From: Acidobacteriaceae bacterium
Lineage (GTDB): Bacteria > Acidobacteriota > Terriglobia > Terriglobales > Acidobacteriaceae
Length of the DNA: 64,000 nt
Reading direction: 5' to 3'
NCBI GenBank assembly: GCA_028283625.1
Contig: JAPWKG010000010.1
Span: forward strand, 121,665-185,664
Positions 1 through 64,000 of the stretch are shown piece after piece. The position numbers and the translations under genes are program-made. The stretch's first letter is position 1. Each line of letters begins with the position of its first letter. The notes beneath the pieces were generated by a model. The model had not been told where the DNA came from. It was given only the letters and a program-made list of their open reading frames with translations, and did no database searches.

Positions 1-362
1 TTCGAAGAAACGCCACGGAAATCACGTACACGGGGCAGAGCCACCGCGATCAGACGATCGAGGAACTCGTACATCGTGTCGCCACGCAGCGTAACCATTG
101 CGCCGATGGGCATGCCTTCACGCAGCTTGAAGGCCGCGATGGACTTCTTTGCCTTGGTGATGACGGGCTTCTGACCGGCGATCGAAGCGAGATCCGCAAC
201 CAGCGGGTCAAGCATCTTGGAGTTCTGCGTTGCTTCGCCAAGACCCATGTTGATCACGATCTTCTCGAGCTTCGGCACCTGCATCACGTTCTCCAGGCCC
301 AGTTCCTTCTGAACTGCTGCCTTGATCTCGCTGATGTACTTTGCTTTCAGACGTGCTGCCAT
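1..362 (-). CDS. rplE: 50S ribosomal protein L5 (3' end truncated by window edge)
   Basis: Reverse-strand translation [44 protein letters not shown]... is typical L5; correct position after rplX. Confidence 0.95.
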
Positions 363-447
363 TTTTATCTCTCTTTCTCACGGTTCCGGAGTGGGTACCG
401 TTTCGTGAGGTGCTCAGTTGCGATCCGTTTCGGAACGCGTATCTCTT

Positions 448-777
448 TTACTTGGCAGCCTTGACTTCAGCTACCGTTGCGCCGTTCGACTTCGCGACGC
501 GAACCTTCTTGCCGTCAACCACATTGTAGCCAACGCGCGTTGCCTTACCCTCGGAGTCCAGCAGCATCACATTCGAGATGTGGATGGGGGCTTCCTGCTT
601 GATAATGCCGCCCTGCTCGCCGGTCTGGGGATTCGACTTCTTGTGCTTGGTGACGATGCCTACACCCTCTACCAGCACGCGCTGCTTTTCAACGATGACG
701 CGGAGAACACGGCCCTGTTTGCCCTTGTCCTTACCTGCGATCACGATTACCTGGTCATTGCGCTTAATCTTTGCCAT
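448..777 (-). CDS. rplX: 50S ribosomal protein L24
   Basis: [27 protein letters not shown] (KOW motif); start trimmed from ORF-track start 870 to the MAKIKRN Met. Confidence 0.96.
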
Positions 778-875
778 TACCCTTGCTCTCTTTTCTACAA
801 GCTCGGCGATCTGTCGGAGCCGGAATCCGCAGTCAAGTGCGCTCAGGAGACCGAATGGGCTCCTGAGCACCTCAA

Positions 876-1247
876 CTAGATAACCTCAGGAGCGAGCGAA
901 ACGATCTTGAGGAACTTCTTCTCGCGAAGCTCACGTGCAACCGGTCCGAAAACACGGGTGCCCACAGGCTCCATCGAATCGTTGATGACCACAGCCGCGT
1001 TCTCATCGAAGCGGATGTAGGTGCCGTCCTTGCGGCGGTATTCCTTGTGCGTACGCACGATAACCGCCTTGACAACCTTGCCCTTCTTTACAGTGCCGTC
1101 CGGCGAAGCTTCCTTCACCGCAGCCGTCACCACATCACCCAAGCCAGCCTTCTTACCGAGGCCACCGCCGAGGGGGAGGATCACCTGAAGCTTGCGCGCG
1201 CCGGAATTGTCGGCAACGGCAAGCATGGTGCGCATTTGAACTGCCAT
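876..1247 (-). CDS. rplN: 50S ribosomal protein L14
   Basis: [23 protein letters not shown]... L14 signature. Confidence 0.97.
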
Positions 1248-1295
1248 GGTATTTCTCCTTGCGCTGCAGGCCTTTCGGCCTGCGCTATCTTGCTG

Positions 1296-1628
1296 TTACT
1301 TCGTGGCCGACTCAGCCGCTACAGGCTTCTCTTCCGCAAGAGCGGAGAGTGCCGAACGGCGGATGATCTCTTCAAGGTTCCAGCGCTTGAGCTTGGACAG
1401 GGGACGGGTCTCGCGAATGCGAACCATGTCGCCCACGCGAGCCGAGTTCTGCTCGTCGTGCGCATAAAACTTCTTGTTGGACTTCATCACACGCTTGTAC
1501 TTCGGGTGCGCCTTACGCATTTCGATTTCGACAACGATGGTCTTCTCCATCTTGGTCGAAATGACGAGGCCAACCTTTTCAGCGCGACGCGCGACGGTCT
1601 CGGGGGTGTTCACAGTGGTTTCAGCCAT
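1296..1628 (-). CDS. rpsQ: 30S ribosomal protein S17
   Basis: [42 protein letters not shown]. Confidence 0.95.
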
Positions 1629-1837
1629 TACTTCCCTGCCTTCTGGGCGGCGAGCTGACGCTCACGCGCGATAGTCTTGATGCGGGCGATGTCGAGCTTC
1701 AGCGAGCGGATGCTCGCAGAACCTTCCTGCTTGCCGAGGCTCTTAGCGAAGCGCACGCGGAACAGCTGCTCCGCAGCCTTTACCTCTTCCGCCTTCAGCT
1801 CGTCGTCGCTCAATCCGCGAATCTTATCGAGTTCCAT
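1628..1837 (-). CDS. rpmC: 50S ribosomal protein L29
   Basis: [38 protein letters not shown]; start trimmed. Confidence 0.93.
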
Positions 1838-1887
1838 GATCGTTTCCTTCAAAAGGTGCGTGCCACAAAGGGCATCGCGAAATATCG

Positions 1888-2322
1888 TTACTTGGCGACT
1901 ACTTCCGTCGAGACGCCGGGACGAACAACAAAGACCGTCTTAAGCGGGAGCTTGTTGGTCGCAAGGCGCATCGCTTCACGTGCGACATCGACCGGAACGC
2001 CTTCCATCTCAAACATGATCTTGCCGGGGCGTACAACCGCTACCCAGTGATCAGGAGCGCCCTTACCCTTACCCATACGGGTTTCTGCCGGCTTGCGGGT
2101 AATCGGCTTATCCGGGAAGATGCGGAGCCAAACCTTACCACCACGCTTGATGAAGCGGGTCATCGCGATACGCGCCGCTTCGATCTGACGATCGGTGATG
2201 TAACCGCACTCTACTACCTTGAGACCAAAGTCGCCGAACGACAGGTCGGACCCGCGCCACGCTTTGCCAGTCATACGGCCGCGTTGCTGCTTACGATACT
2301 TAACGCGCTTGGGTGAAAGCAT
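1888..2322 (-). CDS. rplP: 50S ribosomal protein L16
   Basis: [34 protein letters not shown]. Confidence 0.97.
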
Positions 2323-2580
2323 TTTTAATCCTTATATTTGAGCGGCTAGGCACAAGGCCTGCCGGAACTTACCAGGCCGAAGCCCGGGAGCTCGCCCATA
2401 CCGCGGCGAACCCAGCAAATGATGCGGCCGAAGCCACAGAACAGCCGAGGAGCTTCGCAAAGAACCCTTAGTCTTACGAGGGGAATGCAGAGCGGGAATC
2501 AAAAATCATTCCGACTCAGAAAGCTCGACCGAGGTCTCTGCCAGAAAACAGCACGGGCAGACTCAGGGCCAAACCTGAAT

Positions 2581-2609
2581 AGTGTAACAAAGTTTAGGAA
2601 ATTCGCCAA
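2581..2609 (-). promoter_or_regulatory. Candidate sigma70 promoter for the rplP-rpmC-rpsQ-rplN-rplX-rplE part of the operon
   Basis: Minus strand TTGGCG-N17-TACACT, directly downstream of the rpsC terminator. Confidence 0.5.
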
Positions 2610-2625
2610 CGATTTATGGAAACAA

Positions 2626-2656
2626 AAAGGGCGCCCGGCAGTGCCAGGCGCCCTTT
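2626..2656 (-). terminator. Intrinsic terminator after rpsC
   Basis: Minus strand AAAGGGCGCC / GGCGCCC stem followed by TTTTTGTTT, just after the rpsC stop. Confidence 0.85.
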
Positions 2657-2666
2657 GAGCTGTAGC

Positions 2667-3341
2667 TTAGAACACGCCGGCAGCGCCGACGGTCTCAGCC
2701 GGCTTGCGCTTCTTCTGCTCGTAGATGTCTCCACGATAGATCCACGTCTTTACGCCGATGATGCCGTAGGTGGTCTTCGCTTCTGCGAAGCCGTAATCGA
2801 TGTCCGCACGCAGCGTGTGCAGCGGCAGACGGCCCTGCAGATACCACTCAGACCGCGCGATTTCGTTACCGTTCAGACGGCCAGAAACACGTACCTTGAT
2901 GCCCTTGCAGCCGAAACGCAGAGCCGAATCAACGCTCTTACGCATCGCGCGACGGAAGGAAACGCGCTTCTCCAACTGGAGAGCGATGTTTTCAGCAACC
3001 AGCTGAGCATCGAGCTCAGGCTTGTTGACTTCCAGGATGTCGATGAAGACTTCGCGGCTGGTACGCTTCTGGATATCAGCCTTGAGCTTGTCGATTTCCG
3101 CGCCCTTGCGGCCGATGATGATGCCCGGACGTGCGGTGCGGATGATGAGACGCAGCTTGTTGCCCGGGCGCTCTACTTCAACGCTCGAAACACCAGCCTG
3201 CTTCAGCTTGTCGCGAAGCTCAGCCTTCAGCTTGACATCCTCTACGAGGAGCTTGTCATAGCCGCGCTCGATGAACCAGCGCGACTTCCAGGGCTTGTTT
3301 ACGCCCAGACGAAAACCATAAGGGTGGACTTTTTGTCCCAT
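2667..3341 (-). CDS. rpsC: 30S ribosomal protein S3
   Basis: [24 protein letters not shown] domain [10 protein letters not shown]. Confidence 0.97.
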
Positions 3342-3399
3342 ACTATCCTTCTTTTCTCACCTTCACCGGTTGAGCCGGGAGGCGGACTACACGGATTTT

Positions 3400-3424
3400 G
3401 TGAGCCGAGGCAGGCTCGGCTCAC
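3400..3424. repeat. Perfect hairpin in rplV-rpsC spacer
   Basis: GTGAGCCGAG-GCAGG-CTCGGCTCAC, 10-bp stem, no U-tract. Confidence 0.7.
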
Positions 3425-3440
3425 TCACCAGAATTACAAG

Positions 3441-3950
3441 TTACTCAGACGCTGCGGCCTTCTTTGCAGCCTTCTTTACCGTCTTCTTGGCTGCGGTCTT
3501 CTTTGCAGCCTTCGTGGCGGGCTTTGCAGCTTCTTCAACCGGAGCCTCAGGAGCCTTCTTGGCAACTTCTGCCTTCTGCTTCTCTGCAACCGTGATGATG
3601 ATGTGTGCAATGCGGCGTTGGTAGCGGAACGCACGGCCCATCGGGGCAGGGCGGATACGCTTCATACGCGGACCTTCGTTGGCAACCGCCGTCTTCACGA
3701 TCAGGTTGTCGATATCGAGATCCAGACCGCGCTCATCCGACAGGTACTGTGCATTCGCAACTGCTGAGCGGAGAACCTTCTCCACCACCGGAGCGATGCG
3801 CTTGTTCGTGAAGGCAACCGTGTTGATTGCTGCTTCTACCGGCTGGCCCTTGATCAGGTCCAGAACCAGCTTCGCCTTCTGCGGGCTCGTACGCTGAAAC
3901 TTTGCCTCAGCGCGAAATTCGGGAGCCGTATTCTGATTCTTCTTAGCCAT
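3441..3950 (-). CDS. rplV: 50S ribosomal protein L22 with Lys/Ala-rich C-terminal extension
   Basis: EFRAEAKFQRTSPQKAKLVLDLIKGQPVEAAINTVAFTNKR; tail KPATKAAKKTAAKKTVKKAAKKAAASE. Confidence 0.95.
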   Translation of the reverse strand: MAKKNQNTAPEFRAEAKFQRTSPQKAKLVLDLIKGQPVEAAINTVAFTNKRIAPVVEKVLRSAVANAQYLSDERGLDLDIDNLIVKTAVANEGPRMKRIRPAPMGRAFRYQRRIAHIIITVAEKQKAEVAKKAPEAPVEEAAKPATKAAKKTAAKKTVKKAAKKAAASE

Positions 3951-3961
3951 CGTAGTCTCCC

Positions 3962-4246
3962 TTACTTGCCCTTGGCCGTATCGCCGCCCTTGGCCGTGTG
4001 GCCCTTGAACGTGCGGGTAGCAGCAAACTCACCGAGCTTGTGACCAACCATGTTTTCCGTGCAGTACACGGGGATGAACTTGCGACCGTTGTGGACGGCG
4101 ATCGTGTGACCCACCATATCGGGGTGGATCGTCGAACGGCGCGACCACGTGCGGATGACCTTCTTGTCATTCGCCGCGTTCATCACGTTGATCTTCGTCA
4201 TCAGGTGCTCGTCAATAAACGGGCCCTTCTTCGTAGAACGTGCCAT
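3962..4246 (-). CDS. rpsS: 30S ribosomal protein S19
   Basis: [19 protein letters not shown]...[29 protein letters not shown]. Confidence 0.97.
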
Positions 4247-4357
4247 TTTGGTTTCCTTTTCCGTACTCGATACAACGAACCGCAGGAGAGGGGTCTGCGA
4301 CTTGGTGTTGCCCGTACCGTCACAAGCCGAAGGCTCGTGCCTCTCTGGGCGCCGTTA

Positions 4358-5182
4358 CTACTTCTTGCGACGCGAAACGATGAACACGTCGGTACGCTTG
4401 TTGTTACGCGTCTTGTAGCCACGCGTCGGCTGACCCCACGGGGTGACCGGATGACGGCCGCCCGAGGTCTTACCTTCACCACCACCGTGCGGGTGATCGA
4501 CCGGGTTCATCGACACACCACGGTTGGTCGGGCGGATGCCCTTCCAGCGGTTACGGCCAGCCTTACCGATCGTCACGTTCTCGTGGTCGGTGTTGCCCAC
4601 CTGGCCAACGGTCGCCATGCAGTCGATAAGAACCTTACGGGTCTCGCCCGAAGGCAGACGAAGCAGAGCGTAGTCGCCTTCCTTGGCTACCAGGTTCACC
4701 TGAGCACCTGCGGAACGCGCCATCTGCGCGCCGCGGCCCGGGCGAAGCTCGATGTTGTGCACGATCGTACCCACCGGAATGTTGCGCAGGGGCAGAGCGT
4801 TGCCAACGAGAATATCGGCCTCGGGGCCGCTCATGATCTGCTGACCAACGGTCAGACCGATCGGCTGAACGATGTAGCGCTTCTCGCCGTCCGCGTAATG
4901 GATCAGAGCGATACGAGCAGAGCGATTCGGGTCATACTCCACCGTCGCAACCTTGCCCGGAACACCGAACTTGTCGCGCTTGAAGTCAATGATACGCAGC
5001 TTCTGCTTGTGGCCACCGCCATGGTGACGCATGGTCAGCATACCGGTGTTGTTACGACCGCCGGTGCGCTGCTTGGTGGCCAGCAACGGCTTATGCGGCT
5101 TATCGGTCGTGATGTCGTCGTTTACGAGCTTCGTCTGGAAGCGAAGCGTCGGGGTAATGGGGCGAAAACTTTTAATCGGCAT
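4358..5182 (-). CDS. rplB: 50S ribosomal protein L2
   Basis: [16 protein letters not shown]...[38 protein letters not shown]. Confidence 0.98.
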
Positions 5183-5310
5183 TGCCTAATCCTTAGCTTT
5201 TTCCGCGCCTTTCAAATTGAGTGCCTGGCACTCGGCGCGATAGGTACTGCATCCGCTCAGTGAGCGGAGATGGCTCCGGGCTGCTGAACAGCACCGGAGC
5301 CTCACTACTT

Positions 5311-5604
5311 TTAGAGCTCGCCGGTAAAGTCGGGCACAGTCTCGCCCTTCTTGAGCTTCACATAAGCCTTCTTCCAATCAGGAAGGTAGCCCGAGAAGCG
5401 GCCGCGGCGGCGTTCCTTGCCCTCAACGTTTGCGGTGCGAATGGAGGCCACCTTCACGTTGAAGAGCTTTTCTACAGCCTGCTTGACTTCAGTCTTGGTT
5501 GCGTTTGGAGCAACCTCGAACACCAGCGAACCTTCGGACTCGCGAGTTACGAGAGCCTTCTCGGTGATGATCGGGCGACGAATAACGCTATATACGGTAG
5601 GCAT
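5311..5604 (-). CDS. rplW: 50S ribosomal protein L23
   Basis: MPTVYSVIRRPIITEKALV...VAPNATKTEVKQAVEKLFNVKV. Confidence 0.96.
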   Translation of the reverse strand: MPTVYSVIRRPIITEKALVTRESEGSLVFEVAPNATKTEVKQAVEKLFNVKVASIRTANVEGKERRRGRFSGYLPDWKKAYVKLKKGETVPDFTGEL

Positions 5605-5606
5605 GG

Positions 5607-6266
5607 TTACTTAGCCTCCTTCTGCTTCTTGCTGACGTTCTTCTTCAGCGTCTCCTGCAGTGCCTCAAACGCAGCCTTCGAGAAGATCGCGTTTTCATAG
5701 CGGAGCAGGTCGTACGGGTGAACTTCCGAAGCCAGCACCAACTCAACGCCCGCGAGATTACGCGAACCGAGATAGAGCTTCTCTTCGATCTGCTGAGTCG
5801 ACTCGACGAGCAGAGCCGTCTTCTTCGCCTCAAGCTTGTTGAGAGCCTGGCGGTACAGCTTCGTCTTCGCCTCTGCGAGCTCGAAGGTGTCCACGATCGT
5901 CAGCTTACCGTCGTTAATCTTCGAAGCCAGAGCCGAGCGCAGCGCGCCGAGCAGCTTCTTGCGGGGGAATGCGTACTCATACGAGCGCGGCTGAGGTCCG
6001 TGGACCGTACCACCACCACGCCAGAGCGGCGTACGGATGGAGCCGACACGAGCGCGGCCCGTGCCCTTCTGCTTCCAGAGCTTCTTACCAGCGCCGGAAA
6101 CGCGCGAACGAACCTTGGTCGCGTGCGTGCCCTGACGCAGCGCTGCGCGGTAGTGCTTTACCGCCTCCCAAAGGAGGGCTTCATTGACCTCTCCGGCAAA
6201 GAGCGGATCGAGCTCAAGCTCACCGACCTTGGCGCCTTCGAGATTTACCACTTGGATGTTGGCCAT
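5607..6266 (-). CDS. rplD: 50S ribosomal protein L4
   Basis: MANIQVVNLEGAKVGELELDPLFAGEVN...KLWKQKGTGRARVGSIRTPLWRGGGTVHGP; start trimmed. Confidence 0.96.
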   Translation of the reverse strand: MANIQVVNLEGAKVGELELDPLFAGEVNEALLWEAVKHYRAALRQGTHATKVRSRVSGAGKKLWKQKGTGRARVGSIRTPLWRGGGTVHGPQPRSYEYAFPRKKLLGALRSALASKINDGKLTIVDTFELAEAKTKLYRQALNKLEAKKTALLVESTQQIEEKLYLGSRNLAGVELVLASEVHPYDLLRYENAIFSKAAFEALQETLKKNVSKKQKEAK

Positions 6267-6394
6267 CTCACTTCTTCTTTCCGTGCCGATGATCGTTGCC
6301 ATCGGCCTTGACATTGTTAGGGTGCGTTCCCGGTCTGTTCCCCGTGCACCTTGGTAGGGATGCCGGCTAGCTTAAGCGGCCAGCCGGCGAATCA

Positions 6395-7120
6395 TTACTT
6401 CTTCTTGGCGGAAGCCTTCTTCGAAGCCTTCAACGGATCGACCGTGCCCGAACCAGAGAAGCCACGACGCTCACGCGGCGGAGCCACTGCCTTCGACACG
6501 AGAACATAACCGTCACGCGCACCCGGAACCGCACCCTCAACGAGCAGCAGGTTCTCATCCACATCGATACCGCGGATACGCAGGTTACGCACCGTCGTCT
6601 GCGCCGTACCGAAGCGACCCGGCATACGCTGCCCCGGGAAAACACGCGACGGGAACGACGAAGCGCCGATCGAGCCCTGAATCTGGAACATGTGACCGTG
6701 CGACTTCGGGCCACCACCGAAACCGTGACGGCGAACAACACCGGCAAAGCCACGGCCCTTGGAGGTTCCAATCACGTCAACAAACTTCGTTTCCGTGAAG
6801 AGCTCTACGGTGAGGCGGTCGCCAGCCTTAGCGGCTTCCTGACCCTCTTCGAGGGGCTCAAGCGCCACTTCGCGAATCTCGCGAACCGGAGCCACGTCCG
6901 CCTTCGCGAAGTGACCGGTCATGGCCTTGTTCACCTTGGTTGCCTTCACGAACTCTACAAGGCCGATCTGAGCGGCTTCGTAGCCGTCCTTGGCTTCCGA
7001 CTTGATCTGCGTGATCACGCACGGGCCAACCTTGAGAACGGTGACGGGGTGCACAACACCGGCGTCATCGAACACCTGGGTCATGCCAATCTTCTTACCG
7101 AGAATTCCACTTACTGACAT
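6395..7120 (-). CDS. rplC: 50S ribosomal protein L3
   Basis: MSVSGILGKKIGMTQVFDDAGVVHPVTVLKVGPCVITQIK...KGRGFAGVVRRHGFGGGPKSHG. Confidence 0.97.
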   Translation of the reverse strand: MSVSGILGKKIGMTQVFDDAGVVHPVTVLKVGPCVITQIKSEAKDGYEAAQIGLVEFVKATKVNKAMTGHFAKADVAPVREIREVALEPLEEGQEAAKAGDRLTVELFTETKFVDVIGTSKGRGFAGVVRRHGFGGGPKSHGHMFQIQGSIGASSFPSRVFPGQRMPGRFGTAQTTVRNLRIRGIDVDENLLLVEGAVPGARDGYVLVSKAVAPPRERRGFSGSGTVDPLKASKKASAKKK

Positions 7121-7174
7121 CTCATCTCCTCATCATGCCTGCGGTTGAGCCGCCGCACTGTAGGTATTACTGCG

Positions 7175-7492
7175 TTACTTGGTAACAGTCTTGATCTCGA
7201 CGTCCACACCGGCCGGAAGATCAAGCTTCATCAGAGCGTCCACCGTCTGCTGCGTGGGCTCGAGAATGTCGATCAGGCGCTTGTGGGTACGGATTTCGAA
7301 CGCTTCGCGCGACTTCTTGTCGACGTGCGGCGAACGGAGAACGCAATACTTGTTCTTCATCGTGGGCAGGGGAATCGGTCCTGCAACCTGCGCGCCTGTG
7401 CGCTTTGCGGTCTCTACGATTTCGCCGGTGGACGTATCGAGGACACGGTAGTCATAAGCCTTCAGGCGGATACGAATGCGCTGCTGCGCCAT
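7175..7492 (-). CDS. rpsJ: 30S ribosomal protein S10
   Basis: [44 protein letters not shown]. Confidence 0.97.
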
Positions 7493-7728
7493 GTGGGGTA
7501 CTTCTTTCTGACCTTACACAAAGATCGGCTGGGAGTGATTTGCAAGCGATCGACTTCTAGACCAGCCTGCAACCCTCAAGTGGTTGAAGCGATACCGGGC
7601 TCAGTAGACACACGAAGCCCAACCGAACAAGAATAACTCAAACGGTGGAAAACTGCAAGAACGATGCGGTTTTTGCGGCGTTTCCTGTAACTCGCAAAAC
7701 TTCCCCCGACTGCCGGAGAAACAGGGAG

Positions 7729-7761
7729 AAAAAACGGACCAGCCAACGTTGGTCCGTTTTT
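7729..7761. terminator. Bidirectional-looking intrinsic terminator
   Basis: AAAAAACGGACCA...TGGTCCGTTTTT between aldo/keto reductase stop and rpsJ promoter region. Confidence 0.8.
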
Positions 7762-7793
7762 CTCAGATTTCTTTATCGCGTTCCCAGAGCAGT

Positions 7794-8684
7794 TCAGGCA
7801 GTGGGACCGTCCTGCGCCGCAATGGAATCGAGGGTTTCGACGGCCGCAGGCGGCAGGTACAAAGCACCGGCTTTTAGATTTTCTTCCAGATGAGCCACCT
7901 TGGAAGTACCGGAGATCAGAAGCAGATTCGGGGACCGCTGCAGCAACCACGCCTGTGCCACCAGAAGCGGAGTCGCCTCCAGCGAGGCGGCAATTGCATT
8001 CAGCTTGTCCGACTGCAGGGGCGAAAAGCCTCCCAGGGGAAAGAAGGGCACATAGGCAATGCCCTGTCGGCTCAGGTCCTCGATTAATGCATCGTCAGCG
8101 CGGTGTGCCACGTTGTACATGTTCTGCACGCAGACAATCGGTGCGACGCTCTGGGCCGCAGCAACCTGTGCGGCATTCACATTGCTGACGCCGATATGCT
8201 GCACCAGACCCTTGTGCTGTAGCTCTGCAATCACCTCAACCGAGGGTCGAATATCAAAGTTCGGGTCCGCTTCGGCCAGCCCCAGACCACGTACGTTCAC
8301 CACCTGCAGCACATCCCGCTTCAGGTTTCGCAGGTTGTCATGGACGCTGCCTTCCAACACCTCACGGCTATGGTCCTGCACCCACTCGCCCTGCCCACCG
8401 CGATACGCGCCAACCTTGGTCGCAATCACCAGATCGTCGCGATAAGGGTGCAACGCCTCCTGCAGAATCCAGTTGGCGTAATGCGGTCCATAGAAATCAC
8501 CCGTATCGATATGGTTGACGCCCTCCTCCACCGCACGGCGCACAACCCGTACACACTCTTCACGATCCTTCGGAGGACCGAAGATATGCGGTCCCGTGAG
8601 CTGCATCGCCCCGAAACCAACCCGGTTTACCGTAAGACCCGTTCCCGGAAACGAGAACACTCCACCCAGCTTTTCAGCCATCAC
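7794..8684 (-). CDS. Aldo/keto reductase family oxidoreductase
   Basis: VNRVGFGAMQLTGP...VNHIDTGDFYGPHYANWILQEAL. Confidence 0.9.
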   Translation of the reverse strand: MMAEKLGGVFSFPGTGLTVNRVGFGAMQLTGPHIFGPPKDREECVRVVRRAVEEGVNHIDTGDFYGPHYANWILQEALHPYRDDLVIATKVGAYRGGQGEWVQDHSREVLEGSVHDNLRNLKRDVLQVVNVRGLGLAEADPNFDIRPSVEVIAELQHKGLVQHIGVSNVNAAQVAAAQSVAPIVCVQNMYNVAHRADDALIEDLSRQGIAYVPFFPLGGFSPLQSDKLNAIAASLEATPLLVAQAWLLQRSPNLLLISGTSKVAHLEENLKAGALYLPPAAVETLDSIAAQDGPTA

Positions 8685-8751
8685 ACTCTCCCTGGCAGCC
8701 TGCTGCCTTTGTATGGTTAGATGAAGAAAGCTTCAGGTTTGGAGTTCGCAT

Positions 8752-9402
8752 TTGCCCGCCCTTCGAGCACCGATAGAAAAGCAGCGTAAACAGCCGATCC
8801 AAGCGCGATCGACCGCAACGGTTGACGCCATTCTCGAAGCCGCGCTTCAGGTTTTGGTGCATGTCGGCAAAGAAAAGCTCACCACCACGCTCGTAGCGCA
8901 GCGCGCAGGCGTTTCCGTGGGCACGTTGTACCAATACTTCCCGAACAAGCGCTCCCTGCTGCAGGCGGTTTTGCGCAAGCACCTCTCTCAGGTGACGGAA
9001 ATCTTCGAAAGCACCTGCAAGGCGCAGCAGGGACAAGCGCTGTGCCCCATGATCCGGGCCATCGCCACCGCCTTTTTTCAGGCCAAGATGCAACAGCCCA
9101 GAGCCGGTTTAGCGCTGTACGCCGTCAGCGCAGACATTGACGGACTAAGCATTACCGAAGACCTTCGCCTGCGTCAGGAAGCAGCTTTCGCAGCGGCGCT
9201 GGCCAGTTCGCCGGAGCGGCTCAGCGTGGAAGCCACGCTCGTAGCCTTTACTCTGCAATCGACGATGATCGGCGTCGCACGGCGCATTCTGGAATCTCGC
9301 ATTCCAGTGCGTGAGCACGCCGGCCTGCATCAGGAGCTGCTCTCCATGCTTTGCGCTTACGTGGCTGCAATTACCGTACCGGCGCCCCCTCTTCGCTCAT
9401 GA
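8752..9402 (+). CDS. TetR/AcrR family transcriptional regulator
   Basis: N-terminal HTH: TVDAILEAALQVLVHVGKEKLTTTLVAQRAGVSVGTLYQYFPNKRSLL; divergent from aldo/keto reductase. Confidence 0.92.
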   Translation: MPALRAPIEKQRKQPIQARSTATVDAILEAALQVLVHVGKEKLTTTLVAQRAGVSVGTLYQYFPNKRSLLQAVLRKHLSQVTEIFESTCKAQQGQALCPMIRAIATAFFQAKMQQPRAGLALYAVSADIDGLSITEDLRLRQEAAFAAALASSPERLSVEATLVAFTLQSTMIGVARRILESRIPVREHAGLHQELLSMLCAYVAAITVPAPPLRS

Positions 9403-9837
9403 ACCGGCAGGGCGCGAAGTCTTCTCTGCTTCCGCCTGGCGCTGAATGGAGTGCGCCTTTACGATCGCCGCGAGCAACCCTGGGTAACGCGCCTCCACCT
9501 CTGCGCAACGTGCCGTGTTGAGCATCTCGACCCCACGCCGTTCGCTGCGTATCAGCCCCGCCTCGCGCAGTACCTTGAAGTGCTGCGATAACGTGGATTT
9601 TGCGATCGGCTTCTCCAACACAGCCTGCAGCGTCGAGCAGTTCTGCGAGCACTCCCGCCCTACAATATCCACGAAAAGCGTGACCCGCGCGGGATCGGAA
9701 AGCGCATGGAGAATGGCTTCAAGAGGAACTTCCGCAATCTCGGGATGGAAAAGTGGACGCATGAACAGCTCTTCCATCTTAGAGTCATCGGGAGCAACTT
9801 TGATTCTTTGTTCAAAATTTCCGAACTTTTGAATCAA
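9397..9837 (-). CDS. ArsR-type helix-turn-helix transcriptional regulator
   Basis: [16 protein letters not shown]...[25 protein letters not shown]; divergent from SDR gene. Confidence 0.85.
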
Positions 9838-9923
9838 TTATTTTTCTCGGCTCATCCCATTCTCGAACGCAGCAACAAAAGCCATCACGGCGACGTGCTG
9901 CAAATCGGACAAGGAGAAACGTC

Positions 9924-10655
9924 ATGGGAAAGCTTGAAGGAAAAGTCGCCGTTCTTACCGCCGCAACCTCGGGAATGGCTCTTGCGACCGCGAAACGATT
10001 TGTTGAAGAAGGGGCCTATGTCTTTATTACTGGCCGACGTCAGGAGGCGCTCGATCAGGCAGTGAAAGAGATCGGCCGCAATGTTACCGGCGTGCAGGGA
10101 GACGCAGCCAACCTCGCCGACCTAGACCGGCTCTACGACACGGTAAAGCGCGAAAAGGGGCATATCGACATCCTCTTCGCGAGCGCCGGAACCGGCGAGT
10201 TCAAGCTGCTTGCCGAGGCAACCGAGCAGCACTTTGACTCCACCTTCGATCTCAACGTGCGAGGGACGCTCTTTACCGTGCAAAAGGCACTACCACTCTT
10301 CCGGGACGGTGGCTCCATCATCCTGAACGGCTCGATTGTCAGCATCAAAGGCACGCCCCAGTTCGGCGTGTACAGCGCCAGCAAAGCCGCTGTACGCTCG
10401 CTCGCCCGTACCTGGCTGCTGGAGCTGAAGGAGCGCAACATTCGCATCAACGTGATGAGCCCCGGGCCTATCGATACGAACGCGCTCGCCCCACTTGGTG
10501 AAGACTTCAAGACCAACATCGCAGCGCAGGTTCCGCGCGGCACGCTCGGACGCCCAGAGGAGATCGCCTCCGTTGTCCTGTTCCTCGCCTCGCAGGAGTC
10601 GAGCTTCGTCAACGGTGTCGAACTCTTCGTCGACGGTGGCATGGCTCAGGTATAA
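9924..10655 (+). CDS. SDR family oxidoreductase
   Basis: [26 protein letters not shown]...[15 protein letters not shown]. Confidence 0.92.
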
Positions 10656-10678
10656 GTCCTTCTTCCCCCCCACGCAGT

Positions 10679-10705
10679 AAGGGCGAGCCGTGATGGCTCG
10701 CCCTT
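10679..10705. terminator. Bidirectional intrinsic terminator between SDR gene and tuf
   Basis: AAGGGCGAGCC-GTGAT-GGCTCGCCCTT. Confidence 0.8.
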
Positions 10706-10729
10706 CTTTGCTGTTTCAGCGTGTCCGAG

Positions 10730-11917
10730 TTACTTGATGATCTCGGAGATCGCGCCGGCGCCCACAGTACGGCCGCCCTCGCGGATCGCGAAGCGAAGAC
10801 CCTTCTCCATAGCAACCGGAGTGTGCAGCGTCACTTCAAGCTGGATGTTGTCCCCAGGCATCACCATCTCCGTGCCCTCAGGAAGCTTCGCAGAACCAGT
10901 CACGTCCGTCGTACGGAAGTAGAACTGGGGACGGTAACCGTTGAAGAACGGGGTGTGACGGCCGCCTTCTTCCTTCGACAACACGTACACTTCGCCCTTG
11001 AACTGCGTGTGCGGCGTGATCGAACCAGGCTTGGCAAGAACCATGCCGCGCTCTACGTCTTCCTTCGCCGTACCGCGCAGCAACAGACCTGCGTTGTCGC
11101 CAGCAAGACCTTCGTCAAGCTGCTTCTTGAACATTTCAACGCCGGTAACCGTCGTCGACTGCGTGTCGCGGAAGCCTACGATCTGAGCCGGCTCGCCGAC
11201 CTTGATCTTGCCACGCTCGATACGACCGGTAACCACAGTGCCACGGCCAGAGATCGAGAAGATGTCTTCGATCGGCATCAGGAACGGCAGGTCGACCAGG
11301 CGGTCAGGCTGAGGAACGTTGTCGTCCACTGCCTGCATCAACTCGTCGATCTTCTCTTCCCACTGAGCTTCGCCGTTCAGCGCGCCCAGTGCCGAACCAC
11401 GGATCACGGGGACGTCGTCGCCCGGGAACTCGTACTTCGACAGAAGCTCGCGAACTTCCATCTCGACCAGGTCGATCAGTTCCGAATCTTCCACCGCATC
11501 GCACTTGTTCAGGAACACAACGATGTACGGTACGCCTACCTGGCGAGCAAGCAGAACGTGCTCCTTGGTCTGCGGCATCGGGCCGTCGGTCGCTGCAACC
11601 ACCAGGATCGCGCCGTCCATCTGAGCAGCACCGGTGATCATGTTCTTGATGTAGTCGGCGTGGCCCGGGCAGTCAACGTGAGCATAGTGACGGTTCGCCG
11701 TCTCGTACTCAACGTGCGAGGTCGAAATCGTGATACCGCGCTCGCGCTCTTCCGGGGCGTTGTCAATCGTGTCGAAAGAACGGAAAGAGTTCTTCGGGTT
11801 GTGCTTGGCAAGCACCTTCGTGATAGCCGCCGTCAACGTCGTCTTGCCGTGGTCAATGTGACCAATCGTGCCTACGTTTACGTGCGGTTTGCTGCGATCA
11901 AATTTTTCCTTCGCCAT
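10730..11917 (-). CDS. tuf: Elongation factor Tu
   Basis: [37 protein letters not shown]. Confidence 0.98.
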
Positions 11918-12032
11918 CTCTGTCTCCGTCTGAAGTGTGTTGCTGAAATCTCTCGGGGGTTGACTCCCGATACCTGCTTACGCGCCGAAGGGCGGGCCCA
12001 TGCCCGCCGTATCTCTTCGTACCGCTTAGAAC

Positions 12033-12350
12033 TCAGTAATACGCGTAGATCTTAAAATAGGTGTTACGCAGCTCGGTAGGAACGCGCTCAAGTGCCGCCA
12101 GATAGTTCTCACGGATCATACCCTGATCGGCATCGCCTAGCTTTGCGTAAGCGGCTGCGGTTTCCGCACCCAGCTTGCCTGCCTTGAGCACCTGTTCAAA
12201 CTCACGGATGCGCAGCCCGCGCTTTTCGAGCGACTTGAGAAAAGCCGCCGCACCATTCGGGCTGAAGTGTTTGTCAATCGCTGCCTGCACCACGGCGAAC
12301 GTTGCCGGGTCTGCGACGGGGATCACTGCCTGCTGAAACGTTGTGCTCAA
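12033..12350 (-). CDS. Hypothetical 105-aa protein between tRNA-Gly and tuf
   Basis: MSTTFQQAVIPVADPATFAVVQAAIDKHFSPNGAAAFLKSLEKRGLRIREFEQVLKAGKLG...; no family recognised. Confidence 0.7.
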   Translation of the reverse strand: MSTTFQQAVIPVADPATFAVVQAAIDKHFSPNGAAAFLKSLEKRGLRIREFEQVLKAGKLGAETAAAYAKLGDADQGMIRENYLAALERVPTELRNTYFKIYAYY

Positions 12351-12390
12351 CGACCTGTCCTGTACATGGGAAATTCTGCGGCGGGATTGC

Positions 12391-12465
12391 TGGAGCGGGA
12401 GACGGGAATCGAACCCGCGACCAACAGCTTGGAAGGCTGTGACTCTACCACTGAGTTACTCCCGC
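12391..12465 (-). tRNA. tRNA-Gly(TCC), CCA encoded
   Basis: Minus strand GCGGGAGTAACTCAGTGGTAGAGTCACAGCCTTCCAAGCTGTTGGTCGCGGGTTCGATTCCCGTCTCCCGCTCCA; cloverleaf. Confidence 0.95.
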
Positions 12466-12511
12466 TTGATACAAACCCGGAAAGCGATCGCTCGCCAAGG
12501 TCCTGGAACTA

Positions 12512-12586
12512 TGGAGCTGATGGAGAGGATTGAACTCTCGACCTCTCCCTTACCAAGGGAGTGCTCTGCCACTGAGCTACATCAGC
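12512..12586 (-). tRNA. tRNA-Thr(GGT), CCA encoded
   Basis: Minus strand GCTGATGTAGCTCAGTGGCAGAGCACTCCCTTGGTAAGGGAGAGGTCGAGAGTTCAATCCTCTCCATCAGCTCCA. Confidence 0.95.
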
Positions 12587-12628
12587 TTCCGTTCGGCGAA
12601 GTTTCCTTCGCCGCACTCTATTACCACT

Positions 12629-12802
12629 CTACCGCGCTCTTCGCCATCCGAGCAGTACCCGGAAAGCGAAAAATGCAAGCAGCAGCCAGGTAAGCTGCTG
12701 AAATTTGCCCGGCTCCATCGTACGCCAGACAAGCAGCGCTAACAGTCCGAGGACAACCAGCGCAACGGTCAATCGACCGCCGGAAGCAGGCCTGGTACTC
12801 AT
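12629..12802 (-). CDS. Small hypothetical membrane protein between tRNA-Tyr and tRNA-Thr
   Basis: MSTRPASGGRLTVALVVLGLLALLVWRTMEPGKFQQLTWLLLAFFAFRVLLGWRRAR; two hydrophobic helices. Confidence 0.5.
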   Translation of the reverse strand: MSTRPASGGRLTVALVVLGLLALLVWRTMEPGKFQQLTWLLLAFFAFRVLLGWRRAR

Positions 12803-12825
12803 AGGGCCAGCCTCCAAAAGTGAAA

Positions 12826-12912
12826 TGGTGCACAGGGAAGGATTCGAACCTTCGTAGCGACTAGCGCGGCAGATTTACAGTCTGCTGCCATTAACCACTC
12901 GGCCACCTGTGC
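12826..12912 (-). tRNA. tRNA-Tyr(GTA), long variable arm, CCA encoded
   Basis: Minus strand GCACAGGTGGCCGAGTGGTTAATGGCAGCAGACTGTAAATCTGCCGCGCTAGTCGCTACGAAGGTTCGAATCCTTCCCTGTGCACCA. Confidence 0.94.
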
Positions 12913-12998
12913 CCGTTTGTACTACGTGTTGAGATGTTCGGTGGACGCTGCTTCAGGCAGGAACTTCCAAACTTCTCGCTTTACTGCTCGGGTGAAAC

Positions 12999-13074
12999 TG
13001 GAGCTGGCGAAGGGATTTGAACCCCCGACCGCCTGATTACAAATCAGGTGCTCTACCAGCTGAGCTACGCCAGC
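12999..13074 (-). tRNA. tRNA-Thr(TGT), CCA encoded
   Basis: Minus strand GCTGGCGTAGCTCAGCTGGTAGAGCACCTGATTTGTAATCAGGCGGTCGGGGGTTCAAATCCCTTCGCCAGCTCCA. Confidence 0.95.
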
Positions 13075-13184
13075 GATCCGGACAGCAAAGCGCGCTGCCA
13101 GACTGCCGCAGCGCTGTCTTTGACTCTAACACAGAGTAAGCCCGTGTACCTAACAAGATAGAAGCAACCGAGGAAAACCGGGGG

Positions 13185-14258
13185 ATGGTAGCATCCTGTG
13201 CAGATGGCCTTCGCGGCGCATCTCCACGATTTGCCTTGAGATCTACACCTCGAAAACGCGCTTTCGTCATCGTGCTGGCCATCGCTGTTCTTCTTTCAGC
13301 GCTGGCTCTTGCTCTCTATCTACGAGCGAAGGCGCCGCCTGAAGCCGCACGCCTGCTGCCGGAATCCGATGCGATTGTCTTCTTCCAGCTCAAGACACTG
13401 CGCTCCGCCACCCACTTCGACCAAACACCCATCACGCATTCGGCAGACTTTGCCAAGTTCATCGCCGCAACCGGTATTGAGCCGGAGCGCGATATCAACA
13501 CCGCAGCCTTTGCACTTCACCGCATGGCGGATCCTAACGGGCCCAACGGCCCCGTCGCATACTCCGAGGTCTTCACGGGTAGCTTTGACGGAGCCAAGCT
13601 CGACAGCTATCTGCAGAGCATTGCCACCGCACACGAAAGCTATGCCGACCACACCATCTATGCTGTTCCGGTGGAAGGCCGCACCCTGCGTGTCACCCAG
13701 CTGGGTTATGACACGGTCGCGGCCTCCAATATGCCGACCACCGAGCAGATCCACTCCATCCTGGATCGTTGGCGTGCCTCCGCGCTGAACACTCCAGGCT
13801 CTTCCCTGCTCGCGCGCCGTTATGGAGATGTCCCTCTACTTTCACAAGCGTGGGGGATCGGCCGCATCGGGCTTCCGTTTGCCCAGAACGGCCACATCGC
13901 ACTCTTCGGCCTGGAGCTGCCGATGAGCGAAGACACCGAACTTGTCGCCAGCCTGCGCTATACCGGCACCGTACGCCTGCGTGTAGAAGAGTTTGCCGGT
14001 AGTAGCGAAGACGCTCATCACACGATTGACGCCGCAACGACGCTCCTGAACATTGTGCGGAGTCTGGCCTCGGCTGGCCCCAGCAATACGAATGCGGCCA
14101 ACGCGATACGCTCCATTCTGGACACCACCAAGCTCAACCAGCAAGGCGCTCGGGCAATCCTGACCGCAAACGCCAGCCTGGATGAGATCAAGGCTCTCTC
14201 AGCCACATCCACCACAGATTTTTCTTCGACGCCGCAGCCTTCTCCGGCGTCCAAGTAG
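13185..14258 (+). CDS. Hypothetical membrane-anchored periplasmic protein
   Basis: Single N-terminal TM (AFVIVLAIAVLLSALALALYL) then a soluble domain; start uncertain. Confidence 0.7.
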   Translation: MVASCADGLRGASPRFALRSTPRKRAFVIVLAIAVLLSALALALYLRAKAPPEAARLLPESDAIVFFQLKTLRSATHFDQTPITHSADFAKFIAATGIEPERDINTAAFALHRMADPNGPNGPVAYSEVFTGSFDGAKLDSYLQSIATAHESYADHTIYAVPVEGRTLRVTQLGYDTVAASNMPTTEQIHSILDRWRASALNTPGSSLLARRYGDVPLLSQAWGIGRIGLPFAQNGHIALFGLELPMSEDTELVASLRYTGTVRLRVEEFAGSSEDAHHTIDAATTLLNIVRSLASAGPSNTNAANAIRSILDTTKLNQQGARAILTANASLDEIKALSATSTTDFSSTPQPSPASK

Positions 14259-14260
14259 CT

Positions 14261-15592
14261 ATGTCCATCAAACTGCCTGTAGCACTCGCATCCGCCTGCA
14301 CCTTCGCCTTGGCCGTGACCGCTGCCGCTGCGCAGCAAAACGTGCTCACCGGCAAGGACGCCTTTACCGACTACACCAAGGAAAAACCGGGCGTACGGCG
14401 CCATGTCACCGTCGCAGACCTGCCCAAACCGATGCCCGACACCTCGGTGCAGAATAGCCCCTCCGTTGTCGCTCGCCCCGCAGAGGCGTGGCCGCAGGCG
14501 CCCACGGGCTTCAAGGTAACGCTTTATACCGACGGAGGGTTTGAACAACCGCGCCTCATCCGCACCGCTCCGAACGGTGACCTCTTTCTGGCAGACTCCG
14601 GCGGTGGCCGCGACGCCACCGATGGGCGGATCTTCATGCTGCGAGGCATGGGCGCAGACGGCAAAGCTGCACAACGAACGGTCTTTGCCAGTGGTCTCGA
14701 CCATCCCTTCGGGATTGCCTTCTATCCGGAGAAAGATCCCAAGTGGATCTACGTGGCTAATACCACCTCGTTGGTACGCTTCCCCTATAAAGCAGGCGAC
14801 ACCAAAGCCAGAGGACCGGCGCAGACCGTCATCGCAGAACTGCCCGGTTACGCCCGCCTGACCGGTGGTGGCCACTGGACGCGCGACATTGCTTTCTCAC
14901 TCGACGGCAAACGGATGTTTGTTTCCGTCGGCTCAGCCTCCAACGTGGATGATAGCGACACACATCCGGAAGAGTTTCACCGCGCCGATGTTCTGGAGTA
15001 CACCCCCGAAGGCAAGTTCGTGAAGGTCTACGCCTCCGGCATTCGCAACTGCGTCGGCGAGGCGATCAACCCGATCACCGGTGCGCTCTGGTGCTCGACG
15101 AACGAGCGAGATGGCCTGGGAGACAACCTCGTTCCCGACTACATCACCAGCGTGCCGGAAGACAGCTTCTTCGGTTGGCCGTGGTGGTACATGGGCGGGC
15201 AACAGGATCCGCGTCATGCAGGCAAGCATCCTGAGCTGAAGGACAAAGTCCGCACGCCGGATGTGATCCTGCAGTCACACTTTGCCTCACTTGAAATGGT
15301 CTTCTACCCCGGCAGCGGGGGCTCCTTTCCAGCCCCGTATGCTGGCGACGCCTTTGCCAGCGAACACGGATCCTGGAACAAGGCGGTTCGTGCAGGCTAT
15401 GAGGTGATCCGCGTTCCGATGAAGGACGGCAAGGCCACCGGAGAGTACGAAGACTTTCTCACCGGCTTCGTGACACCGGAAGGCAAGGTCTGGGGCCGTC
15501 CGGTGGGCGTGACCATCGCTCAGGATGGCAGCATGTACGTCGTCGACGACGGCTCCAACTCGGTCTGGCATATCGTCTACACCGGCAAGTAG
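14261..15592 (+). CDS. Glucose/sorbosone dehydrogenase-like (six-bladed beta-propeller) secreted protein
   Basis: Signal peptide; FKVTLYTDGGFEQPRLIRTAPNGDLFLADSGGG...GLDHPFGIAFYP...VYASGIRNCVGEAINPITGALWCSTNERDGLGDNLVPDYITSV. Confidence 0.85.
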   Translation: MSIKLPVALASACTFALAVTAAAAQQNVLTGKDAFTDYTKEKPGVRRHVTVADLPKPMPDTSVQNSPSVVARPAEAWPQAPTGFKVTLYTDGGFEQPRLIRTAPNGDLFLADSGGGRDATDGRIFMLRGMGADGKAAQRTVFASGLDHPFGIAFYPEKDPKWIYVANTTSLVRFPYKAGDTKARGPAQTVIAELPGYARLTGGGHWTRDIAFSLDGKRMFVSVGSASNVDDSDTHPEEFHRADVLEYTPEGKFVKVYASGIRNCVGEAINPITGALWCSTNERDGLGDNLVPDYITSVPEDSFFGWPWWYMGGQQDPRHAGKHPELKDKVRTPDVILQSHFASLEMVFYPGSGGSFPAPYAGDAFASEHGSWNKAVRAGYEVIRVPMKDGKATGEYEDFLTGFVTPEGKVWGRPVGVTIAQDGSMYVVDDGSNSVWHIVYTGK

Positions 15593-15616
15593 CGCATCCT
15601 GTCAGCGCACAGAACA

Positions 15617-15650
15617 AAACGCGGTGTGCCTCTTCTGGCGCACCGCGTTT
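15617..15650. terminator. Intrinsic terminator (bidirectional)
   Basis: AAACGCGGTGTGCC...GGCGCACCGCGTTT between convergent genes. Confidence 0.75.
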
Positions 15651-15675
15651 GCTTTGTCGCTATGCCAGAACAAAC

Positions 15676-16059
15676 TCAGGAGATCAGATCAACGGCCAGC
15701 TGCTCCAGCGTGGCCAACGGCTCTGCGGTCAACCCTGTGCGCACCGGAGAGATCTGAATCATCGTGCTGCGCGGCGAGGTAAGCCACTGGAAGCGCTCGC
15801 TCAGGGAAAGCCTGGCGATCGGACCGCCATCGGACTCACCATCGCAGATCCTCTCCACCGCGCGAAGATGATTCCGGATCGCCTCAACCGGGGTTTCAGG
15901 CCATAAGGCCCTCAGCTTCTCTTCGCTCAAAGCAATACGCGTGCCCAGAAATTTCTTTTGCGGCGAGAAGAGAATCACCCCCGCATTCACGAACTCATCT
16001 CGCTCCACACGCGGCACAACGCGAATGACCGCATAGTTATACGCTTTGCGCTCGGACAC
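15676..16059 (-). CDS. DUF3037-like protein
   Basis: VSERKAYNYAVIRVVPRVERDEFVNAGVILFSPQKKFLGTRIALSEEKLRALWP; GTG start assigned at 16059. Confidence 0.75.
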   Translation of the reverse strand: MSERKAYNYAVIRVVPRVERDEFVNAGVILFSPQKKFLGTRIALSEEKLRALWPETPVEAIRNHLRAVERICDGESDGGPIARLSLSERFQWLTSPRSTMIQISPVRTGLTAEPLATLEQLAVDLIS

Positions 16060-16819
16060 GCTGCACCTCCTGCTCGAAGATGGAAGAGTGCTGCAGGCGT
16101 TCGGCAAAAAAACTTCGATACCCTTCACGCTGTTCCGCAAGGGAAACGCCATCGTCTTCGGGAAGAAACTCATCAGGAATCGCTTCGATCAGCCCCTTGA
16201 AAAACTCCGGGGTCAATTGCTCGTGCGCGCATGCGGAGGCCTCGGTAATTTCGCTGGCAAACGGAAGCAGGACATGTTCTGCGATCGGCGCAAATGGATC
16301 CAGCGCTTTGGCCTGCGCACTCGGCCAATGGAAGTGAACGATCAAGGACGCTCCATGATCGATCAGCCACAGCTGCCCCGCACGCATCAGCAGATTCGCA
16401 TTGCGTGGCGTGCGATCCACGTTGCGCACAAACGCATCCAGCCAAACCACCAGCGAGGCCTCTAGCGCAGAGACCCTATCGCCGGCTACGGGATCAAACA
16501 TTGTGGCCTGGGGTAAGTACTCGAGACCGAGATTAAGCCCGGCGGAGCGCTGGAAAAGCTCACGCACCTCCGGATCAGGCTCCGTCTTGCCGAACGTTGC
16601 ATCCAGCTGAATGCCGGAGATCCGAGGAACGGACAGCCCAAGCTGGCGCGCGATCTCCCCGGAAAGAAACTCAGCGGCAAGCACGCGCGGCCCCTGCCCG
16701 GCGCCACGCAGCTTCACAACATAACGTCGTTCATCGTCCGCATCGAGCAGCGCAGGCATTGAGCCGCCTTCACGCATCGAAAGCATGTAGCGGATCGCAG
16801 AAGTACGCGGAAGCATCAT
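16037..16819 (-). CDS. HipA-like kinase family protein
   Basis: YVVKLRGAGQGPRVLAAEFLSGEIARQLGLSVP; catalytic-like LDAFVRNVDRTPRNANLL and LIDHGASL; overlaps next gene by ~23 bp. Confidence 0.8.
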   Translation of the reverse strand: MMLPRTSAIRYMLSMREGGSMPALLDADDERRYVVKLRGAGQGPRVLAAEFLSGEIARQLGLSVPRISGIQLDATFGKTEPDPEVRELFQRSAGLNLGLEYLPQATMFDPVAGDRVSALEASLVVWLDAFVRNVDRTPRNANLLMRAGQLWLIDHGASLIVHFHWPSAQAKALDPFAPIAEHVLLPFASEITEASACAHEQLTPEFFKGLIEAIPDEFLPEDDGVSLAEQREGYRSFFAERLQHSSIFEQEVQRVRAQSV

Positions 16820-16834
16820 GCGGCTAGTGTAGCC

Positions 16835-17524
16835 TTACCCGGCCTCAAGCATCCGCCCCTGCTTTTGCTTCAGCTCACCAAGCAACCGCTCCACCTGCTC
16901 CTCACGCTCCATCGTCTCAAAACGATCTTCGACAGAAGAGCTTTCACTTTGCAACAGCTCCCGATGCGCCGCATTCTCTGACTCCATGCTCTGCAGCTTT
17001 GCCTTGAACCTCTGCAGGGGTGAGCTTCGCGCGCTCACCGCGCTCACAGTTGCCGCCTGTGCCGCGTTCACCTTGCCGAGCAGCCGTGCACGACGCGCTT
17101 GCGTCGCCAGCATCTCGCACTGCGCTTCCGTCTGCTTCAGTTTGCCTTCCAGCTTGGAGTAGCTCATGCGCAGTGCATCGGCCTCCGCGCTTTGCTCTCC
17201 ATGCTGGCGCGCAAATCCTTCGGCCATCTGCTGGTGCGAGATCGAGCGCTCCAACGCGATACGCGCCAGATCATCCTGTTCCTTACTTACCGCCAACTCC
17301 GCCCTGCGCGTCCACTCGGAGGCCAACCCGGCCTGCTCTTTGCGTTTCTTGTCCAGCAGATGCTGATCAGCAAGCACAATTGCCACCTGCGTCTTCACCT
17401 GCAACAGTTGATTCTCCATATCGAGCACCAACTGCCTGAGCATCTTCTCAGGCTCTTCCGCACGGTCGATCAAGTCATTCACATTCGCACGCAGCAACAT
17501 TGCCACACGTTCCATCAGTGCCAT
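16835..17524 (-). CDS. PspA/IM30 family membrane-stress protein
   Basis: VAMLLRANVNDLIDRAEEPEKMLRQLVLDMENQLLQVKTQVA, coiled coil. Confidence 0.93.
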   Translation of the reverse strand: MALMERVAMLLRANVNDLIDRAEEPEKMLRQLVLDMENQLLQVKTQVAIVLADQHLLDKKRKEQAGLASEWTRRAELAVSKEQDDLARIALERSISHQQMAEGFARQHGEQSAEADALRMSYSKLEGKLKQTEAQCEMLATQARRARLLGKVNAAQAATVSAVSARSSPLQRFKAKLQSMESENAAHRELLQSESSSVEDRFETMEREEQVERLLGELKQKQGRMLEAG

Positions 17525-17589
17525 CTCTTGCCTCCTGCTCCCGCGGTGCGCGGCGGCATGGAGCGCAAGGCCCCATACCGCCGCTATGG

Positions 17590-19023
17590 TTACTTCGTGC
17601 GTGCCGCATCAATCGTTGCGGACACGCTCTCGTTCTTCAACGACATCTGCTTGACGTTGGACAACAGATCACTCATCTTCATGCCGCTCAAGGCTTCAAA
17701 GAGAGCCGGAACCTGCGCTGCGATCTCCGTGATCTCGCCGGTCAGCTTGTGAGCGCCCGTAGTCTTGCTGTCGCCCGTAGAAACGATCGTGATCTTGTCC
17801 ACATTCGCCAATGGCTCGCTCATCGCACGCACGACCTCAGCCATATTCGAAATCAGTTTGTCGACCACCGCGGCCTGCGTCCACTCCTGATACGCTTCGG
17901 CCTTGATGTTCATCGCCTTGGCTTCCGCCTCACCCTTCTGGAAGATGATGGAAGCCTCCGCTTCACCCTGCGCACGAATTGCCTGCGCTTTACCTTCGGC
18001 CTCTGCCACCAGACGGGAGCGCTCCGCATTCGCCATATTCTCGATGCGCTGCTTCTCGATCTCCGAGCGCTTCAGTACTGTGGCAATCAGTTCTTTCTCG
18101 TTGCGCACAATCTCAGCCTCCTGCACCTTGACCTGCGCTTCCTTCTCGACCTGTTGCACCCGAACCTGCTCGGCAATCACCTTTTGCTGCATGACATTGG
18201 TCTGCAACTCATAGGCTTTATCGGCTTGCGCTTCCTGGCGTCGCGCGATCTCCGTAAACTGTGCCTTCTGCACATCCAGATCGCGTTGCGCCTCGGCCTG
18301 CTTGGCCAGCGACTGCGTCTCTGCCAACACGCGCTCCTGATCCGCGGCGGCCTTGGCCACCGCAGCCTCACGCAAGGCAATCGCACGGCGAATCTCCGTG
18401 TCGCGCTCAGCCTCGGCAGCAGCAATCTCGGCATCACGTCGAACGCGGGCAATATCCGGGCGCCCCATGTTCGTGATGTACTCGTTCTTGTCGCGGACCT
18501 CGCGAATCGTAAAGCTAACTACCTCAAGGCCCATCTTGCTCAGGTCATCCGAGCAGGTTGCGCGCATACGTTCGCCAACCATCTCCGGCTCCTTCACAAT
18601 CTGCTCAACCGTAAGCTGACCGATGATGCCGCGCAGATGGCCTTCCATCACAAGGCGAATCAGGCTTTCGCGCTCAATCGGCGACTTGGTAAGGAACTGC
18701 TCAGCAGAGGTGCGGATGCTCGCTTCGTCACTGCGCACTTTGATCTGCGCAACGGCCTCTACCGTTACAGCGACGCCCTGCTTGGTGTACAGGTCCTGCG
18801 TCGGAGCCACATCAAAGCTCATCAGCTCCAGCGAAAGCAAACGCGTATGCTGCACGATCGGATAAACAATCGCACCATGCCCAATGATGACCTTCGGTCC
18901 GCCGAAACCATACCGGATCAACGCCTCATTCGGACCAGCCTTGCGATACATACTGGCCATTAACACCATCAATCCCACCAGCGCGACGACACACAGTCCA
19001 ACGACGACAAGGATCAAATTCAT
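17590..19023 (-). CDS. Flotillin-family (SPFH) membrane scaffold protein
   Basis: MNLILVVVGLCVVALVGLMVLMASMYRKAGPNEALIRYGFGGPKVIIGHGAIVYPIVQ... with AEAxxxAE repeats; start trimmed from 19053. Confidence 0.92.
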   Translation of the reverse strand: MNLILVVVGLCVVALVGLMVLMASMYRKAGPNEALIRYGFGGPKVIIGHGAIVYPIVQHTRLLSLELMSFDVAPTQDLYTKQGVAVTVEAVAQIKVRSDEASIRTSAEQFLTKSPIERESLIRLVMEGHLRGIIGQLTVEQIVKEPEMVGERMRATCSDDLSKMGLEVVSFTIREVRDKNEYITNMGRPDIARVRRDAEIAAAEAERDTEIRRAIALREAAVAKAAADQERVLAETQSLAKQAEAQRDLDVQKAQFTEIARRQEAQADKAYELQTNVMQQKVIAEQVRVQQVEKEAQVKVQEAEIVRNEKELIATVLKRSEIEKQRIENMANAERSRLVAEAEGKAQAIRAQGEAEASIIFQKGEAEAKAMNIKAEAYQEWTQAAVVDKLISNMAEVVRAMSEPLANVDKITIVSTGDSKTTGAHKLTGEITEIAAQVPALFEALSGMKMSDLLSNVKQMSLKNESVSATIDAARTK

Positions 19024-19153
19024 TACGTTCTGCCTCTCAACAGAGAACAACAAAACACAGGTGATGGAGGCGCAGCATGTTCCCTGCTGCTACCTCAAAT
19101 GGAATGACCGCAGCGTAGCTGCTTGACTACGCCTCTTGAAGAATGGGTTTCTT

Positions 19154-19768
19154 CTACGGTTGCCCGACGGACTCCTCTTCATCTCCGCTCAACAACCCTT
19201 GCTCGAACTCCGTCCAGCGGCGGATCTCAGCAATACCTTGCGAAAAACTCATCACAACAACCTCCTCGCCGCGTTCGATTGCGTGACCATCGGCAGAGCG
19301 TACGGCAACGGAGCGTCGCGCTCCGTTCTGCGTGTACAACATCTCCCCGATGCCACCCGCACGAACAGGCTGCGAAAGCTTTCCGAGAACGCCTACGATT
19401 TCTGTATCCTCCGGCTCAAGCGTCCGCTCTCCCTTCCGCAGCACGCCTTCCAGAAACCACAGCAACACGCCGGCACCGATGCAGCCACACAACACAGCCA
19501 GCCCCAGCACCAGCAGCGCGCTGAAGGTATGCTCCCGGCTGAGCAGAAACCCCGCTCCACCAAACCAACAAAGGAAACATGTGATGGTAAAGGCGTTCAG
19601 CACCGACGACAGGATGCCGTGCTCTCCCGCGCCGTGGCCAGGGTGGGCGCCGTGAACATTCCCGAGGTGAAGGTGTAAGGAACCGGTCAGGAAGGCGACC
19701 AGACATAACCCCAGGCCAATGCCGAAGCACGACAGATACAACATGTTCCAGTCAAACGCATGCGTCAT
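19154..19768 (-). CDS. NfeD/YqiJ-like membrane protein
   Basis: MTHAFDWNMLYLSCFGIGLGLCLVAFLTGSLHLHLG... multiple TM then beta-rich C-terminus (ELVG-like GVLGKLSQPVRAGGIGEMLYTQNGARRSVAVRSADGHAIERGEEVVVM); ATGA overlap with XRE gene. Confidence 0.78.
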   Translation of the reverse strand: MTHAFDWNMLYLSCFGIGLGLCLVAFLTGSLHLHLGNVHGAHPGHGAGEHGILSSVLNAFTITCFLCWFGGAGFLLSREHTFSALLVLGLAVLCGCIGAGVLLWFLEGVLRKGERTLEPEDTEIVGVLGKLSQPVRAGGIGEMLYTQNGARRSVAVRSADGHAIERGEEVVVMSFSQGIAEIRRWTEFEQGLLSGDEEESVGQP

Positions 19769-20286
19769 GCGCGCACCCCCTTCTCTTCCGGTACGGAATG
19801 CTCGGCGGGCTCTGCGCGCCTGACAGGCTTCAGCACCTCCAGCAAGCGCTCCGCCAGCCCATCGCTGGCCAACACGCTCTCCAGCAACAACAGGCAGCGT
19901 CGGGAGTCCTCGTGCCGTGCAATCGCCAACAAGGCGCGACGCAGCACGGGGTCTTTGCGGAAACGTTCCGCACCGCCCACCAGCCATAGATCGAGCGTGT
20001 CTTCCTGCAGCCGGACGTCGCTCATCAGTTCTGCGTGGTACCCCTCAGGGTCGTCCACCAGATATCCCGGATGAACCTTGAAAAACTTTGCTAACAACAG
20101 GCGCGTCGTGTTCGTAAGGTGAGGACGAGAGCCGCTCTCTATCTGGGACAGATAGCTTTGGCTCAGCTTCTGCGGCGTCTCCTCCGCAATTGCCTTGACG
20201 AGCTCTCCTTGCGTCATCGCCCGGCCAAGCCCCCTAAGGCTTCCCTCAACCTCGCGCAGATACCGAATTTTGTCTGCCAGCTTCAT
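19765..20286 (-). CDS. XRE-family HTH transcriptional regulator
   Basis: AMTQGELVKAIAEETPQKLSQSYLSQIESGSRPHLTNTTRLLLAKFFKVHPGYLVDD. Confidence 0.92.
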   Translation of the reverse strand: MKLADKIRYLREVEGSLRGLGRAMTQGELVKAIAEETPQKLSQSYLSQIESGSRPHLTNTTRLLLAKFFKVHPGYLVDDPEGYHAELMSDVRLQEDTLDLWLVGGAERFRKDPVLRRALLAIARHEDSRRCLLLLESVLASDGLAERLLEVLKPVRRAEPAEHSVPEEKGVRA

Positions 20287-20300
20287 CGCAGCCACCATCC

Positions 20301-20348
20301 ATTGCAGATTGCAATGCAGATATTACAAATTGCAATATTCCAATGCAA
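20301..20348. promoter_or_regulatory. Candidate autoregulatory operator of the XRE-led operon
   Basis: Two perfect ATTGCAAT palindromes (20308-20315, 20329-20336), 21 bp apart, with flanking TTGCA/TGCAA half-sites. Confidence 0.6.
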
Positions 20349-20384
20349 GTACTTTTCGAGCCCTTTTCTCGGCACGAAAGAGAA

Positions 20385-20420
20385 GAGGCTTCCCTTGCCG
20401 TTACCGGCAAGGGAAGCCTC
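20385..20420. terminator. Strong 16-bp-stem hairpin downstream of M23 peptidase gene
   Basis: GAGGCTTCCCTTGCCG-TTAC-CGGCAAGGGAAGCCTC; pyrimidine-rich on minus side. Confidence 0.75.
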
Positions 20421-20446
20421 CTGAGTTGCTCTACTGCGGAAAGGAC

Positions 20447-21481
20447 CTAGCTTCCCGTCACAGACCCGCCGCCCAACTGGGCCATCGTGGTCCTCAGATA
20501 CTTGTGCGGGTTGACCGCCGTCCCACGAATCTGGACCTCGTAGTGCAGGTGCGGCCCGGTCACCCGCCCGCTGTGCCCCACAAAGCCTATGACCTGCCCC
20601 TTAACGACGTCGTCTCCGGCACGCACGTTCCAGCCGGAAAGGTGGCCATAAACTGTCACGATCCCATTGCCGTGATCAATCTCAATCTCGCGGCCGTAGC
20701 CGTTACCCCACGCAGCCTTGAGCACCCGTCCCGGAGCGGGGGCATGCACGGGCGTTCCGTCCGGCGAGCCGATATCGACTCCCTTATGGAATTCTCCTGT
20801 CCCCATGCCCAGCACCGGATCTTCCCGCTGCCCAAACCCTGAGTTGATCGGTCCCATGATCGGCCACATATCCGGAATATTCGTGGCATCCGCCAGATCC
20901 AGCGCCCCCAGTCCCCGCAGCGCGCCACGAACCCCAAGATTCGGGTCCACGCTTCCGCTCGGCACCGTCAGGCCGGTGGCCGCGGTGTTTTTCAGCGCGT
21001 AAAAGGTATCCAGCGAGTGGTAGTAGCTGTCGTTGGTAAACGACGAATCATCCTTGAGCGGCGCCTTTGCGGCATCGGCCGCGGCGTTGCGCGTCGCACT
21101 CTTCATCCCGTGGCCATGCAGCGGCAGGGTCAACTTGCCTGCGGTCAGGCCGTAGATGGCCGAAACCTCGCTGGCGAGCGAGCCCAGGCTGGCCATCTGC
21201 ACATCCTTCTCGTGCGTGGACTGCTCCAGACGGGAGTAGTCACGGCGGCTCAACGCCAGTTCATCGCGGAGACGGTTAATCGTCTCGGCCTTCGCCAGCA
21301 TCCGCGTATAGGAACCGGCCATTCCTGCAATGGAGAACATTCCCACGATCGTCGCAGCCAAAAAGACGTACACATACCGCATGGGGATCTGAACTTCTTC
21401 AGACGCGCCGTCCTCCCCCTTGGTCACGTATACGAAATAGCGCTTGCGCAAACGAGTTCCTTTTCGTGGCTTTGCCAGCAC
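20447..21481 (-). CDS. M23 family metallopeptidase (LytM domain)
   Basis: GEFHKGVDIGSPDGTPVHAPAPGRVLKAAWGNGYGREIEIDHGNGIVTVYGHLSGWNVRAGDDVVKGQVIGFVGHSGRVTGPHLHYEV; probable GTG start. Confidence 0.9.
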   Translation of the reverse strand: MLAKPRKGTRLRKRYFVYVTKGEDGASEEVQIPMRYVYVFLAATIVGMFSIAGMAGSYTRMLAKAETINRLRDELALSRRDYSRLEQSTHEKDVQMASLGSLASEVSAIYGLTAGKLTLPLHGHGMKSATRNAAADAAKAPLKDDSSFTNDSYYHSLDTFYALKNTAATGLTVPSGSVDPNLGVRGALRGLGALDLADATNIPDMWPIMGPINSGFGQREDPVLGMGTGEFHKGVDIGSPDGTPVHAPAPGRVLKAAWGNGYGREIEIDHGNGIVTVYGHLSGWNVRAGDDVVKGQVIGFVGHSGRVTGPHLHYEVQIRGTAVNPHKYLRTTMAQLGGGSVTGS

Positions 21482-21676
21482 CCTGACCTCCTCGTTCGAA
21501 CGAGAGATCCAAGGTGAGGCGGTTGTGATCCGCGATTCGCGCCGCAGATACCGTCTCTCCATCCGGACAATGGGGCTAGTTGCCGCGCCACTCCGGTGCA
21601 CCTTCCATGTTAACGGTGCCCGGGGGAAGCGGCAACCGGCGCCGCTTCCCGCAAAGGGTTGGTATTCTGGGCCTCG

Positions 21677-22708
21677 ATGGCCCCCATTCGAGCGCGCACC
21701 CCCGAAAAAACGTTGAAACAGCATGGAGAACTTGCGCTGATTGAGCGGATTCGCCTGCGCGCTCGCTCCACACTCCCGGCCTCCAGAAAACGTCTTGTTC
21801 CACTCGGCATCGGCGACGACTGCGCGATCCTGGCACCTCCGGCTGGCTCAGAAGTTGTAGTCACCACGGACTTTTCTCTGGAGGGGCGACACTTTACGCT
21901 CGACCGCCACCCGGCAGCCAGCATCGGGCATCGCGTTCTAGCCCGGGGCCTCAGCGACCTGGCCGCCATGGGCGCACAGCCACTCTCCGTCTTCCTTTCG
22001 CTGGCCCTGCCCCGCTCCCTGTCCCTGAACACCCGCTGGCTGGACGGGTTTCTGGACGGCCTGCTGGATCTTGCCCGCAAAGCCAAAGCCCCTCTTGCGG
22101 GCGGAGACACCTCAGAGTCTCCCTCAGGGCAGCTTCTGCTGGATATCGTGGCCCTGGGCACGCTCCCGGCCGGTACAGCGCTGCGACGGCAAGGCGCGCG
22201 TCCCGGCGACCGCATCTACGTCTCCGGAGCGCTGGGAGGCGCCGCAGCCGAGCTCGCGGTGGTGCTCTCAGGCAAACGCAGCCGCCAACCATCCCACCCG
22301 CACCTCTACCCGGAACCGCGTCTGCGGACAGGCTGGATGCTGCGCGAGCGGCGGCTCGCCACCGCCTGCATGGACCTCTCGGACGGCCTTTCCACCGATC
22401 TGGCGCATCTGTGCCGCGCCTCCGGCGTAGCGGCCGAGATCATGCTCGACCAACTCCCGCTGCATCCGCTCAGCCGCCGCGCATCGCAGCCGGAGCGGCT
22501 CCGCATGGCACTGCACGGTGGAGAAGACTACGAGCTGCTCTTCACCGCACCGGCCGATCGCAAACTGCCACGCAGCCTCGGCGGAGTGCCACTTACCTGC
22601 ATCGGCACCATCGTGTCCGCACGCCCGAAGAGCCCCATCCTCACCCAGATCGACAACGCCGGCAGGCGTTCCGCGCTGCTCCCCGGTGGATGGGAGCATC
22701 TGCGGTGA
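21677..22708 (+). CDS. thiL: Thiamine-phosphate kinase
   Basis: LIERIRLRARS...LGIGDDCAIL...TTDFSLEGRHF...GGDTSES...SDGLSTDLAHLC...GGEDYELLFTAP. Confidence 0.93.
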   Translation: MAPIRARTPEKTLKQHGELALIERIRLRARSTLPASRKRLVPLGIGDDCAILAPPAGSEVVVTTDFSLEGRHFTLDRHPAASIGHRVLARGLSDLAAMGAQPLSVFLSLALPRSLSLNTRWLDGFLDGLLDLARKAKAPLAGGDTSESPSGQLLLDIVALGTLPAGTALRRQGARPGDRIYVSGALGGAAAELAVVLSGKRSRQPSHPHLYPEPRLRTGWMLRERRLATACMDLSDGLSTDLAHLCRASGVAAEIMLDQLPLHPLSRRASQPERLRMALHGGEDYELLFTAPADRKLPRSLGGVPLTCIGTIVSARPKSPILTQIDNAGRRSALLPGGWEHLR

Positions 22709-23283
22709 CCTCAACGCTCCACAAGCCGTTCCCGGCAAGCTGGCGGGCGGAGATTCTGTCCACCCCGCCGCTCATCGCACCGGCACGACGCTTCGTCTAC
22801 CCCCATTCGCTTCCAGGAGAGGAACAGGCGCTGGAGCGTGGAGCACTGTTTCTCCACGTCTCCCCAGACTCGGGCGCGGACTTTCTCGCAACCTGCGCGC
22901 TCGGTTTTGCCGCTGAAGACCTTCCCTCCGGCGTATGGAGCTGCCCACGCGCCGAAGAGCTTCTCGCGGTTGCCGGAGGTTATGCCTACCTGATCGATAC
23001 CCGGCAGCCGGAGCAGGCAACGCTACTCGAACAGCGCCCTGTTACGGCGCTCCTTGCCGCGCCCACCGAAGGCATGTTGCTGCTGGCAGGCTTCCACAAC
23101 GTTCTGGCGCTGGGCTCAGACGGCGTACGCTGGACCAGCAGCCGCCTGAGCTGGGAGGGCCTCACCCTGGGCGAGCTGTGCGACGGCAAGCTCCACGGCA
23201 CCGGCTGGCACATGATGGACGACAACGAGCTGCCCTTCGTGCTCGACCTCCGCACCGGGCAACACACCGGCGGCGGCTTTTAG
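22705..23283 (+). CDS. Hypothetical protein
   Basis: VTSTLHKPFPASWRAEILSTPPLIAPARRFVYPHSLPGEEQALERGALFLHVSPDSG...; GTGA overlap with thiL. Confidence 0.65.
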   Translation: MTSTLHKPFPASWRAEILSTPPLIAPARRFVYPHSLPGEEQALERGALFLHVSPDSGADFLATCALGFAAEDLPSGVWSCPRAEELLAVAGGYAYLIDTRQPEQATLLEQRPVTALLAAPTEGMLLLAGFHNVLALGSDGVRWTSSRLSWEGLTLGELCDGKLHGTGWHMMDDNELPFVLDLRTGQHTGGGF

Positions 23284-23885
23284 GACACCGGCTCGTCCGG
23301 CTCCTGCGCCGCAAGCCGATAGAAGCTCAATGCAGCATCGCCCTGCTCCAGAACACGCGTACGCTCCAGAACACCAACGCGGGCCGGCAGCGACTTCTTG
23401 CGGTTGTGCTCAGCCACCACGAGCGAACCTGCATCCAGCAGCTGCACATGCAGACGAGCCAACGTGCGCAAGGTACTCTCGTACTCCTCTTCGGCCTCAT
23501 ACGGAGGATCGAGGAAGACGATATCCGCAATCTGCGGCTTGCCGAGCTTGGCGGCGGTCTTGGCCATCGCCTCCAGCGCCTGCACCACACCACGCGTCTC
23601 GACCTGGTAGCCCGCGCCGATCTTCAGCGCTGCAAGGTTCGCCCGCACAGCGGCCAGCGCGGGGCCGGCCTTCTCTGCAAATACGCAGGACGCCGCCCCG
23701 CGGCTTAGCGCCTCAATACCGACTGCCCCGGAACCTGCATACAGGTCCACAAAGTGCGCACCATCGATTCTGGGACCTAAAACGTTGAACAGGGTTTCGC
23801 GCAGACGATCACTCGTCGGGCGCGTTGCCATGCCACGCGGAGCCTGAAGCTGCCGCGATCGAAACTCTCCCGCAATTACTCGCAT
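23280..23885 (-). CDS. rsmD: 16S rRNA (guanine(966)-N(2))-methyltransferase
   Basis: MRVIAGEFRSRQLQAPRGMATRPTSDRLRETLFNVLGP...FVDLYAGSGAVGIEALSRGA...DIVFLDPPYE. Confidence 0.93.
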   Translation of the reverse strand: MRVIAGEFRSRQLQAPRGMATRPTSDRLRETLFNVLGPRIDGAHFVDLYAGSGAVGIEALSRGAASCVFAEKAGPALAAVRANLAALKIGAGYQVETRGVVQALEAMAKTAAKLGKPQIADIVFLDPPYEAEEEYESTLRTLARLHVQLLDAGSLVVAEHNRKKSLPARVGVLERTRVLEQGDAALSFYRLAAQEPDEPVS

Positions 23886-23901
23886 CCTCCACGAGCCTAC
23901 A

Positions 23902-25005
23902 ATGAACAGGATGCTTGGCTCTTCTCTTCCGCTCGGCAAAGTTCTCGGCGTAGACGTTCGCATGCACGTTTCCTTCGTGCTGCTGTTGGTTCTTGCCGGA
24001 GTTCTTGGCGTTTCCACTACCGGCTCCGTGCTGCGTGGTCTCGGAGTCTGGTGCGCGCTTTTTCTGGCCGTGCTTGTGCGAGAGATCGCGCGCGCCATCG
24101 TCGCCACGGCCTGCGATCTAAACCTGCGCGCCCTGCTGCTTTTCCCGGTGGGCGGCATCATGGCCTTTGCCCCTCGGCAAGGCAGCGGACAGCCGAAAAC
24201 ACGCGTCGTCTCCGCGACCGGACCCATCGCCAACCTGCTGGCGGGCCTGTTGCTGCTGGCAACGGCATACGCCTTTCAACCGGGCTTGCACCTCTTTGCG
24301 CAACCCTGGATTTCATGCGCTCATGTGCTGCGAAGCTTCGTCTGGATGCAGTTTCTGGTCGCCGTTGTCGGGATGCTGCCCGCAGCGCTGCCCGAGCGCA
24401 AGCTCTTTGCCCGCGCACAGGACGGCTCCTCCGCTCCGGCTTCCCCTACGGTACAGCTCGGCTCGATGCTGGCGCTGGGCGCAGTCCTGCTGGGGCTGGC
24501 GACGCCGAACCTGTGGCTCGTCATCCTGGGTAGCTTCTTTTTTCTTCTTTCGCAGATGGGCAACACTGGCGCGCCGCAAGCGGGCGCGAGTGCGGCCGCT
24601 CCGACCGTGCGGGTGCGCGACGTCATGCTGACCGAGTACACGCTTCTCTCCTCCTCCGACACGCTTTCCAGCGCCCTCGCACAGGCCGTACACAGCCTGC
24701 AGGATGTCTTTCCTGTCGTACGCGGCGACCGTCTGGTCGGCTCTATCGCCCGCTCCACCCTGCTGGAGAACCTGCAGCAACAAGGTGACGGCTATCTGCA
24801 GGGCGTCATGACCAAAACGCTGCACAGCGCCTCGCCCGAAGAAGGCCTCGTGGAAGCTCTGCAGCGCAGCGCCACTCTCGGAGCCAGCGAGTTCATCCCT
24901 GTTGTCGAAGACGGAGCGATGCTCGGGATTCTGACACCGCAGGCGCTGCACCGCGGCGTTCAGTTTGTCACCAGCCAACGACCGCAGCGACCGGGACAGG
25001 CATGA
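23902..25005 (+). CDS. Site-2-protease (M50)-like membrane protein with C-terminal CBS pair; metal motifs degenerate
   Basis: LGKVLGVDVRMHVSFVLLLVL ... REIAR in place of HExxH; two CBS-like repeats after PTVRVRDVML. Confidence 0.8.
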   Translation: MNRMLGSSLPLGKVLGVDVRMHVSFVLLLVLAGVLGVSTTGSVLRGLGVWCALFLAVLVREIARAIVATACDLNLRALLLFPVGGIMAFAPRQGSGQPKTRVVSATGPIANLLAGLLLLATAYAFQPGLHLFAQPWISCAHVLRSFVWMQFLVAVVGMLPAALPERKLFARAQDGSSAPASPTVQLGSMLALGAVLLGLATPNLWLVILGSFFFLLSQMGNTGAPQAGASAAAPTVRVRDVMLTEYTLLSSSDTLSSALAQAVHSLQDVFPVVRGDRLVGSIARSTLLENLQQQGDGYLQGVMTKTLHSASPEEGLVEALQRSATLGASEFIPVVEDGAMLGILTPQALHRGVQFVTSQRPQRPGQA

Positions 25006-25898
25006 GCGAGAAAGTCACCCCCGCAGCCACCTCCCAACCGCTCGCGCCGGGACTCTACCTTGTCGCCACACCGATCGGCAACCTGGAAGACATGACCCTG
25101 CGTGGGCTGCGCGTCCTGGCCTCGGTAGATCGCGTAGCCTGTGAAGACACACGCCAGACCGCCAAGCTGCTGACGCACTTCGGCATCAGTACCCCTACCG
25201 TCAGCTATCACGACCACAACGAGCTTTCCCGCGCGACGCAGCTGCTCGAACAGCTCAAGCAAGGCGCGCGCATCGCCGTTGTCAGTGACGCGGGCACGCC
25301 CGGCATCGCTGATCCCGGCGCGGTGCTGGCCGCAGACTGCATCGCCGCAGGAGTGCCGGTCATTCCCATTCCCGGTGCGAATGCCGCCATCAACGCGCTT
25401 ATCGCCAGCGGCCTCTCGGCGGAGCACTTCGCCTTTCACGGCTTCCTCCCAGCAAAGGAAGGCCAACGGCGCACCGAGCTGGAAGCGCTGCAGCAGGCGA
25501 TGAAAGCGGCCTCTGAGGCAACGACGCAGATCTTCTACGAAGCACCGCACCGCATCGTCGGCACACTGGAAGACATCGTGCAGGTCTTCGGTTCGGAGCA
25601 CCCGGTCGCGCTTGCACGTGAGCTCACAAAGCTGCACGAAGAGTTCCTGCGTGGCACCGCCGCGGAGCTGCTCGCCGAGCTGCAACAGCGGCCGAACGTG
25701 CGTGGCGAGATGGTTTTGCTGCTCTCCGGCAAACTCTCCGCCGCCAGCAGCGCCACCAGATCACTGGCCGAAGAGGTACGCACGCTGATGGGCACCGGAC
25801 TAAGTGAAAAGGATGCACTCAAGCAGGCGGCAAAAGCACGCGGGCTCGGTAAAAGTGAAGCGTACCGCGAGTGGCAACGGACACAGGCTCGCCGCTGA
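25002..25898 (+). CDS. rsmI: 16S rRNA (cytidine(1402)-2'-O)-methyltransferase
   Basis: PGLYLVATPIGNLEDMTLRGLRVLASVDRVACEDTRQTAKLL...VVSDAGTPGIADPG. Confidence 0.95.
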   Translation: MSEKVTPAATSQPLAPGLYLVATPIGNLEDMTLRGLRVLASVDRVACEDTRQTAKLLTHFGISTPTVSYHDHNELSRATQLLEQLKQGARIAVVSDAGTPGIADPGAVLAADCIAAGVPVIPIPGANAAINALIASGLSAEHFAFHGFLPAKEGQRRTELEALQQAMKAASEATTQIFYEAPHRIVGTLEDIVQVFGSEHPVALARELTKLHEEFLRGTAAELLAELQQRPNVRGEMVLLLSGKLSAASSATRSLAEEVRTLMGTGLSEKDALKQAAKARGLGKSEAYREWQRTQARR

Positions 25899-26015
25899 GC
25901 CGTCAAAACACCGGAAGAAACGCTGCAGCGGGAAACCAGGAAAGAGCGGCCACTCCTTCAGAAGCTCTGGTAGAGTCGTCGCACAGAAGCAAGACTTTCC
26001 CCTGCGGAGTTTGCC

Positions 26016-26558
26016 ATGCGCCCCTCCCTCTCAGCGGCTCGCGTCGTAACCGTTTTCCTTCTTCTAGCCGCTACAATTTGCGCGCTTCCTGCTTGTGCAC
26101 AAACGCAGCCGGAGCCTTCCCCCTGGAAGCCTCTGGAATTCCTGCTCGGCACCTGGGAGGCCCACGCCTCCGGCGCTGCGGGAGCCGACAGCATCGGCTC
26201 CTACACCTTTGGCTACGAGCTGAAGAACCATGTGCTGGCCCGCCACAGCAAAGCAGGCTCCTGCAAGGGACCGGCAAATTTTAACTGCAGCCACAGCGAC
26301 CTGTTTTACGTCTACGAAGAGGATTCAGGGCTGAAGGCGATCTACTTCGACAACGAAGGCCACGTCATCCATTACGTCGTCAGCTCACCGCAACCGGGAA
26401 CAGCCGTCTTCCTCTCCAACGCCTCAGCCGCAGGCCCACGCTTCCGCCTTACCTACGTTCTGCACGGCAGTGTGATGGAGGGCACCTTTGAGCTGCAAAT
26501 GCCCGGCCAGAGCGCATGGCACCCCTACCTCACATGGACCGGGCAAAAGCAGCTATAA
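26016..26558 (+). CDS. Hypothetical secreted calycin/DUF1579-like protein
   Basis: Signal peptide; PLEFLLGTWEAHASGAAGADSIGSYTFGYELKNHVLARHSKA. Confidence 0.6.
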   Translation: MRPSLSAARVVTVFLLLAATICALPACAQTQPEPSPWKPLEFLLGTWEAHASGAAGADSIGSYTFGYELKNHVLARHSKAGSCKGPANFNCSHSDLFYVYEEDSGLKAIYFDNEGHVIHYVVSSPQPGTAVFLSNASAAGPRFRLTYVLHGSVMEGTFELQMPGQSAWHPYLTWTGQKQL

Positions 26559-26575
26559 ATTGCGGCGACTGAGCG

Positions 26576-27001
26576 CTAGACATGCTCCCGGCCGCGCAGG
26601 CGGTCGTAAAGATACACGTCACTGGTCGTGCCCAGGGCTTCGTTGTAGAGCACCAGAGCGCCTGCAGCTTCTTTCAGCTCTTCGTTGAAGAGATGAATCG
26701 CGCGAAGTTGGTCTGCGGTGGCCGGCATCTCCAACCGGGTGGTCTTCAGGAACTTCTGGTAGCCGCGATCGGTAATCAACGCGATCTCGCCACCGAGCAA
26801 CCAGCCACCTTTATGCAACAGACGCACGGGAGCGCCCTTTTCGCTGGCCGGGGCGATCTCTGCGGCGCATCCATACTTGGAAACGCGGCGGGCGCCCGCT
26901 GAGCGGTTTGCACCTTCTGCTGCCGGAGCGACATCAAACTTTTCGCTGCCCAGCGTAGAGAGCACTTCATCGAAAGTCGGCTGTTTCGTCGTCTTGGCCA
27001 T
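26576..27001 (-). CDS. Hypothetical protein
   Basis: MAKTTKQPTFDEVLSTLGSEKFDVAPAAEGANRSAGARRVSKYGCAAEIAPASEKGAPVRLL...; start trimmed. Confidence 0.65.
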   Translation of the reverse strand: MAKTTKQPTFDEVLSTLGSEKFDVAPAAEGANRSAGARRVSKYGCAAEIAPASEKGAPVRLLHKGGWLLGGEIALITDRGYQKFLKTTRLEMPATADQLRAIHLFNEELKEAAGALVLYNEALGTTSDVYLYDRLRGREHV

Positions 27002-27078
27002 CGGTGATTCATTCCTTGGGCGCAAGCCTGGCCTGCGCCATCAGCTAAACTCAATTCACTGTCGCATACTCGCGACCT

Positions 27079-28047
27079 GTGCTTCAAACCATGAATGTTA
27101 TTGGAATCAAATCGCTCGGAACCGCTCTGCTGGATCGCGTGGGCAATACCCCGCTCCTTCGCCTTGACCGCCTGACCGCACACCTGCCCGGAGTTCAGAT
27201 TCTGGGTAAAGCGGAGTGGGCCAACCCCGGCGGCAGCGTGAAGGATCGTGCCGCCTCGGCTATCGTCTCCGACGCCCGCGCCAAAGGCCAGCTGACGCCC
27301 GGCAAGCACCTGCTGGATGCAACCAGCGGCAATACCGGCATCGCGTACGCCATGCTGGGTGCCGCCCAGGGCTTCCCCGTCACGCTGTGCGTCCCGGCCA
27401 ACGTAAGCCCCGAGCGCAAGCACATCCTCTCGGCCTACGGTGCGAACATCGTCTGGACCGATCCCGCAGACGGCTCGGACGGCGCCATCCGTATGGCGCG
27501 CAAGCTTTTCGCCGAACAGCCCGAAAAGTACTTCTACGCCGACCAGTACGGCAACCAGAACAACTGGCAGGCGCACTACAAGACCACCGCCAATGAAATC
27601 TGGGAGCAGACCGAGGGCACCGTCACGCACTTCATCGCAGGGCTGGGCACCTCGGGCACCTTTATCGGCACAACGCGCCGCCTGAAGGAGCTGAACCCGG
27701 CCATCCAGTGCTACTCCATGCAGCCGGATTCTCCCTTCAACGGTCTGGAAGGCCTGAAGCACATGGCCACCGCCATTGTGCCGCCGATCTACGACGAGAA
27801 ACTGGCCGACCGCAATATCGACATGCCGACCGAACGCGCCTACAGCATGGCCAAGAAGCTCGGCCGCTCGCAGGGCCTGCTGGTCGGCGTCTCCGCAGCA
27901 GCCGTCGTGGCCGCCTGCGTGGATGTAGCCGAGGAAGAGGCCAAGGCGGGCCGCCAAGCGGTCATCGTCACCATTTTGCCCGACTCTGCAGACAAATACC
28001 TTTCCGAACACTTCTGGAACGAACACACCGAAGACGACGACCAATAG
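27079..28047 (+). CDS. cysM: Cysteine synthase B-like PLP enzyme (CysM)
   Basis: DRVGNTPLLRLDRL...WANPGGSVKDRAASAIV...LDATSGNTGIAYAMLGAAQGFPVTL. Confidence 0.92.
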   Translation: MLQTMNVIGIKSLGTALLDRVGNTPLLRLDRLTAHLPGVQILGKAEWANPGGSVKDRAASAIVSDARAKGQLTPGKHLLDATSGNTGIAYAMLGAAQGFPVTLCVPANVSPERKHILSAYGANIVWTDPADGSDGAIRMARKLFAEQPEKYFYADQYGNQNNWQAHYKTTANEIWEQTEGTVTHFIAGLGTSGTFIGTTRRLKELNPAIQCYSMQPDSPFNGLEGLKHMATAIVPPIYDEKLADRNIDMPTERAYSMAKKLGRSQGLLVGVSAAAVVAACVDVAEEEAKAGRQAVIVTILPDSADKYLSEHFWNEHTEDDDQ

Positions 28048-28049
28048 CC

Positions 28050-28484
28050 ATGAGCCTGCTTCTCTCAAAAGACCTCTACGATGAGCTTCGCCAACACGGC
28101 GAGGAAACCTATCCGCACGAGTGCTGCGGCATCATGCTCGGCAAGGGCGCCAGCAACGGCACCCGCGTGCACAAACTGATGCGTGCCGGTAATACCCGTA
28201 CCGACTCCGCTCATAACCGCTACAGCATTGCGCCGCAGGAACTGATTCGCGCCCAGCGCGAGGCCCGTCAGGCGGGTTTGGACATCATCGGCTTTTACCA
28301 TTCGCACCCGGATCATCCGGCGCAATGGTCGCAGACCGACTATGCCGAAGCGCACTGGTTCGGCTGCAGCTATGTGATTACTGCGGTGGACCATGGCCAT
28401 GCAACCACGACCAACAGCTTTCTGCTCGCCGGTACCGGCGAAGAAGACAAGCGCTTTGAAACGCAGCCCATCGCCGTCGAATAA
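28050..28484 (+). CDS. M67 (JAMM/Mec-type) metallopeptidase
   Basis: Intact JAMM motif: HECCG ... HSHPDHPAQWSQTD (HxH-x7-S-x2-D). Confidence 0.92.
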   Translation: MSLLLSKDLYDELRQHGEETYPHECCGIMLGKGASNGTRVHKLMRAGNTRTDSAHNRYSIAPQELIRAQREARQAGLDIIGFYHSHPDHPAQWSQTDYAEAHWFGCSYVITAVDHGHATTTNSFLLAGTGEEDKRFETQPIAVE

Positions 28485-28511
28485 CGGCGGCAGGAAGCCT
28501 GAATTTCCCCC

Positions 28512-28534
28512 TGTCCTCCCTTTCGGGGAGGACA
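28512..28534. repeat. Hairpin between JAMM peptidase and MoaD/CysO genes
   Basis: TCCTCCC-TTTCG-GGGAGGA stem, no U-tract. Confidence 0.5.
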
Positions 28535-28635
28535 ACTTCTTGCTCCGCAAAGCGATTTGAGCCTGTTTTGCCCGCGAATACGGTTCCGGCCTGCATCCAA
28601 CACGCAGGCCGCCGCATCTCGTAGAATGGAGAAAC

Positions 28636-28944
28636 ATGAAGATCCATATCCCCACACCGCTGCGCGCCTACACCGACAAACAGGAGACTGTTTCGGTTGC
28701 CGGTGCCACCGTGGCCGAGGGCCTGGACGAGTTGACGAAGGCATTCCCTGCCATGCGCGCTCACCTGTTCACGCCCGACGGCAAGCTGCGGAGCTTCGTC
28801 AATGTTTATCTCGACGACGAAGACGTTCGCTACCTCCCGGCAAAGGAAGCGACCGCGGTTGCCCCTGAAGCCGAACTCACCATTATTCCTTCCATCGCCG
28901 GCGGCTGTTGTAGCCTGCCCGCTGCTGGTTGTTGTCGCTCGTAG
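28636..28944 (+). CDS. MoaD/ThiS/CysO-type sulfur carrier protein with masked GG terminus
   Basis: MKIHIPTPLRAYTDKQETVSVAGATVAEGLDELTKAFPAMRAHLF...ELTIIPSIAGGCCSLPAAGCCRS*. Confidence 0.9.
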   Translation: MKIHIPTPLRAYTDKQETVSVAGATVAEGLDELTKAFPAMRAHLFTPDGKLRSFVNVYLDDEDVRYLPAKEATAVAPEAELTIIPSIAGGCCSLPAAGCCRS

Positions 28945-29075
28945 CTCCCTGGCTTTTCGCGAGAACCCTGCAGCTCCTGTTTCCAGAAACAACTGAAATC
29001 CCCGCTTTTTTCCGCATCGCGGAGCCGAAAGTTTTTCCTCTTTCTGCCCGCGACGCCGAAACAACAAGGAACCCC

Positions 29076-30305
29076 ATGCCAGCCACGTTTGAAGCACCCA
29101 CCGCGACCGAGCTCCCCAAGCTCTCCAACGAAGAGATTGCCCGCTACTCGCGGCACCTGATCCTGCCGGAGGTTGGCCTCGAAGGTCAACAGAAGCTGAA
29201 GGCAGCTAAGGTGCTCTGCGTCGGTACCGGTGGCCTGGGCGCGCCGTTGGCGCTCTACCTCGCCGCAGCCGGTATCGGCACCATCGGCCTGGTCGACTTC
29301 GATGTCGTCGATGAATCGAACCTGCAGCGCCAGATCATTCACTCCCAGTCCACCGTCGGCAAGCTCAAGGTGGATTCGGCCGAGATCATGCTCAAGGGCC
29401 TAAATAAGAACGTCAATGTCATCAAGCACAACACGATGCTGACCTCGAAGAACGCTCTCGAAATCTTCAAGGACTATGACGTCATTGCCGACGGCACCGA
29501 CAACTTCCAGACGCGCTACCTCGTCAACGACGCCTGCGTGCTCACCGGCAAGCCCAACGCATACGGCTCCATCTTCCGCTTCGAGGGCCAGGCTTCGGTC
29601 TTCGCCACCGAGGAAGGCCCCTGCTACCGCTGCCTCTACCCCGAACCGCCGCCCCCGGGCCTCGTTCCGAGCTGTGCCGAGGGTGGCGTGCTCGGCATTC
29701 TGCCCGGCCTCGTCGGCGTCATCCAGGCGACGGAAGTCATCAAGCTGATCCTCGGCATCGGCGAGCCGCTCGTCGGCCGTCTGCTGCTCGTGGACGCGCT
29801 AAACATGGGCTTCCGCACGCTGAAGCTGCGCAAAAACCCGAACTGCCCGGCCTGCGGCACGCACGAGATCAAGGAACTGATCGACTACGACCAGTTCTGC
29901 GGTATCGCACCCCCGACCTCAACCGGTCCGCTCGAAGTCTCCTCGCACGGCAACGTAGACGCCAGCGCCAACGTCGTGGATGGCATTGCCCAGATCACCG
30001 TCGAAGAGTACAAGGCACGCCTGGACAAGGGCGACAAGCCGTTCCTGCTCGATGTGCGTGAGCCGCACGAGTACCAGATCGTCAACCTTGGGGCTCCTCT
30101 CATTCCGGTAGGCCAGATCGGCTCCCGTCTGAACGAGATTCCGGTCAGCAAGGACACCGAGATCGTGGTGCAGTGCAAATCCGGCGGACGTTCACAGAAG
30201 GCGGCACTGGAGCTAAAGGCTGCGGGCTTCACCAACGTGAAGAACCTGGCAGGCGGCATTACCGCCTGGGCCGATCGCATCGACACCAGCCTGCCCAAGT
30301 ACTAA
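29076..30305 (+). CDS. moeZ: Adenylyltransferase/sulfurtransferase (ThiF/MoeB + rhodanese, MoeZ-type)
   Basis: LSNEEIARYSRHLILPEVGLEGQQKLKAAKVLCVGTGGLGAPLALYLAAAGIG...NCPACG...rhodanese VVQCKSGGRSQKA. Confidence 0.93.
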   Translation: MPATFEAPTATELPKLSNEEIARYSRHLILPEVGLEGQQKLKAAKVLCVGTGGLGAPLALYLAAAGIGTIGLVDFDVVDESNLQRQIIHSQSTVGKLKVDSAEIMLKGLNKNVNVIKHNTMLTSKNALEIFKDYDVIADGTDNFQTRYLVNDACVLTGKPNAYGSIFRFEGQASVFATEEGPCYRCLYPEPPPPGLVPSCAEGGVLGILPGLVGVIQATEVIKLILGIGEPLVGRLLLVDALNMGFRTLKLRKNPNCPACGTHEIKELIDYDQFCGIAPPTSTGPLEVSSHGNVDASANVVDGIAQITVEEYKARLDKGDKPFLLDVREPHEYQIVNLGAPLIPVGQIGSRLNEIPVSKDTEIVVQCKSGGRSQKAALELKAAGFTNVKNLAGGITAWADRIDTSLPKY

Positions 30306-30322
30306 CCCTTTTGGGCCAAGGA

Positions 30323-30368
30323 AAAAGCGCGGCACTCGGGATACACTTCCCGTGCCGCGCTTTTCTTT
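30323..30368 (+). terminator. Intrinsic terminator after moeZ
   Basis: AAAAGCGCGGCAC...GTGCCGCGCTTTTCTTTTT. Confidence 0.85.
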
Positions 30369-30399
30369 TTCCGCGGCACTCGAGGTGGCCGCCTTGCTG

Positions 30400-31590
30400 A
30401 TGCTTTCTCCTGCCGACTCCGAGACTCTGCTTCCGCTCTCGTACGACATTCTGCGGATCACGGGCAATCTGCTGCTCGAAGACCGAGACCCCGACTCCCT
30501 GTGCCAGGCGATCTTTCCGCTCCTGCGTGAGGTTCTGCACGTCGATGTGTACTTCCACTACCTCCTCTCCCCCGAGGGAGACACGCTGGAGCTTGCCTCC
30601 GCCGGAGGAAACCCCACCCTGCGCGAGATGGTGGGCTCTACGCTCGCTCTCGGAGAAGCCGTATGCGGCAACGTGGCCCAGTGCGGACGAGCGATGAACC
30701 TGGAGGACGTGCAAAAACGCTCCGACTCGATGACGAGCATCATTCGCGCGGCAGGTACCCACTGTTACTTCTGCTGCCCGCTTATCGCCCGTGGCGAGGT
30801 TCTGGGCACGCTCTCGTTTGGAAGTACACGGCTCGATCGCTTTTCGCAGGAAGAGACTCATCTTCTCTCCCTCGTAGCTCAGCAGGTCGCACTGGCAACT
30901 GCACGTCGCAAGCAGGCGCAGTATCTCCGCACCATCGAACAGCTCGCGGCCGCCGGGCGCATGAGTGCTACGCTGGCACACGAGATCAACAACCCTCTGG
31001 ACTCGGTAAGAACCGTTCTGTACCTGCTGCGCGATGAGCTGCATAGCCCTACCGGGCAAGCGCTGCTGCAAACCGCCGAGGCTCAGATTGCGCGTATCGC
31101 GGAGACCTCGCGCCGCACGCTGGAAACCTTTCGCGGTTCGGCAGCAGTACCCGCTCCAGTCAACCTGAGCGAACTGGTCACCGAGCTGTGCCGTGAGGTT
31201 CGTCTGCCCCGCGATATCAGTCTCGTTCCCATGATCGAACCCGGTGTGGAAGTAAAGGCAGTTGCAGGAGAGCTGCGACAGGTTCTCTTCAACCTGCTGC
31301 TCAATGCAGCACAGTTTTCTCCCACCGGCGGCACGGTCGGGCTCACGGTTGCGCGCGCTGAGCATCTGGCAGAGCTGCGCATTCGCGACGACGGTCCCGG
31401 CATTAGCGAAGAACAGCGTACACGTATCTTCGAACCCTTCTACACAACGCGCGCTCAGGGTGGCACCGGCATCGGGCTATGGCTCTCGCACGAAATGATT
31501 GAGCGTTCAGGCGGCAACCTGACCTTCGTCTCCGATCCTGAGCTGCGCCCCGGAACGGAGTTCATCCTCACGCTGCCGCTCGGGCGCTAG
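30400..31590 (+). CDS. GAF-domain sensor histidine kinase (no adjacent response regulator)
   Basis: GAF-like N-terminus; HisKA LAHEINNPLDSVRTVLYLLRDEL; HATPase LFNLLLNAAQFSP, DDGPGISEE, GTGIGLWLS; ORF-track start 30352 lies in the terminator, so a later Met is used. Confidence 0.88.
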   Translation: MLSPADSETLLPLSYDILRITGNLLLEDRDPDSLCQAIFPLLREVLHVDVYFHYLLSPEGDTLELASAGGNPTLREMVGSTLALGEAVCGNVAQCGRAMNLEDVQKRSDSMTSIIRAAGTHCYFCCPLIARGEVLGTLSFGSTRLDRFSQEETHLLSLVAQQVALATARRKQAQYLRTIEQLAAAGRMSATLAHEINNPLDSVRTVLYLLRDELHSPTGQALLQTAEAQIARIAETSRRTLETFRGSAAVPAPVNLSELVTELCREVRLPRDISLVPMIEPGVEVKAVAGELRQVLFNLLLNAAQFSPTGGTVGLTVARAEHLAELRIRDDGPGISEEQRTRIFEPFYTTRAQGGTGIGLWLSHEMIERSGGNLTFVSDPELRPGTEFILTLPLGR

Positions 31591-32858
31591 GGCGTCTTTA
31601 GAGCGGGCTCCAACGGCTTCAACGAGCCATCGGTATGCCCCACTTTCAGCGCAAGCAAATGCGCGATGAAGGGGTACACGTCCACGTTGTCGAAGCTGGG
31701 CAAAGCCACGCCGGCTGCAATATCAGGGCCTTCTGCATAGAAAATCGCCTTCATCTGCGGTGAGGCGTGCGGATCAAATCCATGACTGCCCGCGTAGTTC
31801 CTCTTATGTGCGGGCATACGCCAAAGCACCACATACGGCGCCGTAGGAATGATCACAGGATCGCCTTCGCGCGCATTCTCGTTGAAGTGCAGAGAGGCTG
31901 GCACCTTCTTGCGACGATAGACCTGGAAACGAGGATCATTCGCAGCCTTCAGCCCTTTGTAGATGCGTTCAGCCTCAGCGCTCGACTTCGGATAGAGATA
32001 CGATCCCTCAACGCGGGCATCCTTCAGATCCACCAGGGTGTCCAGCACAACCGGATTGGGGTCGAGCTGGATCATGCCATGATCCGCCGTCACAATCAGG
32101 TCTACCGGAAGCCCCGTAGCCTTGAGCTTTTCGCGAAGTTCCCCGATCATCGCATCCAAGTGCTGCACCGCGGCCTGCGTTTGTTTCGAGTCGGGTCCAA
32201 AGTGGTGTCCCGCATCATCGGCGTTGGAGTAGTAGAGCGTCAGGAAGTGCGGGCGCTCGGAGGCCGGAAGATGAAGCCAAGAGATGATCTGCTCGACACG
32301 CTTGCGATCGTCAAACTCCTTATCAAACTTCATGTAGTACGAGGGGCGGACACCATCGATCTTTGCCTCCGATCCCGGCCAGAAGAAACATGCCGATCGT
32401 ACCCCCTGCTTTTCCGCCACCACCCACAACGGTGTACCGCCGTACCAGGAACCATCGGTCGCAGTTTGCGGATTAGAGAACATATACCGCGCCTGCCGCT
32501 TCTCGTCCCAGAACTCCATGCCGACAATATCGTGGTGTTCAGGGCGCAGCCCCGTAACCAGCGTGTAGTGATTCGGGAACGTTACCGAAGGAAAGGAAGG
32601 CAGCATCCCTGTCGGGGTGCTCGCACCATCAGCGGCCATCTGCTCCAGTTGCGGTGCGCCGTGCTCACGCGCATAGTCATAGCGAAAGCCATCGAGCGAA
32701 ACGAGCACCACATAATGCCTCTGCAACGTCACCGCACTATTTGCAGGATTGTCTGCTGTCAGCACAGGCTCCGTGCTCTGCGCAGCAGCGCTCATCGCAG
32801 CCATCAACAATACGGCTCCCAGCCAACGCATCATCTTCACTCTCCTCTTTTCTTGCAT
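31587..32858 (-). CDS. Ectonucleotide pyrophosphatase/phosphodiesterase-type alkaline phosphatase superfamily protein
   Basis: YVVLVSLDGFRYDYAREHGAPQLEQMAADGASTPTGMLPSFPSVTFPNHYTLVTGLRPEHHDIVG. Confidence 0.92.
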   Translation of the reverse strand: MQEKRRVKMMRWLGAVLLMAAMSAAAQSTEPVLTADNPANSAVTLQRHYVVLVSLDGFRYDYAREHGAPQLEQMAADGASTPTGMLPSFPSVTFPNHYTLVTGLRPEHHDIVGMEFWDEKRQARYMFSNPQTATDGSWYGGTPLWVVAEKQGVRSACFFWPGSEAKIDGVRPSYYMKFDKEFDDRKRVEQIISWLHLPASERPHFLTLYYSNADDAGHHFGPDSKQTQAAVQHLDAMIGELREKLKATGLPVDLIVTADHGMIQLDPNPVVLDTLVDLKDARVEGSYLYPKSSAEAERIYKGLKAANDPRFQVYRRKKVPASLHFNENAREGDPVIIPTAPYVVLWRMPAHKRNYAGSHGFDPHASPQMKAIFYAEGPDIAAGVALPSFDNVDVYPFIAHLLALKVGHTDGSLKPLEPALKTP

Positions 32859-32920
32859 AGACGAAGGGCAGAAACATTTAGCTTCTGCCCTTTGAGAACA
32901 AACGCACGGGGTGCGCTACT

Positions 32921-34192
32921 TTAATCCGTTGGATGATCATCGCTGGTCAGCATCTGCATAACCAGTGGCGGCTCCAGCATGAAGTCCAGCCTGGTCATCG
33001 CAGCGACCGCCGACTCCAGCTGCGAGCGAAGGCAAGGCTCCGTAGTGACAACAAACGGAAGATTCTCCGGAGAGTGCCCCCGATGCTGCAACAACGCATC
33101 GATGTTGATGTCGTGCTCCGCAAGGACTCCCGCAATGGACGCCACGATGCCAGGCTTATCCTTCACGATGAAACGCAGATAATGCGGCGCACGCACATCT
33201 CCGTTCACCTCAATCTTCGCCGCGACAAAACGCACCTGCCCACTGCCTGAGGTCAGCGTAAAGACATCGCTCATAACGGCAACCGCGGTCGGGTGGCCAC
33301 CTGCACCATGGCCACTGAAGACTACATCGCCGCCGAACAGGCCGCTGGTCACAACCATGTTCTGCGTGTCATGCGACCAGGCGATCGGCATCTCCTTCGG
33401 GACCAGCATCGGCCCCACACGCGCACGCACCGCACCATCTCCGTCACGCTCAGCGCGAGAGATCTGGCGCACGGTGCAGCCCAGCTCCTTGGCATAGGCA
33501 AAGTCAATCGCAGACACCGAAGAGATCGTCTGCGCAGGCACCTCATCCGGGTTCAGCTCCGCGCGCAGGGCAAGACGTGCCAGCACGCAGAGCTTGGCGC
33601 GTGCATCGAAGCCATCGACATCTGCAGACGGATTCGCTTCCGCATAGCCCAGGCTCTGTGCCTTCTTCAACACATCCGCATACTCGGCTCCCGACTCCAT
33701 CGCACTCAGGATGAAGTTGCAGGTGCCGTTCAGAATGCCGGAAATACGCGTAATCCGATCGCCGCTCAGGCCTGAAACGATCCCCGGAATGACCGGAACA
33801 CCACCAGCAACGGCTGCGTTATACCGCAGCTGCACGCCCTTTTCCGCAGCCAGCGCAATGAGCTCTGAGCCCCGGTAGGCGATGAGCTGCTTGTTCGCGG
33901 TCACCACATGCTTGCCCGCCTGCAGCGCCGCCTGCAACCAGCCTTCGATCGGGTCGAGCCCGCCGATCACCTCAACCACCACGTCCACGTCGTCCGCGGT
34001 AACGACCTCGGTCGCATCCGATGTCCAGATCGTCTCCGCAGGTACAAACTTCGCCTTTGCGTGCGATTTCTTACGCTCTACATCCCGGTTGAAGATACGG
34101 GTGATCCGAACCTCAGCCTCACTGGTTGCCAGCACTTCGGCAAACGAGCTTCCAACCGTTCCAAACCCAAGCAAACCTACACGCAATGCCAT
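32921..34192 (-). CDS. hom: Homoserine dehydrogenase
   Basis: LRVGLLGFGTVGSSFAEVL...VTANKQLIAYRGSELIALAAEKGVQLRYNAAVAGGVPVI; C-terminal ACT domain. Confidence 0.94.
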   Translation of the reverse strand: MALRVGLLGFGTVGSSFAEVLATSEAEVRITRIFNRDVERKKSHAKAKFVPAETIWTSDATEVVTADDVDVVVEVIGGLDPIEGWLQAALQAGKHVVTANKQLIAYRGSELIALAAEKGVQLRYNAAVAGGVPVIPGIVSGLSGDRITRISGILNGTCNFILSAMESGAEYADVLKKAQSLGYAEANPSADVDGFDARAKLCVLARLALRAELNPDEVPAQTISSVSAIDFAYAKELGCTVRQISRAERDGDGAVRARVGPMLVPKEMPIAWSHDTQNMVVTSGLFGGDVVFSGHGAGGHPTAVAVMSDVFTLTSGSGQVRFVAAKIEVNGDVRAPHYLRFIVKDKPGIVASIAGVLAEHDINIDALLQHRGHSPENLPFVVTTEPCLRSQLESAVAAMTRLDFMLEPPLVMQMLTSDDHPTD

Positions 34193-34675
34193 TTAGTACT
34201 CCACCTTCAGGGGACTCTTGTCCCATTCTGCAAAACTTTCCCATGCCTTTTCCGGAATCAACTGATGAATCGGCAGCTGCCGTTCTGCATGAGGCAACAT
34301 TACTTCCTGATAAAACAACGCATCGTCAAAACCGACCTTGGCCGCATCCGCCGCGCTGTTGCCGTAATAGATGACATCGCATCGCGACCAGTAAATAGCT
34401 GCAAGGCACATCGGGCAGGGCTCGCAACTGGTGTAGACCTCACAACCATCCAGCTTGAAGGTGCCCAGCGCCTGGCAGGCGTTACGGATCGCGGTAACCT
34501 CTGCGTGCGCGGTCGGATCATTGCTTGACGTTACGCAGTTGGCCCCCGTCGCGATGACCTGGCCATCCTTGACGATGACCGCACCGAACGGCCCACCGTT
34601 TCCGCTGGTAACGTTTTCCGTGGCGAGCCGGATCGCCTGCTCCATAAACCGCGGCTCTGGTTTGTGTTCGTTCAT
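34193..34675 (-). CDS. guaD: Guanine deaminase (CDA-fold)
   Basis: GGPFGAVIVKDGQVIATGANCVTSSNDPTAHAEVTAIRNACQALG...YTSCEPCPMCLAAIYWSR; closely resembles Bacillus GuaD. Confidence 0.85.
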   Translation of the reverse strand: MNEHKPEPRFMEQAIRLATENVTSGNGGPFGAVIVKDGQVIATGANCVTSSNDPTAHAEVTAIRNACQALGTFKLDGCEVYTSCEPCPMCLAAIYWSRCDVIYYGNSAADAAKVGFDDALFYQEVMLPHAERQLPIHQLIPEKAWESFAEWDKSPLKVEY

Positions 34676-34745
34676 GGCGTACCTGGTCCTGTCCGGCCTT
34701 CTCCGGATGTTCTATTTACTGGTGAGAAGGCATAATAATCACTTC

Positions 34746-36146
34746 ATGGTACACGCTCTGCGCAGCCGCCGCGTCGTCACGCCACATGGCCTCCAGGACA
34801 CAGCCGTCGTTATCGACGGCGATTGCATTCTGGCGATCAAACCCGCAGCCGAACTCTCTCCGGAGATTCCGCTTGAGGACCTTGGCGAAGTTGCTCTCCT
34901 GCCCGGCCTTGTTGATGCTCATACCCACATCAACGAGCCAGGCCGCACCGAGTGGGAAGGCTTTGCCACAGCCACACGCGCCGCCGCAGCTGGCGGATTT
35001 ACGACACTCGTGGACATGCCGCTGAACTGTTTACCGGAGACCATCGACGTCGATTCGCTGGAGCTCAAGCGTGAGTCTGCTCGCGGCCAGTGCCTGGTCG
35101 ATTACGCGCTTTGGGGTGGTGCCGTTGACGGCAACCAGAACAATCTCGAGCCGCTCGCGCTGGCAGGCGTTCCCGGCTATAAATGCTTCCTCATCTACCC
35201 TGGCTGCGATGGCTTCACCTCCATCGATCGCCAGAATCTTGAGCTTGCGCTCCCGCACATTGCGCGAACCGGATTGCCGTTGCTGGTGCATGCAGAGCTC
35301 GCCGAGCCGATCGACGCCGCAGTACAGCAGCTCAACCACTCCAACGCAGACTGGCGCGCGTACAGCACGTATCTCGCCTCACGGCCTGATGAAGCGGAGC
35401 TCTCTGCCATACGCATGCTGCTGGATCTTTGCAGGCAGTATCGTTTCCGCCTGCACATCGTGCATCTTGCCACGGCCCGCGCGCTGCCGATGCTGCTCGA
35501 AGCCAAACGTGAAGGCCTCCCACTGACGATTGAGACCTGTCCGCACTATCTGCACCTTGCCGCGGAACAGATTCCGGACGGAGCGACACAGTTCAAATGC
35601 GCTCCCCCGATCCGCAGCCATGCAAATCGTGAAGAGCTCTGGACTGCGCTGCTGCAGGGCGCTATCGATCTCATCGCAACCGATCACTCGCCCTGCCCTC
35701 CGGAAATGAAGCGCCTGCAGGCGACCACACCCGGGCAGGAAGCCGGCCGCTTCGACGAAGCCTGGGGCGGCATTGCCTCGCTCTCCACGGCGCTCCCGGT
35801 GCTCTATACAGACTGCGTCGCACGCGGTATCTCTTTGGAAAAGCTGGCGCGCTGGCTTTCTCTGGCCCCTGCGGAGCTTGCCGGGATCGCCACCGAAGTG
35901 GGCTCCATCGTACCCGGCAAACACGCCAACCTTGTCGCCTTCGACACAGAAGCCAGCTTCGTGCTCGGCACAGAGCATCTGCACTACCGGCATAAAATTT
36001 CGCCGTATCTGGGCGAAACGTTGCGGGGTGTCGTGCGGGGAACGTGGTTACGCGGTCAAAAAATTTACACCAACGCAGAAAGCGGCGCTGTGTTTACCGA
36101 CACGCCACGCGGCCGTGAATACGCGCTATCCTGTTCGCTCCGATAA
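34746..36146 (+). CDS. allB: Allantoinase
   Basis: PGLVDAHTHINEPGRTEWEGFATATRAAAAGGFTTLVDMPLNCLPET...IATDHSPCPPEMK; start trimmed. Confidence 0.94.
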   Translation: MVHALRSRRVVTPHGLQDTAVVIDGDCILAIKPAAELSPEIPLEDLGEVALLPGLVDAHTHINEPGRTEWEGFATATRAAAAGGFTTLVDMPLNCLPETIDVDSLELKRESARGQCLVDYALWGGAVDGNQNNLEPLALAGVPGYKCFLIYPGCDGFTSIDRQNLELALPHIARTGLPLLVHAELAEPIDAAVQQLNHSNADWRAYSTYLASRPDEAELSAIRMLLDLCRQYRFRLHIVHLATARALPMLLEAKREGLPLTIETCPHYLHLAAEQIPDGATQFKCAPPIRSHANREELWTALLQGAIDLIATDHSPCPPEMKRLQATTPGQEAGRFDEAWGGIASLSTALPVLYTDCVARGISLEKLARWLSLAPAELAGIATEVGSIVPGKHANLVAFDTEASFVLGTEHLHYRHKISPYLGETLRGVVRGTWLRGQKIYTNAESGAVFTDTPRGREYALSCSLR

Positions 36147-36151
36147 AACCT

Positions 36152-36715
36152 ATGTCCCTCAACTTCACTCCCTCATCGAATCCCATTCTCGAGAACTGGA
36201 ATCGCCTGGAGCAGGAGCCTGCCATGCAGACCCTGCTTCCATGCAATGGCTCTCGCGCCTGGGCCATCGGCGTCGTTAACGACTATCCCTACAACTCTCC
36301 CGAAGAGCTCTTTGCCGCCGCCGATAAAGTATGGTGGTCGTTGCCGGAAAAAGACTGGCAGGAAGCCTTCGACTCTCATCCGCGCATCGGCGAGGCAAAG
36401 GCCAAAGCGGCGACCGAGAAATCGCTGAAGTGGAGCGAGGGAGAACAGGCCGCGGCCAATCCCGATGAAGACGCTCGCCTACAGCTTGCGGAAGCCAATA
36501 AAGAATACGAACTCAAGTTCGGGCGCATCTTCATCGTCTGCGCCACCGGCAAGTCGGCAACCGAAATGCTCGCCATCCTGCGCAAGCGCCTGGGCAATGA
36601 TCCTGCAACGGAGCTGAAGCAGGCAGCCGAACAACAACGACAGATTACACAGCTGCGCCTGCGCAAGTGGCTTGAGCTTCCGCTGGATTACGGCATGCAC
36701 ACGGAGGCAAAGTAA
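36152..36715 (+). CDS. uraD: 2-oxo-4-hydroxy-4-carboxy-5-ureidoimidazoline decarboxylase
   Basis: SHPRIGEAKAKAATEKSLKWSEGEQAAA...FGRIFIVCATGKSATEMLAILRKRLGND. Confidence 0.94.
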   Translation: MSLNFTPSSNPILENWNRLEQEPAMQTLLPCNGSRAWAIGVVNDYPYNSPEELFAAADKVWWSLPEKDWQEAFDSHPRIGEAKAKAATEKSLKWSEGEQAAANPDEDARLQLAEANKEYELKFGRIFIVCATGKSATEMLAILRKRLGNDPATELKQAAEQQRQITQLRLRKWLELPLDYGMHTEAK

Positions 36716-36717
36716 CG

Positions 36718-37053
36718 GTGGGACTTTCCACGCACATTCTCGATACAAACCTTGGCCGTCCGGCCACGGGAGTTTCTCTTCTTCTTTCCCAACTGAACGA
36801 AGACCGGTGGGAAGAGATCGGCCGCGGCGTCACAGACAACGACGGCCGTTGTAAAACGTTGCTCGGAACGCATTCTCTGGAACTGGCGGTCTATAAAGTT
36901 CGCTTTGCCACCAGCGAATACTTTGCCGCGCAACACACGACGGGCTTGTACCCGTTCGTAGAGATCGTCTTCACCGTCCGCAACCCGGAGCAGCATTACC
37001 ACATCCCTCTCTTGCTCTCCGCAAACGGATACTCCACTTACCGAGGAAGCTGA
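36718..37053 (+). CDS. uraH: 5-hydroxyisourate hydrolase (transthyretin-like)
   Basis: LSTHILDTNLGRPATGVSLLL...FVEIVFTVRNPEQHYHIPLLLSANGYSTYRGS. Confidence 0.96.
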   Translation: MGLSTHILDTNLGRPATGVSLLLSQLNEDRWEEIGRGVTDNDGRCKTLLGTHSLELAVYKVRFATSEYFAAQHTTGLYPFVEIVFTVRNPEQHYHIPLLLSANGYSTYRGS

Positions 37054-37916
37054 TGCCCATCGCAAAACTGTCTGAAAATCGCTATGGAAAATCCCGCGTT
37101 CGCGTCATGCGCGTAACCAAGCATGACGACCACCACGATCTGGACGAATGGACCGTGCAGATTCTGTTGAGCGGTGATTTTGAAACAGCACATACTGAGG
37201 GAGACAACTCCAAGATTCTGCCCACCGACACGATGAAGAACACGTGCTACTACGTGGCCTCCGTCTCCAAAGCAGACTCCATCGAAGCCTATGCCAAGGC
37301 GCTGATCGACTACATTCTTTCGCGCAACGCGCAGGTCACCGGCGCCGAGGTCATCGTCAAATCGCATCTTTGGAAGCGTATGACGATCGACGGCCAACCG
37401 TATCCGACAGCGTTCCTGCGCGGCTCCGATGAGATGCAGACTACGCGCGTGAGCAAGACGCAGAACGGTGCTTTTGAAATCGCCAGCGGACTTGACGGCC
37501 TTTACGTTCTCAAGACCGCGCAGTCCGGCTTTGTCGGCTACATCAAAGACTCCCTGACAACACTTCCTGAAACGACCGACCGGCTCTTCGGCACAGTCGT
37601 CAAAGCGGAGTGGACCTACACGCCGCAAGCCATCGCAGAAGGCCTCGACTTCAACAAGGTGCGCACCCATCTGCGTGAAACGATGCTTGCAACCTTTGCC
37701 CGGCATGACTCTCTCAGCGTGCAACAGACTCTCTTTGCCATGGGCGAAGATGCGCTGGCTCACACCGAGATGATCGACTCGGTCTACCTGCTCATGCCCA
37801 ATAAGCACAATCTCCTGATCGACCTGGCGCGCTTTGGCGAAGAGAACTCGAATCACATCTTCGTTCCTACCGATGAGCCGCACGGCACGATTGAAGCCAC
37901 CATTGTGCGCGGCTAA
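37053..37916 (+). CDS. uaZ: Urate oxidase (cofactor-independent)
   Basis: KSRVRVMRVTKHDDHHDLDEWTVQILLSGDFETAHTEGDNSKILPTDTMKNTCYYVA; TGATG overlap with uraH. Confidence 0.96.
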   Translation: MPIAKLSENRYGKSRVRVMRVTKHDDHHDLDEWTVQILLSGDFETAHTEGDNSKILPTDTMKNTCYYVASVSKADSIEAYAKALIDYILSRNAQVTGAEVIVKSHLWKRMTIDGQPYPTAFLRGSDEMQTTRVSKTQNGAFEIASGLDGLYVLKTAQSGFVGYIKDSLTTLPETTDRLFGTVVKAEWTYTPQAIAEGLDFNKVRTHLRETMLATFARHDSLSVQQTLFAMGEDALAHTEMIDSVYLLMPNKHNLLIDLARFGEENSNHIFVPTDEPHGTIEATIVRG

Positions 37917-37932
37917 CCGCTCCGAATCATCA

Positions 37933-37968
37933 CAAGCCCCAGGCCCAGCAGAAAGGGTCTGGGGCTTT
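37933..37968 (+). terminator. Probable terminator/attenuator after urate oxidase
   Basis: AAGCCCCAGGCCC-AGCAGAAA-GGGTCTGGGGCTTT. Confidence 0.6.
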
Positions 37969-37997
37969 GCTTTCCTTGGCGGTACACTGTTTCCCTC

Positions 37998-39233
37998 ATG
38001 CAGAACACGTCCCAACGCGCTGCGCGCATCGTAAGCCGATGCCGTGAGCTGGCGCGCCTCACCGATGTCCCCGGCGAGACAACACGCCTGTTTCTTTCCC
38101 CGGCCACACGCGACGCGCACACGTTGCTCACCTGGTGGATGCGTGAGGCAGGCCTTGAGTCCAGCACGGACGATATCGGCAACGTACGCGCCGTACGCCG
38201 CGCCGCAGAGGATAACGCGCCCACCTTACTGCTCTTCTCGCACATCGATACCGTGCCCAACGCTGGCGCCTTTGACGGGCCCCTCGGCGTTCTACTCGCG
38301 CTCGAAGCCATGGAGGAGTTGCGTCATACGCCTCTTCCCTTTCACCTCGAGCTGATTGCGTTCAGCGAAGAGGAGGGAGTGCGCTTCGCCTTCCCCTTCC
38401 TCTCCTCACTTGCGCTCACCGGGCAGTTAGCGGAAGAACATCTCGCACGCACAGACGCCGACGGCGTCAGCGTTGCAGAAGCGTTGCGTCATTTCGGGCT
38501 CGATCCCGCGCGCGCAGCCGAGACGGCACGGTGCTCTCCCAACACCTTCGCCGCACTTGAGGTCCATATCGAGCAGGGCCCCGTTCTCGAAGCGGAAGAT
38601 GCCTCGCTTGCGGTGGTGGAAGCCATCGTTGGCCAATCCCGGTTCAAGCTTTTTTTTGAAGGTACCGCCAACCACGCAGGCACCACCCCCATGGCCCTGC
38701 GCCACGATGCGCTCGTTGCGGCGTCAAACTTTATCGTGGAAACGGAGCGCTACGCGGCAAACTACACCCAACTTGTTGCCACGGTAGGGCGCATCGAAGC
38801 CCTGCCAGGAGCAATGAACGTTGTACCCGGCGCTGTGCACTGCACGCTCGACGTACGGCACCCAAGGGACGAGTCCCGCCACGCTGCCGTAGCGCACCTC
38901 CTCACCAAAGCGCAGAGCGCCGCAGATCACTACGGCGTAAAGGTGACAGCAACACTGCTCAGTGAGCAACGCGCCGTGCCTATGGACCAAGCGCTGACGC
39001 AGAAGCTGCACAACGCCGCGGAACGCACTGGCGTCAATGCGCTCCAGCTCTTCTCCGGTGCAGGACATGACTCCATGATTGTGGCGCCGCATATCCCCAC
39101 GACGATGCTCTTCGTCCGGTCTCCGGGCGGTATCAGCCACAACCCCGCCGAAGACGTGCGCGAACAGGATGTGGCCGCAGCTCTGGACACGGTCATCAAC
39201 TTCCTGATGCATCTTCATCCACACCACCCGTAA
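37998..39233 (+). CDS. allC: Allantoate amidohydrolase (M20 family)
   Basis: LLFSHIDTVPNAGAFDGPLGVLLALEAMEEL...FSEEEGVRF...EVHIEQGPVLE; cluster context. Confidence 0.88.
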   Translation: MQNTSQRAARIVSRCRELARLTDVPGETTRLFLSPATRDAHTLLTWWMREAGLESSTDDIGNVRAVRRAAEDNAPTLLLFSHIDTVPNAGAFDGPLGVLLALEAMEELRHTPLPFHLELIAFSEEEGVRFAFPFLSSLALTGQLAEEHLARTDADGVSVAEALRHFGLDPARAAETARCSPNTFAALEVHIEQGPVLEAEDASLAVVEAIVGQSRFKLFFEGTANHAGTTPMALRHDALVAASNFIVETERYAANYTQLVATVGRIEALPGAMNVVPGAVHCTLDVRHPRDESRHAAVAHLLTKAQSAADHYGVKVTATLLSEQRAVPMDQALTQKLHNAAERTGVNALQLFSGAGHDSMIVAPHIPTTMLFVRSPGGISHNPAEDVREQDVAAALDTVINFLMHLHPHHP

Positions 39234-39254
39234 GACCGCTACAATCAAACGCCT

Positions 39255-39998
39255 ATGCACAACCTTGGACACACCACCAGCTCAAACAAGCGCGACCACC
39301 TGCTGCTCAGCCCCGACAGCTTCATCCGCACACCCCTGCCCGGGCTCACCGGCGGTATGGCCATCGTGCATGTGGCCCCGCAGGCCGGCGCAGCGTTTAC
39401 CCAGATGACGGTCGAACTCGAAGCGAAGGGAACGTTGCAGGAAGGCCCGACGCAGCGCCTGATCTACGTGCTCGAGGGCAGCCTTTCCTTACAGGAACCA
39501 AGTTCGAAGAAGCTGCACCGGCTCACCCCTGGCAGCTACGCCTATCTCCCGCCCGAGCACCCGCATACTCTGACAGCACGCACACGAGCCCGTGTCGCGG
39601 TCATCGACAAACCGTTTGTGCCGCTCGAAGGCGTAGAGAGCCCGGAAATTCTCGTCGGCCATGAGCAGGAGCTGAAAGCCACGCCGCTGAACGGTGATCC
39701 CGATCTGCAGGTGCGTGCTCTTCTGCCGGATTCCCCGCGCTTCGACTTCGCCTGCAACACCATGACCTACAAGCCCGGAGCCGCACTTTCGCAGGTAGAG
39801 ATTCACTACATGGAGCACGGTCTGCTGATGCTCGAAGGCGGGGGCATCTATCGACTGGGAGACAGCTGGTACCCGACACAGGCGGGCGACTTTATCTGGA
39901 TGGCTCCCTACTGCCCGCAGTGGTTCGGCGCCATTGGCAAGAAGCCGGCAAAATACCTTATCTACAAAGACTTCAACCGTCACACTCTGCTCGCATGA
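39255..39998 (+). CDS. allE: (S)-ureidoglycine aminohydrolase (bicupin)
   Basis: RDHLLLSPDSFIRTPLPGLTGGMAIVHVAPQAGAAFTQMTVELEAKG...EIHYMEHGLLMLEGGGIYRLGDSWYPTQAGDFIWMAPYCPQWFGA. Confidence 0.93.
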   Translation: MHNLGHTTSSNKRDHLLLSPDSFIRTPLPGLTGGMAIVHVAPQAGAAFTQMTVELEAKGTLQEGPTQRLIYVLEGSLSLQEPSSKKLHRLTPGSYAYLPPEHPHTLTARTRARVAVIDKPFVPLEGVESPEILVGHEQELKATPLNGDPDLQVRALLPDSPRFDFACNTMTYKPGAALSQVEIHYMEHGLLMLEGGGIYRLGDSWYPTQAGDFIWMAPYCPQWFGAIGKKPAKYLIYKDFNRHTLLA

Positions 39999-41317
39999 AT
40001 ATCTCCATCAACGCTGAACGCCTCCTTGCCGAGTTGTACACACTCAGTCGCATGACCGATTGCCCTGCGACCGAAGACACCTCTCTGCCCGAGCCGACGC
40101 AGGCCGTCACCCGCATCGTCTTCACGTCCCGCGATATGGAAGCACGCGCCTGGCTGAAGAAACTGGCGACTAAGGCAGGCTTTCAGGTGCGGGAAGATGC
40201 AGTGGGCAATACCTTCCTTCGCTGGGAAGGCAGCGACCCGTCTCTGGGCGCAGTGGGCACCGGTTCGCATACCGATGCCATTCCCCATGCCGGGATGTAC
40301 GACGGCACAGTCGGTGTTCTTGGCGGACTGGAAGCGATGCGCTCCCTCAAAGAAGCGGGCTTCCAGCCAAAGCGTGCGATCGAAACGCTGATGTTCACCA
40401 GCGAAGAGCCTACCCGCTTCGGGATTGGCTGTCTGGGATCACGCCTTCTCGGCGGTGTGCTCGATGCGGCGACCGCCGATGCGTTGCGCGACCGGCTTGC
40501 GGAGACGGAGCCGGGAGCGCCAGAGGGCCTCACGCTGGCGCAGGTGCGCCAGCAGGCGGGCTTTGAAGGCTCGCTGAGCACGGTTAAGCTGCCGCAGCAG
40601 TATTACGATGCCTGGGTTGAGTTGCACATTGAACAAGGCCCTTTGCTGGAGCGTGAAGGCATCGAGTTGGGAATCGTCACCAACATCGCAGCTCCGGCCA
40701 GCTATCGCTACACGCTTGAAGGCTTTGGCGGCCACGCCGGCGCACTGCTCATGCCCGATCGCCGGGATGCGCTGTGCGCCGCAGCCGAACTGATTCTCGC
40801 CGTTGAGCGTTTTGCGCTGGAGGCCAACGCGCTGGCGAAAGCACAAGGGCACTCCGGGGTGGACACGGTTGCAACCGTTGGCACCGTTGCGGTGCATCCG
40901 GGCGCAGTAAACTCTGTGCCTTCGCATGTGCAGATCATGCTCGACATTCGCGACACCGATGTTGCACGCCGCAATAACGTCATGGAAAAGCTGCATGCGG
41001 AGATCGCCGCAATCGAGTCACGCCGCGCCGTCACGATCACCGAAGAGACGATTAACGCGGATCAGCCCTCGCACAGCGACCCAAGAATTCTGGCCGCGCT
41101 CGAAGAAGCATGCCGCGCAGAGGCCGCAAGTTACCGCACCATGGTTTCTCGCGCCTACCACGACTCCAACTTCATGGCATGCGTAGCACCGATCGCCATG
41201 CTCTTCATTCCATGCCGCAACGGCGTCTCACACCGCCCGGATGAGTATTCCACTCCAGAACAGATCGTGCTGGGTACCCGGGTGCTCGCACGCACGCTGG
41301 CAACGCTGGCCGGGTAG
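39995..41317 (+). CDS. Ureidoglycolate amidohydrolase / second M20-family Zn hydrolase
   Basis: GSHTDAIPHAGMYDGTVGVLGGLEAMRSL...FTSEEPTRFGIGCLGSRLL...ELHIEQGPLLE; ATGA overlap with allE. Confidence 0.85.
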   Translation: MNISINAERLLAELYTLSRMTDCPATEDTSLPEPTQAVTRIVFTSRDMEARAWLKKLATKAGFQVREDAVGNTFLRWEGSDPSLGAVGTGSHTDAIPHAGMYDGTVGVLGGLEAMRSLKEAGFQPKRAIETLMFTSEEPTRFGIGCLGSRLLGGVLDAATADALRDRLAETEPGAPEGLTLAQVRQQAGFEGSLSTVKLPQQYYDAWVELHIEQGPLLEREGIELGIVTNIAAPASYRYTLEGFGGHAGALLMPDRRDALCAAAELILAVERFALEANALAKAQGHSGVDTVATVGTVAVHPGAVNSVPSHVQIMLDIRDTDVARRNNVMEKLHAEIAAIESRRAVTITEETINADQPSHSDPRILAALEEACRAEAASYRTMVSRAYHDSNFMACVAPIAMLFIPCRNGVSHRPDEYSTPEQIVLGTRVLARTLATLAG

Positions 41318-41346
41318 TACGCGCTACACTGTGGGGGCAAACGACT

Positions 41347-42705
41347 ATGCCCATTGAGTCTCGCAACCCGGCCACAGGTCAGCTGCTGCGCAGCTTTGAG
41401 CCACTGACCTCCGAAGCACTCGAAGCCAAGCTCGCACTAGCCTCAGAAGCCTCTCGCAAACGCGAGCGCATGGAGGATCGCACCTTCTGGATGCGGCGGC
41501 TCGCCGCCCTGCTGGAGCAGGATCGCGAAGAGCTTGCCGCGCTTATGACGACGGAAATGGGGAAGACGCTCACCGCGGCCTTCGCCGAAGTGGATAAATG
41601 CGCTGCCTGCTGCCGTTTCTATGCTGAGCACGCCAGCCATCTGCTCACGCCCAAACAGGTTCGCACCGAATACGCTTCAAGCTACGTCCGCTGGGACCCT
41701 TTAGGGGTCGTGCTCGCCATCATGCCGTGGAACTTTCCTCTGTGGCAGGTCTTTCGCTTCCTCGCTCCGGCGCTCATGGCAGGGAACGTCGCGCTGCTGA
41801 AGCACGCCTCGAACGTGCCGCAGTGCGCTTTGGCCATTGAAACGCTGGTGCGCCGTGCCGGTTTTCCGCGCGGCTGCTTTCAGAGCCTTCTACTTGAGGC
41901 TCAGCACGTCGAAAAGCTACTGGCCGATGAGCGCGTAGCAGCGGTAACCGTAACAGGATCGGAGGCAACCGGCCGCGCCATCGCCGCACAGGCCGGCTGG
42001 CTGATTAAAAAGAGCGTGCTGGAGCTGGGCGGCTCAGACCCTTTCATCGTCATGCCATCAGCGGACCTTGCTGCCGCAGTCAGTACCGCAGTCAAGGCGA
42101 GGGTCATCAACAACGGCCAATCCTGTATCGCCGCCAAGCGTTTTCTGATCCATAAAGATATCTACCCGGAGTTCGAACGACGCTTCGTTGTGGCCATGGA
42201 AGCGCTCAAAGTGGGTGATCCGATGCGCGAAAGCACGGACATTGGGCCAATGGCGACGGAGAGCGTCGCAGAAGAGCTGGCATCGCAGGTGAAGTCTGCG
42301 CTCGAGGCAGGGGCCCGCGTCCTGACCGGTGGAGAACGCATGATCGGTGCAGGTTACTTCTTTGAGCCAACCGTGATCTCCGGACTTCCTCGCTCGGCCT
42401 CAGTTGCCAAAGAAGAGACCTTTGGTCCGTTGGCGATTCTCTTTGAGGTCAGCTCGCTCGAAGACGCGATCACGCTTGCCAATGGAACCAGCTTTGGGCT
42501 CGGCGCAAGCTGCTGGACGGTCGATCCGCGCGAACAGGAAGCGTTGGCCTCCGGCATTGAAGCAGGTTCGGTCTTCTTCAATGCACCTGTAGCCAGCGAC
42601 TCTCGCCTTCCCTTCGGAGGGGTGAAGCGCTCAGGATACGGCCGCGAGCTATCAGCCTCCGGCATGCGTGAGTTTCTGAACGCAAAGACCGTCGTCGTCG
42701 GCTAA
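41347..42705 (+). CDS. NAD(P)-dependent aldehyde dehydrogenase (succinate-semialdehyde dehydrogenase-like)
   Basis: IESRNPATGQLLRSFEP...PWNFPLWQVFRFLAPALMAGN...LELGGSDPFIVM...NNGQSCIAAKRF. Confidence 0.9.
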   Translation: MPIESRNPATGQLLRSFEPLTSEALEAKLALASEASRKRERMEDRTFWMRRLAALLEQDREELAALMTTEMGKTLTAAFAEVDKCAACCRFYAEHASHLLTPKQVRTEYASSYVRWDPLGVVLAIMPWNFPLWQVFRFLAPALMAGNVALLKHASNVPQCALAIETLVRRAGFPRGCFQSLLLEAQHVEKLLADERVAAVTVTGSEATGRAIAAQAGWLIKKSVLELGGSDPFIVMPSADLAAAVSTAVKARVINNGQSCIAAKRFLIHKDIYPEFERRFVVAMEALKVGDPMRESTDIGPMATESVAEELASQVKSALEAGARVLTGGERMIGAGYFFEPTVISGLPRSASVAKEETFGPLAILFEVSSLEDAITLANGTSFGLGASCWTVDPREQEALASGIEAGSVFFNAPVASDSRLPFGGVKRSGYGRELSASGMREFLNAKTVVVG

Positions 42706-42723
42706 GCAACAAGAAAGGCGAGA

Positions 42724-42759
42724 AAAGAGCGCACATCCCTGACAGGATGTGCGCTCTTT
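42724..42759. terminator. Bidirectional terminator between ALDH and TonB receptor genes
   Basis: AAAGAGCGCACATCC-CTGACA-GGATGTGCGCTCTTT. Confidence 0.85.
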
Positions 42760-42779
42760 CTCTGCTGCATTGAAGAGGG

Positions 42780-45700
42780 TTAGAAGGAGAAGGATGCCTG
42801 CAACGAAACACGGCGTGCCGCGGTATTCGACGTAAACGGGAATCCTTCAAACTGCGTGCTCTTGCCAAAGTACGGCGAGTTCAGCGTACCGACAGGAGCG
42901 CCTCCATTGCTGTTGCCGAAGAGGTTCATCACCATGACGCCGAAGGCGATGTTGTACTTCTGCGCAGTGTTGCCGCCGCCACCAAACATCGGTCCGCCGC
43001 CGCCATGACCACCACCACCACCGTGGCCGCCACCGCCCGGAGGAGGTCCACCAGGGCCACCGCCCCCCGGGCCACCGGCGTTCGCATCCGAAGCCTTCGA
43101 GCGTCCGAATCCCCACGTCTTGGTCAGACGGAAGTTCGTTGTGAACAGAGCCGGGCCGCTGCACATATTGATGGGTGCAATCTGATGGAAGCTGCTCGCA
43201 TTCGATGCCTGGCGGGAAAGGAACGTACCGCAACCAGCAATGCTCTGCGAGTTCGCCGTGCCGGTAGGCACCAGCAACGGGCGATCATTGAAGACACTGT
43301 CGCCGTTCAGATCCACGCTTTCCGTGACGTTGTAGGGGTTACCGCTCTGCCCGATAACGAACGGGCTGAACTGCACATAGTGCGGCAGAGAAAGAGAACC
43401 AGAGAAGAAGTACCTCGAGCGGACATCAAAGGTCGTGCGCCCAATGTCGGCGTTGATGTTGCCCGGGGTCGAGATAAACGAAGCCGCACCCGAGTTATTA
43501 CCGTTGGCATAGATGAGCGAATAGTAGCCGAAGAGCGAAAGCGCCTTCGCCATCTGCACGCGACCGTTCACCACGAGCTGGTTTTCGTGATATTGGCCGC
43601 CGGAGAAGAACTGATAGTTCACATCCTTGCTCGACGTATCGCAATCGCCATCAGACAGGATCTTGCAGGCAGCGTTCTGTTCCGCCAGCGCATGCACACC
43701 CAGCGAGTGAATATAGTTCACGCTCAGCGTGCCTACCTTCCCTAGCTGCTGGTCCGCGCCAATGGCTTCCTGAATGATGTACGGCGCACGAAGATTTCCC
43801 GCAGCCGAGTAGACCGTTCCTCCCGTTGACGCGCCCTTGCAAGCGGTCAGGTTCAGGTACGAGCAGTCTCCGATCGTGCCGTTGCTGCTCTGCAGCGTCG
43901 TCACCGTCTGGTTGATGCCGTTGTTGCTTTGCAGCGTCAGCACGTTACCTTCGCTGAAGCGATCGTAAAAGTAACCGAAGCCGCCGCGAATCACCGTACT
44001 CGGCGTTGTTTTGTTCTTGCCAATGCCGTAAGCGAACGCAAGGCGGGGTGCAAAGTCGTGATGGTTATTCAGATAGCTCTGCGTCTCATAACGCAGGCCG
44101 TAGGTCACCGTCAGGTTTGATATCGGGCGCCAATCGGTTTCAGCGTATAGACCGATATCCCAATAGTTCACGCGGATGGTCGGATTGTTCACCTGCGTGA
44201 TGGTGTACTGCGAGGGCGTATTCGCCTCATAGCCCGCAAGCGAACCGTAATTGAACGATCCGTTGGTATTGGTGCCCGCACCCAACGCTTCCTGAGTCTG
44301 GCGCACACGGCCACCGAAGCGGACGAAGTTCTTCTTCAACTGTACGGAGGTGTAGTTCCGATACTCGAAGTAGTTCTCGTGATCCGCGATCTTCTGCTTG
44401 CTGGAGCCACCCATGGTGAAGTAACCGGGCACGCTCACCTGCACGGCGTTGGAAAGCGCGTGGTTATCGGTACGATCACGCTCCCACTCAAACCGGGTTT
44501 CGTTGATGACCTTGGTGCCGAACGTCTGGGTATCGCCCAGCTGCAATTCCAGATTGCTGGAGCTCGCATCATAGGCTGTTCCCGGCAGCGTGAACTGCGA
44601 CAAGCCCTGATTGTTCGCATCGTTGACCACCACCTGAAGACGGGCGGTGAAAACGTTGTTCTGTCCGAACGCAAAATCGAGGCGAGGAGACACATCAGTA
44701 CGTACCTGCGGCGTAAACGTCAGCACCTGATAGCCGTACGTGCTGCAACCGATCGCGCCGGGGTCGCAGGGAGTCGTGGCTGAGGAGTTTGCGCTGTACA
44801 GCGTTGCGTTGGTGTACGAGTTATCCTCGATGTCGCGGTGCGAACCACCGATGCTGAACGAGCTGGTCTTCGACATGGGGCCGCTCAACGAGCCGAACAT
44901 GAAGAGCGTGTGGTACGGGAACTGCTGCACATCCTGTCCCAGGGACGGCGGCGCTACCGAGTTGAACTGCGATGGGTTACCGTTCACCTGGAAGTTGCCG
45001 TGGAACTTGTCCGTACCCGGCTTGGTAAAGACCTCCACGCGACCGTAACCGATCTTGTCATACTGCGCAGAAAACGGATTCTGGTTGATCCGAATCTCGC
45101 GAATAGATGACTTCGGAGGCAGCTGGCCACCGGTAAAGCCATCGACATAGATCTGCCCGCCGCTCGGACCAGCGCTGGGCCCCGCCAGCGCTGTTAGTTC
45201 ACTGGAAAGCTCATCCGGATCGTCAGAAAGAGCTTCCAGATCCTTGCCGGACAACACCACGGAACTTGCGTTCGAGTCAGAGTCAACGCTGACCTGCGCG
45301 GCGCGCGCATCCACGTTGACCACCTGCGTCTCTTCTCCAACCCGAAGCTGCGCGTCGAGCTTCACCGACGGCACGGGCTGAATCTTCAAAGAGGCCACGG
45401 CATAGGAGGCAAAACCCTTCATCGTCACCAGCATGGTGTACGTGCCCGGGGTCAGGCTAAGCGAATACGAGCCGTCCGCCTGGGAGGTCGCGGTGTGAGC
45501 CGAACCTTTGAGCGGGGTCATCGTCACCGTAGCACCGGGGATCGGATATCCATCCGGATCCGTCACCATGCCATGAATCTTGGTACCGTTCTGCGTCTGC
45601 GGGCTGGTCGCCGCACTCGCAATCGGTGCGGTCATCGCATCGGTGGCGGTCGGCGCCGGCGTTCCCGTTGCAGGCGTTACACCGGTCGTGGGGGAAACCG

Positions 45701-45854
45701 AAGGGGCCGCCGCTGCCGGTGCCGTTGGCATATGCGAGGTCGACGGCGGTGTTGCGCCACTCTGCGTTGTGGTCTGCTGCGCGATCGCGGTCGAAGTAGC
45801 CACTGCCACTGAACACACGAACGCCGTCCACAGTCTGCTGCTGCGTGAAAACAT
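42780..45854 (-). CDS. Oar-type TonB-dependent receptor with N-terminal carboxypeptidase-regulatory-like domain and Gly/His-rich insert
   Basis: TKIHGMVTDPDGYPIPGATVTMTPLKGSAHTATSQADGSYSLSLTPGTYTMLVTMKGFA...; plug-like and beta-barrel repeats; terminal SLQASFSF. Confidence 0.9.
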   Translation of the reverse strand: MFSRSSRLWTAFVCSVAVATSTAIAQQTTTQSGATPPSTSHMPTAPAAAAPSVSPTTGVTPATGTPAPTATDAMTAPIASAATSPQTQNGTKIHGMVTDPDGYPIPGATVTMTPLKGSAHTATSQADGSYSLSLTPGTYTMLVTMKGFASYAVASLKIQPVPSVKLDAQLRVGEETQVVNVDARAAQVSVDSDSNASSVVLSGKDLEALSDDPDELSSELTALAGPSAGPSGGQIYVDGFTGGQLPPKSSIREIRINQNPFSAQYDKIGYGRVEVFTKPGTDKFHGNFQVNGNPSQFNSVAPPSLGQDVQQFPYHTLFMFGSLSGPMSKTSSFSIGGSHRDIEDNSYTNATLYSANSSATTPCDPGAIGCSTYGYQVLTFTPQVRTDVSPRLDFAFGQNNVFTARLQVVVNDANNQGLSQFTLPGTAYDASSSNLELQLGDTQTFGTKVINETRFEWERDRTDNHALSNAVQVSVPGYFTMGGSSKQKIADHENYFEYRNYTSVQLKKNFVRFGGRVRQTQEALGAGTNTNGSFNYGSLAGYEANTPSQYTITQVNNPTIRVNYWDIGLYAETDWRPISNLTVTYGLRYETQSYLNNHHDFAPRLAFAYGIGKNKTTPSTVIRGGFGYFYDRFSEGNVLTLQSNNGINQTVTTLQSSNGTIGDCSYLNLTACKGASTGGTVYSAAGNLRAPYIIQEAIGADQQLGKVGTLSVNYIHSLGVHALAEQNAACKILSDGDCDTSSKDVNYQFFSGGQYHENQLVVNGRVQMAKALSLFGYYSLIYANGNNSGAASFISTPGNINADIGRTTFDVRSRYFFSGSLSLPHYVQFSPFVIGQSGNPYNVTESVDLNGDSVFNDRPLLVPTGTANSQSIAGCGTFLSRQASNASSFHQIAPINMCSGPALFTTNFRLTKTWGFGRSKASDANAGGPGGGGPGGPPPGGGGHGGGGGHGGGGPMFGGGGNTAQKYNIAFGVMVMNLFGNSNGGAPVGTLNSPYFGKSTQFEGFPFTSNTAARRVSLQASFSF
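42973..43080. repeat. Low-complexity GC-rich tract encoding Gly/Pro/His-rich segment
   Basis: Encodes GGPGGGGPGGPPPGGGGHGGGGGHGGGGPMFGGGG. Confidence 0.9.
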
Positions 45855-45991
45855 GCTTGCTCCTCAATTCAAGCTGGCTCCCTGCTCTTCGCTACGACCG
45901 GCCGGGTTCGCCTCTTGCCTAACTTTGTGTACTCGCTTTGCTGAATCGACGCGCTGCTTCGACTCAGGCTTGAAATGCCGTGGCGAGCCCT

Positions 45992-47263
45992 TTAGCGGCC
46001 GCCGCCACCGGACTCATCTCCACCACCACCGCCGCCAAGACTCCAGGGCGACAACCGCATGGTTTCTCCGGCAGGCGCAGTGAGGATCGGCTCAACACCG
46101 ACCAGTAGCGTCACGGCTACGGGCTCACTATTTCCGGTACTGGAAGAGGCGACGATCATGACCGCCTCTCCGTTTTTCAACCCTGCCAGCGTCTCTGTTG
46201 GCAGGTGCGACATCATGCTCGACAACCCTGAGCTCTCGCGATGCGTCCGTTGCTCAGCCTCGCCGGGGCCTCCTGGCGCTACTCCCGCAGGCACCTTGCC
46301 CGCATCGTGAGAGGCTGCTCCAGCAGCTCCCCCTTTCAGGCGGGCAGCGATCACCTGCGCCATGGAGGGCGGCAACCGGCGCAGGTCGCTTACGCTCGTC
46401 ACCTGCACCTTGAGGGTCTTTTTCAGGGCGAGATCCTTCAACGTCACCGTGCCGGCCGCGACATCGACCGCGGTCAACAATCCCGAATAGTTCTCAAAGG
46501 TGCCGGCAACCATTCCGTCCGCAGCAATCGCGCTGCCATCCTCGGACTTGGTGCCACGCACACGCAGCTGATCTCCGGGCTGAATATCGGAGAGCTTGCA
46601 CACCGTCGCATCCTCAAACTTCACCGAGCCGCTCGCATAATGGCGAATCACCGTTGTCGGGGTCAAGGTAACGACCACGGTCTTGCCGCCGCTAGCCAGC
46701 ACGATCGTATTCGTCGCTGCATCCACTGTCTTTACAATGCCGCCGAGCCCCTTGGCCCAGGCTGCATCTTCGGTCGCATGCGTCTGCTCAATCGCCGTGG
46801 ACTTCATCACAATTACGCGCGTTGCATTCAGCGTCGTAGCCGCATCGCCCGCCGAGCCCGAGACCAGAACACGGTCGCCCACAGCGATATCGCTTACCGC
46901 GCCCACGGAGGCGGACTTCAGATCCTTGCTTCCAGGAGCAACGAGCAGTACCTTCGCCTCAGCTGGAACGTTGACCGTAATCTCACCGGAGGAGGCGCCC
47001 AGCACGAAGGAAGTCAGAAGCAACCCCGATCCGGTGAGCGTCTTGACCGTACCGGTGGCATGCGGCGTAGCTGCTGGAACCTGAGCGTAAAGGCATGGCG
47101 CCTCCACGGAAGAAGAAGCCACGCCACCGGCCAGGGCCAGGGCTAACATCCAATGAGCTGATCGCACCGCTGTTCTCCTCAGAACGCGCGTCGAAACGCA
47201 CGAAAAACTACCACGATAAGAGTACGTTGCAGCATGGAAAAAAGTCGCTGCACGGTACGCCAA
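45992..47263 (-). CDS. DUF5666-like repeat protein, secreted
   Basis: Signal-like N-terminus; repeated beta-rich units TGSGLLLTSFVLGASSGEITVNVPAEAKVLLV... / ...AVDVAAGTVTLKDLALKKTLKVQV. Confidence 0.65.
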   Translation of the reverse strand: MAYRAATFFHAATYSYRGSFSCVSTRVLRRTAVRSAHWMLALALAGGVASSSVEAPCLYAQVPAATPHATGTVKTLTGSGLLLTSFVLGASSGEITVNVPAEAKVLLVAPGSKDLKSASVGAVSDIAVGDRVLVSGSAGDAATTLNATRVIVMKSTAIEQTHATEDAAWAKGLGGIVKTVDAATNTIVLASGGKTVVVTLTPTTVIRHYASGSVKFEDATVCKLSDIQPGDQLRVRGTKSEDGSAIAADGMVAGTFENYSGLLTAVDVAAGTVTLKDLALKKTLKVQVTSVSDLRRLPPSMAQVIAARLKGGAAGAASHDAGKVPAGVAPGGPGEAEQRTHRESSGLSSMMSHLPTETLAGLKNGEAVMIVASSSTGNSEPVAVTLLVGVEPILTAPAGETMRLSPWSLGGGGGGDESGGGGR

Positions 47264-47277
47264 TCGTCATGAATTTT

Positions 47278-49173
47278 TCACTGGGGGAACATGCTTTCGT
47301 CACTCAGGTTTAATTCGAGGTGCGAAGCATACTTCGCCGAACCGAAAATGGAAATCGTCTCCGGCTGATACGCACTCGCAGGAGCCTGCATAATATTGGG
47401 CACCCATGTCTGCGGATTGCGGTCATAGAGCGGGAACCAGCTTGATTGCACCTCAACGCGCATCCTGTGCCCGGGCAGCCAGGTGTGATCGGCTCCGTGC
47501 AGACTCCAGCGGTACTCCACCACCTCACCCGGCTTTACGGGCTCAGGCGACTCGAAGCTCCTGCGGTAGCGACCGCGAAGGATCTCATCAACCACCATCA
47601 GCTCATAGCCGTCAGGGGATACATCGATCAGCTTTACGATCCAGTCGCCATCAGAACCTGTTGTCGCCGCAAAGAGATCCGCCATCACGTCGCCAGTAAC
47701 CGTAACCGGCCTGGTGAGCACCGGGGTATCGAAGTGCGCGACATCCTTGCGGCCGGAGACAAAGCTCTGGTCCTCGACCAGCCAAGGGCGCCACTGCGAG
47801 CCCTCCCCGTAGGTGGACTGCACCGGGCGGTGCCGGTACGGCACGGGGTCGGCAGGGTCGCTAACGTACTCCGCGGCCCGCGCATCGTGCGAGTTCTCCG
47901 CTACCGAAGCAGGAGCCACCGCACTGAGCTTGCTGCCCGCCTCAAGATATACGCGCGCTGGCTTGAATCCCTGCACGGGAGGCCACACCGCGTAGCGATG
48001 CCATTGGTTTTCCCCGGTCCGGAAACTGGCCGTATCTTCCAGGTCAAACCCTTTACGGTCTTTCAGGTACCACTCAAAAAACGGCGCTTCTATCTGGGTG
48101 CGGTACTGTTGGCCGGTCGGCTGCCCAAACTCCACACCACCAAAGTTTCCGCTCAGGTGATCCCCCGGTCCCCGCGCCCATCCGCCGTGATTCCACGGAC
48201 CGAGCACCAGAAAGACCTTATGGCGGCTATCGCCCGGCTTCTCGGCCTTCCGCAGAGCGGCGTACTCCGCCTGCGTCCCCCACATATCTTCCTGATCCCA
48301 GAAGCCGCCCACCTCCAGCACTGCAACCTCAGGAACGTGCAGATGCGGAAGAACCGACATTGCCTGCCAGAAAGGGGTGTAGCTCGGTTCGGTCAGAAAA
48401 CGGTGCGCCGTCGGCAGATCCGTCATCCCTGCGGAGGCAGCCGCACCGGCAAAGTTACCGTGCTCCAGGAAGAAGTCGAACTGGTCCTGCTTGGAGTCCT
48501 GACGCTTGTCGGTCTTCTGCGCCTCTAGCTGCTGAACGTAGTCAAAGCCGTATGTCTCGCGAAACGCCCCGTTATGAAAGAAGTCATCGCCCATCCACAC
48601 ATCGGTCATCGGCGCCTGCGGGCTTACCGCCTTCACCGCCGGATGCGCGTCGATTCCAGCCATCATGGAAAGAAAACCGGGGTAGGAGATTCCGAGGACG
48701 CCAACCCGGCCGTTATTGTTGCCCTCATGCTTCAGTAACCAGGCAATCGTGTCCCGCGTGTCGGTGGTCTCGTCAACGTCATGCTTGTTTGCATGCGTTA
48801 CGACCGGCCTGTTCATGACGAACTGACCGCCGGAGCCATAGCGCCCACGAATATCCTGAAAAACCCAGATGTAGCCGCTCGCCGCCAGCTCCGGCTTGCC
48901 CCCCGTAACCGTGATCGCCTCATAGCCATCCACGCCGTAGGGTGTGCGCGAAAGCAGAAAGGGCAGCGGCGCACCGGAGTGCTCGCTGCCCTTAGGGCGA
49001 AGGATGACCGTATGCAGCTTTACGCCGTCTCGCACCGGGATCATCTCCTCCGTGCGCACGTACTCCGGCATCACCACACCCGGAGGCGTTGGATTTCGTT
49101 GCGCCTCTCCTGCCTGCGCCAAAAACACAAGACAGGCACCTGCTACGACGACACGCAACGCATTCCACCGCAT
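47278..49173 (-). CDS. CocE/NonD family hydrolase (X-Pro dipeptidyl-peptidase-like)
   Basis: MIPVRDGVKLHTVILRPKG...LLSRTPYGVDGYE...VFQDIRGRYGSGGQFVMNRPV...VGVLGISYPGFLSMMAGI. Confidence 0.93.
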   Translation of the reverse strand: MRWNALRVVVAGACLVFLAQAGEAQRNPTPPGVVMPEYVRTEEMIPVRDGVKLHTVILRPKGSEHSGAPLPFLLSRTPYGVDGYEAITVTGGKPELAASGYIWVFQDIRGRYGSGGQFVMNRPVVTHANKHDVDETTDTRDTIAWLLKHEGNNNGRVGVLGISYPGFLSMMAGIDAHPAVKAVSPQAPMTDVWMGDDFFHNGAFRETYGFDYVQQLEAQKTDKRQDSKQDQFDFFLEHGNFAGAAASAGMTDLPTAHRFLTEPSYTPFWQAMSVLPHLHVPEVAVLEVGGFWDQEDMWGTQAEYAALRKAEKPGDSRHKVFLVLGPWNHGGWARGPGDHLSGNFGGVEFGQPTGQQYRTQIEAPFFEWYLKDRKGFDLEDTASFRTGENQWHRYAVWPPVQGFKPARVYLEAGSKLSAVAPASVAENSHDARAAEYVSDPADPVPYRHRPVQSTYGEGSQWRPWLVEDQSFVSGRKDVAHFDTPVLTRPVTVTGDVMADLFAATTGSDGDWIVKLIDVSPDGYELMVVDEILRGRYRRSFESPEPVKPGEVVEYRWSLHGADHTWLPGHRMRVEVQSSWFPLYDRNPQTWVPNIMQAPASAYQPETISIFGSAKYASHLELNLSDESMFPQ

Positions 49174-49204
49174 CCGTGGTTCTCCTCCGCTGGTTGCTCT
49201 TGAT

Positions 49205-49429
49205 TTAGGTCAGGTTCGCGGGGCTGGCCGCACACTGCCATCCCTGACGGGCATGCGCACCGTCACAGAACGGACGCTTCTCGCTCAAGCCACAGCGGCA
49301 AAGGCTGACTGCGGGCTTACCCGTCAGATCCCACTCCTTGCCATCCGCATCCTTGAGCACGATGTGCCCTTCCACACGCAGCGGTCCATTCGGACGGACC
49401 GTAATATGTACTACCGATTCATCTGCCAT
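49205..49429 (-). CDS. CDGSH-type iron-sulfur protein
   Basis: SLCRCGLSEKRPFCDGAH; start trimmed. Confidence 0.92.
   Translation of the reverse strand: MADESVVHITVRPNGPLRVEGHIVLKDADGKEWDLTGKPAVSLCRCGLSEKRPFCDGAHARQGWQCAASPANLT

Positions 49430-64000: not shown

Follow-up and report, generated by a model that had tools for sequence, protein, structure and literature searches.

The window analysed here, a stretch of 64,000 nucleotides from contig JAPWKG010000010.1 of an Acidobacteriaceae bacterium, belongs to a draft genome of 3.0 Mb in 31 contigs that is 85% complete. Its forward strand carries a neighbourhood of genes for a cysteine synthase, a JAMM peptidase, a small sulfur carrier and a MoeZ-type activating enzyme. 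The original prediction had named this neighbourhood, and profile searches uphold its family assignments. The features used below are, in window coordinates:

27,094-28,047, plus strand: CysM-type cysteine synthase (PLP); Pfam PALP, 1e-66; NCBIfam TIGR01138 (cysM), 1e-100, below the curated cut-off
28,050-28,484, plus strand: JAMM/MPN+ peptidase (Mec-like), 144 aa; Pfam Prok-JAB, 2e-25; PHECCG...HSHPDHPAQWSQTD, with a complete E..HSHP..SxxD motif
28,512-28,534, plus strand: terminator-like hairpin, 10 bp, between the JAMM and carrier genes (consensus scan)
28,636-28,905, plus strand: body of the CysO/SAMP-type sulfur carrier, beta-grasp, residues 1-90, ending in GG; Pfam ThiS, 1e-8
28,906-28,941, plus strand: encoded C-terminal mask CCSLPAAGCCRS, 12 residues after GG, read from the ORF; a variable form occurs in 113 of 114 distinct relatives
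28,906-28,911, plus strand: first Cys-codon pair, TGT TGT (P1'-P2'), read from the sequence
28,930-28,935, plus strand: second Cys-codon pair, TGT TGT, then CGC TCG TAG; putative tract of Cys codons of leader type, ahead of moeZ
28,945-29,075, plus strand: carrier-moeZ interval, 131 nt, which in relatives holds separate poly-Cys short ORFs
29,076-30,305, plus strand: MoeZ, a ThiF-type adenylyltransferase with a rhodanese domain (CKSGGRS), 409 aa; Pfam ThiF, 7e-81; Rhodanese, 7e-15

The carrier ORF (28,636-28,944, plus strand) starts with ATG and encodes 102 aa, with the C-terminus ...TIIPSIAGG-CCSLPAAGCCRS followed by TAG. Its tail had been described as 12 residues with four cysteines in two CC pairs, which is exact, and all four codons are TGT. 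CysM and the ThiF-rhodanese protein with its CKSGGRS loop were also found where they had been placed. For the peptidase, the complete JAMM motif was confirmed, including the E...HxHx(7)SxxD metal and catalytic residues, but the gene is not immediately upstream of the carrier as had been claimed: 151 nt lie between the two and hold the hairpin. This hairpin may separate two transcription units, so carrier and moeZ are possibly transcribed on their own.

Among solved structures the best match of the carrier is Mycobacterium tuberculosis CysO (3dwg, E = 1e-13), with the internal GG of the carrier aligned to the terminal GG of CysO, and the best relatives of the JAMM protein are 2kcq (E = 9e-26) and 2kks. 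The carrier is a beta-grasp, ThiS/MoaD-like protein closest to CysO, and cysM, JAMM (mec) and moeZ are linked to it. The Mycobacterium CysO/CysM/Mec/MoeZR pathway (PMC3227635) accordingly has a homologous carrier, PLP synthase, JAMM protein and E1-rhodanese. However, GG is the very end of M. tuberculosis CysO (93 aa in the solved chain), whereas the Acidobacteria carrier is masked by an encoded tail or by fusion to MoeZ. In the window 12 residues come after GG, which would presumably become terminal only once processing has occurred.

Of the NCBIfam models, SAMP1 and desampylase come nearest, with neither match reaching its curated cut-off, and they raise the question of whether the carrier is a ubiquitin-like protein modifier that the JAMM protein mainly removes from its targets. 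This is very improbable, given that CysO is the nearest solved relative and that an operon with CysM and MoeZ is of the cysteine-pathway type in table row 4c of Iyer, Burroughs and Aravind 2006 (PMC1779556). That row (ThiS/MoaD, JAB, E1-rhodanese, cysteine synthase) already lists the arrangement for Solibacter, that is, the same four genes in the same phylum as the window. In the accessible part of that paper we came across nothing on a tail shared across the family, on its Cys codons or on leader ORFs.

We searched 201 genomes of the family and took 100 loci, to which 45 named loci and a phylum-wide sample were added. The named relatives of the locus are Acidobacteriaceae (Granulicella, Bryocella, Acidipila and Edaphobacter). 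Residues after GG, from 1 to 31 in number, are encoded in 113 of 114 distinct unfused relatives. Comparative genomics thus bears out the proposal of a CysO-type carrier with a masked GG, and the objection that orthologues end at GG fails, as one of the 114 does so. A frameshift, stop read-through or pseudogene in the assembly is ruled out as the source of the tail by the same relatives: the architecture recurs in over 100 of them, complete one-contig genomes included, and selection at the codon level, described below, is seen within the tail.

A single residue is the commonest tail length (26 cases) and a length of zero occurs once, which suggests that a bare GG is disfavoured rather than that the tail merely drifts. 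The shortage of zero-length tails gives P = 0.03 under a simple random-stop model and is extreme relative to the frequency of length 1, both being rough yardsticks. The tail sequences are hypervariable (C, R, L, D, AA, TSC, CCR, CCCL, CCCCCCL, SGRMADCACSCCCCR and others). A CCxxxxxGCC tail conserved among orthologues, which the original prediction had put forward as a check, was not found: the exact CC...CC layout is common only to the nearest relative, with CCSPLAAGCCR (L033), and the layout differs among other relatives, so a conserved metal motif of this form was dropped. Beyond the nearest relative the tails are hypervariable and yet enriched in Cys. As a separate observation, the carrier tails of L083 and L129 include intergenic repeat sequence of the GTCATCCTGAG type, suggesting repeat insertion at the gene end.

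Masked carriers are known from QbsE/QbsD, PdtH/PdtG and HcyS/HcyD, in which a JAMM protein removes a short C-terminal extension (GGCF in QbsE). Judged by layout, the window carrier is of this type, with encoded residues after GG and a linked JAMM gene; the three pairs differ from the cysteine pathway in their products. The JAMM gene was found in 190 of the 201 family genomes and in 145 of the 147 high-quality ones. Every family genome with a CysO-type carrier (E < 1e-20) also has JAMM, and such a carrier is found in none of the 11 genomes lacking JAMM, several of which are incomplete. Of 106 relatives, 105 have the complete motif; the remaining sequence contains unread bases. Among outgroup Acidobacteria, carriers ending at GG make up 0 of 18 JAMM-linked cases (fusions included) versus 6 of 7 CysM-adjacent ones without JAMM (P = 4e-5), and one genome (G468) holds both kinds. 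This association fits a JAMM protein that must cut after GG, that is, obligate unmasking. In the Actinobacterial relatives L166 and L170 JAMM is present and the carrier may end at GG, so JAMM does not demand a tail. In two genomes (G012 and G086) the open frame that holds the JAMM match is about 570 aa long and may be JAMM fused to another operon protein.

In several lineages the mask takes the form of an in-frame carrier-MoeZ fusion, in which a short linker leads from GG to the E1 domain. The phylum-wide sample shows that these fusions are common in other parts of the phylum too, and the tree forces at least four changes of this state. For fused ThiS/MoaD termini, release by JAB proteins was already proposed by Iyer, Burroughs and Aravind 2006 (PMC1779556). 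MoaX of M. tuberculosis, which functions only once its internal carrier GG has been cut (Gly82-Ser83; PMC4326299), resembles the carrier-MoeZ fusions in this need. Unlike them it is a MoaD-MoaE fusion, and PMC4326299 names no protease.

Cys is the first residue after GG (P1') in 39 of 113 tails, roughly eleven times as often as expected (about 3%). The preference is also seen in tails that have no CC pair (21 of 82, again against about 3%) and in a paralogue linked to threonine synthase, whose carriers end in GGCC, GGCV or GGCI. The encoded precursor thus often resembles CysO-Cys, which the pathway itself produces. In mycobacteria, Mec cuts this carrier-Cys intermediate (PMC3227635), and the resemblance of the encoded GG-Cys bond to it leads us naturally to infer that one peptidase would make both cuts, at the tail and at carrier-Cys. 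The suggestion that the JAMM protein unmasks the carrier and also releases CysO-Cys is likely on comparative genomic grounds.

Cysteine makes up 21% of tail residues, as against 3.1% on average and 4.1% at most in 500 shuffles of tail plus flank, and a CC pair is present in 31 of 114 tails, with 2.2 expected. The codons of these Cys runs are biased as well: TGT accounts for 96 of 108 (89%) compared with 182 of 1,631 (11%) in the CysM, JAMM and MoeZ genes of the same loci, in which UGU is the rare Cys codon. The remaining tail codons have a normal GC3 (0.76 versus 0.78 in the carrier body). Each of the 53 TGTTGT occurrences in tails falls in the Cys frame, and the density of Cys runs close to a stop is 51 times higher from GG to moeZ than over the remainder of the loci. 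The window tail is a modest example of such a tract, with two CC pairs and no run of three or more. Its genus neighbours have CCCR and CCCL, and at the position of the second pair relatives have TGT runs ending in CCR, CCL or CCCR before the stop.

Two explanations at the protein level have to be weighed against these numbers. The first is that the tail serves as a mask only, a neutral or mildly favoured pro-peptide cut off by JAMM, with TGT runs as slippage tolerated in a disposable tail and Cys favoured as JAMM already recognises the GG-Cys bond of CysO-Cys. In its favour are the hypervariable length and sequence of tails, the intergenic repeat sequence of L083 and L129, and the enrichment of P1' Cys, which extends to tails that lack Cys runs and to the paralogue linked to threonine synthase. 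It leaves unexplained the Cys at the far end of tails, the preference for TGT and the fact that TGTTGT keeps strictly to the Cys frame. A reversed choice among synonymous codons is not what selection on the protein alone would predict, and repeat slippage could yield TGT runs but not their strict frame. The second explanation is that the Cys-rich peptide is functional in itself, binding zinc or sensing redox state or cysteine, and so controls cleavage or acts after release. Runs of as many as six Cys, as in L181, could bind metal, and a P1' thiol would lie near the JAMM zinc. The spacing of the cysteines is nevertheless not conserved, tails range from a single C to 31 residues without Cys, and the codon bias, together with separate ORFs described next, points to the nucleic acid level, so that we regard a functional peptide as improbable.

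In ten loci whose tails are not Cys-rich, the gap between carrier and moeZ holds a separate short sense ORF ending in a Cys run such as CCCCR, for example MDRFPMNATCHTRRCCCCCR (L095) and MARTSQYRPACGCCCCCMCCCR (L110), each followed by the stop. One antisense case was found, and shuffles predict 0.05. The gap between JAMM and carrier has four such ORFs in sense, in related loci, and one in antisense (0.05 expected), and in L115 a poly-Cys short ORF lies upstream of cysM. A CC tail and an ORF in the carrier-moeZ gap occur together in 0 of 29 loci, whereas 10 of 82 loci without a CC tail have the ORF (P = 0.06). On the tree, with weak support in parts, the CC-tail state and the separate-ORF state each changed several times independently. 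By the criterion used, a poly-Cys element is absent from 66 of 111 unfused loci (about 60%). A tail that is only a mask leaves the independent ORFs of plain-tail relatives unexplained too, and we consider that reading unlikely, though a serious competitor.

No conserved RNA structure accompanies the tract in the searches made. An ACAACA near moeZ in the window suggested that the Cys tract might pair with the ribosome site of moeZ, but this was rejected (29 loci, mean z -0.18, 2 at P < 0.05). Local hairpins at the tail end do not distinguish CC tails from other tails (P = 0.59), Shine-Dalgarno sequestration is weak and runs in opposite directions in the two classes, and an Rfam search gave no match.

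Mycobacterial poly-Cys leader ORFs are stand-alone and leaderless. They precede cys operons, have Cys-codon runs near the stop and lack a conserved hairpin (Seliverstov 2005, PMC1262725), and Canestrari 2020 is cited as showing that poly-Cys ORFs attenuate downstream genes in a cysteine-dependent manner (PMC9031893; also cited in PMC9094748). The Acidobacteria elements are alike in their Cys runs near the stop of short ORFs, and in their sulfur-gene context, and no conserved terminator hairpin was found for them either. They differ in belonging to another phylum, in being UGU-biased and in that some are joined to a protein gene at its 3' end. The window has this fused form, as its tract is the carrier's own 3' end, and the element stands alone only in relatives. 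Tandem Cys codons in a leader ORF are likewise known from uORFC-8-2 upstream of cysS in Rhodobacterales, which has an intrinsic terminator and mostly UGC (PMC8632094), in contrast to the absence of conserved structure and the mostly UGU codons in Acidobacteria.

By analogy with the mycobacterial cysteine-responsive attenuators, the most likely role of the Cys tract is that of a poly-Cys leader element fused into a disposable tail. The main reading, to which we give a probability of roughly 0.6, is that of a CysO-type carrier that is masked, would be unmasked by JAMM and has in its tail a cysteine-responsive leader element for the downstream gene. The carrier would be made as an inactive precursor of the cysteine pathway. 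By homology to Mec, CysO, CysM and MoeZ, JAMM would cut after GG and take off the encoded tail, MoeZ would then adenylate and thiocarboxylate GG, CysM would transfer the sulfur to give carrier-Cys, and the same JAMM would free the cysteine, one peptidase thus making two cuts. Because the tail would be discarded by JAMM, its sequence would be free to vary and could come to house a leader element, in this genus and in at least several other lineages as rare UGU Cys codons upstream of moeZ; in other relatives the element would be a free-standing short ORF. When Cys-tRNA is scarce, we infer, the tract would slow ribosomes and moeZ downstream would be expressed more strongly, as with the mycobacterial leader ORFs. 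The tail had been proposed to sense cysteine, zinc or redox state. The cysteine part may hold in view of the UGU runs and leader ORFs, whereas zinc and redox sensing found no support. As the signal lies in codons and in separate leader ORFs, cysteine would be sensed through Cys-tRNA and ribosome stalling, a route that the original prediction had not raised, rather than through peptide chemistry. Against the leader model, L036 and L037 have poly-Cys tails but moeZ lies 1.3-2.3 kb away, and long Cys-rich tails occur on paralogue-type carriers without an adjacent moeZ (L203, CCAQGESRFAPEQLRCCSYCGQEECLCY; L173, CCSCCSYCGREDCACC).

Precedents exist for masked carriers with JAMM, for the operon type and for poly-Cys leaders. 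The open-access literature searched gave no example of hypervariable tails masking the carrier across a family, of poly-Cys leaders in Acidobacteria or of such leaders fused into a disposable tail. If the main reading is true, a maturation cut frees coding sequence to serve as a regulatory sensor, and one short stretch combines the processing of a protein with translational sensing of what its pathway makes. Poly-Cys leader control, described so far in the sources consulted for Actinobacteria and, at cysS, for Rhodobacterales, would extend to Acidobacteriota and would suggest a cysteine regulon there that is searchable by sequence. JAMM as an obligate unmasking enzyme also becomes testable, as nearly every carrier of the family seems to need it.

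Across the family, Cys-codon runs near a stop are found upstream of cysteine and sulfur genes other than moeZ; these leader ORFs were mostly found with a pattern that already assumes TGT, and their downstream genes were identified by reading the sequence, without a family search. Poly-Cys ORFs precede cysK, as MFLASPYRSHRFSQGPCACCCCCCR 64 nt upstream (L287) and MRAIANSAPCDSCRLCCCR 63 nt upstream (L291), as well as ATP sulfurylase/APS kinase (L271) and a sulfatase-like gene (L282). In L280, L281 and L285, from two genomes, a near-identical leader, MH(T/A/I)(A/I)SRLCCCCR, lies about 105 nt before the gene of a thioredoxin-fold protein. TonB-dependent receptor genes follow such ORFs in L284, L295 and L297, and in the window's own genome (L279; G000:C10:62300-68300), where the tandem ORFs MKNILTHRVCCCR and VRPHGLCCCH precede the receptor gene and a third, MVFSFTYRLCCCR, precedes a Tat-signal protein gene. 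A match in L245, antisense within a flagellin gene, and other Cys runs within long ORFs were discarded as leader candidates. In a gene-based scan, 2 of 23 cysK genes (0.22 expected) and 1 of 23 ATP sulfurylase genes had such an ORF, so leader use is patchy. The wider proposal, that the post-GG pro-peptide doubles as a cysteine-responsive attenuator of moeZ, that across Acidobacteria it repeatedly arose or changed places with free-standing leader ORFs, and that it belongs to a regulon with cysK, ATP sulfurylase, sulfatase and TonB transporters, is held tentatively, as something a little short of an even chance.

The window's genome also has a second carrier (L051; G000:C5:214451-224723, at about locus positions 4919-5270), which ends IPSIAGGCC before the stop. 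This paralogue lies directly downstream of a threonine-synthase-like PLP gene, and a MetH-like ORF is also nearby in L197; such a carrier might donate sulfur for homocysteine.
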